Assembly (NCBI GenBank): GCA_945859605.1
Contig: OX243825.1
Location: 19,298,191 to 19,362,190, forward strand
Direction: 5' to 3'
Length of the DNA: 64,000 nucleotides
DNA from: Lumbricus rubellus
Lineage: Eukaryota; Annelida; Clitellata; Crassiclitellata; Lumbricidae
A program made the translations under genes and the position numbers. Positions within the stretch are counted from its first letter, which is position 1. Every line of letters starts with the position of its first letter. A model generated the notes under the pieces. It saw only the letters and a list, made by a program, of their open reading frames with translations. It did no database searches and had not been told where the DNA came from. Positions 1 to 64,000 of the stretch are shown here, piece by piece.

Positions 1-1200
1 CCGATTTGCATCATTTCGTTTAGGACTTTATTACCGCAAGCCATTTTGATAGGAGCGAATTGGTATCTGCTATGCTGTGATTGAAACCTATTTGTAAACT
101 GATGTTTTTTGCATCGTAAGATAGAGGCTTGCTTGCAAGAAGCTTGGTTAAGTTCCTAGTGTGTAAATGCTTCTATCGCCAGGCAGTACAATCTAGCATC
201 AACTACCAAACCTGCATTGAAGCGTTTGCCACATATCCAGAACATACAATACAATACATTAGTATTCATCAATTGTTGACTGTTCACTCATCCTCCTATC
301 TTCCCAATCTCCCCTCCAAATTCAACCTCTCCTCCGCTTGCACTCTCCTTTGCTGCTTTCCATTCACGACTGAAAAGCAAACTCTTCAAGCTATCCTACC
401 CAGATTCCAATCAGGTTCCATCACCCAACTACCACCATCATCGACAACCACTGTAGCACTACGCTGACTCGGCTTGACCTCCCCCGATTTTGACCTGGCG
501 AAAATGGCAGCTCTGGCTATTGCGGACTTGATTTGATATAGCGCCGGTGAATAAGCCGACATGACTTTTGTGGGCACTGAGAAATTCTTGAAGATTTACA
601 TTACATTACATGTCTTTCTAACAGTAGGCTAACAGCCGCTAACTGATGCTGACTGCCATGAATAAAATTAATTCAAAAATGAATTCAAAATATCATGTGT
701 TGATTCTGGTTGCTGCTTTCATGTTGGCATCACACGTTTCTGATACTGGTACAATCCACATGTTGAAAGAAAATGTGCACTTTTACTTGCACTTTGCAAC
801 CAAAATTCCACAGATGCCAATTGTATTGTAATTTCAAATTTATGTAGCACCGGTTCAGAAGAAACTCGTCGGAAACTGCAATTGAATAGAACTGTTTTCA
901 AATGCTTGCAGAAGTGAGGCAAAAACCTTAGGGTTGTGAGGCAATAATATTATATTCCAGAAAGAGGGTAAGGTACACACATATCGCCTCAACTGTGACG
1001 AGCACATTTTACACTACACAATGAGTAATATAATAGGCCAGCATTCTACATAGACTTGACTTAGGCCTACTTATGGCTTTGACGATGAAAAATATCTCAC
1101 AGAGAGCCTATGTGCACTTAGAATTTTTAGTGGATGGTTACACGCAGCAGGCTGCTGTGATAATATTATTTGAAATTAAGTTTGCATTGGCACTTGATAT
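1..1200. other. Non-coding stretch with one repeat fragment
   Basis: I recognise no gene here. The short open frames have no domain, no codon bias and no homologue I know. The only structure is at about 530-607, a copy of a dispersed repeat also present at 29228-29308 and, inverted, at 44165-44240. The shared core is 'GTGAATAAGC' followed by 'CTTTTGTGGGCACTG'. Confidence 0.6.
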
Positions 1201-2330
1201 AGCACGTCGCCTTCACCGTCGCCGCCGCTGCCGTCGCCGCCGCTGCCCCCACCGTCGCCGCCGTCGCCTTCACCGTCGCCGCCGCTGCCCCCACCGTCGC
1301 CGCCGCTGCCCCCACCGTCGCCGCCGTCGCCTCCACCGTCGCGTCGCCGCCTTCACCGTCGCCGCCGCTGCCCCCGCCGTCGCCGCCGCTGCCCCCGCCG
1401 TCGCCGCCGCTGCCCCCGCCGTCGCCGCCGTCGCCTTCACCGTCGCCGCCGCTGCCCCCACCGTCGCCGCCGCTGCCCCCACCGTCGCCGCCGTCGCCTC
1501 CACCGTCGCGTCGCCGCCTTCACCGTCGCCGCCGCTGCCCCCGCCGTCGCCGCCGCTGCCGCCGCCGTCGCCTTCACCGTCGCCGCCGTCGCCTCCACCG
1601 TCGCCGCCGTCGCCTTCACCGTCGCCGCCGTCGCCTTCACCGTCGCCGCCGCTGCCCCCACCGTCGCCGCCGTCGCCTCCACCGTCGCCTCCACCGTCGC
1701 GTCGCCGCCGCTGCCCCCACCGCCGTCGCCTACACCGTCGCCTCCACCGTCGCCGCCTCCACCGTCGCCGCCGTCGCCTCCACCGTCGCCTCCACCTCCA
1801 CCGTCGTCGCCTCCACCGTCGCCGCCGTCGCCTTCACCGTCGCCGCCGTCGCCGCCGCTGCCCCCACCGTCGCCGCCGTCGCCTTCACCGTCGCCGCCGC
1901 TGCCCCCACCGTCGCCGCCGTCGCCTTCACCGTCGCTGCCCCCACCGTCGCCGCCGCTGCCCCCACCGTCGCCGCCGTCGCCTCCACCGTCGCGTCGCCG
2001 CCGCTGCCCCCACCGCCGTCGCCTACACCGTCGCCTCCACCGTCGCCGCCTCCACCGTCGCCGCCGTCGCCTCCACCGTCGCCGCCGTCGCCCCCACCGT
2101 CGCCTCCACCTCCACCGTCGTCGCCTCCACCGTCACCGCCGTCGCCTCCACCGTCACCTCCACCGTCCCCACCGTCGCCTCCACCGTCGTCGCCGTCGCC
2201 TCCACCGTCGCCTCCACCTCCACCGTCGTCGCCTCCACCGTCGCCGCCACCTCCACCGTCGTCGCCTCCACCGTCGCCGCCGCTGCCTCCACCGTCGCCT
2301 TCACCGTCGCCTCCACCGCCGTCCTCGTAC
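1201..2330. repeat. GC-rich trinucleotide-based minisatellite
   Basis: About 1.13 kb built from variants of CCACCGTCGCCGCCGTCG and CCGCTGCCCCCA. Every variant keeps a length that is a multiple of three, so several frames on both strands stay open. Depending on frame the plus strand reads Arg/His-rich, Pro/Ser-rich or Ala/Val-rich, and the minus strand reads Gly/Asp-rich or Ala/Thr/Val-rich. A 420-residue open frame (1073-2335) results from this. I see no exon junction, signal peptide or non-repetitive flank that looks coding, so I treat it as a repeat. It is far more GC-rich than its surroundings. Confidence 0.85.
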
Positions 2331-2559
2331 AATAAATGCCGTAGCAGTTGCCCTCATACTATTATTTTCTGTACAAAAGTTAGATTTTTTCAGTGGTGAA
2401 TAATGTATGTTTAGTCAGAATTGTGTGTAAATTATTTATTTAAAAGACTTGTATTACACAAATAAAAAATAATATCTTCTTCGTTTGCTCCTTGAGAAAC
2501 TTTAAGGGATGGAAATTCTGCAATATGAAAAAGTACTGTGTAATGTGGTCACTAAAAAA

Positions 2560-2712
2560 AATATTTAAAAAGGTCCCACTGGTGCAAATGTTCACACCAA
2601 ATACATAAAAAATATTTTAAAAAGGTCCCACTGGTGCAAATGTTGACACCAAATACATAAAAAATATTTTAAAAAGGTCCCACTGGTGCAAATGTTGACA
2701 CCAAATACATAA
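2560..2712. repeat. 52-bp tandem repeat, about three copies
   Basis: The core GGTCCCACTGGTGCAAATG starts at 2572, 2624 and 2676, exactly 52 bp apart. Each copy is followed by an A/T-rich block containing ACACCAAATACAT. The copies are nearly identical, so the array is young. It directly precedes the retrotransposon and could belong to its 5' region. Confidence 0.85.
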
Positions 2713-3211
2713 AAGCTTAAGCATAGGTTGCTTCTGAGTCCACACCTAGCGCTGCCTCTCGGTAAAAACTCTTCAACGTGCTTTGTTGGTGATCTGCAAC
2801 CCTGACCCTCTCTGACCAATTCGTCAACGTCGCTCCTCTACCAGCAAGCTACAGACTTCAACTTATCAAACAATGGAGTTTATCCTTTTTCGTCCTTCTA
2901 CGGATGCCTGGTTGATGCCTCCCGGGACTCTGATCTTTTGGAACTTGGACTGCGCTAAGTGTTAAGTGCAATTTTCTTCTTCTGTTCTCTTCCTTGTTTA
3001 TAATTATTTACTTTAACAACACTCCTCCATGTGTTAATGTAGCATATTTTCATTCAGTATTGTTTATAATTTTACTTGAGTTATACTATGCATTCTTTAG
3101 CACTGACTTTATTCTACTTTTGGATATTTGAACCCGTTTCTTGTTTTCTTTATTTGCAATTTGGCATTGAGAGACGGTTGTGCACCATCATGGGCTCTCA
3201 CGTTCTTGTTT

Positions 3212-4553
3212 ATGAATAGTGATGACCCGATTTTATGTGGTCTGTGCACTAATGTAATTAAGGAAACAATTGATGTAATTACCTGCTCATTGTGCCACGC
3301 TGTGTTCCACTTTGGCTGCTGTTTTCAAAGCACTTTTTTACACTGTGACTCAGTTAATTGGATATGCATACATTGTAACAGGGAAGTATTCCCTTTTGTC
3401 GAGGATGATGAAGAATTTAAACTGAATGACACTATTAAGACAGATGACACTATTGCCGTAGAATTGAATGGGCTGAATCTTGAACTTACTGCCGTAGAAT
3501 TGAATGGTCTGAATCTTGAACTTGATGTGTTTCCTGATGAGTCGGGCAATCGTATCTTGCTCAACAATGCTGACACTGACCCAGACTTAAACTATTTCAC
3601 AAATGTGGCTTGGAGCAGTCCCTACTCCACAATCCCCCGTTGGGAGGCTAAGTTCGAGTCTATTGAAGCTAACTTTTCGGTCATGCACATTAATTGCCGC
3701 AGCATGGTACATAAGCTAGATGAAATATGCGAGGTTCTCAGTCAACTGCCTGTCTCTATTCTGGCCCTGTCGGAGACCTGGTTGGAGTCGGAATTTGAGG
3801 ATACTATTAATGTGCCCAACTACAAATTTATACACAAGTCTAGAGGGGGGAGTCTAGGAGGAGGAGGGGTGGGCTTTTTTGTTAGAGATACCATTAAATT
3901 CCAATTGTACGAAGAAAAAAGTGAACATAAAACTTATGAGGGTCTTTTCATCAAAACTTATTTACCTAGCACAACATGTTTAGTAGGAGTTTTGTATAGG
4001 CACCCAGGACAAAACTTGGTCGAATTCAATGCTGAGATAGAGGTCTTATTCTCCAGTATTGTCAAGGGGGCCAAAGATATTGTCCTACTAGGAGATTTTA
4101 ACATTGACCTATTGAAAATCAATGAACATAAAGAAACTAATATATTTTATAATAACCTGACTTCCCATCAGCTTATCCCAGCCATTACGAAACCCACTCG
4201 TATCACTCCAACCTCATCAACTTTGATTGATAACATATTCACTAATGCCTGGTCTAGTCTGATTGATTCGACCATTTTCATAGCTGACTTGTCTGATCAC
4301 CTGCCAGTATTCGCACACTTTGCATTTGGTAATTACAAGAGAAGCTTCCCGAATTATTATGACCATCGCATAATTAATGAGGAAAGATCAGAACAATTTA
4401 AATCCCTACTTGCTGATAGTAATTGGGATAATGTCTCGACTGCATGCAATAATGGAGATGCTGACGGGGCATATGAAGTGTTTATTGAAAAATATAAAAA
4501 CGCGTATGATCAGGCCTTCCCGATTGTGTCTAAAAAAATAACGCTAAGGGGCC
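3212..4553 (+). pseudogene. Retrotransposon ORF, part 1: PHD-like finger and endonuclease
   Basis: The frame is open from 3128, but I favour the ATG at 3212 because the conserved part starts there. The first 60 residues hold CxxC, CSLC, FHFGC and WICIHC, a PHD-like zinc finger. Then follow the APE-endonuclease signatures HINCRS, LSETWL, VLYRHPG, GDFNIDL, LIDNIF and SDHLPV, with all the expected Asn, Glu, Asp and His residues present. The family nicks target DNA to prime reverse transcription. Between the finger and the endonuclease, a short acidic segment containing AVELNGLNLEL is duplicated in tandem. The frame is lost near 4550, in the run AAGGGGCC; moving one base over continues the protein as PRFKQPWMTAGL. 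Confidence 0.8.
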
Positions 4554-4958
4554 TAGATTTAAGCAACCCTGGATGACTGCTGGGCTCCTCAAGTCTAGTA
4601 AGAAGAAAGCTTCATTGTACTTAAAATATATAAAAAATCCAAATGCTTATAATAAAAATAAATTTACTGTATACAGGAATAAATTTAAGGCTATTAGAGT
4701 CAAAGCAGAAAAAAATTACTATGCATCCGAATTCTGCAAATATAAAGACGACCTAAGGAGGACCTGGAAACTCATTCGCTCCATAATGCAATTGGAAAAT
4801 AAGGAGACACAAATTGAATCGTTAAAAATTAACGGAGAAAATGTTAAAGATCCAGAAAAAATGGCCAATAGCTTCAATAACTACTTCACCAACATAGCCC
4901 ATTCTTTGGCAAAGAAAATACCAGTTTCACCTCTCCCTACCATAGTTACTTACAGGCC
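4554..4958 (+). pseudogene. Retrotransposon ORF, part 2: linker before the reverse transcriptase
   Basis: This is the middle section of the same polyprotein in a second frame, beginning with the QPWMTAGLLKSSKKK stretch common between endonuclease and reverse transcriptase in this element group. It is Lys-rich, with a segment of the type YYASEFCKYKDDLRRTWKLI that recurs in such elements. The frame is lost again at about 4950-4965; the next part resumes as PRQNSMGFLMVSPEEI. Confidence 0.75.
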
Positions 4959-6530
4959 CCTCGGCAGAACTCTATGGGTTTCCTAATGGTATCCCCGGAG
5001 GAAATTATGGATATTGGCCGTGATATACGTTTAACGCATAGCAAAGGTGTTGACGATATAGACCCCTGTATTGCGGCCCCCAATCTCTCCTTGGTTGCCA
5101 GACCTTTAGCGGAGATAATAAATTGTTCATTTAGTAGTGGGATTGTTCCACAAGGCATAAAAATAGCTAAAGTGGTCCCAATACTGAAAAAGGGCGATAA
5201 GGACAATGTAATCAATTACAGACCCATTTCCGTTCTTCCTTACTTCTCCAAGTTCTATGAAAAACTTATGTATAATCGACTCTATGGCTATGTTAAAAAC
5301 TCTAACATCATTTATCCATCTCAGCATGGATTTCAACCTGGTCATTCCCCCTATATGGCCTTATTAAATATGCAGGACATGATTTCAAAGGCTATTGAAA
5401 ATAATGAATACTCAGTGGGAATCTTCTTTGATCTAGCTAAAGCGTTTGATACGGTAGACCATAATATTTTGCTTAAAAAATTAGACAACTATGGAATTAG
5501 GGGAACTCAGCTCAGATGGTTTGCCAGCTATTTTGAGAGCCGTACACAAAGAGTTCTCTGTAATGGTGTCCTTTCTGAGCTAGGCTTGATCAAATATGGA
5601 GTTCCTCAAGGCTCCAACCTCGGACCACTCCTTTTCCTGCTTTATATTAATGACTTGGCCAATGTCTCTCCAACAATGTTTTTTATTCTATTTGCCGATG
5701 ACACCAACGTTTTTTACTCCAATGGTTCATGGCAGACGTTGTTTCAAACTGTGAACGTTGAACTATCTAGCATAGCTGTTTGGTTCCATGCAAATAAACT
5801 CACCCTTAATTTAGATAAAACCAACTTTATTTTATTTAAATCCCACCGGAAAATAAAGCCAAATGACAATCTCTGTTTGCTTATTGATGATATTTCCATC
5901 AATCAAGTTGAATCTACAAAATTCTTAGGTGTGCATATAGATCAACATTTGACCTGGAAAGTTCATATTAATCAAATTGCAACTAAAATTGCTAAAAATA
6001 TTGGTATTATTTCCCGCGTTGCTTATATCTTGCCAAAGACAATTAGAATGAATTTGTATTATACCCTTGTCTACCCCTACCTCACATATTGCAACCTTGT
6101 TTGGGCATCGACATACGAATCCAGGCTTCATAAACTTGTAATCTTACAGAAGAGGGCTGTTCGTATAATTGCGGGTATTCGTAAACGGGAACACACTGGC
6201 CCTTCCTTTAATGAACTTCATCTCCTGAAAATTGACCAGATAAAGGATCTCCAAATTAGCGAGTTCTTTTTTCGACTCGAACACGGTCTCCTTCCTTCGG
6301 TATTCCAAGGTTACCTCCCTCACGCCTCTGACATCCATTCGCATTTCACTAGAAATTCATCTGCTTTTCGCCCTGTCAAAGCTCAATCTAATACTAGGCG
6401 GTTTACTATTAAATCTTATGGCACTAAAGTATGGAACACAATACCAATCGACATTCGTCAATCGAGTAGTCTGCAGGTATTTAAAAAGAAACTTCGTGTT
6501 CTTCTACTCTCCTCCACTAATGCTACTTGA
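4959..6530 (+). pseudogene. Retrotransposon ORF, part 3: reverse transcriptase
   Basis: About 520 residues with the full series of reverse-transcriptase blocks: YRPISVLPYFSKFYEKLM, FFDLAKAFDTVDH (catalytic Asp), GVPQGSNLGPLLFLLYINDL, FADDTNVF (catalytic Asp pair) and FLGVHIDQHLTW. The C-terminal part contains LQKRAVRII and VWNTIPIDIR, usual at the end of CR1/L2-type polymerases. The stop is TGA at 6528-6530. The enzyme copies element RNA at the nicked target site. This part is intact; the element is disabled only by the two upstream frameshifts. Confidence 0.85.
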
Positions 6531-7044
6531 AGTGCACAGGACCATGTGTAGTTAAGATTTTAGTTAAGTACTTAGTTAAGTTTGTTTCTCTATATGCTCT
6601 TGACAATATAAGCTTTTCTGCAATCTGTCATCACCTAATTTGTTTTAGTCTCTTTCTTTTCAGCTATCTTGATTAATTTTTTCTTGGGACTTTTTTTACT
6701 TGGGTGACCCTTCCCAGCGGGATGTCCATCCCTTTTGGGCCCCCCTTTGTAGCCAATGCATGCATGTTTTGTACTTTTATTGTTTTCTTGTTTTCTGGTT
6801 GCAATAAAGTGAATTGAATTGAATTGAATGCTACAGCGTATTAAATTAAAAGAAAGATTGTGTAGTGTAAAATGCTGCAAAGTCCGTGTCTGCATTCAAA
6901 AAAGATGGTGTGTAGCTGCTGCCAAATACATACATACAAGCTGAAAAATAATTCCTTGTGCTGTGAAATGTAAAAATATACCGTCTTACAATACCAATGT
7001 CCGTGTGTGACTATGCAAAATATAGTAGGCCTACATTTCGTTTT

Positions 7045-7049
7045 AGTTG

Positions 7050-7080
<31 letters not shown>

Positions 7081-7082
7081 CA
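7045..7082. repeat. (GAT)n microsatellite
   Basis: Eleven or so tandem GAT triplets. The rest of 6830-7290 holds nothing I recognise. Confidence 0.9.
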
Positions 7083-7289
7083 TGTAAGTATATTCAAATG
7101 ACTTGCTGCAAGAGCGGCTGCTGTAGGGGGTGTAGAGAGGGGGAGGGGTTCGAACAGCTGCCCAGTCTCTGCACCATCAGCATCTTTTCAAAACCATACC
7201 CACTTCAAAGAGATGTGCGGTCTACGGTGACGCTTTGTAAACCGCCGGTTTTACTCCCTCAGGCATTATAGAGCGGTATCGATTACATG

Positions 7290-7640
7290 GTCCAGAAATC
7301 CTGGTCCAGAAACGGGGGATGGTCCAGAACAACCGTATTCTACCTACTAGCCTCTTGTATGGACCAACCCATCTCCTGACAGTCCTCACGTATCATGTCG
7401 ACCCATCTCGTCTTTGGTCTTCCCTTTTTCCTTTTTCCATGCACATATCCGTTGACCGCTATCTTTGGATATAATTTTCTCATCCCACATTCTGGTTACG
7501 TGACCAAAGTACCGTCATCGTTTGCTATGAATATTTTGTGTACTATATCATGCTGAATATTCGATCTGTTGTTGTATATCTCTGTATTTCTTATCATGTC
7601 CCTTCTCGCGACTCCCTCTATCTTTCGTAGGCAACGCCAT
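7290..7640 (-). mobile_element. Decayed non-LTR retrotransposon C-terminal fragment
   Basis: On the minus strand the translation, with stops and shifts, includes GYVHGKRKKGRPKTRW followed by VDMIREDCQEMGWSIQEA. This 'GRPKxRWxDxxxED' pattern marks the C-terminal end of a widespread group of non-LTR reverse transcriptases. The piece is 5'-truncated and broken. A fresher relative lies at 27721-27912. Confidence 0.65.
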
Positions 7641-8641
7641 TTCAAACACCCTCAGCCGCTATAGTAATAGCAGCAACAGAACTGCTGTACTTGATTATTC
7701 ACTTTCCTACTTGTCAGTTCATGGCATTTGTTTGCTGACGTCATACAACACTTCACCAGTGGCCAGGGCATCGATTTTCTAGACCTGCTGTTGCCGGGTC
7801 TCAGCAGGGTCGCAAAAAGGTCGCCAGGTGCCAAAAACTAGGTAAAAATGGTAGGATTTTGGATAATTTGGGGCAAATGACTAAAAAATAACGTCTTTAG
7901 AAAAATTTACTGGTCATTGGCGTGCTCGTCCGCCTAAGTCAGACCCGGCAACTTTTCCAAACCACTTTCAGCCCTCCCAGTGGCATATGTTCTTGCTTAC
8001 ACTTGGGGTGGCAAATTTGGAGCAGTGAGTGCACCAAGCTTGGATGATCATTAGGTGTTGGAAAGGACTTCAAATTTACAATGACTAGCTCACAGGAAAT
8101 AATATAGTCATGCATAAGCCAAGATCAATCAATGCATTTGTAATACTTTGTATCGGTAACCAGTGAAGTTCCTACCTCATGAAACTGGCTGCACAAGTCC
8201 AAAACCTACATGTACCTCACATCACGGTAGATATGCCACACAATCTGATAAGTGCAAGTAAAAGTGAGGACTGTATGTAACCAAATATGGTCCATTGCCT
8301 TTAAGAAATCTGTGCTATTCCTTGTTCCAGCGCTAAGTTGTTGTTTTTTCAAAAGAAAAATCGAAGTACTATTATTTAGAATGAATTGTATTTTAAAAGA
8401 AACGTCACAAAAACAAAGAAACGTTTGCAGTTAACAACGTCCGATATTTTACAAAATAGTCAGTCCTGAAATTGGGTGCAAATTTTATACAAATGAATAC
8501 GAAACAGATGAAACATCGTACATCAATATCTTCTAACGTAGTCATGCTCCAAGCAACCCCACACACACCAACTAACCAAGAAACCGAACTTGCTTGTCAA
8601 ATACCAAAAACGTGGCCAGCAATCTGTTCTTGCGGACCAAC
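7641..8641. other. Non-coding stretch, nothing recognised
   Basis: Only short open frames without domains. I see no RNA gene, tandem repeat or TIR here. Confidence 0.5.
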
Positions 8642-8649
8642 ACCTAAAC

Positions 8650-8978
8650 CAGTGGTTCCCAACTTTTTTTTTACTTCAGGGCCACTTTTTATAAGTTAGA
8701 GGACACAAGGACCACTTTTTCTTAGTTGAAGGACATTAGGGGGCCACAAGGCTAAAATTTGATTAACTAAAAGCATACAAAATGGTTATATTTTATTCAA
8801 AATAGAATGCTTGATGTTCTTTATAGACGTCAAAATAAAATAATTTGTAATAGAAATAATTATGTGTTCTATCCTGTCCAAATTGTCAATTTTTTCATAT
8901 ATTTTTGTCAATTTTTTTAGAGATGAGGGCCATTTTTTAGACCTGGCAGGCCTGCAGGCCACGAGTTGGGAACCACTG
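8650..8978. mobile_element. hAT-like MITE (329 bp)
   Basis: The ends are inverted repeats: CAGTGGTTCCCAACT at the left and GTTGGGAACCACTG at the right. They are flanked by the near-identical 8-bp sequences ACCTAAAC (8642-8649) and ACCTAAGC (8979-8986), the target-site duplication typical of hAT transposition. The interior is AT-rich and non-coding, with repeated GGCCACTTTTT-type motifs. It was presumably mobilised by an unlinked transposase. Confidence 0.88.
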
Positions 8979-8986
8979 ACCTAAGC

Positions 8987-11703
8987 CAACAACCACAAAT
9001 TACATTACAAGTCATGGTATCAGACATGCTGTAATCGACAACTTTGAACTACATCATCTGGGCAAAAACTACTACACGAAGAACACAACTTCAAACAACT
9101 TGTCTACTGAGTTACTGAGTTACCACCGACTCCCTAGTTAGTCAAAACACAATAATATATGTACAAACACCTCAACACAATCACAATTGTGTGGTGCATG
9201 CAAGTCATAACATGCCACACGATTAATCGATTCTATACAACAAACATTTCTGAACAATAAACGTCAATCAATCACATAACGAAAGCAATGCAACACCCAG
9301 TAGGTAAACTCAGGATGAGAATTGCCGGGGGGGTTGGGGGTTTCAACCCCCCCAGTCTTTTTAGAGCCCCATAGCAAATTCTGCTTTTTACACCCCGATT
9401 CCAAGTGGATAATGGTCCAACCCTCAGTTATTTTTCCACAATTCTCACACTGGGTCAACTATTTTTCCACAATACGGTCACCATTTCTCATCAACCAACT
9501 TCAGAGACTATCCTTACACTGTGACACCAACAACATCCATTTTAACCATAATTATTAGCCTTGCTTTGTCAGCCACTTTAGCACATACAACCATACTGAC
9601 TTACCATGCTAGATAAATGATGATAATACAGAACCAAGAAATGCAGAACAAAACTTGTACCGAACTCTAGTACGTGTTAAGCTGATAACTAACTACGTTA
9701 TTCCCTTTTGAAATATCAGTCTGAAGAAAAAATATATAAATTCAAGACTGTACAGACGTTCCAAAAAGAAAAAGAAAAACTCCGGTTCTGTTGCGAGAAA
9801 AGTCATCAAAGCGAAACTTGGAATGTGCACAATGATAACATCCCGATTCTAAGATAAAATAAATTAGTCAAGTGCTATTAGCATGTCGACTGACCACAAA
9901 TGTCTACCTAAGCAATCCGGGAACAGAAAAATATCAACCCTGCCACGCATAATGGTCTTTGATTAAAGGAGGCACTCGGATTTAAGACGGTTGCAACTCC
10001 CTTTGTGCATAGTTAGACATTGTGATCAGCCTCAATCTCTCATGACAAGTCCACAAGCAGTGTTTAATCCAGACACATCTGGGGAAGGGGGAAAGTTACC
10101 CAGGAATGAGAGTTGTACACATGAAAATACGTACCATTTTCCCCTCGCCAAAAAAGTATACATGCAACATAACCCCCATCAGATGATTCAACAAATATTA
10201 TAGAGAAAAAAGTACAGAATTTGTAGAATTTACAGCATTTTTCGGATACTTAGACAAAAAAAACACTAAAACAAAAGAAAAAAGTCATCAACGTTTTGGG
10301 AAGTAACATGCATGTTTCTGGGAGGAAATATTGGTGAAAGACTAAAAAAGGTCATCAGAAAGGTCATCAGAAAATTTCTGGTCAACGGGTGTCATCGGTG
10401 TCTGGCTGAACAGTTGTTGTCCGCCCAAAACGGCCATTTTACCCACCCCAGACACCTAAATTTCCCCTCCCAAAGCAGGGCGACTAGATTAAACACTAGT
10501 CCACAAGTCAAACTTGTGCTGCATTGATCAAATTGTGGCTACCGGTACTTGCCCCTTGAAGTAACAGTCGAATCTGGTTGCTCAACCGAACTTGTCAACT
10601 TCTGGCACGTCTGCAACTATGATTCAGCCTATAAGTTACATTTCTGGACCATTCTACCAAATTACTTTGCAAATCAATCCAACAGGTTTAGCTCAATTTG
10701 TAATTTTTCAAAGCAAATTCATGTCTCGAGTCTTGGGTCAATTTCCTCCAAACAGATTCTAACCCTATCAGCAGAACAAACTTCAATTTTCAAATTTTAA
10801 TTTTCTTTTAAACTTCTGTTATTCAAATCATTCAGACAAAATGTATGAATCTGTCATTGAATTTTTAAGAGTTTATTGCATGGCTACGACATGTTGAACG
10901 TTGCAATGTTACACTTCAAAAGACATGCAACATGACAATCTCTTTGTAAATACACACACACACATACAGACACTCACACACACAAAGCAGTATATCTATG
11001 ACCACATGTACATAGATACATTGATAAATTACATGCATGTAGCTGCATGCACACACAGTGTGCACTATCTCACATTAATCTCTCAATATAAGGAAAATTC
11101 ACACCCATTTTGATAATTTAATTGATGTGATGATTCAAACACAATTCTCACCCAATTCAAAACCAAAAGAAAAAGAAACAGAAAAGAACGAATGTTGACT
11201 TAAAACAAATATGAATCAGAATTTCAACAATCATATATAATAAACTGTTAGCTGGCAACAACTTGATGAAACTATGACCTGTACAGTGTACATATAGAAT
11301 GAAACCTTCGATAACACAAGATTATAGGTCTTACTGGGTCTTTCCGTATGTTTAAAATGACAATTATCAAGAATTTCTGCACTGCTGTAAAAGAATTTGA
11401 AAAACATAATATATTATATCAGCTTAAATACAATAAATATTTATACACAGCAAAGTAGGCAAGTCAATACTTAATTTCTACAAACATAATTTTTTCTCCG
11501 TGACTTGGATATCTCGGAGCTTAGCTGATATGTTACACTAATCCAACTTAGCAGGACACTATGAAACTTGCTATTGATGTGTAAAAAAAGTGCAGTAACA
11601 TCATTGCAACTACATGCAGTTGTTTGATTGCAACTTGCTAAAAGGTCTAAATAAGTGAAAGGCAAGTGATGGATGTGCGACCTTCAGCTGCTATTAAAAG
11701 GCT
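8987..11703. other. Long non-coding stretch
   Basis: No gene recognised. It holds a G-run/C-run hairpin at about 9326-9353 (GGGGGGTTGGGGG facing AACCCCCC), short CA-rich tracts at about 10950-10985, and AT-rich unique sequence. Confidence 0.5.
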
Positions 11704-11707
11704 TTAA

Positions 11708-12432
11708 CCCCTTGGCTGCCACGTCATCATGGGCAAAACATAATCCCGTGTGCCAACACATAACATGTAAATTTGGGCAAAAATGTATTGTTGCAATTTT
11801 AGTTTCTGAGGTGCATTAACTGTTGCATTGATTATAATTTGTGATTGTATCAATAAAAATCACATATTTATCATTGCGAACAATGCCTTTGTTACATATT
11901 TATTGTAACTAGAACCAACTATATGACTTTCTTCTAGCAAATACGGCATATACCACTTTCATCCACATCAACGCTTACGGACTTGTCGCCAGATTCATCT
12001 GAGCTGATTTAGCTATCTATTTCACTATAATCGCTGTCTTCTAACATACCAAAAACTTGTTCCTTAGTAAAAAAAATCCGGCCATGTCAAACTGTCAGTT
12101 GTGATCGCAAAATATTAAAATTTATCACAAAGAACGTTCAAATTACTTTCAAACATCTGTAAGAAAACGCCCAATAACGCTCAATATTAGCATGTTCTAA
12201 CTCCAACAGCAGCTTTACAAAATGATCAAAAAGTAGCCAAAAATAGCCCAAAGCATTGCAGAAATTATTATTGACCGTCAGGTGCCTAGATTTTGAATAA
12301 TAAGCAGTGCCTTCAGTGCCAGACAGAGCACAGACGTGATCGTATATATTGACGAGTACCTCTCGTCAACAGGGCACACAGCATACACATGATTCATGAC
12401 GAGTACCTCTCGTCAATACGGCAGCCAAGGGG
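11708..12432. mobile_element. TTAA-flanked TIR element, piggyBac-like (725 bp)
   Basis: It begins CCCCTTGGCTGCC and ends GGCAGCCAAGGGG, a perfect 13-bp inverted repeat, between TTAA at 11704-11707 and at 12433-12436. TTAA duplication and C-rich termini are the hallmarks of piggyBac-type elements. Near the right end the self-complementary motif TGACGAGTACCTCTCGTCAA occurs twice (about 12350-12370 and 12398-12417). There is no coding capacity, so it is non-autonomous. Confidence 0.85.
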
Positions 12433-12436
12433 TTAA

Positions 12437-13854
12437 AATATAATTGAATGGACACAGAAAAACAGTCAGTACAATGTATGTGTGTAGACAACAGCAGGGT
12501 TGAGAGCGCCTCTGAGTAGTTCTCTAAACAGGACGCTATATAAATTTCATAGACCTAGATAACTAGAACAGATTGAAACTTTCACTGCACCGAATGAACT
12601 CGACACAAAACTGTGCATTTCTTTGTGTGGCACTTTTGTCCAAAGACCTGCACAGTGCACATATTGCAGACGACATCAATGCTCAATGAAGGTCAACCAA
12701 CATTGGAACAGTAAAGCTCTTTGCTGCAGGTGGTTGCCATGGTTGCGGTGGTCATAGGTGAATCCAAGCTATTTGATCTCTGCTTGATTATAGAAGTGTC
12801 AGGTTTTGTAAAGTAGGTCTACTTTCACAAAGACGTTTTGTCATCTGAATCATATTTTTTAAATGAAATTAGCCAGAAGTTGTACATCAGTACAATAGCA
12901 TGATAACATCACAAGATTACAAGTGTGCACCAAATTCTTAAAACAATTACATGGCAAAAATAATCGCAACAAGCCAATTATTATTTTTCGTAGAAGAAGT
13001 TTAGAATTTAGTCACAGCACTAGTGAAATCAAGTTCAAAATAATGATCCAAGAACTGAAGTGCTATGCAGCTATGATCAGAATAGAATGCAGTTTGGTTG
13101 AATTAATCTCAGCAAATTCTTAAATAAATTAGAAAACATGGAATTCACAAACATCGAGAATCACAAATTTCATTTCATCGACGGAATAGAGAACTTTTAC
13201 AGAAACTGTCTCAAATTAGTTGTGTCAGGTTGAATCATACAGCATTACAGTATGCACGGCATACCTCTTTGGTCAATGCTACCATGACATAAATAGTTCA
13301 TTCATTCATACTATTCAATTCAATTTTTGTTTAATCAACACTTCAGGCTGGCAGAATGCAGCATGTTACATATAACTAATTTTACAAAGATTTTATGTAT
13401 AAGTTCCGCTTATATTAGAAACATAAATAAATATTGGGTTTGAATTAACATTAATTGATCTGTGTCTGTTGTAGGGTTAGCTAGGTTAAAAATTTGTAAC
13501 AGTACTAGCATGGATTGACTACTGTAATGCCATCCTACGAACGCCAAAGTTGAGACCCATCAGCTCCATTGGTCATCCACTATGGCCCAGCCAATGTACT
13601 CTCATGGTTCCCGTCTCATACACTTACATTCACGCGTTGCAATTCCGCTACAAGTCAGCCTGGTCACCAATCACTTTGCTCTGCTGTCCATGGAGATATG
13701 AAGGTTCCTTGCTTCCACTGATCATCACAAGCTTGTTGTGCACTCAATCCGAACATTAGAATAATCTGCATGTTGTGCATTCAATGTCTGGAGATGTCAT
13801 GGGAGGAGGAGGCTGAGTAACTGGCAGCGGACATGGAGTGGAGAAAGTGTGTTC
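12437..13854. other. Non-coding stretch, nothing recognised
   Basis: AT-rich sequence with short open frames only. I could not support any gene, RNA or repeat here. Confidence 0.5.
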
Positions 13855-13975
13855 ATTCATTCATTTCAGACATTTATATAGCACCTTTTCAAGAGTATCT
13901 ACTCAGAAGCGCTCCCGACCCAACCACGGCTAAAAAGAACAATCTTGCCCAATATACCGACCTGCACAGAAAGGA
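13855..13975 (-). mobile_element. LINE 3'-end fragment (GWVGSASE family)
   Basis: Read on the minus strand it encodes KIVLFSRGWVGSASE and a stop, followed by a 3' tail (GAGTAG, GGTGCTATATAAATG) and (GAATGAAT)n. This is the extreme 3' end of a non-LTR family scattered through the window. The copy is severely 5'-truncated, as usual for target-primed insertion. Confidence 0.75.
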
Positions 13976-14003
13976 CTAAGTTCTAAGTAAGATCTTCCTT
14001 TAA

Positions 14004-14075
14004 CCCTTTACCCGTTCATTTTTCCCGTTAAGACCGTGTTTTCAGCGAATATTCTTGGGGCAAACAGGTAAAGGG
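14004..14075. mobile_element. Tiny TTAA-flanked TIR element (72 bp)
   Basis: It begins CCCTTTACCCG and ends GGTAAAGGG, between TTAA at 14000-14003 and at 14076-14079. Same target preference as the 11.7 kb element, but a different sequence. Confidence 0.75.
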
Positions 14076-14406
14076 TTAAATACATGTACTGTCTCAATTA
14101 ATTCGGCTCACGACTACCAGTACTTTCCATTTATCTCAGATAACCAAGTAAGCAGTCATTCTGGAAGGTACTACATAAATCTTTTGTTAATCACATACAT
14201 ATATTACAACGTTACATACAACACAACAACCATACTGTACAATGCTGAAACGTGGCTAAGTAGCCTTCTACTCAATGCAGTTTAATCAACAGATAATCCT
14301 CGTGAAAACAGAAACATAAGCAGCGTTACAGTTCGATTCGACATCCAACATCGTTAAATATACAAGCGAATTTAAGAGTCTGATAAACCAAAATGTACAA
14401 CACACT

Positions 14407-14749
14407 CAGGGCTGTACTCAGGACTTTTGAGGTGAGTACACACTACCGCCGGTAAAATTTTCCCACCCAAATTTTTCTCTCGTAAAAGTCGCCAATTTCT
14501 CGTCCGAAAAAACTGACCTTTTTTTAGTCGTCCGGTCGAAAATTTTACCAAAAGTCGCCAATTTTCTGTCCTAAAAAAACTGACGACCATTTTTTTTAGT
14601 CACTTGCTCCAAAAATTTACCCAAATTTAGCGTATACCCGTGTACCCTGGTTTTTGCCCGCATATACCCTGGTTTTCGGGAGGTGAGTATACGATGCCGT
14701 TTTTTCCCGGAGGTGAGTATACCCTCGTATACCCTTGAGTACAGCCCTG
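14407..14749. mobile_element. hAT-like MITE (343 bp)
   Basis: The inverted ends CAGGGCTGTACTCA and TGAGTACAGCCCTG are flanked by AACACACT (14399-14406) and AACTCACT (14750-14757), a 7/8 target-site duplication. The interior repeats GGTGAGTA(C/T)AC and TATACCC motifs and is non-coding. Confidence 0.85.
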
Positions 14750-15123
14750 AACTCACTCCTCCCGGCCTTGACCTTCATATGGTTCACAGCAAAGTCACTT
14801 AATCACAAGTGTCGTGTACATCAGGTCCAGCCTTGTTTGCTAAGACGGATGTCTGAAAATGATCCATACAAAATATAACTACACTGCCTCTAGCGATTGC
14901 TACGGACCGTTTGAAGCCCGCACAGGAGCACGTCCATTAGAGCAGGTGAAATTACGTCTACAAAGGTGTTTCGGACGACTTGCATAGAATCCATTTCAAA
15001 TTACTCTGAGCAATAAAACACCGCGAAAATCAGTTCAGGCCTAAGAGACAATTTAACTTCCGAATTAAGTCGTCCGCAGTCACTTACTGGACAAAGCTCA
15101 ATTACACAAACTCAACATCTTAA

Positions 15124-15186
15124 CCCTTTAATGTTGGAGAGTATAGGATTTTCCATACAATTTACCACCATCTCGGCATTAAAGGG
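15124..15186. mobile_element. Tiny TTAA-type TIR element (63 bp)
   Basis: It begins CCCTTTAATG and ends CATTAAAGGG. The left flank is TTAA (15120-15123); the right flank reads TTAC, one mutation from TTAA. Related in form to the 72-bp element at 14.0 kb. Confidence 0.65.
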
Positions 15187-15552
15187 TTACATGACTGCCC
15201 ACACTAATTCACTGGCGTCCGCAAACGATTTTCAACATGCTTCTTCCAACATTCTGGAAATTTAACTTTCCGAACCGCAAACAAGCAAAGACCCCGATGT
15301 ATTTTCACGCAGTTATTTAACACCCACTGGTCAGCTTCAGCACCAGCAACAACCAGGCAAGGTAACACAGAGATCTGCCAGAGACATATTTCAGCCTTGA
15401 ACACCGACCGCTACATAACACAGTGGCACGTAACCCAACAAATTTTCCACCTCCTCATAAGACCCTCGCTCGGCACCCACACACCTCGGACACCACACCT
15501 CGTGTGGATCGGCCCTGATGATGGTGGTTCAGTCGTCGCTGGTAAAGGCACG

Positions 15553-15735
15553 TTATATGTACACTGTTCCGTAACCAGAGTGATTGGCGCCGTCGCCAAG
15601 GTCGAGTTCAAGGTCGGAGCGAGCGACGGCGATGTCTTGAACCGTCAGGTGGTTGAGCGTGGCCGTTGCCATAGCAACGTCTGGAACGGCGTTCCTCAGC
15701 GGTAGACCGCTGAAGCATTCATTCGACAGCTGATT
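15553..15735 (-). CDS. BTBD7: BTBD7 seventh, possibly last, coding exon
   Basis: It joins in phase (acceptor GTTGCAG) and reads NQLSNECFSGLPLRNAVPDV then AMATATLNHLTVQDIAVARS, ending in YGTVYI and TAA. The stretch AVPDVAMATATLNHLTVQDI parallels the human LMPDIAVGVSTLSLKDRRL motif, so I assign it to this gene. Whether the TAA is the true end is uncertain: a GTAC inside the last codons could be a donor to further exons left of 15.5 kb, where I found none. Confidence 0.7.
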   Translation of the reverse strand, partial: NQLSNECFSGLPLRNAVPDVAMATATLNHLTVQDIAVARSDLELDLGDGANHSGYGTVYI

Positions 15736-18700
15736 CTGCAACGACAACAGAATGAAAACAGAACTTAATTCATACATGATGCAAAATCAAGAATAAATAT
15801 TAAATGGGTAAGTATTTTCTTTATCATGCCACTTGGGACGGAGAACATCATCATGATACATCGAAGTAGTAGGTGATAATAAAACGTAAAAATAAAATCA
15901 CAACTCAAATATTAGCCTCAAACTATACAGCATTCCACAGCGTGGTATCTGTAAATGCAAAGGGAGAAAATCCAGTTATTCGTTCAGGCAGGAGAAGATC
16001 ATTGAGGACATGCCCAGGGTCAGTGAGGACAGAAGCAAAGAGGGATTCATCTGCCGTAGAACACAACACGTCAAACGTAGGAGTATCAGTTGGCAAAAGC
16101 CTCTGTAGCATCAGCTATCTAATCATGTATAAATGTATCAATCAGATGTTTATTGCCTTTTAGACAACAGCAATCTCAAGGAAACATAGAATTGAAACAG
16201 AAAGCTCGAGATTCATTCATTCATTCAGAGCATTTATATAGCGCCCCTTCACGGAACTACTCAGAGGCGCTCCCAGCCCAACCACGACCAAAGAAAAAAG
16301 ACTTGAGAGACTTGTAGAACCCAGCCGTATGGACCACAAGTAGAGAGCGAAGCGTAACCGGGAGGTCGTTCCAGACAGTGGGTCCCACGACCAAGAAAGC
16401 ACGGCGCTGCTTAATAGCCAAGCGAGCCTGCCGGACAAGAAGCTCTCCCCTAGCCGAAGAGCGAAGTACACGACACGCTGTGAGATTGATCACAAAAAAA
16501 CATTTGTGTAGTGCGACTTCGAGAAAACTCAACAGAATCGAAGACCAAAATAAAGCCAGGCGGCACGTAAAAGAACATCATTAATAGCTACGAGTTCCAA
16601 GAGTGTTGGTAGAGTCAGTCCAAAGCTTTAAAAATGGGAGGGTAATGCTAATTATCTCTGTAATAACACAGTGCTCTTTACTGACTAACTGACACTGACT
16701 AACCAACCAGCCTGATAGTTTTTCTCAAACTGTCATATCAATACTCTAAGCCTTAGAACTGCTTGATCTAAAAATGTTTTTACTCTAGATAGCGAAACCA
16801 TGAAGCAAAGGGTTGGTACAAAGTCTCGCATGTACGTGAACTCTGGTTGTGTCAACACTCAACAGTGCCAGTTCTTGCAATACATCTGCATCACAGATGG
16901 ATAGGGGTAGACATGTCTGGGACATGCCTACCCATTATTCAAGGTTACCACTCAGGAGCGCTCCTGACCCGACCTCAGCTGAAAAGGACGTCTGAGCATA
17001 CAGGGGAGCAATTTCCATGAAACGAGACCAATAAAAGAGAACGATGATGCCATCTAAGAGCAGTTCATGCTCGGGAAACAACGATCATATATGTAGAGCA
17101 TGACATTTGTACACCAAGAATAGACTGACAGAGCTTTTATACTATCAGGTGCAGGACAGCGCTACTGAATCTGTGAGCGGCGCTATATAAATGTTCAATT
17201 ACAATTACAATTACTATCATGAGCTCATCTTCAATATCAGCAAAACCAAAAATATGGATCCACGTCATTTCCATTTCATGTAAACAAAATCCATGGTACA
17301 ACAAAGTAGGACATGACATGCAATACAGCAGCCGTATCAAAACAAAAATTATCACACATTACCAAGCACAGGTATCTTAACTAACAAGTCCTCACAGAGA
17401 TATGATGATGATGATGATGGTGCTCTGCCCTTAGGCAGGTTCATTGGCTTTATGCCTCTGGGGATGAGATGAGTGAGGTGGTTTCCCGTTGCCTTCCCCA
17501 CAGACAATGATGGGTAAGCAACTTGCCCAAGGTCGCTCCGCAGGAGCTTGCACCCCTGCGTCCCACACGTGCTAGCCCGAGATATCTAAATCTCTGCATG
17601 TCAACTCCCAGCCCGGGGCTTGAACCGCAGTTCGTTGCATCCAACAGACGAATGCCGTTCGCGCTTACCGGTGTAGCTAACGAGGCTATCGAGATATATG
17701 AAAAGAAATATATGAAAAGAGATATATGAAAAGAAATATATGAAAAGAGATATATGAAAAGAAATATATGAAAAGAGATATATGAAAAGAAAAAAATTCA
17801 TTCGTTGCTGGCGACTTAAAAGATAATTCCTTACCTCGAGAGCACCGACGTTCTTTCCCGCTGGCGAATCCACCTGGAGTGGACTGGGCCTCATCTGCTG
17901 CTGGAAGTGGTAAAGATGAACCGGATGATGGTGGCAGATCTGCGAACGCCGGCTGCGCAGTGGTGTCAGGTAGCATCCACCACCGACAAGTGGCAGAGAC
18001 ATGTCCTTGCGATGCGCAAGCGAGACATCGCACGTGTCCTGCAACAGCTCGACGGCCAACTCGGGCAGACCGAACTCACGTACGACCCTCAACTGGATCT
18101 GATGCATGACGGAACGACGGTCACAGCAAAGCAGAGAGAATGCCCGCTGTGCCAGGCTGCTGTGGATCACCTCTGCCTCACGCAGCTTCATCGAATGAAC
18201 AACTTCTCTGTCCGGCACTAAACAACATAAATAAAACCAGTCAATAACATAAATAAAACCATTTAACAACAAACAAAACCAGTTATAAATCAAACTATGG
18301 ATGGGAATCCGTATGCTCTACGTGCTCGCGGGAGCCCGCGATCAGAGACTTTTCCGGCTATCTGTGAACAATGTTAGGAACGCTGCTGCTGAATGCAATA
18401 TAATGTAAATGTAATAATAACTATATTACAGAGAAAGCAGCTTTGTTTCCTTTGAAGCAGCAATCTGAAAAATTTCTTATTACCATGACAGTTTCATCTT
18501 GTTACCATTTTTACAATGTTCAAACTTATTGTGCATTATTCACACACAGCAAATGAGTAAAACTCCTAAATTAGCTTCTCCAACAAATAGCATCTGGACG
18601 ATTATATTGTTTCGCATTTAAAACAACCACAAATTTACATCTTGTGCTATGTAATCATATAGCCACACTACAGATATCACCACATTCAAATATTCTCATA

Positions 18701-21700
18701 ATGCAGATAACAGAAAAATAACTGAATAATATTGTAAAATCAACAGCTCCACTCACTGTACCTTCCCAAAATATAATGATCACTACAGTACAACCGCTGA
18801 ACACCCGGCAGGTGCCATTATTACACCGTGGTGTAATACGCGCAGTGCACCTTCGATGCTTCACGCACACATTTCGAAAACGCTAAACACATTCCATGCG
18901 CAATATGACACCACGGTGTAATATGAGCACCTTGACCAACTACGCACACGCTCCAAAACCTCCAAAGATCATCTAATTTCATCCACACAGGTATCAATCA
19001 ATCTCCCAGGCGACAGTTTCCGAAGTGCAAAAGTGAATCGAATTACCTGGCATTGTGGCAGCGATAACGTCAACACCTGAAGAAGTGAACGAAGGCGGTG
19101 GAAGTGGCAGCTTGCTCATCATCTCTGGCGAGTACAGTCGGTCTGGCAGCATGTACAGCGCGTCCGGTTTGGCGCAAGTATGCACGAGACGTAGCGGAAC
19201 AATGCTGCTGTCAGATCCTTTCGACAAGACCTCTTTCATTATCACCTACAAGAGCACAGCAAGTATTCTGCATATGAATATTCATGCAAGTATTCTGCAT
19301 ATGAATATTCATGCAAGTGTTCTGCGTATGAATATTCATGTAAGTATTATGCATATGAATAATCATGCATGTATTCTGCATATGAACATTCATGCAAGTA
19401 TTGTGCATATGAATATTCATGCAAGCATTCTGCATATGAATATTCATGTAGATGTCAGCCATTTTTTCATCATAACATCGGTCCAATTCGCAAACTGTCT
19501 ACAGATTAATTAAATAGAGCACATGTGCACCAATTAAAAGCAGATAAGTACTTTAATCCATACATGTTCGTTCATTCATTCATACATTACAGAAGTTTAC
19601 ATAGCGCCATAGCAGACTCTCGTGTATACCAGAATTTGTAACTAGCTGCGATAGGACAGCTGATACTAATCAATAAATAAACAATAAATACAATATATCA
19701 ATATATTTTACCCTGGAACCATTTTATGTAAAATTTAATTAATTATGTTTATATTTAAAATGTTCTTCGTCTACACATGTTAACGGGAAGGCCTGGCATG
19801 CTAAAAAGTAAACCTCAACAAAATACTAGAATCTGCAGTAAAAACTTTTGTCATAAGAATGCCTCATACGACAATATTAAGATATGCACTAAACCCGCCT
19901 AACTCGTACTAACAATCAAAACACAATTTACAATCGAAATTACCTTTGCTTCACGGTAAAATGGCAAGAAAAGACGAGGCTTGACAAACAGAGACATGGT
20001 CCTCGTGCGAACCCAGGCACTTGCAGTCGACTGGCTAGGCGCGTCGTAGGCAGCGTATGGTCCCGAAACGCACACAAGCCCGCGCTTGATGGCTCCCGTA
20101 AGGACATCACTGTGAGCTGGAATAATGTGGGCGCTGCGCATGTGAGGCAAAATGTCCGCTAGGATTTCACGAAGTTCTGCGTCGTTCATGTCACGCTTGC
20201 GGACGCCCTTGCGGCTGATGCTGTGAGCCGTGTGGCTCAACAGGTTCGGCTCTGTGTCAAAGCAAACAAGCAAGCAAGTATAATCTTTATTCAAATCAAT
20301 TCACAAATGCACTCGGGTGTACATATATATAACTAGAGGATAACAGTTTCAAAGTAAGTAATTCATATTATTTTATATCGGCATTTATCAGCATTCACCA
20401 GACTCACTTCCATAAGAACAGAAATTTTTCATACACTGCAGCAAAATTCTGACTAAACATCACCATTTTACAGCTTTATGCAGCACCATATAGCCGAAAA
20501 CTTCTACCCTGAAAAGATACTAAATCAATTGCCAGACACACACACACACACACACGCGCACACACATTATACATGCAAACATGCATAGAGAAAGAAGTGC
20601 AGAGGAGCAGCCATTGAAGCTGATCCATGAGCCAGTCATGCGTTTGAAGTGCAAGCGCAACTTCACTTCTCTAAGCCTCATTAAATGAGGGTCAGTGGCA
20701 GACTACTATTCCTCTCAAGCACACACAATTACCGTGGCATTCCAACAGTTCAATGCATTCAGTCAATAATTACCCCAGGAGCACAAGTACCAAGCAAACA
20801 GCCTCATATGCTTTCCACCTCTTCTGCCCATACATCTTCTGTCAGCGGTTGCAAAAATAATTGTGCTTGCTCAAGATTTTGTTTTCTATATATGATCCTT
20901 GAGGAGCTCCCCTTGAAGATGTAATGAGTGATTTATGCATCATGAACACAACAAATTAGAACATCACAGTTGTGCAGTTATAAAGCACCTCTCTCAGAAT
21001 GACTATTAAGAGAAACTCTCCGTATGAAAAGTCCAGAGAGAGAGGAATGCCTTAAAATAATGAGGCAGATAACGAAGAATTGAGAAAACAGTTGAAAATA
21101 TGTCAATTATTTCAGGGCTGTTTTTAAGGAATATTTAGAAAAGTTCTGCACAACTCCTTCTTTTCCTTCCCATCCTCCATTGTAAATTACTTCAAATCGG
21201 AGGACAATGACCATTTTTCCCTAGTTTTAACTGACACGATTGCTTTTATAACTGCACAAAATCCATTTAAAACTGCACATTTTGTGTATAAAGTCTGCAC
21301 GTTAAAAAGCCCTGAATTATTTATTTAAGTTGAACTTATCATCCCACTATAGGATATATCTCTAAAAGCACTGATAAATAATTCGTAGGAATAAGATGAA
21401 TACCTCTCTCTTCAATTCGCTTCACCAACTGGTATTCTCCCCACTTGATGACAGCCAGCAGCACGTCTAATTCAGATGCCTAAAAAATTACAGCATACAC
21501 ACAAACACACATGTATAGAATTTAAACACAACATGATTCAGCATTGTTTAAGATCACAGAACACATAATTATATATTATTATCCACTTCCCCGACCACAT
21601 AACCGAATCGTCCAGTGGGCAGATGACAACTTGATGAGGAAAAAACTCTAACGAGAATGCTTTATAATGTTCTTCATGTAAACCGAAGTGCGGTTATGCA

Positions 21701-24700
21701 GCTGAATAAATAAAGATCATACTTCTTACTTATTTACTTATAGCAAGTATTAATGACCAAAGAACTTCAGTAGCAACACTGTAACAAAGCTTAAGACATA
21801 ATAACATAAGTCAGTGACTTGGTTATATGACTAAGCAACGTTGAAGTCCATGGCAAACTCAGTGACCAATAGATCCAGTAGAAAACAAAGAAGAATGCTA
21901 AAACAAATTATTGAGAAAACGAGTCCTGAATTTCAGTCCGGTTAAAGGAGTCAATTCAGACTCAGCAGAATGGACTTTGTTGGAAAGGAATACCAAACTA
22001 CAGGGCCTCTGACATAGTGGTTGATTGGGTAGAGTGCTCAACCCATAACGTGGGGAGTACGGGAATTCCCTTTGAGGCAGAGCTCAACTGCTTAGAGATC
22101 ACGAGCAAGTCCTTAAGTTGATGCTTTGAAGATTTGGCTGAGGCCACAGCCAAAGTATTTTAAACCAATTGAATGTTTATCTTCACAGTTAGCTTTGGCA
22201 TGCTAACAAGAAGCAATGGCAATAGTTCAGATGGTTAAATGCACCAGACAAACCAAGGCATAAAAGGAATGTGATGCCAACTACGAGTGAAGGACTTGCC
22301 TGAAAGGTCTTTCTATATACAGATATACCATCTCTTTTCTATATACAGATATGCTATCTCTGCTTTAAAAGTAGCTTTCTAAACACCAAATTGCTACCAA
22401 ATAATTTACATGACAAATGTAAAATTATGTATTATGGAGAGGGTTTGACATGCGCAATAACATATATGATATATAATATATCAACCAAGTAGTCACCTTA
22501 ACTCATTACACCATTTCAACTAAACAGTCGCCTTCCCTAACCATAACACATCAATAATATATAACAGTCACCTTCCGTGACAATAACATATCAACAAAAG
22601 AGTCACTTTAATTCATCATAACATTTCAACAAAACAGTCTATAGGTCTTCCTTAACCATAACATTTCAAAAACATTTAATAGCCACCTTCGTCGAAATCA
22701 ATCAACGAATATATCAACAAAACAAACAGAGATAAAGGTCATGAATATCAAAAATTCATCAATTAATAATGTTCAATCAATCAATCAATCAGTTCACTTT
22801 ATTGCAACAAGAAAACAAGATGACAGCAAAAGTAGAAAATAAGCATGCATTGGCTACAAAGGGAGTGGCCCTAAAGGGTCGGACATCCCGCTGGGAAGGG
22901 TCACCCAAGTAAAAAATTCCCACGAAATCAAATGAGTTATGCACTAGTATCAGGTATTTTCAACAATTGATAGAAAACAATGCAGTTGAAAGAAAACAAT
23001 GCAGTTGATAGAAAACAATGCAGTTGATAGAAAACAATGCAGTTGATAGAAAACAATGCAGTTGATAGAAAACAATGCAGTTGATAGAAAACAATGCAGT
23101 TGATAGAAAACAATGCAAAGAAAGTACAATGCCAACCTGAAGGTAATCTGAGCTAATTGTTTCGATAAGGTATTCTTTGCTGAGCTCGCAGAGTACAGAG
23201 GAATGAGCGACCTGGACAAACTCTTCCTTCAAGAAATGCAGGGTCTGTCGATGAACCCAGTCGGATCCATACGGTTCGGAGCTCCACTGCAGTATGTTTA
23301 TCAGATTGTCTATTGTTATGCTGTCGACAATGATGTCCTCGCAACCTAATCACGCACAAAACGTACGCAATCATTAATGATGCACGACCATCGCACACGA
23401 CTAACAACGGGGAATGCATACCAATAAGAACAGTAGCACTATGCAGTCGGAATAAAACAGCTGAGCATATAAAGGGCAATACAATTTGCTTCTATGTGCA
23501 CTTGTTATAGCGCCCCTTCAAGCTCTCTCTCTACTCAGAGGCACTCCCGAATGTAGAGCAGACACTGCATCGGAGTTTCACACCGAAGCGCTGAGCAATT
23601 GTGAATGAAGGGCTTGCCCAAAGTCCTTGCGCAGCGAGGTGGATTCGAACTTCGAACCTTCTGGCTCCAAGGCAACAACGCCCCCACCACACCACCGCGT
23701 CCTATTTTTTACTCCCGACTACAGCAAGGACACTGCATCGGAGTTTCACGCCGAAGCACTGAGCAATTTTGTGAGTCAGTTATAATGAGACAACTGTAAA
23801 AATCGGCAGCAGCTGCATGCTGCTGAAATCAAGGTGACACAAGTTGTTTGAAAATAATTGCCTACACAGTCTTGCGCATATCGACAAGGTTTCACATGAA
23901 GTGTCTGAGAATCACAGGTCAGCGTAAAAATCTGCTGCGCTAGCTTCTCAGCTGCTGCATGTGCAAACTGGCAGCTAACATGCGAATGCAGCCATAGCAC
24001 TGGTTGACTGTCACAGGAATTGACTGGTTCAAAAGTAACAGCTGAATTGTATCGATAACCAGCAGCAGTAAACAATACATGTACTTCCTTGTCCAGTCAC
24101 CACATAATGCATTCAGTACTCAACAATACAACATACATGCATTTCATTCCCACCCCGACTTTTCGGACTGACGATGTTTCTAAAATGTCATTCTGCAAAA
24201 GAGTCGCAAAATGAATCATTCATTCATTCATTATATATGCATTTATATAGCGCCTCTTCGAGTGGGCTACTCAGAGGCGCTCCCAACCTAAGCACGGCCA
24301 AATAAAACTGTCTTAAGATGAGAGAGGAAAGCCTGATTCAACAACTATATAGTTCAATACAAAAGCAGCAGAGTATAAGCCAAATAATAAAGTTCCCGAA
24401 AATTAAAGATTCAAATGAATAAGGCCTATAAAAAATGTTGTGTTTCCGGTAACCCGACCAACCCTCTTTTATTGCCGCGACTCAAATAATTTTGTGAATT
24501 TTTTTTAAAAATGTTTTTTTATATAAAAAAAGTGAAATTTTTTTTAACATATTTTTTTAACATTTGTATTGACATAACAGAAAAGACGTCGACAAAATTA
24601 AATTAATACGACTTTTTTCTAGAGCAGTTTTAGGTGCAGACAGTCGGGAAATAGGCAGTTTATACTTGCTTAGAACACGTACTTTGTTGCAGCGTGTACC

Positions 24701-26161
24701 TTTGTGCAAAAAAGACTAGCGGGTATACTTTTTCGGATAGTCACTGCATAAAAATATCTTACCAAAAGAAAAATATTTTTCGACCTACCTACCCAATTTT
24801 GTTACCTCTGTTACCAGAAACACAACATTTTTTAGGCCTAATAAATCACCACGAAACAATTCACGAGCACCAACCCTGAGCAAGCAGCGTGAAGTCGAGA
24901 AACCTTCCGATGTGGTAAAGCTCCATCGCCTCGTCGGTCGCCGTCAAGTGTCCGCGGCCGGACACCATCGCCTGCACCTCGCTGAGCGTTCCCAGGCTCA
25001 CGCTGCTGCGCAAAATGCACGATAAATCCACGGTGTCCAGGTAGACGGCGCCGAGCAACACCTGTGCATACCTGCGAGGAATGATGGACTCGTCAAGGAC
25101 GATGTGCGTCGGCGAATGCAACGCACGCTCCGTCATCTCCTCACCGGAACGCGCCCGTCGCAGGACGAGATTCCGGAAGAAAGTCGACCTCGCCGCCAGA
25201 ATCGCCTTGTGGCATCGTATTTCGTTGCGACACCGGCGCACGACGCCCAAAGTCCCATCATGCCGTGCGGCCAGCGCTCCGTACACGTCGCTGTGTATCG
25301 CGCTCACGTTTCCCTCGACGTGAGCGCAGCTGCTCAGTGACATCCCGCTCGCGAGCGCCGCGTCCGACTCGTTCGAGAAGACGAGCACGGCGTCGTAGTA
25401 CGCGCCGGTGTCCATCAGCGTTCGCAGGTCGTCCTCGAGACTGTTGGGGGCGCCGAACTCCGACGCCAGTTGAGCGAGGAGCTTTTTAAGGCCATGCAGT
25501 TGGTTCTCCTCGAGTCCAAAGTCGCCCGTGTACAGGTACCTTAGTAAGGCAGAAAAGAGGTGAACGTCTACCCCGGGGGTGCGTACGACGACCGGCACCT
25601 GCGCCCCGTACTCGGGGTAATGCGCGAGGAGTTCTCGGAAGAAGGCGCAGCGGATGCAGAGGATGGCGCGGTGCACTGGGAACGTCGTGCCGAGGTACAC
25701 GAGATCGATGTCCGTGCAGTACTTCATCTGGTAGAGCAGGAGAAGATCCTCGACGATGGTCGTAGAACGTGGACGCGACATATTGGCAAGAACCGTCAGC
25801 TCCTTCAGCACGCACATCGCGTCGTATTCATCGATCAACGAGTACAATTCGCGGACCGTCCACGAAGATGTCAGTTCCCGCAGCGCCTTGCTGTAGTCGT
25901 GGCCCGGTCCGTGGTTCTTCGTGCGCAGGAACTTGCGCTTCAGCGAAGCGAACTTGGAAATCTTCGGCTTCTTCTTCTTCGAAACGCAGACGTCGCAGTC
26001 GGCCGACGATGCGAGGATCGCGCGGCGAGACATCCCAGCGGAGGATGGCTGCGCGGCGCTGGATGGAAAACGTTCGGGAACGGAAGCATATGCGCCCATC
26101 GTCGTGTTAGTAGAGTAGAGGCTGCTTCTGCATCATACGACACCGGCCTTATCAACGTCAC
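15553..26161 (-). CDS. BTBD7: BTBD7 orthologue, seven coding exons (about 860 aa)
   Basis: The coding exons are 26099-24875, 23345-23137, 21479-21404, 20251-19944, 19245-19047, 18217-17835 and 15735-15553. All junctions have GT/AG and keep phase. The joined product aligns collinearly with vertebrate BTBD7: an N-terminal MGAYAS myristoylation-like motif (the human start has the same MGAxAS form), a basic patch at 41-62, a first BTB domain at about 128-215 (YCTDIDL, FPVHRAIL, YLYTGDFG), a second BTB at about 233-385, then a BACK region and the conserved REFGLPELAVELLQ block. Vertebrate BTBD7 is a cytoplasmic, membrane-associated scaffold that promotes epithelial cleft formation and E-cadherin turnover. 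The human protein is about 1,130 aa, so the low-complexity C-terminal half is shorter here, or further exons were missed. The introns carry minisatellites, SINEs and LINE ends. Confidence 0.93.
15923..16111 (-). mobile_element. LINE C-terminal fragment in BTBD7 intron
   Basis: On the minus strand it reads DESLFASVLTDPGHVLNDLL followed by a short tail and a stop. The same motif type (LFSAVLTRPGHVLHELLPP) occurs in the insertion at about 39797-40103, so both are 3' ends of one or two related non-LTR elements. It lies in the last BTBD7 intron, in the same orientation as the gene. Confidence 0.6.
16205..16535 (-). mobile_element. 5'-truncated LINE 3' end (GWAGSASE family)
   Basis: This is the longest local copy of the family. 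The minus strand reads LAIKQRRAFLVVGPTVWNDL then PVTLRSL, SLKSFFFGRGWAGSASE and a stop, followed by GGCGCTATATAAATG and a (GAATGAAT)n tail. The 'VVGPTVWNDLP' block marks the C-terminus of CR1/Jockey-like reverse transcriptases. Confidence 0.8.
17405..17690 (-). mobile_element. tRNA-derived SINE, type B
   Basis: Read on the minus strand the 5' part holds a pol III A-box-like sequence (TAGCTACACCGG, near 17675) and a B box (GGTTCAAGCCC, near 17610-17620) at tRNA-like spacing. A unique body follows, ending in a short (ATC)n-like tail near 17405. It differs in body from the SINEs at 23.5 and 33.6 kb. Confidence 0.7.
17693..17795. repeat. 14-bp tandem repeat
   Basis: About seven copies of ATATATGAAAAGA(A/G) in alternating GA/AA versions, 40 bp beyond the donor of the sixth BTBD7 coding exon (17835). 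Confidence 0.9.
17835..18217 (-). CDS. BTBD7: BTBD7 sixth coding exon
   Basis: It continues with VPDREVVHSMKLREAEVIHS and contains SVMHQIQLRVVREFGLPELA then VELLQ, equivalent to the human YEIQIRVLREFGLADAAAELLQ block. The rest is less conserved and rich in Arg, Pro, Gln and His. Acceptor TGTTTAG, donor GTAAGG. Confidence 0.9.
18808..18937. repeat. Inverted-repeat element with ACACCGTGGTGT palindromes
   Basis: The left arm (GGTGCCATTATTACACCGTG) and right arm (inverted: GGTGCTCATATTACACCGTG) are about 25 bp and imperfectly complementary. Each contains a perfect 12-bp palindrome. The span is about 130 bp in a BTBD7 intron. It could be a small TIR element; I see no clear target-site duplication. 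Confidence 0.6.
19047..19245 (-). CDS. BTBD7: BTBD7 fifth coding exon
   Basis: It reads VIMKEVLSKGSDSSIVPLRL and then VHTCAKPDALYMLPDRLY, ending with a Pro-rich segment and ATMP. Human BTBD7 has LRMVRMSNVPDTLYMV at this place. Acceptor TTGTAG, donor GTAATT. The upstream intron contains an array of 27-bp repeats ending about 10 bp from the acceptor region. Confidence 0.85.
19258..19455. repeat. 27-bp tandem repeat, about seven copies
   Basis: The unit is GCAAGTATTCTGCATATGAA plus TATTCAT. Each unit contains the palindromic ATGAATATTCAT. Because 27 is divisible by three, both strands stay open through the array; this is not coding. It sits in BTBD7 intron sequence right next to the exon at 19245. 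Confidence 0.9.
19944..20251 (-). CDS. BTBD7: BTBD7 fourth coding exon
   Basis: After completing the Glu codon it reads PNLLSHTAHSISRKGVRKRD through ELREILADILPHMR to VKPRLFLPFYREAK. These blocks are highly conserved in BTBD7. Acceptor GACACAG, donor GTAATT. About 15 bp upstream of the acceptor lies a (GCTT)n tract followed by AT-rich sequence that resembles a retrotransposon 3' tail. Confidence 0.92.
21404..21479 (-). CDS. BTBD7: BTBD7 third coding exon (25 codons)
   Basis: A short exon reading ASELDVLLAVIKWGEYQLV then KRIEER plus one base of the next Glu codon. It is flanked by TTTTTTAG and GTATTC. It matches the human ASEQDILKYLIKWGEHQL segment at the same place in the protein and was found only by following the phase and the homology. 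Confidence 0.9.
22010..22180 (+). mobile_element. Possible degraded tRNA-like SINE
   Basis: GATTGGGTAGAGTGCTCAAC followed by a stem-loop-like CCCATAACGTGGGG resembles a tRNA D-arm and anticodon region, but the B box is degenerate (GTACGGGAATTCCC). Lies in a BTBD7 intron. Confidence 0.35.
22440..22690. repeat. Degenerate tandem repeat
   Basis: Four or so diverged units of roughly 60 bp with the recurring phrases CATAACA(T)TTCAACAAAACAG and TCACCTT(C/A)(C/A). Old, diverged array within a BTBD7 intron. Confidence 0.6.
22765..22920 (-). mobile_element. 5'-truncated copy of the 2.7-6.8 kb LINE
   Basis: In reverse orientation this repeats the 3' untranslated region of the large element: the matching phrases are GGGTCACCC, CATCCCGCTGGGAAGGGT, GCATGCATTGGCTACAAAGG and the (TTGA)n-type tail, here (CAAT)n. 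Only about 150 bp is retained. Confidence 0.85.
22966..23118. repeat. 19-bp minisatellite beside a BTBD7 donor
   Basis: Eight nearly identical copies of GTTGATAGAAAACAATGCA. The array ends about 20 bp from the splice donor of the second BTBD7 coding exon, close enough to affect splicing if its length varies. Confidence 0.92.
23137..23345 (-). CDS. BTBD7: BTBD7 second coding exon
   Basis: It completes the Gly codon and reads CEDIIVDSITIDNLINILQW, then SSEPYGSDWVHRQTLHFL through to ELSKEYLIETISSDYLQ. The human counterpart has the same order of motifs (start of the BACK-like region). Acceptor TTAG at 23347-23346, donor GTTGGC at 23136. A 19-bp minisatellite starts only about 20 bp into the following intron. 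Confidence 0.92.
23492..23702 (-). mobile_element. tRNA-derived SINE, type A
   Basis: On the minus strand the 5' head carries an A-box-like TGGTGTGGTGG and a B-box-like GGTTCGAAGTTCGAATCC. Then follows a body shared with the copy at 33.5 kb (TGCTCAGCGCTTCGGTGTG), and a 3' tail GAGTAGAG...CTTGAAGGGGCGCTATAAC that matches the LINE family tail. A partial second copy of the body lies at about 23727-23768. Confidence 0.85.
24215..24335 (-). mobile_element. LINE 3'-end fragment (GxxVGSASE family)
   Basis: The minus strand reads LSHLKTVLFGRA, then a stop replacing the usual Trp, then VGSASE and the terminal stop. GAGGCGCTATATAAATGC and a (GAAT)n tail follow. It lies in the first BTBD7 coding intron. 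Confidence 0.8.
24423..24838. mobile_element. PIF/Harbinger-like MITE, copy 1 (416 bp)
   Basis: The ends are long inverted repeats: GGCCTATAAAAAATGTTGTG continuing TTTCCGGTAAC, and the mirror GTTACCAGAAACACAACATT. They are flanked by TAA at 24420-24422 and 24839-24841. The 3-bp TWA duplication and GGC start fit PIF/Harbinger transposition. No coding capacity. The right end lies 34 bp from the donor of the first BTBD7 coding exon. Confidence 0.85.
24875..26161 (-). CDS. BTBD7: BTBD7 first coding exon (coding 26099-24875)
   Basis: This 408-codon exon carries the N-terminus and both BTB domains. The start ATG at 26099 is supported by the MGAYAS motif and by a good splice acceptor 62 bp upstream (26162-26163, after a T-rich tract ending TTTAACTTCAG), so the transcript has at least one upstream non-coding exon. 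The exon ends LLAQ plus the first base of a Gly codon, with a weak donor GTTGGT. It is much more GC-rich than the flanks, which makes its antisense frames long and misleading. Confidence 0.93.
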
Positions 26162-26244
26162 CTGAAGTTAAATGACAGACAAAAACAACGTGAAAACTCG
26201 TGCAACTGGATAAAGTTAATGTGCTAAACTAAATGTCTTGTAAC

Positions 26245-26435
26245 AATGCATATATGTTCATTGGTCCCTCCCTATGGAATGGGCTTCCCCCATCAGTTCG
26301 CTCTGCCATCCTCTCTGGCAATGTATCCTCGTCTTTCTCTCGTCTAAAAACTTGCCAAGTTTTTCTTCAGAGTTGAACGCACTCGGAGCGCTTCTGAAAG
26401 GCTCTTGCTGCAAGAAGCGCCTTATAAATGGTCAG
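26245..26435 (+). mobile_element. 5'-truncated LINE 3' end, second family
   Basis: The plus strand reads FIGPSLWNGLPPSVRSAILS then SSSFSRLKT, the usual 'WNxLPxxxR...FxxxLKT' end of a CR1-like reverse transcriptase. The 3' tail has AGCGCTTCTGAAAGG, CGCCTTATAAATGG and (GATAA)n. Confidence 0.75.
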
Positions 26436-27056
26436 ATAAGATAAGATGAGATGTTGGTCTTATAGAGCACACACACACATAGTAAAAATGATTGCTACTG
26501 CAGTTATATCGCACCACTTCAAATGAACCTATTCAGAGGTGCTCCCAACTATGACACAAAACACACTACCAAGTAGAGTGGTGCACAATCAATGGTAAAA
26601 TGCAAGTGCAGATAAGCTTATGTTGCAGCTTGCATGGCAGTGTGTCGCACAGTGAAGTCCAACCATGGTAGAGAAGTGCTAAAGAAGTTTCTCAGATCAA
26701 TTAGATCATATGAAAATAAGCAAAAAAAGGCTCAACATAAGTTCTCTACTGTTTGGTGCACATGACTGGAATGAACGCAGTGAGAACCCATCTGAACCAC
26801 AGATCTATACACACAGATCTACTGGTATATGCACTGATCCTTAGGCCTAAAAAAATGTTGTGTTTCCGGTAACAGAGCTAAAAAATTGGGTAGGTAGGTC
26901 GGAAAATATTTTTATTTTGGTAAAATATTTTTATGCAGTGACTATCCGAAAAAGTAGACCCCACTAGTCTTTTTTGCACGCTGAAACAAAGTACGTGTTA
27001 TGAGCAAGTATAAAGTGCCTATTTCCAGACTGTCTGCACCTAAAACTGCTCTAGAA

Positions 27057-28179
27057 CAGGGGTTCTCAAACTTTATTTTTATTGTACCCCCAAGTAAAAA
27101 AATCGAATGGTGGCGTACCCCCAGCAAAGTCAGATCAGAAACAAAATGCCATTGATAGTCACCATTGCAGTGACAACTACAAAGTACTTTTAATCATTGT
27201 ATGGTGTTGCCTATCAGAGTCGTATAGCCTACATACAGGAGGCCCTTACAGGAAGCAAAATTGAAAATATGCAAAGTTTTAATCATGCAAATGATGCAAT
27301 CATATCAACAAAAAGGGGAAATTGGTCTATAATTTTTGTAGGAAAGAGTTAACCTATAGCGTTATATTGCTGCGTGCTTGCAATGTTTTGACTATAGCAC
27401 AGATTTTAAAAAAATTACCTGGTTTAATATTTGTCAATTTCAAAATCAAATTTAGCCCATATTTATTTTTGATAGCAAGAATATACAGCTGAAAAACTAG
27501 TTTCAAACAGATATATAATTATATGACATGCTGAAAGGAATCACAAATTTTAAAGCTCACCAGAAATTAAACCTTATAGAACAATTCAGATATCCTTATT
27601 GAGCTTTAGATATTAGCCTGCGCTCATTGCATGCGCTGAGAATTTTCGGCTTTGGTTCTTTCAACCAATTATACATTATTTTGTTTCAAATTTATAGTCT
27701 TCTTCTTTCTTTCTCCTCCGTCAGGTATTCACCGACGATGAGGCTCTAACAAAACTTCTCCATTTCGGCCGGTCTCTTGCGAGTTCTATTGCCTTTCCCA
27801 GCTCCATTCCTCTGTCTTCTATGTCCTCCAGTACGTTGTCTATCCATTTCTTCTTCGGTCGTCCTCTGCTCCTCGTTCCCTCCACTTCTCCGTGCAGCGC
27901 TTTTGCCGGCATTTATAGTGACAGGCCTAAACATAAACATTTTGCATGCACTGTAATATAAGCTTAAGCCTAGTATGTGAGTTTAATCACATGTTGTGAA
28001 AGAAAGAAATGACGATGCTGTTACATGGAGCAACGTTAAAATCATTGCTAATCAAAGAAAAATGGACACAAAGTCCATAAACTCAAAGAACAATTTATAT
28101 TTCTGGAATTTTTCGCGTACCCCTTACCGGCGCCTGGCGTACCCCTTGGGGTACGCGTACCACAGTTTGAGAACCCCTG
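27057..28179. mobile_element. hAT-like element nested in the MITE (1123 bp)
   Basis: The perfect inverted ends CAGGGGTTCTCAAACT and AGTTTGAGAACCCCTG are bounded by the perfect 8-bp duplication CTCTAGAA (27049-27056 and 28180-28187). Subterminal regions repeat GTACCCC motifs (GGCGTACCCC at both ends). I find no intact transposase; the interior instead contains a LINE fragment (27721-27912). Confidence 0.93.
27721..27912 (-). mobile_element. LINE C-terminal fragment inside the hAT element
   Basis: The minus strand reads ALHGEVEGTRSRGRPKKKWI then DNVLEDIEDRGMELGKAIEL and ARDRPKWRSFVRASS, a typical C-terminal end ('GRPKKKWxDNVxED...DRxxWRxxV') of a non-LTR reverse transcriptase, ending at a stop. 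It is open over its whole length, fresher than the related fragment at 7290-7640. Confidence 0.75.
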
Positions 28180-29227
28180 CTCTAGAAACAGTCCTAATAA
28201 TTTCATTTTGTTGACGTCTCTTATGTTATGTCAATACAAATGTAAAAAAAAGTTAACTTTTTTTGCAAAATATTTTTTGGCAACAAATATTTTTTTTATT
28301 AACTTTTTTTACAAAAATATTTGAGTCGCGGCCGTAAAAATGGGTCGGTCGGGTTACCGGAAACACAACAATTTTTTTTACGCCTTAGGCATCAGGATCA
28401 ATCACAACAACTGTGAACACTTCTCACAACAAAACAGTCCTTTGTATCACTCCAATCCTCAGTCCCAGGACATTCTCCTACAGCCTTGCCAAATACAATG
28501 ATCCTCCTCTATTGCTAAGTAATCAGCTCATTGCACTAATATCTAGCAATAATAATACATTTGTCGAAGTACCATGAGAAGTTGTGCACCATCAGAGTTC
28601 AAGCGCTTTCTGACCAAACTTAAAATGAGAAATTAGGGTTAGATGCCAACTGTACTTGTAGTCTTATACCACACTGGATCTACATGTATAATTAAGAGTA
28701 CCGTAAGTATCGTTGAAGTATTCCATCCCATAGCACGCTGGCACAGTGGGATTCCTTTATAATGCTTTACTTAAATAATTATATATCCATTTTGTGCATA
28801 ACTTTCTAAGCCATGCTTTAATAATCAACAGATTTTATTCTTTTAAATATGCACAAAATCTAGGGCAGCAAATGCTTCCTGCTTCAGATGCCTGTGGTCC
28901 GACATCCAACTGATAACAATAGCAATTTAGCAGCATTATAAGCAGCAGCAGCCGTAGCACATGCAGACTGAGTGTGTCTATGCCACTATTTCTAGCACGT
29001 CTAGACTGTCAATGCTTACCACAAGGTTTAGCTATTCATTTAGTTTCTACAGTAACTTATGTAGCACCACTCAAAAAAGATGCACTAGAGCCAAACACAG
29101 TTCAAGAAATCTAGTCACAGCTACCTCACAGTTTCATCCATTTCAACCCTAAACATCATCTATCCTTGCCCTCTGTCTCACCTGACTCTCTGGATCTTTA
29201 CCCCCCCCCCCCAACTTCATTTTAATT

Positions 29228-29308
29228 GAGCGCCTGTGAATAAGCTGGTTCCCGCGACTTAGCTTTTGTGGGCACTGTAGAAGTTCCGAGTATACAATTA
29301 CGATTACT
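29228..29308 (+). repeat. Dispersed 80-bp repeat copy
   Basis: It shares GCGCCTGTGAATAAGCTGGT and CTTTTGTGGGCACTG with copies at about 530-607 and (inverted) 44165-44240. Probably the tail of a SINE or LINE; the source element is not in the window. Confidence 0.7.
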
Positions 29309-29454
29309 TGCAATGAGGCTGCCAACTGGTTCTCGCCAGCAGAATTCCCCATAATGCTTGATACTTAACCAAACAATACTTTTTTCTAAGAACCCAAACG
29401 TCCAATAAATTACTAGTCTGAAGAGGACCAATGATCAAGTGTGTCCAGCACGTT

Positions 29455-29545
29455 TCACACACACGCACACCCACACAGACGCACGCACACACAGATGCGC
29501 ACACACACACACAGACGCACACACACACGCACACAAATGCACACA
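29455..29545. repeat. (AC)n-rich tract
   Basis: An impure CACACA/GACGCACAC tract that leaves several frames open on both strands; not coding. Confidence 0.9.
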
Positions 29546-29954
29546 CCAATAAAGTCTTGCACTAAACTGACCCTGTGTAGTGCAAACAGTTTTCCTCTTC
29601 ACAATTATTGTTCCATCCAAGTGTGCATATAGGTCTGTCTATATGTATAATGCATTAAAGAAGGGACTTCTTTATTCATAGATCCTCAGAACTCAGGTAT
29701 TGTTTGCTCAATCAATCACTTCACGAGCAGCCCAGGTATGAGCATAAATCTTCAAACGAACAAATAACCATGTCCAGCACTACAAAGAAGACACTTAAGA
29801 AGCTAAATGAAAGACAAAATCTTAAAGTCCGGCTTTTGTGCACTATCAAAAGGCTCAGGACTTATGAAAGGTGTCACCCCTCTGTAGCATACAGAAGACC
29901 GTATTCACGCCATGTCTATACAAATAAAAACTCCGATTCAGTGTCCATGCTGTA

Positions 29955-30012
29955 GTCAGGAGCGCTCTTGAGTAGAAATCTTGAAGGGGTGCTACTATAA
30001 CAAGTGCACATA
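29955..30012 (+). mobile_element. SINE type A tail fragment
   Basis: AGGAGCGCTCTTGAGTAG, then CTTGAAGGGGTGCTA and ATAACAAGTGCACATACA, corresponds to the 3' tail of the type A SINE. The tRNA head is absent. Confidence 0.65.
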
Positions 30013-31087
30013 CACATAATAGTACCTCGTCTTCTAGAGAACAGTTTCAGCTAACCATGTATACACTTCCAAAATCTTCAATTTCAACAACATGCACATA
30101 AGATGTACAAGTTTTTGGTTACAGCAAGATTGAGACAACAAAAAAGTTGCCAGATGTGGCTTGACGGCAAGGTCAGCATCCAGTGACTGACGAGTGATAA
30201 ATTAAGGTTGGTCTTGAAAGATGCTGATGACTCTGGAGGCAGCAAGGTCCTCAAAGACTTTGTCTCTCTTCAGTTAAACAAAGCGCCTTTACTTCAGTAC
30301 CAGTGGTCATACATAAAAAATAGTCACCTTGATTGGCTGTATTAAACCCTAGTCTTTCATCAACCAATTCCTATTTAATACTCAAGAGAATAAGCAGCAC
30401 ATATACTTAGGGTCAACTTCAGTGGGATCTGTTCCAACAAAACTAGAGTAACAGAAAAGCATATCTGTATAGAAATATCAAAGGATGAGAGTCACGAGAC
30501 ATAAGTAGAAACATTCATTTTGTCTGGGGGTGGGCAGGGGTTATATTCTCCTGGGGGCTGAGATAATTGTCCTAGACCCATTGCATATATAAATACATAA
30601 ATATAATATATGCATAAATAAATAAACACAAATACACATTGTATATTTAAAAGGAATGTGACTCATAGTCGTCAGTGATCAAAGGCAATAGTGTCCAATT
30701 AAAAGATGACAGAGTAAATGGTCCTTTCATCTTAACAGACCCACAGGATGATTCAGATGATTCAGTACAGCATTGTTTACGGGGGGGGGGGGGGGGAGGA
30801 TATCACAAGTCATCTGTATTTATCCCCAGAAAGCAAAGTTATATACCTTACAATGAATCCAAACAACAATCTCCAAAATCACATGAACTGGTTGACCTCT
30901 GATTGAATAACTGACTGTGGGCAATCTGCTAATTAATTATCTGGCAATAAAGCTAATCTAAACACAATAGCTTAGACAATGTACACCCACAATCGTCTGT
31001 ATTAACTTTCTGGTCCAACAGTACATTAATAATTACCCAATCCATTAATAACTACCCTAAGCATAATAGACCAGTGCTGTTAAACCT

Positions 31088-31612
31088 GCCGCAACCTCCC
31101 ATGTACGTCTCTTACAATCTAATCCCCCCCCCCCGATATGTTTCTCATGATGTATCTATCACTGCCTGATTTCAAGTGGCCCAACTGTGCTCATCAAACC
31201 TTTATGTTAAATTGAAGTAAATTCTAAGCCACAGGCCTACTTGCATGGCCAATCCTTCCTAACTTGGCTTTAATATTATTTTAAGTTATATGAAGAAAAA
31301 GATCCAGATCTTAAGATGATTCATTTATGATTATTCCATAGTAAATATTATGACAGTTAATAATTTTAAATTAATTTTATTCGTTGCTTCTGAGTTTACA
31401 AGTGCAGCCCTGTCTTCAAGAAAAAGTTTTTCTGTGGCCACGTTGTAGAAAAAGTTGGACAGCCCTGCAATGGATGCCTAAAAAGCTAGAATGTTCAGGC
31501 CATGAAAAAAATTGTGGGGTCTGGTTTATGAACATTCTCTGCCACAACTTCCCATGTACCTCTCTTACTATCTAAACCCCAATATGTTTCTCATGATGTA
31601 TTTGCATCACAA
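31088..31612. repeat. Diverged duplication flanking 31.1-31.6 kb
   Basis: About 70 bp at 31088-31160 (CCTCCCATGTACGTCTCTTAC ... ATATGTTTCTCATGATGTAT) recurs at 31548-31605 with a few changes. A C10 run interrupts the first copy. Old local duplication. Confidence 0.7.
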
Positions 31613-31793
31613 AGAGTAACCCTATCGACTGGTCCATTAATAATAATATGCCAACACCTTCAATATCACAGCAGCATATAATATGTACCAATGGGCCCAC
31701 AGCCAGATGAGGACACTCCAGGAATAAAATATCCAATTAATGTAAGTGAGCCGTCATGACATGCCTTGAGAGTGGCCTACTTCTAGCATATAT

Positions 31794-31796
<3 letters not shown>

Positions 31797-31858
<62 letters not shown>
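31797..31858. repeat. (CA)n microsatellite
   Basis: About 31 uninterrupted CA dinucleotides, likely to vary in length between individuals. Confidence 0.97.
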
Positions 31859-31861
<3 letters not shown>

Positions 31862-33250
31862 ACATATATCCATCACTCCAAGCTCTGCAGCCACACTTAG
31901 AGCTCTGCCGTCAGATATTTTGACAAGTCATGTCATCGCTTCCTCCATCGCACACCCGCCAGCATCTCCTCAGTATACCAACCTATCAATAGCTGTGTAG
32001 ACTCCAGATGCCATCTTCGGACAGCACCAGTACCACCACCACCACCAGTACCACCACCACCACCACAGCCCTACACCCATCAACTGCCAGTAGTCACTCT
32101 TCTACTTCCCAGGAAGGAAGAACCATTAAACGGCCACTGCTTAATAAATTTTACTCCCATGCGATATCACCACCATCGTCCAATCCAATGTCGCCACTGC
32201 CTTGACATCAGTGGCTCAGCTCCAATCAGATTACACAAACCAACGTCCACAGCCACCGCACTGATTCCACAGCTTTGCCTTCAGCAAAAATTACATCGAT
32301 CGTCGACTGGTTAACCGCAAAAAACCAAGAATTTCCTCGCCACACAAGAGAATTACTTATTAATGTTCGACTTGGTCGATGTGCCTGACTTCCTTTCTTC
32401 CTCGAAAGCCTGAACCATCAGGATTCATCTGTTGAGAGAGATACTAATGCAGACGGACAGACCGCGCGTTTAATTGACCACAAAACAACAGTCGCTGCTG
32501 ACTTTAGTAGCTCTTTTAGTGGCTTTCTCTTGCGCCTGGCAATGAACACGGAACAAGAAGTCGTTTGTACAAATGACGGGAGACAGGAAGTACGAAACGA
32601 GCAGCATAAAGGTCATCATAAAAGTCTTAAATGGCAGCAACAAAGTGAAATATACATTGTAATCAAATCCTGGAGTTGCAGCGTCAATGCATTCGCAAAT
32701 TTAAAAAAATGAACAGTTGGCACTTGATAAAATCTCGCAAACGTAAAATGTAAACATGTTTATCCGCAGCCGATGTACGACTACGGTCACATGTTAAATT
32801 TTCTCAGCCAGTCAGAATTAACTCAATCAGTTGTTCATTTATGGTCAGGCAAACATTAACATGTCTGCTAAAAGCCACCGTAAATTTCTGCAGTCAAATG
32901 CTAAAAGATTAAACTTCCTGCAGCAGCCATCAACAACCACATCCTATTATCATAACACAAGGACTGCAATCCTTGGAAAACATCAACAACATCAACAACA
33001 AAAACAACTAGCTTGCTATAGCTCGCTCTTTAGATAAACATGATGTAAAGCAGAATGTCCGCTCAAAGCACAACTGACAGATTGGCCTACAGTAGTAAGC
33101 AGTAGCAGAGTAAATAGACCATCAGAGCCTGGTTGACTGTGCAGTACAGTTCTGTCTTTCTGAAGGCCGGGCAAAAGGCAAACTAGGAACAAATCAAACA
33201 GATCAGAAACAATAAATCACAAGTCAGATGTTCAAGGAACACAAACCACA

Positions 33251-33352
33251 AAGTATACTAAGTAACAAGTCTTGAGGGGGAGATACAGGTACAGTGGGTA
33301 CACCAAGTAACAGGTCTTGAGGGGGAGCTACAGTTACACCACCAAGTAACAC
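33251..33352. repeat. 52-bp direct duplication
   Basis: Two copies of CTAAGTAACAAGTCTTGAGG / CCAAGTAACAGGTCTTGAGG followed by GGGAG(A/C)TACAG. Confidence 0.8.
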
Positions 33353-33550
33353 ATCAAGACTCCTCACCTTGAAGTTGATCACCAGTCAGCTGAAAGATAA
33401 GTGACGCTGAAAAGCATAAGAAAACGTCGTTGGCAAAACAAAATGAGACAGTCCAGCTGGCCTTGAAGCACAGCCAGCACATTAAGGAATGAGAAAAAAT
33501 CACTTCTGAGAATGCCCTACTTGTTTATTCCGTATCACACAAGTTTGTTT

Positions 33551-33740
33551 GTATGTGCACTTGTTATAGCGCCCCTTCAAGCTCTCTCTACTCAGAGGCG
33601 CTCCCGAATGCAGAGCGGACACTGCATCGGAGTTTCACACCGAAACGGTGAGCAATTGTGAGTGAAGGTCCTTACGCGGCGTGGTGGATTCGAACCTCGA
33701 ACCTTCCGGCTCCAAGGCAACGACGCCACCACTACACCAC
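33551..33740 (-). mobile_element. tRNA-derived SINE, type A, second copy
   Basis: Closely matches 23492-23702. On the minus strand the head is GTGGTGTAGTGGTGGCGTCG with the B box GGTTCGAGGTTCGAATCC, the body contains TCGGTGTGAAACTCCGATGC, and the tail is GAGTAGAGAGAGCTTGAAGG then GGCGCTATAACAAG. A short (GTTTGTTT)-like end follows. Enough of the pol III promoter is present that this copy looks recent. Confidence 0.88.
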
Positions 33741-34343
33741 AAGTATTTAGTTATTAGCCATCTAAGAACATGTCAACGCTGGCAATCACGCAAAGCAAAG
33801 GCTGAAACTTGCAAATTTTAAGACTGTGCATAAAAAAACGGTGTAAACGAAGACTTGCATTTTGGAACTCGTGTCCCTGAAGAGAGCCAAATACATTTAA
33901 AAACGCATTTAAAAATGCATCGCAGGACTCTGCCCCAGGGCTCAATGTCAATCACACTCTTACGGAGAAAAACATCCGCAATTGCTTGGTTCAAAAGATC
34001 GTTCAATCCACTTCAGAGGACGATGTCTGACAAAGACATGTGCAATAAAGAAGCGCATCACTTAGCTTTACAGCTCTGAAAAAGTTTTATTTCAAGTCTC
34101 AATGTTCAGCCAAGAGTCGATCAATTCAACAAACTCTCTACTACTACACAAGACTGTCTGTCAGTGGAATATACCCATATGGTTTACCCCAAGACTTCTA
34201 CAGTACCAATATCATGTAAACAAGAAACAATATATCATCACTCATGACTCTAATGTCTAATATTCTTTCAACAACAGTATCAGTCGTTGACAGAAAGAAC
34301 ACATACAGAGATCAACTATCGGATTACACATGTGGCAAACAAT

Positions 34344-34765
34344 TGCATGAAAGCATTGTGGCTGTAAACTGAAATACTCAATGTGGTATAGACTTAAATG
34401 TTCAATGTGGCTCTAGACTGAAAGCATTGTGGCATACACTGAACGCATTGTGGCATAGACTGAAATACTCAATGTGGCATAGACTGAACGCATTGTGGCT
34501 GTAAACTGAAATACTCAATGTGGTTGTAGACTGAACGCATTGTGGCATAGACTGAACGCATTGTGGCATAGACTGAACGCATTGTGGCATAGACTGAACG
34601 CATTGTGGCACAGACTGAACGCATTGTGGCATAGACTGAACGCATTGTGGCACAGACTGAACGCATTGTGGCATAGACTGAACGCATTGTGGCATAGACT
34701 GAAATACTTAATTGATGTGGTTGTAGACTGAACGCAATGTGGCTGTAGACTGAAAACATTGTGGC
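34344..34765. repeat. 21-bp minisatellite
   Basis: The dominant unit is GCATTGTGGCATAGACTGAA plus C, in a homogeneous core (about 34530-34700) with more diverged units on both sides (GCTGTAAACTGAAATACTCA). The multiple-of-three unit keeps frames open on both strands. There are no unique spacers, so this is not a CRISPR array. Confidence 0.93.
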
Positions 34766-35036
34766 AACATTTTTGAAGTACTTACATTGTCTGTCTTCAG
34801 GGATAAAGAAATGTATCTGGACAATAAATAGTTTATATCGTCTCATCATAGTTAGCATCTGCTCCTAGCACATGCTACTTCCAAAGTGTACCAAGCTTAC
34901 AAATTTGAAGTGTAGTGGTTAAGCCCGCGGGTATAACAGTCACCCGTAAAAGAAGCAACATCTCGGAAATAGCCCACGGCAGATCTCAAATGTCCGTTTA
35001 TACTCCACAAAGAACAGATACAACACAGTCACTTAA

Positions 35037-35098
35037 CCCTTTACCAACCAAAGTGTAGTCAATGGTGTGGGAAATTAAATACCCTCGGTCGTAAAGGG
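35037..35098. mobile_element. Tiny TTAA-flanked TIR element (62 bp)
   Basis: It begins CCCTTTACCAACC and ends GTCGTAAAGGG, between TTAA at 35033-35036 and 35099-35102. Similar in size and termini to the elements at 14.0 and 15.1 kb. Confidence 0.75.
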
Positions 35099-35216
35099 TT
35101 AAGCATCATCGCTGTTGTTTCACATTCTGGGAAGCACTTGACAATGATACAGAACTCACGTCTGAAAAGGAAAAAATCACCTAAGTTCTGACATCGAACG
35201 GCTGAACTAGACATTA

Positions 35217-35633
35217 GGCCCAAAAAATTGTGTTTCCGGTAACCCGGCCGACCCTCTTTTATTGCCGCGACTCAAAGAATTTTGTAAAAAAAGTTATTTT
35301 AACAAAATTTAAGAAAAAAATTGAAATTTTGTTTTAAAAATATTTCTTTAACATTTGTATTGACATAACAGAAAAGACGTCAACAAAATGAAATTAATAG
35401 TCCTGACTGTTTTCTAGAGCAGTCTTAGGTGCAGACAGTTGGGAAATAGGCAGTTTATACTTGCTTAGAACACGTACTTTGTTGCAGCGTGTACCGTTGT
35501 GCAAAAAAGACTAGTGGGGTATACTTTTTCGGATAGCCACTGCATAAAAATATTTTACCAAAATAAAAATATTTTCCGACCTACCTACCCAATTTTTTTT
35601 AGCTCTGTTACCGGAAACACATTTTTTTAGGCC
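35217..35633. mobile_element. PIF/Harbinger-like MITE, copy 3 (417 bp)
   Basis: Same arrangement and orientation as copy 1: GGCCCAAAAAATTGTGTTTC at the left, GTTACCGGAAACACATTTTT at the right, flanked by TTA (35214-35216, 35634-35636). The interior shares GAGCAGT(C/T)TTAGGTGCAGAC and GGAAATAGGCAGTTTATACT with all other copies. Confidence 0.88.
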
Positions 35634-36204
35634 TTACAGCAAAGCCACGAAAACAATTCTGGTCAATTTATCAACTCTCCAGTCTGACATAACTGCTCAA
35701 TGCTCATGGATGTGGCCTGCGAACTGTAACTTTGTTACCGTAATTTATTGGCAATAAACAACAAGAAACGCAAAGTCATTTCTGATATTAAACAACATCA
35801 GTTCACTTATGCATAGACTTCTAGATACTTTAGTATCATACACTTCTAGATTGAGCATGGACTTATAGATACTTAAGCCCTTGACTTATGCTACCCATTT
35901 TTACAGATCTGTCGTTTCATCGTGTTATGAGACCGTGCCACTGTACTTAACAGACCAGGGACATTTAAACCCTACCCAGTCCGTTAAACAGATTAGTCAG
36001 TCGTTCTTCTTACTATATAATGTACCTAACAAAGATGAAAATTGACAACAGACGTGTTTCGGAAAATGAACACAGCATTAGAAAGGCAAGAAGATTAAGG
36101 CAAATTTTTATTTTAAAACTGGGAATGCTTATATAGCAATCAGATCTATGTAAAGACCTTAGAATCAGGACCTCCGTAGCAATTAAGACCACTATTTAGC
36201 ATCC

Positions 36205-36390
36205 AATTGGCCCGGTGGCATGGAATGCCCTTCCACTTGAGCTGCGCCTGTTCCCTAGATCACTCCCTGACACATTCTATAGCACTTAAAAACTGTTCTG
36301 TTTGGCCGTGCTGGATTCGGGACCACCTCTGAGTAGTTTCCTTGAAGAGGCGCTATATAAATACTTGAATGAATGAATGAATTAATTCCA
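36205..36390 (+). mobile_element. LINE 3' end with coding remnant
   Basis: The plus strand reads VAWNALPLELRLFPRSLPDT then FYST and, after a one-base shift, LKTVLFGRAGFGTTSE and stop. GAGTAG, CTTGAAGAGGCGCTATATAA and (TGAA)n follow. This ties the short 'GCGCTATATAAAT' repeats of the window to a non-LTR reverse-transcriptase family. Confidence 0.8.
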
Positions 36391-36424
36391 TGCAGCAAGT
36401 GACTAGCTAGCCATCATCTTCCAT

Positions 36425-36500
36425 TCGTTCATTCATTCAGAGCATTGATATAGCGCCCCTTCAAGAAACTACTCAGAGGCGCTCATCCAGTGTTCCAGTC
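36425..36500 (-). mobile_element. LINE 3'-tail fragment
   Basis: The inverted tail only: (GAATGAAT)n, ATATAGCGCCCCTTCAAG, ACTACTCAGAGGCGCTC. It lies 35 bp after the plus-strand copy and faces it. Confidence 0.75.
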
Positions 36501-38002
36501 ACGACAAAATCCCTTTGTTTCTGTCACATAGAAGTCTTCTGGTGGCTTCCATGTGCAAACAACTCTAAAAGCTCAGGCAGTGGACAAAGGACCAGGCAGT
36601 GCCAAGTCAACAAGCAGTCATCCTTCACTTGCCACCAGTACCAGCCTGGCATGGTCAACAACAAACCAGCAGCAAGGACACCCGTATACAATGCATGTCT
36701 AAAACCACAGACACCGATATATACCAAGAATGCTTGTTCACAATCAACTCTACTTCCTCATGTTTGCAATATTGTACTATTTCTCGTGCTGACATGATCT
36801 TTCACTCTTAACTACAACTTACATGCAATGTAATGTAATTATAACAATTTATGTAGCATCGTCAGCAGTAAGTTACTTTCAAGAAGCTTTACACATATCT
36901 TCATACACAAATGTGACTCATTGAGTCTGTATTTTAATACATCAGTTAGTCTTTCGTGCTAAGTGTTTCCAAGATTTTGCCAGGTTTCAGTATATATGCC
37001 ATATGATCACTGCAGGGGAGTCATTTCCAAACCTGTGCTGTATTGCTCCATTGCATTTATCTTTCATGTATTATTCATCTACTGTGTTTCTTTTGAGCCC
37101 ATAGAATTGAAAGCAACCTCCATATTACTGCAGTAGGTACTTCATGAATCGGTAAATACAATACAAAACAAGGAAGGGCACAACATCATGGATTAAGCCT
37201 AGACATCAATCTGGTTTTTCAGCACTAGCTACAATCATCGTCCAGCATTAGGCAATACGTAGCGTGCTTTGAATAATTTCTAAGAGCATTCTAGCCACAC
37301 TAAACTGTCCGCTTTTGCAGACACTACTCTACGATTCTGCAGGGACAAAATCCACCACCAGCAGACTGTAATCTGTTTCTGATACCAGCAGTTGATATTA
37401 AATCAAGAGCCACGCGGCACAGCATAAGTGCATTTTCTACTCACGGCAGCGCTTACACAACAGCAGCACATGACCGACCGGCGTCATAGGGACCAACAGC
37501 CAAGATGCAATGGACTCTGGTGTTGACAAACCAGCTTCAAGGCTTCTTAGATAAGTCGAAAGCACGTGCTCGCAAAAAATCTTGACATGCCATCGTGGAT
37601 CTTATCCAAGTAAACAAGCAGACAAGTTGATGTTAACTACAAGCATTAAGCAGTCACACAAAAAATGTGCACAGTAACAACATAGACCAGAATGCCTTCA
37701 GTCACAAAAAAGCATGCATTATTACAATGGAAACCCTGACAAGGCTGACATGATACGCATGACATCATTCATCCCAATGTAATACTCGGTTTTCGATTAA
37801 TTGCAGCCCCATCATAATTAAAACTGGCAAACACGTAAACAATAACAAGGATATTATTATTTATTGACCTCAAATTATCTAGCTTGTAATCTATTCTCAT
37901 TTTCTTGTCTCAATTCACCAAATTGTTTTCTTGTGGCCTTGTGCACTGGGATGCCTGAACAGTTCACCTTATTAAAGGTGCTTTAAAATAAAATGTTTCA
38001 AT

Positions 38003-38090
38003 TCATTCATTATTGAGATACATATAGCGTCCGTTCAACATCACTACTCAGGAGCTCTCCCGACCCAACCTCGGCTGAAAAGTACTGGTT
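38003..38090 (-). mobile_element. LINE 3'-end fragment
   Basis: The minus strand encodes VLFSRGWVGRAPE and a stop, then the family tail and (AATGAATTGAA)-like end. Confidence 0.7.
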
Positions 38091-39504
38091 CAAGGCTGCA
38101 TTAAAACGAAATATTAATAATCCTAATCAAAATATTACAATGAGGTTCCAGCACAGTTAGGGCTGCAAGTTTGATTATGTGTCATCAATTCATCAATTGT
38201 CCTGAATCATTCATTTACACCTTTGTTCAGCCTGCCACTAACTGCTAGCCAGAAGTCACCAGATAATATTCACCAAACATTGTGATACACATACATGTAC
38301 ATGTATCAAACAGCATAAACATTGACCTAGCAATCGTGTATCAGGATCTAGGTATTTGGCACAAGAAAGTCAATCAACTGACAAACAGATAAGAATTAGG
38401 CCACTTCAAATCTAGATCTAAAAGAATCAGGTGATGCATAGGTTCATTAACTTGCAGCATATTAAACAAAGGGCATAGATATAGAAGTTAGGCAGATAGA
38501 GAAGTTTAGGCAAATAGCCAAGTTAGTCTGAACAAGTGTGAAAATAGGCAATTATCATCATCATCCTGTCATAACAAAAGTGAGTAATGCAGTACACACT
38601 TCACACGTACATATGGAAAGCATCATCTTCGTCTAATAAAAATAAACCTGTTTGCTTAAATAAAAAGCTTTGTTGTTGAATTTTTATTCTCTTACAAACC
38701 TTAACGACTAGCAAATTAATAATTGTTTAATTATGCTAAACACCAGCAAATTCGTCATATCATATCATCCTCCATCCTCTAAGCCCAATTGGATTTAAAT
38801 AAGAACATGACCTAACTAGTATATTTCAAAAAGACATCCGAATATGCTTGAAAGCAGCATAATTTTTTATTAATTCACAAAATGTGAGACTAAAAACATG
38901 AAACCAACACATAATTTGACATAAATCGTAGACTATTCGGCTGATAAGAGAAAAATCAACTTGATAAATTGGCTAACCAGACCATCTGTGACCGAACTTC
39001 CAAATGACTGCCTGAGTAAACGATAGATTGTGTAAATGGATTTCATTAAGTCATCACTAGCGGAAAAGCTGACAACCTAATTTCCACTTTTTAACCAAAC
39101 GATCATTCGAAAAATACATCGCACATCTCACTCACTCTCAACGCCAATTCTCAAATTCGTCAGTATTACGATAGTTGATGAACCATTGCCGTAAATTGTC
39201 CACTGGCATGTTTCACACAAATGTTCACATCAATATCTCTGCATCTCTGGTTCAGGGCCCAGGGTGCTCAATGCTTTTTTCAAAGTGGCTCACAGTTAAT
39301 GTCTGCTACAATAATACTCTCATTAGAACAAAGTTCAATGGCGAAGCAGATTCAATGCATCCGATGTTTAAAATAAGTTGGATATTTTAATTTTAAACTG
39401 AAAATGAATATGTAAACTGCTTTTACACTACATGTTGAGTGACTGCAAAGATTCCATTCTACTTGTAAATTAACAATAGAACAGTACAATAAAACAGCAC
39501 TTAA

Positions 39505-39590
39505 CACATTGACCGCCTACACGACGTAGTACACGTCATGTTAAATGACTGGCTGAAGCATGAGTTAACTCGTACTTGGCGGTCAACGTG
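39505..39590. mobile_element. TTAA-flanked TIR element (86 bp)
   Basis: CACATTGACCGCC at the left and GGCGGTCAACGTG at the right, between TTAA at 39501-39504 and 39591-39594. It abuts Harbinger-like copy 4, only 4 bp separating the two outer duplications. Confidence 0.8.
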
Positions 39591-39598
39591 TTAACTAA

Positions 39599-40328
39599 GG
39601 CGTAAAAAAAAAATTGTTGTGTTTCCGGTAACCCGACCGACCCATTTTTACGGCCGCGACCCAAATATTTTTGCAAAAAATTTTTATTAAAAAAAATATT
39701 TTTTTCGAAAAAAAATTCAAAAAAATTTTTCAAAAAATATTTTTTTAACATTTGTATTGACATAACATAAGAGACGTCAACAAAATGAAATTAATAGTAA
39801 GTAAGTAAGTAAGTAAGTATATTCTTTATTTCTTAACCAGCTGCCAAACAGCACTCTGGTGAACAAGTATCACATACAGATTTAACATAAAAACATAAAA
39901 ATTATTAAAACTAAACAAACTAATTAATTAATATGTAAATAACATTCTAGTTATAAATGTCTTCCTCATTTGATTGTCTGCTCGTGGAAGTACCCGATCA
40001 TGGTGTCTGGGGCGCAGGTTATAACCCGTTTCTTTCGCTGGTGGAAGCAACTCGTGGAGGACATGGCCTGGTCTTGTCAGAACCGCCGAAAACAAACTGT
40101 TATCAGGACTGTTTCTAAAGCAGTTTTAGGTGCAGACAGTCGGGAAATAGGCAGTTTATACTTGCTTAGAACACATACTTTGTTTCAGCGTGCAAAAAAG
40201 ACTAACTGGGGTATACTTTTTCGGATAGTCACTGCATAAAAATATTTTACAAAAAAAAAATATTTTCCGACCTACCTACCCAATTTTTTTTAGCTCTGTT
40301 ACCGGAAACACAACATTTTTTTTAGGCC
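39599..40328. mobile_element. PIF/Harbinger-like MITE, copy 4, with LINE insertion
   Basis: The ends GGCGTAAAAAAAAAATTGTT and AACATTTTTTTTAGGCC lie between TAA at 39596-39598 and 40329-40331. The family interior is split at about 39797-40103 by a 0.3 kb insertion. Without it the element is about 420 bp. Confidence 0.87.
39797..40103 (-). mobile_element. 5'-truncated LINE inserted in MITE copy 4
   Basis: On the minus strand it reads LFSAVLTRPGHVLHELLPPA then YNLRPRHHDRVLPRADNQM and RKTFITRMLF, a common non-LTR C-terminus. AAGAATATACTTAC and a (TTAC)n tail of about six units follow. The coding part has no internal stop, so the insertion is young. Confidence 0.8.
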
Positions 40329-40331
40329 TAA

Positions 40332-42056
40332 TGAACGTGCAATGCAGCATTATGTTTCATCCCACATGTGATTACTGGTAGTTACTAATTATATGCACAA
40401 AGAAGACTTGTTTTTACTTCTCTCATTCGATGTAACTTCCAACATCAACGAAACTTTGTAAACATGCACTGCACGTGTGTGCCTTGCAACAGTAATGACT
40501 GTGCATAGAAAATAAAAACAATAAGAGCTGAAATATTACACATTAAATATTTACAGCCTTATAAGATAAACTCTTGAATAGTTCCAATGACTACATAACT
40601 GAACCTTCTTAGGAAGGTAGTTACAAACAATATGGTACCTAAGAAGTGTTATCAAATTCACTCAATGATTGGATATGTGCTTATGGCAAACAGTTTGTAA
40701 GGGATTGCATAACCATTAACCATTCCAGAGGAGCTTGTTCAGAGTCAAGTAAACTGTGGCAATCTCTGGAACTTTTTAAGGGACTGCTGGTATCATATAT
40801 TGCCAATATTTTCTTCATTTTCAGCTACAATGACAATGTGTTGATTGGTACTCAAAACGCTTTACATCACTGACATTGTATTGGATGTTCGATGCATAGC
40901 AATGCACCATTTTGTCATATACAGACAGATTCTTTGGCCTTTTCCTGCCATTATTATGAACACAGCCATTATAAGAGAGCGCAGGGAATGCTAAGTACAT
41001 ATGCAACTGTGCATGCAGCAAAGACATTCTTCATACAATGAGACTGCAGAATGCTAGCCTCATATCCCAAAGGCCCCAGGATCTAGTTCAGTGAAATGCA
41101 GTCATGAAAAGAAAGCAATATATATTCAACTAGGACTAGCCTTAATTGACCAAATCCAGGGCTCCCAGTGGCCCAAACATGAGCAATTGCACATTACTAG
41201 GGTAATCCTTAAAAATAAACATTCTCACCAATGTCTTTCATGGTACAATCTCAGTATGTTATAAATCGTGAATTCTGGTTGATTACTTGATATTTATAGG
41301 TTGCTCAAAGTAACATACTTAAGACTTAGTCCTTCCCATGCACATCTGCACATCAAGAGACTACATCAAGCAACACATTTCCGATCGTCCCTGTCCATCG
41401 CCAGCTTTTTTAAATATAGGGCAGTTACAGCTCTAAGCCAAACAGAATGTATACACTAACTCAGTTCAGAATGGCCATTTAAATGAGAAATTGAAGCGAC
41501 AAATTCAACAACGTCAGAAGACAATGTCAGAGACCACACAGCATTTTGCTGCCTACTTTGCTGGCTTCAATTTAATCATTAGGAACACCGATAATAATAA
41601 CCAACTTTAAAAGTAGTCCACACTTGGTAGAGTTTTCCACTGGAAGTGTTAACATCTCACTGATATCCAAGGAATCCAGGAAATTGTAAGTACTTCACTT
41701 CAAACCAAATATAAAAGATGAGACAAAGTATGCGACTTGAATGCAATTAAATTTTAAACTCTATAATGGAGTTAAATGGACTCCTACAGTTTTTACGTAC
41801 CACAGCACTAAAAAGCTCAAAATCTAATTAGGCCAGTCACTTGTTCTGGCGTGTACAAGCTACAATATGTATCTATGATACAAAAATCATATCTATGCTC
41901 AAAATATCACGGAATTTGTTAAATTCAGTTAAGCAACAACTTAAAAACACATAACACAGACTGTGGCGCCACTACTCTGTGCTTGATAGAACATTATTAA
42001 CATCGCGGAGCTAAAAACTGGCGGGGTGTACTACACCCGCAGTCGCTCGACGGCTA
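40332..42056. other. Non-coding stretch, nothing recognised
   Basis: AT-rich sequence with short open frames only, presumed intronic or intergenic. Confidence 0.4.
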
Positions 42057-42062
42057 ACTCAC

Positions 42063-42330
42063 CTTGAAAGAGCCTCTTTTAAAAACAGCGTGTATCTCGC
42101 TTTTTCGGCGATGTCAGTAGTGTGAAACTGAAAAACTACGCACTGTTCCGATTTCTATTCTACATAATTCGCCGATGTTTCGATCATCCGTCCATTTTAC
42201 TTTATTATTATGATTAGTGTGAAACGCAGAGACGAACTGAGCATGCGCACTCGAAAGTCACGTGCACAGCATTCCATAGACTCGCATCAACACAGTGCGT
42301 GCTATTTATTGATCTATGGTCTCCACTCGT
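42063..42330 (-). promoter_or_regulatory. Putative BTBD7 promoter and non-coding first exon
   Basis: On the minus strand a textbook donor, CTTTCAAG|GTGAGT, lies at 42063. Upstream (to about 42330) the sequence is richer in CpG than its surroundings and contains an NRF1-like GCATGCGCA (42241-42250 region) and an E-box CACGTG. This fits a first exon and promoter for the next gene on that strand, BTBD7, whose coding start is preceded by an acceptor. The extent and the link are inferred. Confidence 0.35.
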
Positions 42331-43149
42331 CAACTTGTAGGCCTACTCTTTTTAGCAATAGGCCTACAAGGGAGATAAAATTTTGTAGTAGCCTAATGCT
42401 CAGTATTTGTTTCAACTACAATAATTTGTCCATTTATCATCAGTCGTTGACGCAATAATATATGACAGGTGCTTGGTTAGATGGCTGAGCGGAAAAAGGA
42501 TCAATGAAGGTCAAAACTGCAACAAAAATCCGAGACCACAGTGTGATAACAATAGCTGAGCCTATAGGGCCTATACTGTGCTAATACGTAGCTAAAGATT
42601 ATAAACGAGCCCATTTTACGAACCCTCGAGATCTTTTGCACGCTGTAGCCAGGTGATAATTCCTTTTTATTTGTCTGCATTAAATAAGGCTTCAACCTCT
42701 AACCTGGGACTAATATCGATATTAGTCCCAGCTCTAACTACAGTCTGTAACAAAATCAGCCTACTCACAAGTCTCTCTGTACGTACGGCATGAGCACGTA
42801 CGTAGGCCTACGTGATATGTATCGATTGTCAATGCCGTGGAAACACAATGAAGGGAGACGAAATTGATCTCAGCAAGAATGAAATCATGGTCTAAAGGTC
42901 AAGGCCATCTAGAAAGGCTGTGGTTGCCGTTAACTTTGACTTCAGGTCAAGTGCTGCACAACAGTAATAAATCAACATACGGTAATTCAGACATAACCAG
43001 AGTTGCCAAATCCATCTTCAGGATGAGACTGTTGCATTGCATGTACGTATATCAGATAAGGCTGAACAGTACAATGTCATGTACGTATTACATGCAGCCA
43101 TTTAAATGCATGGGCGCCAATAGACGTTTATCTTTTATTTATGGGGCCA

Positions 43150-43206
43150 TTGACTCCTTTATATATACATAATACTATATATATATATACATATATACAC
43201 ACACAC
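43150..43206. repeat. (TA)n/(CA)n microsatellite
   Basis: Short alternating TATATA and CACACA tract. Confidence 0.8.
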
Positions 43207-43287
43207 TGAGAACTCAATCAGAACGCTATAAGACAGGCCTATATGCATACATTACTTACAATTGTAGATCGACAAGCGCATACGTAC

Positions 43288-43432
43288 GGCTTAAAGTGCG
43301 GCTGGATGGTCTCATAGGCAGCGTCCATGCACTTATTTTCAAATCCCTACACCGTTGTGCCACTTATTTGGACAGCAGAGTCTGGAGAAGTGATGGGCGT
43401 CCAGGCACTTCTTTTTCTACACTTTAAGCACT
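43288..43432. mobile_element. TIR-like repeat family K, copy 1
   Basis: It begins GGCTTAAAGTGCGGCTGGAT and ends CTACACTTTAAGCACTG, so the ends are inverted copies of (GC)TTAAAGTG. Internally it has CACTTATTTTCAAATC and GTCCAGGCACTTCTTTTT. Three more copies occur at 45.5, 52.6 and 61.7 kb. Confidence 0.7.
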
Positions 43433-43899
43433 GCACATACGGCTTTAAAGCCCAATGTAACAACATTGCACCGATGTAACGTGGCTAGATCAAGGGCTTT
43501 TTCAAAGTGTGCAGTTCTATGTGGGCCTGTTTAGCTGTAGAAACACTTCTGTGTGGCTTGGAAATTCGTAGTCTGTATCGAACAAGGCCATACAGCCAGA
43601 AGTCGAGCCAAAGACAATAACTTCAGTGCAATTGGGCAACACACAAGTCTCAAGTCTACAGCCAATGTCATTAAGGAGCTGACAAAATGCACAGAACTGG
43701 GCAGTGAATCTAAACCTTCAGATAAAAATTGTCCTGGCGTAAGACAAGGTCCCATCTCCAAACCTTTGCACTTGTCTGAGCTCGTAACGCTGAACAACAT
43801 CTCTCTATCACCTGCATTCTAACAGCTCCAAACTTCTGCATTCCTACGGCTAAAATGCGCTGATCTTTACTCGTACAGCCTCATGTCTCTGCACTCGTC

Positions 43900-44095
43900 C
43901 AGGTTTCTACATTTATCTGCACTCTAACAGTCTGAAACATGTACATCATGCTCATACATATATGTAATTTAAATTATATGAGAACTTACATAATTATGGC
44001 ACCTTGAGGGAACATCTAAATAATATAAATTATATGTGAGAATTTATATATGGCATCTTGAGGTAACCTCTAAGAGGGGATACTTTCATGTAGCC
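43900..44095. repeat. About 70-bp imperfect tandem duplication
   Basis: ATAATTATGGCACCTTGAGG and TATATATGGCATCTTGAGG with matching AT-rich flanks, followed by AACATCTAA/AACCTCTAA. Confidence 0.65.
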
Positions 44096-44164
44096 TGAAC
44101 GTAATAAACATATACTGAGAACATAAAACTTGACAGTTTAAAACGTCATCCAGAAGAAGTCCAG

Positions 44165-44240
44165 AATATCGTAATCTCGAGAATTCCAGTGCCCACAAAA
44201 GCGAAGTCGCAGGAACCAGCTTATTCACAGGCACTTAATC
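44165..44240 (-). repeat. Dispersed 80-bp repeat copy (inverted)
   Basis: CAGTGCCCACAAAAGCGAAG and AACCAGCTTATTCACAGGCA, the reverse of the repeat at 29228-29308. The rest of 43433-45061 has nothing I recognise. Confidence 0.7.
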
Positions 44241-45061
44241 AAAACAGAATCGATAGGCAGCGGGTCAAGTCCGGAGAATAGACTTCAGTGGACCAACTTA
44301 TAGACAGAGAGACAACTCAACAACAATCAAAACCAAACAAAATGCCAGACAAGAGCTTCAGTGGCTACAACACAAGCAGAACTCAACATATAAATGAAGA
44401 TAGACTTGCAGGCTGTGCTGGAGCTGAAGTACCCAAAATCTATCAACTTAGCTTTGAGAAACTAATGATGGATCTCATATGTTTCAAATAAAATGACACT
44501 TTGAATGTTTCACAATAGACACCAACAAGTCGTGAACAATTTCAAATCCAAGTTTTTATATAGAATAGTTCTGAAATCACAGCAGGTACATACAGTCACC
44601 AACTATCGTTTTTCACCAAGATACCTGCACCACTGGGCAAATACATTTCCATTCTTTGAGAAATCAACAAATATAAAACCAAAACTTCTGCAACTTAGCT
44701 CCACCAGTATAGAGAATTTAACGCAATCATAAAACTAAACAATTAATTATCTAGTAGTGGCAACTTACCAACTACATGAGCTAATCATAGAATAAGTACA
44801 TGTTCTTAACATGAGGAAGTCATTTGTTTCTCTACGATTAAGCGCAAAACAAGAGCTCTCAACTGAATTACACACTAAGAAAATTGTCGAAAATACTGAA
44901 AGAACGTGAAACTCTTAGGAAAACTGATGGATATTATTAAGGATTAGGAGCACAGTTATCAGTTTTCCAATTCAGTTGTTAAGATTGATTTTAAATTGTT
45001 GTGATATGCAGTTGCTCCAGTGGCCCAGTCTGTCCATTTCTTCTACCAAAGAATTTGGTGT

Positions 45062-46142
45062 CTACGATCGCTTGCGATAATTCTGGACATTCGCGAGGAT
45101 GTACGCACTCGGAGCAGTTATGGCGAACGCCATGATGAGTCCACTAATCACCTTCTCCTACACAGTAAATCCAATATAACCCAACGGTTAATATGAATAA
45201 ATACAATTTAATTCTAAAATAAACCGTAAAAACCAACATTTAGTGGAGCTATTCATAAATGCAATAGGACTAGCAGTAATCAAAATCACCGTGGACTTTA
45301 AAGGCTCAAAAATAGCAAACAATGACCAAAAAATCCAACTTAGAGGTCAGAGCAGATTTATAAAGCAACCTCAATTTAGAGATAGAGAGAAGATAAGCAA
45401 TTCTTATTTGTCTTCATCCATATATAACGCATGCAAAAATTCTATTTTAAAATAGAACGCAAATCAACGCATGCAATGATTTTCGTTCCAGTACTTTTCG
45501 TATTCTTGTGGGCAGGGCTTAAAGTGTGGCAGGAAGGTCATGGATGGCATCCTGGCACTTATTTTCAAATCTCTATGCCACTTATCTAGCCAGCACACCT
45601 GAAAATGTAAGGGGCGTCTTGGCACTTCTTTTGGAAAGGTAAAGGGGCGTCCAGGCACTTATTTTTTACACTTTGAGCTATGCTTGTGTGGCAGTTGGAA
45701 GAAAAACAGTACATACTACTTCCGTTGCCTGACTTAAAATTATAATGTTTTAAATGCATGATGTATCCGTGAAGTACCCAGCTAAATGTACAGCATTTTT
45801 GGAAACGCCCTGTCAGAATATCTCTCTTCAAATGTGCAGCCAAGTATTGTGAAGGTAACCCCAGCGCCTGGACAAATCTTAGACGAAACAAAAAAGTGCA
45901 TCGCAAAAATAACAGATTCCTAACTCTAACTACATCAGAACGATAAGCACACCCCAAAACACAGACACAAGTAATGCCACACAACTAGTTTTAAGATTAA
46001 AACAACGCATGTTGTCGTTACACATTACCGTAAATGAGATGGAGACCCTGGGTGGACCGGCCATAACAGTTGCCTTCGAAGTCACAGCGACCTTCATGAT
46101 CGGTGTCGTCCGGTTGGCCACTCCACGAATCAAGCCGTACAT
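45062..46142 (-). CDS. COX8: Cytochrome c oxidase subunit 8, two exons
   Basis: Exons 46142-46029 and 45157-45062 join in phase 0 (donor GTAATG, acceptor GTGTAG) to give 69 aa. The first 38 residues are basic and free of acidic residues apart from none I can see, as expected for a mitochondrial presequence, and end GPPRVSISFT. The second exon gives EKVISGLIMAFAITAPSAYI then LANVQNYRKRS. The pattern of Glu, Gly-Leu, Thr, Pro, Ile-Leu and Tyr-Arg matches the COX8 family (human: ELAVGLTSCFVTFLLPAGWI then LSHLETYRRPE), with one membrane helix. The subunit is a small nuclear-encoded part of complex IV in the inner mitochondrial membrane. The intron carries a family K repeat (45514-45682). Confidence 0.8.
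45514..45682. mobile_element. TIR-like repeat family K, copy 2
   Basis: GGCTTAAAGTGTGGCAGGAA at the left and TTTACACTTTGAGC at the right, with the family core GGGCGTCTTGGCACTTCTTT. It lies within the COX8 intron. Confidence 0.75.
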
Positions 46143-46330
46143 TCTGATTGAGTTTCTTTGGGCTGAAGAAGACTAAACTTGCACGAAATTTCTCCTTCGC
46201 AACACGATGACCTTCCTCTTTCTCCGCTCAAATGGCGAACCAAGGAGACTACTTCCTGGCGAACTTATAATGACCTGCCACCTTTCAATGACGTCAGATT
46301 GTCCAAAGACGATATATTACGGAGTGAGAT
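46143..46330 (-). promoter_or_regulatory. COX8 promoter-proximal region
   Basis: The 190 bp before the COX8 ATG contain an ETS/NRF-2-type core (AGGAAGT on the minus strand, near 46250-46257), a second AGGAAGG near 46210-46217, and a YY1-like CAAATGGCG (46229-46237). These are the kinds of site known at nuclear COX promoters in vertebrates; their use here is inference. Confidence 0.35.
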
Positions 46331-47733
46331 ACAGTACTGTTGCCATTTTATAGCTGTTTCAGAATGCAGTCGCAAAATGAAATATAATTTACTTTTTATT
46401 GAAGCCTATAAGTGTGTGCGTGCATGTTTTCGATCTATTGTCAAAGCCAGGTGTCATAGTGGTTTTGAATTTTGATGTAGGCTAAACAGCCATTTAGGCT
46501 AAATGGTGTTGAGACATTGAGGCAGATCATATATAGCCTATAGCAACAATAAAAAATTAGCCTAGTAGCCTATTAGACCTATGACCGTATGGAGACTGAC
46601 CAGTTTCGATAATTAAAAGTCTGCGGATCAGAGCTTTCGGATTGGTTTAGGCTAGAGATAGGCTACATGTAGAATCAGCGTGTTGGAATGTCTATCAATA
46701 GTCTCTCTCTATAGCCTATAGAGAGAGACTGTGCCAATTGAGATAGCCTACGTTGATGATTAAAAGCGGCGTGCACTAAATTATTCACTTGACTTCTCGT
46801 TTGCCAAATCTATCCATCGATGTTTAGAAGCCCTTTGTCGCGTGAGTACAGCTGCTTACATGCTCGGAGCCAACTCTCTTATGATGGGCTTGCGAATACG
46901 TAGGTTCATGAACCATCATGCTTCTATATGGTTAGCCTATGACAGATTATTATAGCCTAGTTTTCTACATGTAGGCTAGACCTATAGATACAGTAGGACA
47001 GCTGTGCGTGTTCACGTTAGCCTAATTGTGTTTATGCCGTAAAACATATGGGTGGCATAAAAGGAAATATGTCGTTCGCTTGATTCTTGGACTGCAGACA
47101 CAGGTAGCCTTGCTATAATAGTAGCTCTTACTATAGGCCTACGTGAAATATTATTATGCCATAGGCTACTGTTAACAAATAGTCGTATATTTTAGGCCTA
47201 TATGCTATACTTACGGACTCATGGCTGTATACGTGCTATTGTTAAAGTCATCACGAAGGGCAGTAGCCTATAATAGGCCTAGGCCTAAATAACGGTGGTG
47301 TATGGATATTTAGGCCCTATTCGGTTCCTGTGAGCTGGAAGAAAGCCGCGCGTAGGGACCCTGATCACTCGCAATTGCTAATGCGCTTCGGTGTCCGCGC
47401 TGTATAGTCGGGAGCGGCGCTGAGTAGGAAGCGTGAGGCGGCGCCATAACAAGTGCTCATACATGACTCTAAATTTCCTGAGCGTCTCAGGTAGCCTAAT
47501 ATTTTTCACCGGAAATTGTGGTGCATAGCCTGAACCCTCAGGTATGCAACCTGATATGATCCGTAGAGTTCAGACAGGCCTGCTTTAGTTCTGGACAGTG
47601 CCTGAACTTATTCTGTTCAATCTACAGTTCTACACGAAGACCATCGGTTGGTCCTATATCACGTTCAAAATATGTTTCCCAGTATGACAATACTAGCATG
47701 CATCATGATGCATGTAGCCTACGTGTAGGCTAT

Positions 47734-47734
<1 letters not shown>
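46331..47734. other. Non-coding stretch, rich in TAGGCCTA/TAGCCTA
   Basis: No gene recognised. The words TAGCCTAT, TAGGCCTA and GTAGGCT recur many times, most densely at about 46480-47330. A SINE type A tail-like piece lies at about 47395-47465 (GGAGCGGCGCTGAGTAGG ... CATAACAAGTGCTCATAC). Confidence 0.55.
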
Positions 47735-47779
<45 letters not shown>

Positions 47780-47815
47780 TCACTTTATTGCAGCCAGACA
47801 TTTTTCAAAATAATA
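47735..47815 (-). mobile_element. Minimal copy of the 2.7-6.8 kb LINE tail
   Basis: An (ATCA)n tract of about ten units followed by ATTCACTTTATTGCAGCCAG, the reverse of the element's ATAAAGTGAATTGAA end. Only the last few dozen bases are kept. It ends about 100 bp upstream of the GPCR start. Confidence 0.75.
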
Positions 47816-47911
47816 TTATGTACATATTATATAGTTGATATTATCTGATGTTTCGTATTGTAGGACTGTTACGAATGTATAGGCCAAAAGTCTAAGCCCA
47901 TACGGTCTACC

Positions 47912-48964
47912 ATGTCACTCGCCTACTCTTGGATTTTGGCAGCCATTGTTTCTATAGTAGTCATTGTAGCTAATGCTTTTGCACTCGGCACCATTCTAAA
48001 AATAGATCGACTAAAATCACGTCAGAATTGCGTCATCATTCACATGACCGTCATTGACCTAATTCGAGGCGTCGTACTCTTTGCCGTCTCCTGCACAGTC
48101 CTTACCACACGACTCCCAGAAAAGGCGAGCGTATCCGGTGGATGTACGGCTCTGGGATTTATCTGGATTTGGGCGGAGACACTGGCTTGTTCTTCTGTTG
48201 CCGTATTTTTCATCGACAGACTCGTCTACTTGCAAAGCGCCGTCAACTATCCACATCGAATAACGCGCAAGTTTCTTGTCGTGATAATGTCCTACGTTGC
48301 GTTTCACGGCTTCATGGCCGCCATCTTGCCTGTATTGGGATGGGGAAAGTATGTAATGCGTTCGGGTGTCGTATGCGATGTTGACTGGCAAAATAAATCC
48401 GGTTATCCGCCATTTCTGGTCGTCTGGTGTATTTTAGTTCCGGTTGCTGTCACCTCTGGATGTTTTGTTCAGCTTGCATTGATCGTGCGAAGGAAATGGA
48501 AAAGAATTCGTCTGTACAGAGACCTGCAACATGAAATCCTACGACCGATCGGAGCGCCCCTTGCGGTCGGCAAGCATAGCATTACCGGCGGCGCTAGAGA
48601 AAAAGCCTTCGTGAAGACGCTGGCCATCTGTGGTTTAATATTTGCTGCCTACTGTTTCTCGTGGATCTTCAATTTGTCTGTATGGGTCGGGGAAATCACG
48701 GGTGTGATCAGTGGAAATGTAGTTGCTGTTGTGTTTCTGACTACAATTGCAATGACGACTTCTCTTGCGAACCCACTACTCATGATGATTTACAATCCGC
48801 AACTGCGCGGAGTGGCCGCTTGGATCGTGTCCTGTGGTAGGGTAACGATTAAGTCAGAGGTAAAGGACTTATCGCCAAGGCCTGCAGTTACCGTTTTAGA
48901 TAACTCCACTATGACGAGAAATCCGAGCTTCACAATTAACTCGCAACCTCTAACAAGGCTATAG
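47912..48964 (+). CDS. Class A (rhodopsin-like) GPCR, single exon
   Basis: 350 residues with seven hydrophobic helices at about 6-28, 40-64, 80-101, 120-143, 168-192, 233-258 and 270-293. Recognisable landmarks: N21 in helix 1, D49 in helix 2, C78 before helix 3 and C155 in loop 2 (disulfide pair), DR at 102-103 (DRLVY for DRY), P177 in helix 5, NP at 287-288. Unusual: the helix 6 CWxP box reads CFSW (no Pro), helix 4 lacks its usual Trp, and the Tyr after NP is displaced (NPLLMMIY). Loop 2 CDVDW resembles opsins, but the retinal Lys position in helix 7 holds Met. The ligand is unknown; signalling through G proteins is expected from the family. The N-terminus is only about five residues, without a glycosylation site, so an upstream exon is possible. 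Confidence 0.88.
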   Translation: MSLAYSWILAAIVSIVVIVANAFALGTILKIDRLKSRQNCVIIHMTVIDLIRGVVLFAVSCTVLTTRLPEKASVSGGCTALGFIWIWAETLACSSVAVFFIDRLVYLQSAVNYPHRITRKFLVVIMSYVAFHGFMAAILPVLGWGKYVMRSGVVCDVDWQNKSGYPPFLVVWCILVPVAVTSGCFVQLALIVRRKWKRIRLYRDLQHEILRPIGAPLAVGKHSITGGAREKAFVKTLAICGLIFAAYCFSWIFNLSVWVGEITGVISGNVVAVVFLTTIAMTTSLANPLLMMIYNPQLRGVAAWIVSCGRVTIKSEVKDLSPRPAVTVLDNSTMTRNPSFTINSQPLTRL

Positions 48965-48989
48965 AACGTCAGGGTATACAATACTATAC

Positions 48990-49995
48990 ATAGAAGGAAA
49001 CGCCACTCCCTATACTCTGTTGCCGTCTGTTGCTCGAACTGTTGTTTGTACTTTTTATTAATGATATAGATGATGGGATTCTATCAAAGATTTCTAAGTT
49101 TGCGGATGACACAAAATTATGTAGAGCAGTGGGTAATAAAGAAGAAGCAGATATACTACAGGAAGATCTAGGAAAAATGTTTAGATGGTCATAGGACTGG
49201 CAAATGCTTTTTAATTTGGAAAAGTGCTCAGTGATGCATATGGGAAAGAGGAACCAGGAGTTTGCATATGAAATGGGGGGTAAGGCACTGAGGGTGAGTG
49301 ATGAAGAAAGGGACTTAGGAGTGATCATGCACAAGAGTGCAAAACCTTCAAGGCAATGTGCTGAAGCATCAAAAAAGGCAAATTCAACATTAGGCATGAT
49401 AAAAAGGACAATAGTTACTAGAGATAAGGATACAATACTGAGGCTATATAAATCACTGGTTAGGCCACAGCTGGAATACTGCATTCAGGCATGGAATCCA
49501 TACTTGAAGCAGGATATTGAAAAACTGGAGAAAGTGCAGAGAAGAGCTACGAAGATGATTTGGGGGTACAAAGATATGAGCTATGAGGAGAGGTTGGAAA
49601 GGTGTGGGCTAACAACACTGGAGAGAAGGAGGAGCAGAGGAGACCTAATTGAAGCATACAAGATCATTACTGGAAAGGAAGCACTATGTTGGGAGAAGTT
49701 CTTTGTATTAGCACCAAACAAAGCAACTCGGGGACATAGGTACAAATTTTTTAAGAAGCCGAAAGGATCATTAGGGCAGAAATTTTTCAGTGCTAGAGTT
49801 GTGGACATGTGGAACGGATTGGGGGACAGCACTGTGTCGGTGGACACGGTCACAGCATTTAAAAGGAACCTAGAAAAATTGGGGTATTAAAAGTTCCAGG
49901 TCAATATTGCAGTGGTTCTAACACAGGCCTAGTGTCTTCTGAACCACTTAAAACCCATGTTATGTTATGTTATGTTATGTTATGTTATGTTATGT
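48990..49995 (+). mobile_element. 5'-truncated non-LTR retrotransposon, CR1/L2-like
   Basis: It starts inside the reverse transcriptase: LFVLFINDIDDGILSKISKF then ADDTKL (catalytic FADD box). One in-frame TAG occurs near 49191. Then a 228-residue open frame (49204-49890) follows with DLGVIMHKSAKPSRQCAEAS, LVRPQLEYCIQAWNPYL, KLEKVQRRATKMI and ARVVDMWNGL. The 3' end is a (TTATG)n tail of about seven units (49951-49995). It inserted just after the GPCR stop codon and in the same direction, so it may supply 3' untranslated sequence to that gene. Confidence 0.88.
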
Positions 49996-51599
49996 TATAC
50001 TCTGCATGTCCATCCTCTGTCTCTGAAAATAGCTAGCGCTTACCGGATGTTATAGACAACAGAACTGTGACGAAACTTAGTTTGTACTTTGTCCCGTCGT
50101 CGGCGGCGGTAGGCCTACATGGACTACATGTACAACATTGTAGGCCTACATAGACTACATGCACATGGACTACATGTAGACCTACGACGAAAAGCCTACA
50201 TTGTAGGCTATGAATACGACGGACGAGAATAGACTTGATCTCATGACACAAGACTAGTAGGCCTATAGTGTTATTGTTTATTATGCACTAGCCTATACAT
50301 TGTTCACATCAATATCTCCAGAATTCTCGTTCAGAACCTCAATGTCCTCAATGCACTTTTTTTCAAAATGGTATGATGCACTAAATTTAAAAAATCTATC
50401 TGTTGCCTTTGATTGACTGGATCTCCGTGATGATGGTCCCTTGTCGTGTGTGAAGAAACTGCAGGTTAAAACGCTGTGTTCGTTCATTTTTCTCTCTTAT
50501 AGACCTACAGTTAATTGAAATCGTAGAATGGTTCGAATATTAGATCTATATAAGGGCCATTGGCGGATACAGAAATTTTGGAAGGGGTGTCAAAATGTTT
50601 GGTCTTGGATCAAAAAGGTTTTTGGTCTTCCGCAGAAAAATCTTATAACCTGCATTGATTTAAACTTTAAAGCTTCTTGAAACCTGATGAGGGGGACACG
50701 TCCTATGTAAATAGGCTATCTGAATGGGGGTGGGGGCATGGCCGGGTTGGTCCTCTGAATCCGCCCCTCATAGGGTCCTACTCAACTCGAGCAGAAAAGT
50801 GATCGCATATGAGAAGAATCAACATCGAACTAATTATCTTACTTATTTATATAAACCTTACATAAAATAAATATATTTAACACAACATTTGAAAATATAG
50901 CCGATACCAATTAATACAACAACAAGTTATCTAAATAATATTCGGCCAATATTAGACTTGAGTCAATCTTCGCTTATATTTTAGCCAAACGGCTGCAGTG
51001 GCAGTAGGCATAGTAAAGCAAAGAAACTTTTACTTTCTTCGAACTGATACTTTTTATTTTGAAAAATTAGGCCTAACTTCATTAGACCTAAGCTTATAAG
51101 CTCTATCTAAATCGCTACCAGTTTCGCTTAGGCTACATGAGAATAGAACAATGCATACCTAAATCCACACCTGAACCTCACCTGTAGGCCTATGCTCATA
51201 ACTATAATTATGGATTCTAGTCATCGTGCACAATATTGTGTAATAGTAGGCCTATAAATGCTTAGTCATCAATATAAGTAGGCCTATATATGCTGTCGTT
51301 TGGCCCCATAACTGCTTAAAGGGCCTAGGTCTATCAGCTGTGTAGTCTTTGGCACATAAAAAAACTCTTTAGGTATACCCTATTCTTCAGAAAGATCAAA
51401 CAGTTCGCGATTTTCTTCCGAAAAACCGTCATGTTTTTCACAGACTTTCTCGTCAGTGGATCAAGATCTACCAGGTTCATCCTGCGAACAAGAAAAATAA
51501 TCAACCTATAATACACAGCGGTTGAAAAACAAGAAAATCATTATCGCAAATATTTGGCGCGTTTGCGAGGTTCCTATAAAACGCACTTTTAGGCCTGTA
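49996..51599. other. Non-coding stretch
   Basis: No gene recognised. TAGGCCTA-type words are frequent at 50100-50270 and 51050-51330. A possible old TIR element spans about 50563-50770 (TTGGCGGATACAGA facing TCTGAATCCGCC); its flanking duplications are not clear. Confidence 0.5.
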
Positions 51600-51853
51600 C
51601 AGGGCCGGATTAGGCTAAGAAATGTGGGGCCCTGTTCGGAAAATTTTGGGGGCATCTTTGATCGAAAAATCTGATGACCTTTTTTATTCGTTTGGTCGAA
51701 ATTTCTTTAAAATATACCGATATCCACCAAAATTTTGTCAAAATATATATAAAAAATCCTATTTTTTTCTCGTGTGTGGGCCCTGTGGGGCCCCCTAAAG
51801 TGTGGGAGCCTCTGTTCGGCAGAACATGTTGAACATGCCTTAAAACGGCCCTG
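51600..51853. mobile_element. hAT-like MITE (254 bp)
   Basis: The ends CAGGGCCGGATTAGGC and mirrored AAAACGGCCCTG lie between GGCCTGTA (51592-51599) and GGCCTATA (51854-51861), a 7/8 target-site duplication. The interior has TGGGGCCC motifs at both sides and no coding capacity. Confidence 0.75.
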
Positions 51854-51902
51854 GGCCTATAGGTAGGCCTACTCAGAAACATTGTATGCATCGCATCTGA
51901 AA

Positions 51903-51957
51903 ATGTATAGAACGCCTCTCACATCATTGAATCTTCTCAGAGGCGCTTTCAACACAA
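51903..51957 (-). mobile_element. LINE 3'-tail fragment
   Basis: CTTCTCAGAGGCGCTTTCAA with a diverged tail; a short, old relative of the GCGCTATATAAAT family. The surrounding 51862-52610 has no recognised gene. Confidence 0.45.
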
Positions 51958-52611
51958 AAACCATGTGGGGAGGAAGAAAGGGCGAGAGGATGAGAGGAAG
52001 AGCTCAGACATGAGCTTAGCTTAGCTCGTAAAAGAAGGACAGGCCATTCCATGCATGTGGATACATTATTCACAACTCATGTAGGCCTATCCCAATCAAC
52101 CCATGATTCGCCTTGACCCTATACTCAGCTCTACTGCCTGTTCATCCAAGCATTAATCCGCATTATCTGCCTGTTCCAGCTTTCGTCGCGGCTAATACCG
52201 CTTATAAATTTATAATGCACCGACTTAAATCAGCTTACTGCACATTTGCAGCTTTATTTGCTGTGGACGCGTCTTGCTTCGCGCCTATGCTCGCGCTTCA
52301 AGCTATATCTGTAATAGTGAGATGGTTACTGGTTAAGCCTAATCCTAATCTAAGCTTACGTTGATATCTTTCTTAAGCGTTAGGCATCTTAAAACGCTGC
52401 TCATCAAATAATGCGATATAAAAATGAATAGGTAGGCGGCTATGGCGGTTCAATTAGCCTACAATTATGGCCTTCGTAATGAATACCCGGTAGGCTATAC
52501 AGGCCTATTATATGATACAATCATTTTATGAGCTTCTTAATTATTGTGTTCTTTTGAACATATGAAACTTTTTTTTAAATGGTACATGTTCTTTGGAACA
52601 GATGTAGGCAG

Positions 52612-52772
52612 GCCTTAGAGTGTGACTGGACGGTCATGAACGGCGTCCAGACGGTCCAGGCACTCATTTTCAAATCTGAACGCCGTCCTGCCACTCATTA
52701 GACTTGCACACTGTGCACATTTTGAAAAGGCAATGGACATCCAGGCATTTTTAAAACACTGAATGTAGGACA
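52612..52772. mobile_element. TIR-like repeat family K, copy 3
   Basis: GGCCTTAGAGTGTGACTGGA at the left, AAAACACTGAATG at the right, with CACTCATTTTCAAATC and ACATCCAGGCATTTTTAAAA inside. More diverged than copies 1, 2 and 4. Confidence 0.6.
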
Positions 52773-53182
52773 TAATATATGCCCGTAACCATACCCTGAT
52801 ACCCAGACTCATATGATCTTCCACCTTGCACAGCCTGAAATAGAATCCAGACGGCACCCCTCTTAACAGCTGCTCTTTCCCTCTAATCCTTCGGAAACCA
52901 GACTCCGACCCCCTTCGAACTATTCTTACGCACAACCTCTCTGATGCAACGCAACGCTCGTGAATAAGCTGTATAGGGCCAACGAAGCATAGCCGGTGAA
53001 CTTCCTCCTTATGATAGGTAATTATTAACCCTCCTTGCAGTAGGAGAACCTTGCGGAATTCTTGTTGGGTCTTTGAGTTTTCAATGAATCGTTTAAACGT
53101 TATCAGCAACAGTTTTTATAATTATGGCTGAGTCTCTAAAAAAGCATTGAAGCGGATATAAAGGCAGCCTTAATAAGCGAGT

Positions 53183-53472
53183 GAAGGAGTGAGCGAGCGA
53201 CTGAATGAACGAACGAACGAATGAATTAACGAACGAACGAATGAAAGAATGAATGAACGAATGAACGAACGAACGAACGAACGAACGAACGAACGAACGA
53301 ATGAACGAATGAACGAACGAATGAATGAATGAATGAACGAAGGAACTAACGAACGAACGAACGAACGAACGAATGAATGAATGAATGAATGAATGAACGA
53401 ACGAATGAATGAATGAATGAACGAACTAACGAATGAACGAACGAACGAACGAGCGAACGAATGAATGAATGT
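53183..53472. repeat. (GAAC/GAAT)n microsatellite
   Basis: About 290 bp of 4-bp repeats mixing GAAC and GAAT. It keeps a Ser/Phe/Arg-rich frame open on the minus strand, which is not a gene. It starts 64 bp beyond the receptor stop codon. Confidence 0.95.
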
Positions 53473-53535
53473 CGCAGAGTTGCTCACGTAATATCAAGAA
53501 ACAGATTTACTGCACTGACCTGATCAAAAATCCTC

Positions 53536-56152
53536 TCATGGTCTGACAGCGAGTCCGTCGAGTTCTATCCTGGCTTTCTCCGATAAGACGAGCTTCCTGT
53601 CCACCCTCCTTTCATCACTCGCCATCTGACGAACCGTCTCCACCGCCTCCCCGAAGAAAAGGCACCGCGGGACCCGACTCGACCCCGCCGACCCTCTAGC
53701 CAGAATGATGGACACGGCACCGCAGTGTATAGCCGCCGTCAGCGACAGTCCCACGGCGCTGGGAAACGCAGCGGATATCTCAGAGGCGTGGTCAAGAAGG
53801 TAGCGTGCAAATGTCACGAGGCAGCCGACGGCCGCTGATAAGGGACGAGGCGAGTCAGGGAATGCGTCGACTGGGGAGACAACCATCATCGACTCTGAGG
53901 TTTCCTCCACCAGGTGCAGCTGCTGCTGTTCCTCGCTGTCGATGACCTTTGTGGCCGCTTCGTGCAACCTCAGACTGAACTGGGTGATCGCCGCAAGTGC
54001 GGACTCCACGGACGCGTCCTGCTTCCGGTGGCTTCTGATTCTGACGTCCAGGACGGCCACGGACTGATGCACGGCCGTGACAGGCTCCTCGATCAACCGG
54101 ATGTCCGAGATTCCGAGCAGCTTCATCGGGATCAGTCGATCCGTCAGCTGATCGCATCGGGATTCCGCCTCGGTGAGGTCGGACGTGACCTTCAGGAGCT
54201 GGGTGCTCACCCTGGCCGCATGCGCCTCCAGCTCCTCCATCATGATGTCGAGGAGACTGGATTTTCCGTGTGGCGTGGAGGCGCTGAGCGTCAGCACGAT
54301 CTGCTGAAAGGTGGGTCTCATGATGGACTTCTTCTGCAGAGCACTGTCTATTATCTGACGGGCTTTGGAGTTGATCGAGGCATTCTGCGTGATGTTGGCT
54401 CGCATCTCTTCGACGTTCCTCTCGATGTCCTCCGCTGACGCTGGGTCGGCCACGCAACCGTCACGAGCATTCGACAGAGTGAATATTTCGTACATAACAA
54501 CGCCGTAGTTGTAGACGTCACCAGCCTTTGTTGGTTGGAACGAGAACCTGCTCGTGTTCAGATCAAGGGTCTGGAGTCCCTCTGGTCGGCCTTCCTTTTC
54601 GTACCCTTCTCTGCAGTACTCCGCCTTGTGACAGAGGATACTGCTCGCCACCTTCAGTTTTCTCCGGTTGCGTTTCGTCCGACGCAGCGCTTCGTACAGG
54701 TAGGCGTACTCCCAGTCCGTGACCTTGACCGTCCAGCGTGAGTCCACCAGGCAGGAGGTGAGGGTCAGGGTACCGTGGACGATGCGATGGCTGTGGAGGA
54801 AGGCCATACCGTTGGCGATTTCCTTCGATACGGCAATCTTCATCGCTTCGTTTGTCTGGTAGTTTTCGCTGCGTAGGATGTTCTTCAGCGTTCCGCGCTC
54901 GCAGTCCTCTCGTATCATGAACAGTCGGTTGGAATTCGACCAGGACAGGCCGAAGAAACGGGTCACGTTCTCGTGGATCATCGTGTCCCTCATGCACAGC
55001 AGCGCCTCGCGCACACTTCGATCGAGGTCGAATATCTTTTCCAGTCGCATTTCCGTCGCGGAAACGCTGTTCCCGTTCAGTCTTCCACTGAGGCTAAACG
55101 CAGCACCGGTCTTCCCGCTCTGGGTCGACTGATCGTGGCTGCGTTCCGAACTGTCTGGGATGATCTTCGTCTCGGAGTCCTTTCCGTGTCCTCTGCGCTT
55201 CTTCGGAATGCTGAAATCGATGTCGGAGAAGTTGATCTTCCAGTCGTTACGGTCGAGTGCTCTCCGGTACTTGATCTTCTGCAGCGCGGAATAAGCGATC
55301 AGACCGATGATCACCAATGCAACGATTGGACCGAGAACCTCAACGGGAGTCTTCCACGTCTTCAGCGACTCATCCTCGTCGTACTTCTGCCTGCTGACCA
55401 GATCCACAATCCTCTCCCCGTTGCATCTCATGTGGTCAAAGACCACAGACTGTATCTTTGTGGCAATGGGAGAGCTGACCGACGCCATGTTCCTGCTTTC
55501 CGCTTCGATGAACGCCTGCCGGTCGCTGAGGAACCACTGGATGTAGCGAACCAGCTCGACGGTTGACTCACAGTAGTTGGCCGGAACGCTCTTGTGGATG
55601 ACGAAGTAAGCGTAGCCGGCCATCGGGTAGGCGTCCGGATTCTCAGAGTCCACGAATGTCCCGGTCAGTCGTTCGTCAAGTTGGAAGCTGTTCATCGCCG
55701 ACTGCACGGAGGCGGTAGTGGCGTCCACGACTTTTCCACGGCGATTAACAATCCGCGCGTAGTCCAGTCCGACCTCGTTAGCACTGGCTGGTGAGATGTA
55801 GCCGACGCTGTAGCGCCTGTCAAGTATGGTATCGACCATTCCTGTTACCCTCTGTCCAAACACCGTGACAACGGAGTGGTCCCAGCGCCCAGGGTCCGTG
55901 AACGCCCCCATCGAGCTGTGCCACTCGGCGCTGAAACTGCTGAGAGCGTTCGTGAAGATTTCTGTGGTGCCGGCCACGTCCAGTCTGGCGATCGGGACTA
56001 TGGTAGCGTTGGGAAAGACGATCCCTGGGTTGTAAAGGGAGAACGTGGAGTCGGACCAGGATGTCAGCGTTCCGTTGTAGATTCCGACCAACTGTTCCCT
56101 CGTTAGAATGAGCTTCTTTATCCCCGGCAAATTGTAGCCGATGACCAGTGCA
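53536..56152 (-). CDS. Second exon of the PstS-like receptor
   Basis: 872 codons including the TGA stop at 53538-53536. It starts in the middle of the PstS-like domain and encodes everything downstream without a further intron. The first residues, ALVIGYN, precede the LPGIKKLILT strand expected in PstS, which fixes the acceptor at 56152. The C-terminus ends KLVLSEKARIELDGLAVRP, near where receptor cyclases usually end. Confidence 0.9.
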
Positions 56153-57091
56153 CTAATCGAATCAAATCAAGTTATTGTTCCGAACAATGTATAGCACATA
56201 ATGTATGATCCCTGCAGTAACAAGTAGATCTATGGTTTCATAGGCCTACACGGGCCACTCCTTATGCAGTAGAAAAACTTTTGGAAGTTAAGATATGAAA
56301 GTCTAAAAAGATTCATCAAATACGATTATACAAAGCCGTCCAGAGCTGACAATGACAAATACACCAATGGGGGGTTACTAACAACTAAATTTAATAATAG
56401 CGAGCATCCCCTTCACCCACAGGCTGTAGTCAGGCTTAAAAACTGGTTAGCATAATCAATAAATTTAGCCTATATTGATAACTGTTGTGTTTGTGTGAAC
56501 AAACTGCCCAAATAATTATTTTAAAAAATCACTACAGGAACAAAATGCCAATCAGGCGCCAATGAAAAATGACAGTGGCATAAATTAACTATCTAAAATT
56601 GCTCAAAACTTATAATTTAAGCTGTGGCTGGACTTGGAGCACCTCTGAGTAGGTTTCTTGAATAAGCGCTATATAAATTCACGAAATGAATGAATGAATG
56701 AACTAGATCTATACGTACAGCGACGTATTAAACATGTAGCTTACCCTGCTACGGATGGAAACAGTTGGAGATCCGGCTGCATCGTATAGAGCTGATCGGA
56801 CAGAACGGAAGTGGTTGCGGCAAAGTCGACCCTTGATCCGCCGAGTTCATCTCCCAGTTGTCCAGTGATGGCCTTGACTCCGAATCCACTTCCTCTGGAG
56901 TCGTACTTCATCCGAACGTCAACGAAGCGTAACCTCTGGGCACGGTAGACGGCCATCCAGGTGTTGTAGACCTCCGTGGGGAAGTCGGCTCCAGCGCCCC
57001 TCAGATCAGTCTCACCCCCAATTGTTCCGACACCACAGACCAAGGTCAATCCGGCAAGAAGCAAGGTAGATCTGGCGAGTACAGTAGCCAT
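53536..57091 (-). CDS. Receptor with PstS-like domain, kinase-homology and degenerate guanylate-cyclase domains
   Basis: Exons 57091-56745 and 56152-53536 (donor GTAAGC, acceptor ATTAG) join within a Gly codon to give about 987 aa. Residues 1-25 are a signal peptide. Residues 30-350 resemble the bacterial phosphate-binding protein PstS: GAGADFP (32-38), SRGSGFGVKAI (65-75), VDFAATTSVLSD (88-99), VAGALVIGYNLPGIKKLILT across the splice, and RLDVAGTTEIFTNAL (172-186). A membrane helix lies at about 387-406. Residues 483-738 are a receptor-cyclase kinase-homology domain (GMAFLHSHRIVHGTLTLTSC then LVDSRWTVKVTDW; no HRD or DFG). Residues 748-791 form the dimerisation coil (LLDIMMEELEAHAARVSTQL). 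Residues 807-987 are a cyclase-like domain (LTAAIHCGAVSI, VPRCLFFGEAVETVRQMASD) with eroded catalytic sites. It is likely a cell-surface sensor; ligand and output are unknown. Both exons are GC-rich with animal-type splice sites, so it is not contamination. Confidence 0.88.
56625..56702 (+). mobile_element. LINE 3'-tail fragment in receptor intron
   Basis: GGAGCACCTCTGAGTAGG, CTTGAATAAGCGCTATATAA and (ATGA)n, antisense to the receptor gene, about 40 bp from the exon 1 donor. Confidence 0.75.
56745..57091 (-). CDS. First exon of the PstS-like receptor
   Basis: 115 codons plus two bases: the signal peptide (MATVLARSTLLLAGLTLVCG) and the N-terminal lobe of the PstS-like domain. The ATG context is AAGATGG. 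The donor GGTAAGC follows the Val-Ala-Gly that in PstS precedes the first crossover strand. Confidence 0.88.
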
Positions 57092-57164
57092 CTTATTGTG
57101 CCCAGTGCTGAAAGTGGTTGGACGAATAGTCGGGTCTGTTAAAAGGTCAGAGGCAGGACTGTGA

Positions 57165-58080
57165 CTGTACTGGCAAAATTAAGGGTGTGCACTGTACTCA
57201 CTACAGTTGTCTATAGGCCTGCCTGCAGGTCATTTTTATCGTGTAGGCTACTACACACAAATATTTGTGAGGCGAGTAGGCTACACACTACATGTACTCG
57301 CGTATACCCTCAATTTCAGCCCTGGTCAGAGAGCGTTAGATATGATATCAGTGTTTAATCTAAAGCCCCAAATGAATGCATGCCACTTCGCAGACGCGTA
57401 TACAAAACCGGCTCACTTTCAGTCTTGATTAGACTCTATACAGTTTGGCTTATCGTCGTGGTCGCTCCTCTTCTTAACTAATTATATCTAAGACGTATTC
57501 AGACTTCTTCCTCTTATATATAGACAACGAGTTCACGCTGGCATATAGGGCGTAGCCTATAATACGATAACGCAGAAGTCTAGTGATGGCGTGATGTTCA
57601 CCAACGCACGAAACTGTCTTCAACGTCCAACTCCTTTCTTTTCTGAAACAATCGCTCCCAACCGACGACACTCCTTTATAAACACTGCATTTCACTGTAC
57701 GCGCCGGTTTTTATTTGTTTTCCGGTCACGATGATGACTCTGCTAGTGACGCGGGCGTCTCCGATGTATACAGCAGACGGCTAAACGACTGTCGCACAAG
57801 GGTTTCAATGCCACACTAGATGCATGGATGTCTATCCACCGATCCGCGATTGTTCAACCTTTCAGAAGCAACTTAGAACCACGCCCATTCGCGTTCTCGA
57901 CGATGTGTGCGTAATAAAAACAGGTTTTCAGGTTAATTAGCTGAAGTCGAAGAAATGCCGGAAGCCATGAATAAATCTCGATATCCCTGTTTCTATCTTT
58001 AACTCTATCTCTGTTTTTGTCTTCCTCTGTCTCTGTCTACCTATAGTATACACTCTGTCTCTGCCTCTGTCTGTCTCTCT
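57165..58080. other. Non-coding stretch upstream of the receptor
   Basis: This should contain the receptor promoter, but I see no distinct core element. Short open frames only. Confidence 0.45.
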
Positions 58081-58169
58081 ATTCACCCACTCCTCCTCTC
58101 CCTCCCTGTCTCTATTTTCTGTTTCTCTGTGTCTGTCTCTCCGTCTGCCTGCCTGTTTTGTGGTCTGTC

Positions 58170-58410
58170 TCCCTCGCTCTTCCCTCCTCCCTCTTCCCTC
58201 TTCCCTCTTCCCTCCTCCCTCTCCCTCTCCCTCTCCCTCTCCCTCTCCCTCTCCCTCTCCCTCTCCCTCTCCCTCTCCCTCTCCCTCTCCCTCCCCCTCT
58301 CCCTCTTTCCCTCTCTCCCTCTCCCTCTCCCTCCCTCTCTCCCTCTCTCCCTCTCCCTCTCCCTCTCCCTCCCTCTCTCCCTCTCTCCCTCTCCCTCTCT
58401 CTCTCTATCA
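58170..58410. repeat. (CCCTCT)n microsatellite
   Basis: A pyrimidine-only tract of CCCTCT and CCCT units about 240 bp long, preceded by CT-rich sequence. Open frames of Ser/Pro/Leu (plus) and Arg/Glu/Gly (minus) are artefacts. Confidence 0.97.
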
Positions 58411-58435
58411 CTGTCTCTGTAGTATGAATCTGGCC

Positions 58436-58453
58436 ATGTGTCTGTCTGTCTGC

Positions 58454-58487
<34 letters not shown>

Positions 58488-58492
58488 CTCAT
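58436..58492. repeat. (TGTC)n microsatellite
   Basis: About thirteen TGTC/TGCC units. Confidence 0.95.
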
Positions 58493-59611
58493 TTACTGAG
58501 TCTAGACATAAACTGGGACTTATGTCCAACAACCGTACCGGTTTCAAATGAGTTACATTCATGTTTGGACGTGATCTTCTGCGTAAACTCGGTCTGTCAA
58601 TATTATCCATACAGCCTACTGCCTGTCATCAGCACATGAAGTCTCAGCTTCCTGCTGTCAAACTGCCAAATGGACATGCATATCAAGTGAAGGACAAACG
58701 CAATGATTAAAGAGTATGTTGCTCCTTTGCCTATACATAAACGAGGAAACAGGATCGATACAGAAACGTGGGAGTAAGCAAACAAAAGAAGAAATGAGCA
58801 CTCTCTCTAGAAAAAGCGAGAATAAGAAAGGATATCGAACGGTGGATATTTTGTGGTCTACAGTCTATACTTATAGTGGGTGCGATGTTTGACTTCTATC
58901 CGTGGCTTTCAGAAACCGTGTCAAATCGAAGACTCACTGATACTGACTGATTCCTGTCGTTTTTTCAGTCATCATTAATGGCCCCGTTATGCATGGGCTA
59001 CATCCACTCCCATCAAACCTGTCACATCTGGGTGTGCTATGTCCTTGAGCCCACATTCGACTCGTAGAGCATTTGCTGTAAGGATGATTAAATGGATGGT
59101 TTAAGATTCAATATTGGGGGAATAAGGGATATATTGTAAGGTAAAATAAAGCAGTTAGTTGCTGCAGATTCCACATAGGCCTACAGGCCTCGGCCTGTTG
59201 CCACTATATCTTATCTGTTAGTAGCTTTCCTAAGTATTTTGAGCATAGGATATTTACATTTAAAAGACAATCATTGACCATGGCTAATCGTAATCGTGAT
59301 CTCCCATATTTTTAGAGCGCCACTTGAAAGTTATAAGCGTATAGGACTTCAGCTTATTCGCGCTCACAGCTACCATGCAGTCAGTGAGGGTCCTGAGGGA
59401 TGTCCAAAGGGTTGTAATTTAAATAAAATCAACATGGGCGGAGTTTGACTTCCGTTCTTGGGGGGCTAACCCCGAGTCTGGGCTTTATTGGGAGGGCTAA
59501 CCCTGAAAAAGGTTACCATTTTCATGGTAACAAAGCTGAATCTGGGCCTTCTTGGAGGGGCTTAGCCCCCCCTCTAGCCCCTGATAAACTCCTCCCATGA
59601 AAATCAAGGTA
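58493..59611. other. Non-coding stretch, nothing recognised
   Basis: Short open frames only. GGGCTAACCC(C/T)GA-type repeats lie at about 59460-59580, just before the TIR element. Confidence 0.45.
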
Positions 59612-59615
59612 TTAA

Positions 59616-60594
59616 CCCTCGGGCTACCAAGCTTTTTTTGTAACACTGACTACCAAGGTGGGGGGTGGTTACCACCCCCTGGATTTTGGGTTTGGTTTGA
59701 GGTATCATAACTTGTAATACACCAATGGATTCAGCATTCATTTCTGCACAAAATGGTATATTTAGGTTTAAAATATATGAAAGCACCCCGAAGTTATGAA
59801 TTTTTTACCGTAGGCACCCGTCGATTCCACAAAATGTATACTTTCGCATAAGCAAAATATTAGATTCTGTGTTTTTAACATAATTTATTTATTTAAAAAT
59901 AGTTTACATATAATGAAGTCCAATATCCAACTATAAAAACTAGTAATAAGATAGTTTTAATTGCAAAAAAGAAAAAAAACATGTATTAGGCCTAGCTGCT
60001 GAGAAACGTTTACGCAGACTTATCGGTTTGCGTTGTAAAAGAACCCAACATTTTCACACATTTAAATTTATTTTGAGCACTTCCGGTCATCAAATATCAA
60101 ATTAATTAGTATAAAAAATAGCCCTAAATGCCCTCTATAGAATGGCATAATTTATTTCTCTTGAAAAATTAATTATGAATAATTTTTAATAGGAAAAACA
60201 TAAAAATTTTATGAAAATAAAACACCTTTTTATATATTTTAAATTATTTTGAGCACTTCCGGTTGTCAAAAGACAACTCCGTGACCACCAAAATGTAGCC
60301 CCACATTCCCTCTACAGAATGGTGTAATTTGTGTCTCTTCATGTCAAAGGACGGATAAGATATAGCCGATAATCTAAGGGGGGTGGTATCCACCCTCCCC
60401 CCCTGGTGCCTCGGGTATATCGGGTATAACTTTTGAATGGTATGGTATATCATCACACATTTTAGCTCAAAATGTGCGCAAATGAATCCTTTACAGCTAC
60501 CTAAAACGTCAAAATTTTATTCCAAACGCAAAAAGTTTTATTTGGGAAAAACCTAGGGGGGGGGGTGGTTACAACCCCCCTGGTAGCCCGAGGG
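59616..60594. mobile_element. TTAA-flanked TIR element (979 bp)
   Basis: CCCTCGGGCTACCA at the left and TGGTAGCCCGAGGG at the right, a perfect 14-bp inverted repeat, between TTAA at 59612-59615 and 60595-60598. The inner flanks repeat GGGGGTGGTTACAACCCCCC-like runs at both ends. Internal direct repeats include TTTTGAGCACTTCCGGT at about 60073 and 60248. No transposase, so it is non-autonomous. Confidence 0.88.
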
Positions 60595-60598
60595 TTAA

Positions 60599-61690
60599 AG
60601 TATAAGGCTACGCCTATTCGTTTTCAGCCTTTTCATGGGACGCTCATGACGGAACTAAGCAACAAACAGAGTTGAGACTCAAGAGTGCGAAATGACCATC
60701 ATGAAGTATGTGCCTAGTTGACGAGCTGCTATGGAAACTTTAAAAAAAATAGACTACAGTTGAAAATAGATCTGAGTAGGCTAGGCTATAGCTAAGAGCA
60801 GGAGCTTCATCAGTAGTCGTTGATGAAACCACGAAGCGACTCGTAACATAATAGCCAATCCAGTCAGTATACAAACGCCACACAATCAATGAATCCTTTC
60901 TAATACGCGGTTAATAAACAGGGTTAATTAGCATCGCATCATCTGCAGACTGCGGTCATCGTCTTCGGTAAAAACTGAAAGGTCTGTAGCGGTGCAAATG
61001 GAAGTGTAGACTAACGAGAGAAGACAGACACAAACGTGCAAACAAACGGACATAGCCTACAAAGACTGATCATATTCCCTCAAGCTATTGCGTATTAAAG
61101 TCATTTGTGTTCACTTGTTGTTATGGCCTCGCGTGCTTTGATATTCCATTAGATGAAATTGCGGTTGAATAATCTCCCATACATGTACGGCATAGGCTAC
61201 ATGCGTGCCATTTATACATGTACATTTCGCATGTTTAAAAAATACCTGGATAATTGAAAAAGGTAAAAGGAAACATTTGGAATTGCAACTGAACACGCGC
61301 ACCTGGCACGCGATAGGCGTCTATACGAATGGCTGCAGTCGCTAATTGAGTTGAGCCTGCATATTACGTTGTTCGTGAAAGACGAAGGGAATAATATTAT
61401 GGCCGATATGGTTCTTGTCACAATACTGATTCCCCAGCTAATGATGCCGACTAACTGCTAATTGAAACGCACAGACAGACACGCAGACGGACGGAGACAG
61501 AAAGACTGACAGAGACTTCTTTCTGTTGTGTTGCAATAATAATATTATTTAAATTTGCAAAGAGCCAGACGGTCCAGAGAGTGGAGAGAACGAAGCGAAG
61601 AGCAGAGATGGACGCATAATCAGTTAAATCAGATCACAAAGGTATAGGCTCTTGTGAGCCAGTCCCTGTTTCTACAAACCATAAGCTACA
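60599..61690. other. Non-coding stretch, nothing recognised
   Basis: Short open frames only; no repeat or RNA gene identified. Confidence 0.45.
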
Positions 61691-61691
61691 C

Positions 61692-61882
61692 AGGGCTTAA
61701 TAAAGTGTGGCAGGACGGTCATGGACGGCGTCCTGGCAGTTATTTTCAAATCTCTATGCCGTCCTGCCACTTATTTGGCCAGTAGGCCTACACCTTAAAA
61801 TGTAAGGGGCGTCCTGGCACTTCTTTTGGAAAGGTAAGGAGAGTCCAGGCACTTCTTTTTTTAACACTTTTAGCACTTAAGC
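61692..61882. mobile_element. TIR-like repeat family K, copy 4
   Basis: GGGCTTAATAAAGTGTGGCA at the left and AACACTTTTAGCACTTAAGC at the right, with CCTGCCACTTATTTGGCCAG and GGGGCGTCCTGGCACTTCTT inside. Confidence 0.7.
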
Positions 61883-63055
61883 TACACAGAATGTGCTCTC
61901 AGCGTGATAGCACCGACAGAGCTTTAAAAAGTCCTCGAAGAGTAGACCTAAGCAGATGAGGGAAAGATCCTGGTCAAAAATTTCTGACGACCTTTTTCAG
62001 TCATTCGCTCAAAAATTTTGAAAATCGAACCATTTTCCCTACTTTTAAATCTGATTACCTTTTTTAGTCATCACCCTCACTCAGCTTACCCAAAACATAC
62101 ACAATTCCAGTAGTAAATTTTATGCTTTTATATACGATGATGATTTGTTTATAACCTACTTTTCCTGGGGGGAGATAATGTTCCATGTTGCGTTTTTCTC
62201 AGGGAAAATGCTTATATCCATATATGCATATATGCAAATATGCACATATCCATGTCAACAACAGCTCAAAACTCTCCCAGGTGTCTAGACTAAATACTGT
62301 CGGTCAAAATCATAGAGCGTATTATAAAAAGAGGATGGGTCACTCCAAGAGGGAGGTCCACAAAAACAAAGGCGCATTGTTGGGTCATACAAAGGCCTAC
62401 AGCGGCTCTTTTCACCAGTGCAATGGGATCCAGATGAACAGTAGAGTGGATGGAACGTTGAGAAACAGATCAAGGTGGGCGCACATCAGATCACAAAGAT
62501 TTTTGGGAGCATCTGACACGAGACGTAATATAAGCTTATAACTGAAAGTCAATACAGAGAGTTCAGTTCATCAGCCATATAGACCTACAAGTTGAACTGT
62601 AGCAATGCTACTAATAAACTCCGCCACTGGTTGCACTTTGCCAATGCCAGTCCCAAACGTGGGTAAAGGAGGAGGGCGACACTGTAATCATCTTTGAAAT
62701 GGTAACGTCGTTAAATAACAACAAGCATCTTACTAATGTAAGACGAGAAGTGAAGAGAGTAGGGCGTCGAGCTCAGGTGCGTCTGAGTATAGAGCCAGTA
62801 CACGGTACTCTGGTATATTATAGCCTGGCTCTATTCAGACAATTGCATCATATAAATTATTACACTGCATTCAATTGTGCCGTATTACGCGGCATTGCAT
62901 TATCATTGTACTGATATATTGTATTAGGCTATCATATTTTTTGTTTTGTTTTCTAGGTCATTCACTCTAGATTAATAGATTATTATGTCTGCATTGCAGT
63001 TAACAGCATTAGGCTTAATGGCCGAGATAATGGCAGATACACTGATTAATCACAC
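61883..63055. other. Non-coding stretch, nothing recognised
   Basis: It includes a 118-codon open frame (62185-62541) without a recognisable domain or convincing codon bias; I do not call it a gene. Confidence 0.45.
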
Positions 63056-63075
63056 ACTCACACAGCCATGCACAC

Positions 63076-63114
<39 letters not shown>

Positions 63115-63150
63115 CTCTCTCTGACACACACACAAACGCACAAACACAGA
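63056..63150. repeat. (CA)n(CT)n compound microsatellite
   Basis: CACACA tract of about 45 bp, then CTCTCTCTCT and a further impure CA stretch. Confidence 0.95.
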
Positions 63151-64000
63151 CGTCTGATTTTCGGTGAAGGCTGCGTGACGCGGCTGTTACGTCATCTGTC
63201 GCCGGGTGCAGCTCGTACTTGCAAGACTCAAGGCCACATTGAGAATCCATCCATGTCGGCCTATCACGAGAAATCCATTACTTATCACAACTTATCACAA
63301 CTTCTTATCATGGACGCCAGCAGAAATTCTTACAGGAGGGATGAAACACACACAAATAGGCTAATATTTAGCTAATGCATGATGAGCAAAGTGAAACTGT
63401 GAATAATTATAGACTAGCTTACATACGTGTAGGCTAATTATGGAAACCTCTATGAAAAATAACCGTGTTCTTAATTTCCTGCTTTGCATAATTCTGTTGA
63501 AGCTGTCCATAATAATTTAACCGTGACCATTGTGCTTTCTTCTTCTCAAAAATGCGGACACCCATGGGCCTCTACCTACTGGTCTAAATATTTGCAAACT
63601 AGCATGATGTAATTATTAACATGCTTTCGCCATTTAAGGTCATCAGTAAGTACCATAATCAAATTAATTTAATTTCCTGCTTCCGCGTTACACTGAAGTT
63701 CCATTTATAGCATAGGCCTAATCTTAACATCAATATGTACTGAATGACCTCCCAACTAAAGTGACTGCCAACATACGTGCATTATGCAACAAAGGAAGTG
63801 GTTCGTGACAAAGTGTACCTTCAGCGTTCAGCAGAAAATTCCTGTTAAATTTTAAGAAAAAATTTGGAATTGATGGGCACAGGCCTACGTGCTGTCACTT
63901 GCATTGGGCCAAGCCTAGCCTGAATTATGCCTTGCAGATTAGTTTAAAAAACACTTTTAGATCTTGCAGCATTATTTTAGGCGTATTATAGACCGCATAA
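63151..64000. other. Non-coding stretch to the window end
   Basis: Nothing recognised. A tandem CTTATCACAA doublet lies at about 63281-63302. Confidence 0.45.

What the first reader, a model, noticed from the sequence alone, without database searches (positions are those of the whole stretch)
53536..57091. Animal receptor that couples a bacterial PstS-type phosphate-binding domain to receptor-guanylate-cyclase machinery
Seen in sequence: signal peptide, PstS-like motifs (GAGADFP, RGSGFGVKAI, VDFAATTSVLSD, RLDVAGTTEIFT), membrane helix, kinase-homology domain, dimerisation coil and cyclase-like domain in one two-exon gene. Established: the well-known animal receptor guanylate cyclases use an ANF-receptor (type I periplasmic-binding fold) ectodomain, whereas PstS is a type II fold. 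In E. coli PstS, phosphate is held by residues in the GATF, SGG, Asp56 and R-x-D-G-S-G-T loops; here the Arg, Asp, Gly and Thr of the last loop and the Asp of VDF are kept. Inference: a cell-surface sensor for phosphate or another oxyanion that arose by domain swap, possibly with a horizontally acquired ectodomain.
Basis: partly seen in the sequence, partly recalled or inferred. Interest (0 to 1): 0.9.

Follow-up and report, generated by a model that had tools for sequence, protein, structure and literature searches.

The report
Animal receptor with bacterial-type phosphate-binding head
This invertebrate gene joins an outer domain built like the phosphate catcher of bacteria to the inner machinery of a hormone-type receptor whose cGMP-making part has lost its catalytic residues; it belongs to a receptor family seen in shellfish, ribbon worms and segmented worms.

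Summary
Two exons (57091..56745, 56152..53536, minus strand) splice into one 987-aa frame: signal peptide, PstS-type ectodomain, one membrane helix, pseudokinase, coil, cyclase-derived domain. It is not a one-off: two searches gave 42 further kinase-bearing rows, 41 with a PstS domain, the named ones from molluscs, nemerteans and annelids under names such as 'speract receptor'. The window's genome holds at least three more copies, a tandem pair on C5 and one on C9, with the same first intron position.

Two corrections. (1) The window's cyclase part is dead by residues: five of six catalytic positions are changed. Only 4 of 43 rows keep all six, the C9 paralog among them. (2) The phosphate Asp56 is not the Asp of VDF; here it is Thr, with Thr10 to Asp and Ser139 to Ala. 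Elsewhere the pocket is strongly kept (Arg135 45 of 45, Asp56 22 of 25).

Best reading: an oxyanion-sensing receptor family with an old catalytic/non-catalytic split; the window gene is a non-catalytic member with a changed pocket. Ligand, partner and expression are untested.

The parts
56745..57091 (-). Exon 1: start codon, signal peptide (about residues 1-26, by eye) and first third of the PstS-type ectodomain
   Evidence: open frame and splice; PF12849 from residue 26; same exon in C5a, C5b and C9 paralogs
56153..56744 (-). Intron, GT-AG, splitting a Gly codon between ...FPSVAG and ALVIGYN...
   Evidence: same position in three paralogs of this genome and at the point where P0017 and P0018 part
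53536..56152 (-). Exon 2: rest of ectodomain, membrane helix, kinase-homology domain, coil, cyclase-derived domain, stop
   Evidence: one large exon also in the C5 paralogs
55420..57013 (-). PstS-type ectodomain (about residues 27-360, interrupted by the intron)
56984..56986 (-). Asp36, in place of the PstS Thr10 contact residue
   Evidence: 23 of 24 rows with a letter have Thr/Ser here, only the window Asp
56810..56812 (-). Thr94, in place of the PstS Asp56 contact residue
   Evidence: of 25 rows with a letter 22 have Asp, 2 Glu, only the window Thr
55966..55986 (-). RLDVAGT loop: Arg172, Asp174, Gly177, Thr178 kept; Ala176 in place of Ser139
   Evidence: Arg135 45 of 45, Asp137 40 of 45, Ser139 40 of 45, Gly140 45 of 45, Thr/Ser141 45 of 45
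55282..55344 (-). Transmembrane helix, about residues 386-406 (VEVLGPIVALVIIGLIAYSAL)
   Evidence: hydrophobic run; long helix 248-300 of the exon-2 model, residues 364-416 of the protein
54274..55248 (-). Kinase-homology (pseudokinase) domain, about residues 418-742, without the beta3 Lys and HRD Asp
   Evidence: PF07714 E 3.3e-26; T, T, D at the Lys/HRD/DFG positions; best structural match GC-A intracellular domain 9bcs
54133..54255 (-). Dimerisation coil, about residues 749-789
   Evidence: helix 633-673 of the exon-2 model; role by analogy with receptor cyclases
53539..54132 (-). Cyclase-derived domain without catalytic residues, shorter at its C-terminus
   Evidence: hhalign to intact family cyclases prob 85%, 158-165 columns; REELEQ instead of DDECNR; no PF00211

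Best explanation
The gene encodes a single-pass cell-surface receptor of an invertebrate family that I call PstS-headed receptor cyclases. Shown: the architecture; PstS contact residues kept in most of the family; loss of catalytic residues in most members including this one; an intact-cyclase relative in the same genome. Inferred: the two-lobed head closes on a small ligand, in most members phosphate or a similar oxyanion to judge from the kept residues, and the closure is passed through the membrane helix and pseudokinase to the coil-dimerised cyclase part. In catalytic members (the C9 paralog, Owenia) this would set cGMP production. The non-catalytic members, this one among them, cannot make cGMP alone and most likely act by dimerising: pairing with a catalytic member so that its output depends on the non-catalytic head, or holding it inactive. 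The window copy also has a changed pocket (Thr10 to Asp, Asp56 to Thr, Ser139 to Ala), so it probably differs from its C5 sisters in ligand or affinity.
For: Architecture. Family. Paralogs in the same genome: C5 pair and C9 with all six catalytic residues. Pocket over 46 rows, where a letter is present: Arg135 45 of 45, Gly140 45 of 45, Thr/Ser141 45 of 45, Asp137 40 of 45, Ser139 40 of 45, Asp56 22 of 25, Thr/Ser10 23 of 24; all nine in 17 of the 24 rows with all nine letters. Catalytic set: 4 of 43 rows keep six, one keeps four, one three, 37 keep none to two. The 26 non-catalytic rows of a 32-row tree form one clade (100/99), with the five intact or nearly intact rows outside it, as if a catalytic and a non-catalytic line had parted early. 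Purifying selection between C5a and C5b: dN/dS 0.24 (exon-2 part of the head), 0.26 (kinase part), 0.44 (cyclase part with tail). Receptor cyclases that work as an obligate heterodimer are known: ODR-1/DAF-11, PMC5225109 (passages read).
Against: No ligand, dimer or cGMP measurement exists here, and expression of the window gene is not shown. The only named intact row is the annelid Owenia, so a catalytic partner in molluscs and nemerteans was not seen. C9 also has Ala at position 139. PDB 1ixi is a PstS Asp56-to-Asn mutant holding phosphate (title), so the Asp56 change does not by itself show a changed ligand. The link of the window's C-terminal domain to intact cyclases is moderate (hhalign 85%) and only 8.5% against a single mammalian receptor cyclase; it rests also on gene order, family intermediates and the fold model. 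The window product keeps one of six catalytic residues, so unlike ODR-1 or DAF-11 it could hardly supply half of an active site.
Confidence: 0.55

Rival explanations
1. Clearance or decoy receptor: the non-catalytic members bind the ligand and remove or buffer it, or signal through the pseudokinase only, without touching a catalytic partner (as NPR-C does among natriuretic peptide receptors; recalled).
For: Five of six catalytic positions are changed in the window product, and the seven named oyster, pearl-oyster and scallop rows are non-catalytic as well.
Against: The cyclase-derived domain is kept for most of its length and is under constraint in the C5 pair (dN/dS 0.44), and it is kept in the 78% and 74% relatives; a decoy would not need it. 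A catalytic sister is kept in the same genome.
Confidence: 0.25
2. The head does not sense a small anion: it kept the PstS fold as a protein- or sugar-binding module, and the window copy has lost the pocket altogether.
For: Three of nine contact residues are changed in the window copy, the most of the 24 rows with all nine letters; P0017 and P0031 (Argonauta) have two changes each.
Against: 17 of 24 rows keep all nine contact residues, which is hard to explain unless a ligand of that kind is bound.
Confidence: 0.15
3. Assembly or annotation artefact: a bacterial pstS fragment beside an unrelated receptor gene.
For: None found.
Against: The PstS part spans the intron and runs in frame into the receptor exon; same layout at three other loci of the genome and in other species; best bacterial match to a family head 36%.
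Confidence: 0.01
4. Decaying copy of the C5 receptors (young pseudogene).
For: Catalytic and pocket residues changed; expression unknown.
Against: 987 codons without a stop; two relatives (868 and 787 aa, exon 1 not seen) with the same catalytic losses and 78% and 74% identity; a long branch to the C5 pair.
Confidence: 0.04

Closest known systems
Receptor (membrane) guanylate cyclases, e.g. GC-A / ANP receptor 1
   Same: Signal peptide, ectodomain, one membrane helix, kinase-homology domain, coil and cyclase-derived domain in that order; the GC-A intracellular domain is the best Foldseek match of both models.
   Different: The ectodomain is of the PstS type, with no Pfam ANF_receptor match; in the window copy and most relatives the catalytic residues are lost.
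PstS, the phosphate-binding protein of bacterial PstSCAB transporters
   Different: Fused to a receptor; the window copy has Asp, Thr and Ala at positions 10, 56 and 139.
ODR-1/DAF-11 heterodimeric receptor cyclase of C. elegans (PMC5225109, passages read)
   Same: Precedent for receptor cyclases that work as heterodimers.
   Different: There each monomer supplies essential catalytic residues; the window product keeps one of six. No PstS-type head (recalled).
Other proteins with a PstS-type head: P0046 (Calcarisporiella, a fungus), P0045 and P0044 (organisms not named)
   Same: PstS-type domain as the outer part of a likely membrane protein: P0046 with 7tm_3, P0045 with a class III cyclase, P0044 with two PstS domains before a membrane helix (helices and the kinase-like start of P0044 judged by eye).
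   Different: Other or incomplete inner parts; outside the animal clade in the ectodomain tree, weakly placed.

Membership tests
Receptor guanylate cyclase | Single-pass receptor with a kinase-homology domain next to the membrane | tested here: met
   PF07714 E 3.3e-26; GC-A intracellular domain best structural match
Receptor guanylate cyclase | Class III cyclase domain by descent | tested here: met
   hhalign 85% to intact family cyclases, 88% to other non-catalytic members, 91% to the C5 pair, but 8.5% to one mammalian sequence; strand-helix order of the model. No direct Pfam or PDB sequence match
Receptor guanylate cyclase | Catalytic residues (two metal Asp, guanine Glu and Cys, Asn, Arg; list recalled) | tested here: not met
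   REELEQ in the window copy against DDECNR; met in the C9 paralog of the same genome
Receptor guanylate cyclase | ANF_receptor (type I binding fold) ectodomain of the well-known members | tested here: not met
   PF12849 and no PF01094
PstS-type phosphate-binding domain | Fold of PstS | tested here: met
   a complete head was modelled only in the Owenia relative, TMt up to 0.85
PstS-type phosphate-binding domain | Nine phosphate-contact positions (E. coli numbering; list recalled, Asp56 and Asp137 also named in PDB titles) | tested here: not met
   6 of 9 kept in the window copy; 9 of 9 in C5b, 8 of 9 in C5a and in C9
PstS-type phosphate-binding domain | Binds phosphate | not testable with these tools
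   needs a binding assay
Heterodimeric cyclase pair | Physical pairing of a non-catalytic with a catalytic subunit | not testable with these tools
   both kinds occur in one genome; pairing unknown

The most novel reading that the evidence does not exclude
Lophotrochozoan animals have dedicated cell-surface receptors for inorganic phosphate (or a like oxyanion) made of a PstS head on receptor-cyclase machinery, organised as an old pair of catalytic and non-catalytic subunits; the window gene is a member in whose pocket an acid and a hydroxyl residue have traded places (Thr10 to Asp with Asp56 to Thr), so that it reports a different ligand through a catalytic partner.
Probability: 0.3. Interest if true: 0.92.

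Novelty: new variant of a known kind. Interest (0 to 1): 0.8.

Why it matters
How animals sense extracellular phosphate is, as I recall, poorly settled; receptors whose heads keep a bacterial phosphate pocket nearly residue for residue (17 of 24 rows all nine contacts) would make the question testable with one purified domain. It also adds a new outer domain to receptor cyclases, shows a family that has mostly given up catalysis while keeping its pocket, and means that names such as 'speract receptor', 'atrial natriuretic peptide receptor 2-like' and 'retinal guanylyl cyclase 1-like' on these database entries probably mislead about ligand and activity.

Tried and rejected
Artefact, young-pseudogene and recent-transfer readings were tested and set aside (see rivals). 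A close bacterial donor was looked for: the one genome-contig scan confirmed 88 relatives and kept 80, best 36% identical to the Patella head, in Anaerolineae; 18 of those 80 plus E. coli PstS went into the ectodomain tree, whose deep forks around P0044, P0045 and P0046 are weak. In the 32-row tree the intact rows are not one clade, and holding them together is not rejected (p-AU 0.105), so the root among them is open; it rests on one long-branched outgroup, P0012. That tree left out 12 near-duplicate or short rows of the 43 and added C9; P0041-P0046 were left out of both. One search is not exhaustive: only the 7991 candidates sharing most words were scored, and it did not list P0001, P0002, P0005, P0008, P0009 or P0011, found. 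Many rows from the lgn, ena and jgi sources start at exon 2, so contact positions 10, 11, 38 and 56 could be read in only 24 to 27 of 46 rows; two of the three misses at position 38 (P0029, P0041) lie in N-terminal stretches that look like unspliced intron, by eye. The pseudokinase call is not uniform: P0038 keeps the Lys, HRD Asp and DFG Asp positions. The C5a/C5b dN/dS of the cyclase part includes a tail that may be intron. The second look by VIA-align barely tests the C-terminal domain, so the lack of a cyclase chain among its rows shows nothing. Rfam scan of the window: 0 families at gathering score. Papers: ten searches; seven returned no paper, and the titles shown (15 of 17; 13 of 14; 6 of 6) name no such receptor. 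Only listings were seen, and found passages of PMC5225109 and PMC1435932. Most subscription papers are not held, so 'not in print' is not shown. The species was not identified.
Full report

IT IS A FAMILY. A search with the spliced protein gave 12 proteins: 11 of the same layout or pieces of it and one ordinary mammalian receptor cyclase, P0012. A profile of ten of them gave 39 proteins at E <= 1e-40; all 39 carry PF12849, 36 also the kinase-type domain, and 31 of these also PF00211 (a PF00211 match does not mean intact catalytic residues, see below). Together the two calls give 42 kinase-bearing family rows, 41 of them with PF12849. Named sources are molluscs (Patella, Haliotis, Liolophura, Saccostrea, Pinctada, four scallop genera, Sinanodonta, Dreissena, Argonauta, Nucella, Biomphalaria, Gigantopelta), two nemerteans (Lineus, Tubulanus) and two annelids (Owenia, Paralvinella); the phyla are recalled. 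Neither search is exhaustive.

FOUR COPIES IN ONE GENOME. The window is C18:19298191-19362190 of a 787-Mb assembly. A PF12849 search found three open frames, the window gene and two on C5 about 12.6 kb apart; a search with P0008 added a gene on C9. Both C5 genes have an exon 1 upstream with the same split-codon junction, and so has C9. The window protein is 38% identical to each C5 protein and 28% to C9; the C5 pair is 81% identical. The genome is searched exon by exon and only best candidates are scored, so four is a lower bound.

SIGN OF SPLICING IN A RELATIVE. P0017 (1102 aa, 4026-nt contig) and P0018 (1037 aa, 4881-nt contig) are 89% identical; the match starts exactly at the intron position, where P0018 has eight unrelated residues and P0017 the N-terminal third of the head, and P0018 has an extra in-frame stretch after LIVK that P0017 lacks. 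The simplest reading is a spliced transcript and a genomic sequence; an intronless copy is not excluded.

POCKET KEPT, CATALYSIS LOST. On an alignment of 46 family rows with E. coli PstS and P0012 the PstS contact positions read, where a letter is present: Thr/Ser10 23 of 24, Phe11 22 of 24, Ser38 24 of 27, Asp56 22 of 25, Arg135 45 of 45, Asp137 40 of 45, Ser139 40 of 45, Gly140 45 of 45, Thr/Ser141 45 of 45; 17 of the 24 rows with all nine letters keep all nine. The contact list is recalled; PDB titles name Asp56 and Asp137. Of six catalytic positions (recalled: two metal Asp, guanine Glu and Cys, Asn, Arg) 4 of 43 rows keep all: P0005, P0008, P0035 and C9; P0034 keeps four, P0030 three, the other 37 none to two. 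In the kinase part the beta3 Lys is kept in 3 of 46 rows and the HRD Asp in 2 of 46, so nearly all are pseudokinases by these positions; one row, P0038, keeps Lys, HRD Asp and DFG Asp.

THE WINDOW COPY IS THE MOST CHANGED. It departs at three of nine contacts: Asp for Thr10, Thr for Asp56, Ala for Ser139. It is the only one of 24 rows with Asp at 10 and the only one of 25 with Thr at 56, so an acid and a hydroxyl residue have traded places. It is not the only changed pocket: P0017 and P0031 (Argonauta) depart at two positions each, with Glu at 56. PDB 1ixi shows an Asp56-to-Asn PstS with phosphate (title), so the change does not prove a new ligand. C5b keeps all nine contacts, C5a eight; both are non-catalytic. 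C9 is catalytic by residues and keeps eight.

THE C-TERMINAL DOMAIN. Alone it matches nothing in Pfam and nothing relevant by sequence in the PDB. A profile of the window copy with its two close relatives aligns with the intact family cyclases (85%, 158-165 columns), with other non-catalytic members (88%) and with the C5 pair (91%), but only 8.5% with the mammalian sequence (E-values for single comparisons, to be read loosely). The model shows a strand and helix order like that of class III cyclases (my reading). The window protein ends before the last strands.

HISTORY. In a tree of 32 rows the 26 non-catalytic rows form one clade (100/99); the five intact or nearly intact rows lie outside it, C9 next to the mammalian outgroup. 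The first tree, of 43 rows without C9, agrees (97/96, 38 rows). The plain reading is an early split into a catalytic and a non-catalytic line, both present in the window's genome; the only other named intact row is Owenia. The outgroup is single and long-branched. The ectodomains of the 19 animal rows form a clade (100/98) apart from 19 bacterial rows (99/95), with P0044, P0045 and P0046 weakly placed. So the head was most likely acquired once and long ago in this lineage; whether from a bacterium or from an older eukaryotic PstS-headed protein is open. Between C5a and C5b dN/dS is 0.24 (exon-2 part of the head), 0.26 (kinase part) and 0.44 (cyclase part, including a tail that may be intron), so the dead cyclase part is still under constraint.

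MECHANISM. Shown: architecture, pocket kept in most of the family, catalysis lost here, a catalytic sister in the genome. Inferred: closure of the head on a small anion turns the dimer; non-catalytic members act by pairing with catalytic ones. Heterodimeric receptor cyclases are known (ODR-1/DAF-11, PMC5225109, passages read), though there each monomer supplies catalytic residues. My odds: about 0.9 for 'non-catalytic receptor of this family', 0.6 for an anion ligand of the family, 0.35 for action through pairing with a C9-type partner.

NOVELTY. Ten paper searches showed none describing a PstS-type head on a receptor cyclase (listings only, save passages of two papers), in a library without most subscription papers. 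Database entries carry the names of other receptors. I rate it a new variant of a known kind; the family matters more than this single, divergent member.

Noticed in passing
window 3107-6527 (+): Open frames with endonuclease (PF03372, E 1.2e-13) and reverse transcriptase (PF00078, E 2.2e-32) domains, a LINE-type retroelement by look; a shorter frame at 49195-49887 (+) looks RT-like by eye but has no Pfam match at E 0.01.
   Followed up: partly
window 24864-26132 (-): 423-aa open frame with a BTB/POZ domain (E 5.8e-18).
   Followed up: no
window 47864-48961 (+): 366-aa open frame matching rhodopsin-type 7tm_1 receptors (E 5.9e-12).
   Followed up: no
window 1205-2318, 53203-53469, 58168-58405: Simple tandem arrays (12-54-bp GC-rich units; GAAC; TCTCCC); the last two lie on either side of the receptor gene.
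   Followed up: no
P0046, P0045, P0044: PstS-type heads also occur on a fungal 7tm_3-type receptor fragment, on a class III cyclase without a kinase part, and as a tandem pair before a membrane helix: PstS may be a recurrent outer domain of eukaryotic receptors.
   Followed up: partly
G000 C2:50753381-51081740 (-): Many cyclase-domain matches to P0008 within about 330 kb, perhaps a cluster of ordinary class III cyclase genes; some matches hold stops.
   Followed up: no
P0038 (Gigantopelta aegis): Family row that keeps the Lys, HRD Asp and DFG Asp positions of an active kinase, unlike nearly all others.
   Followed up: no
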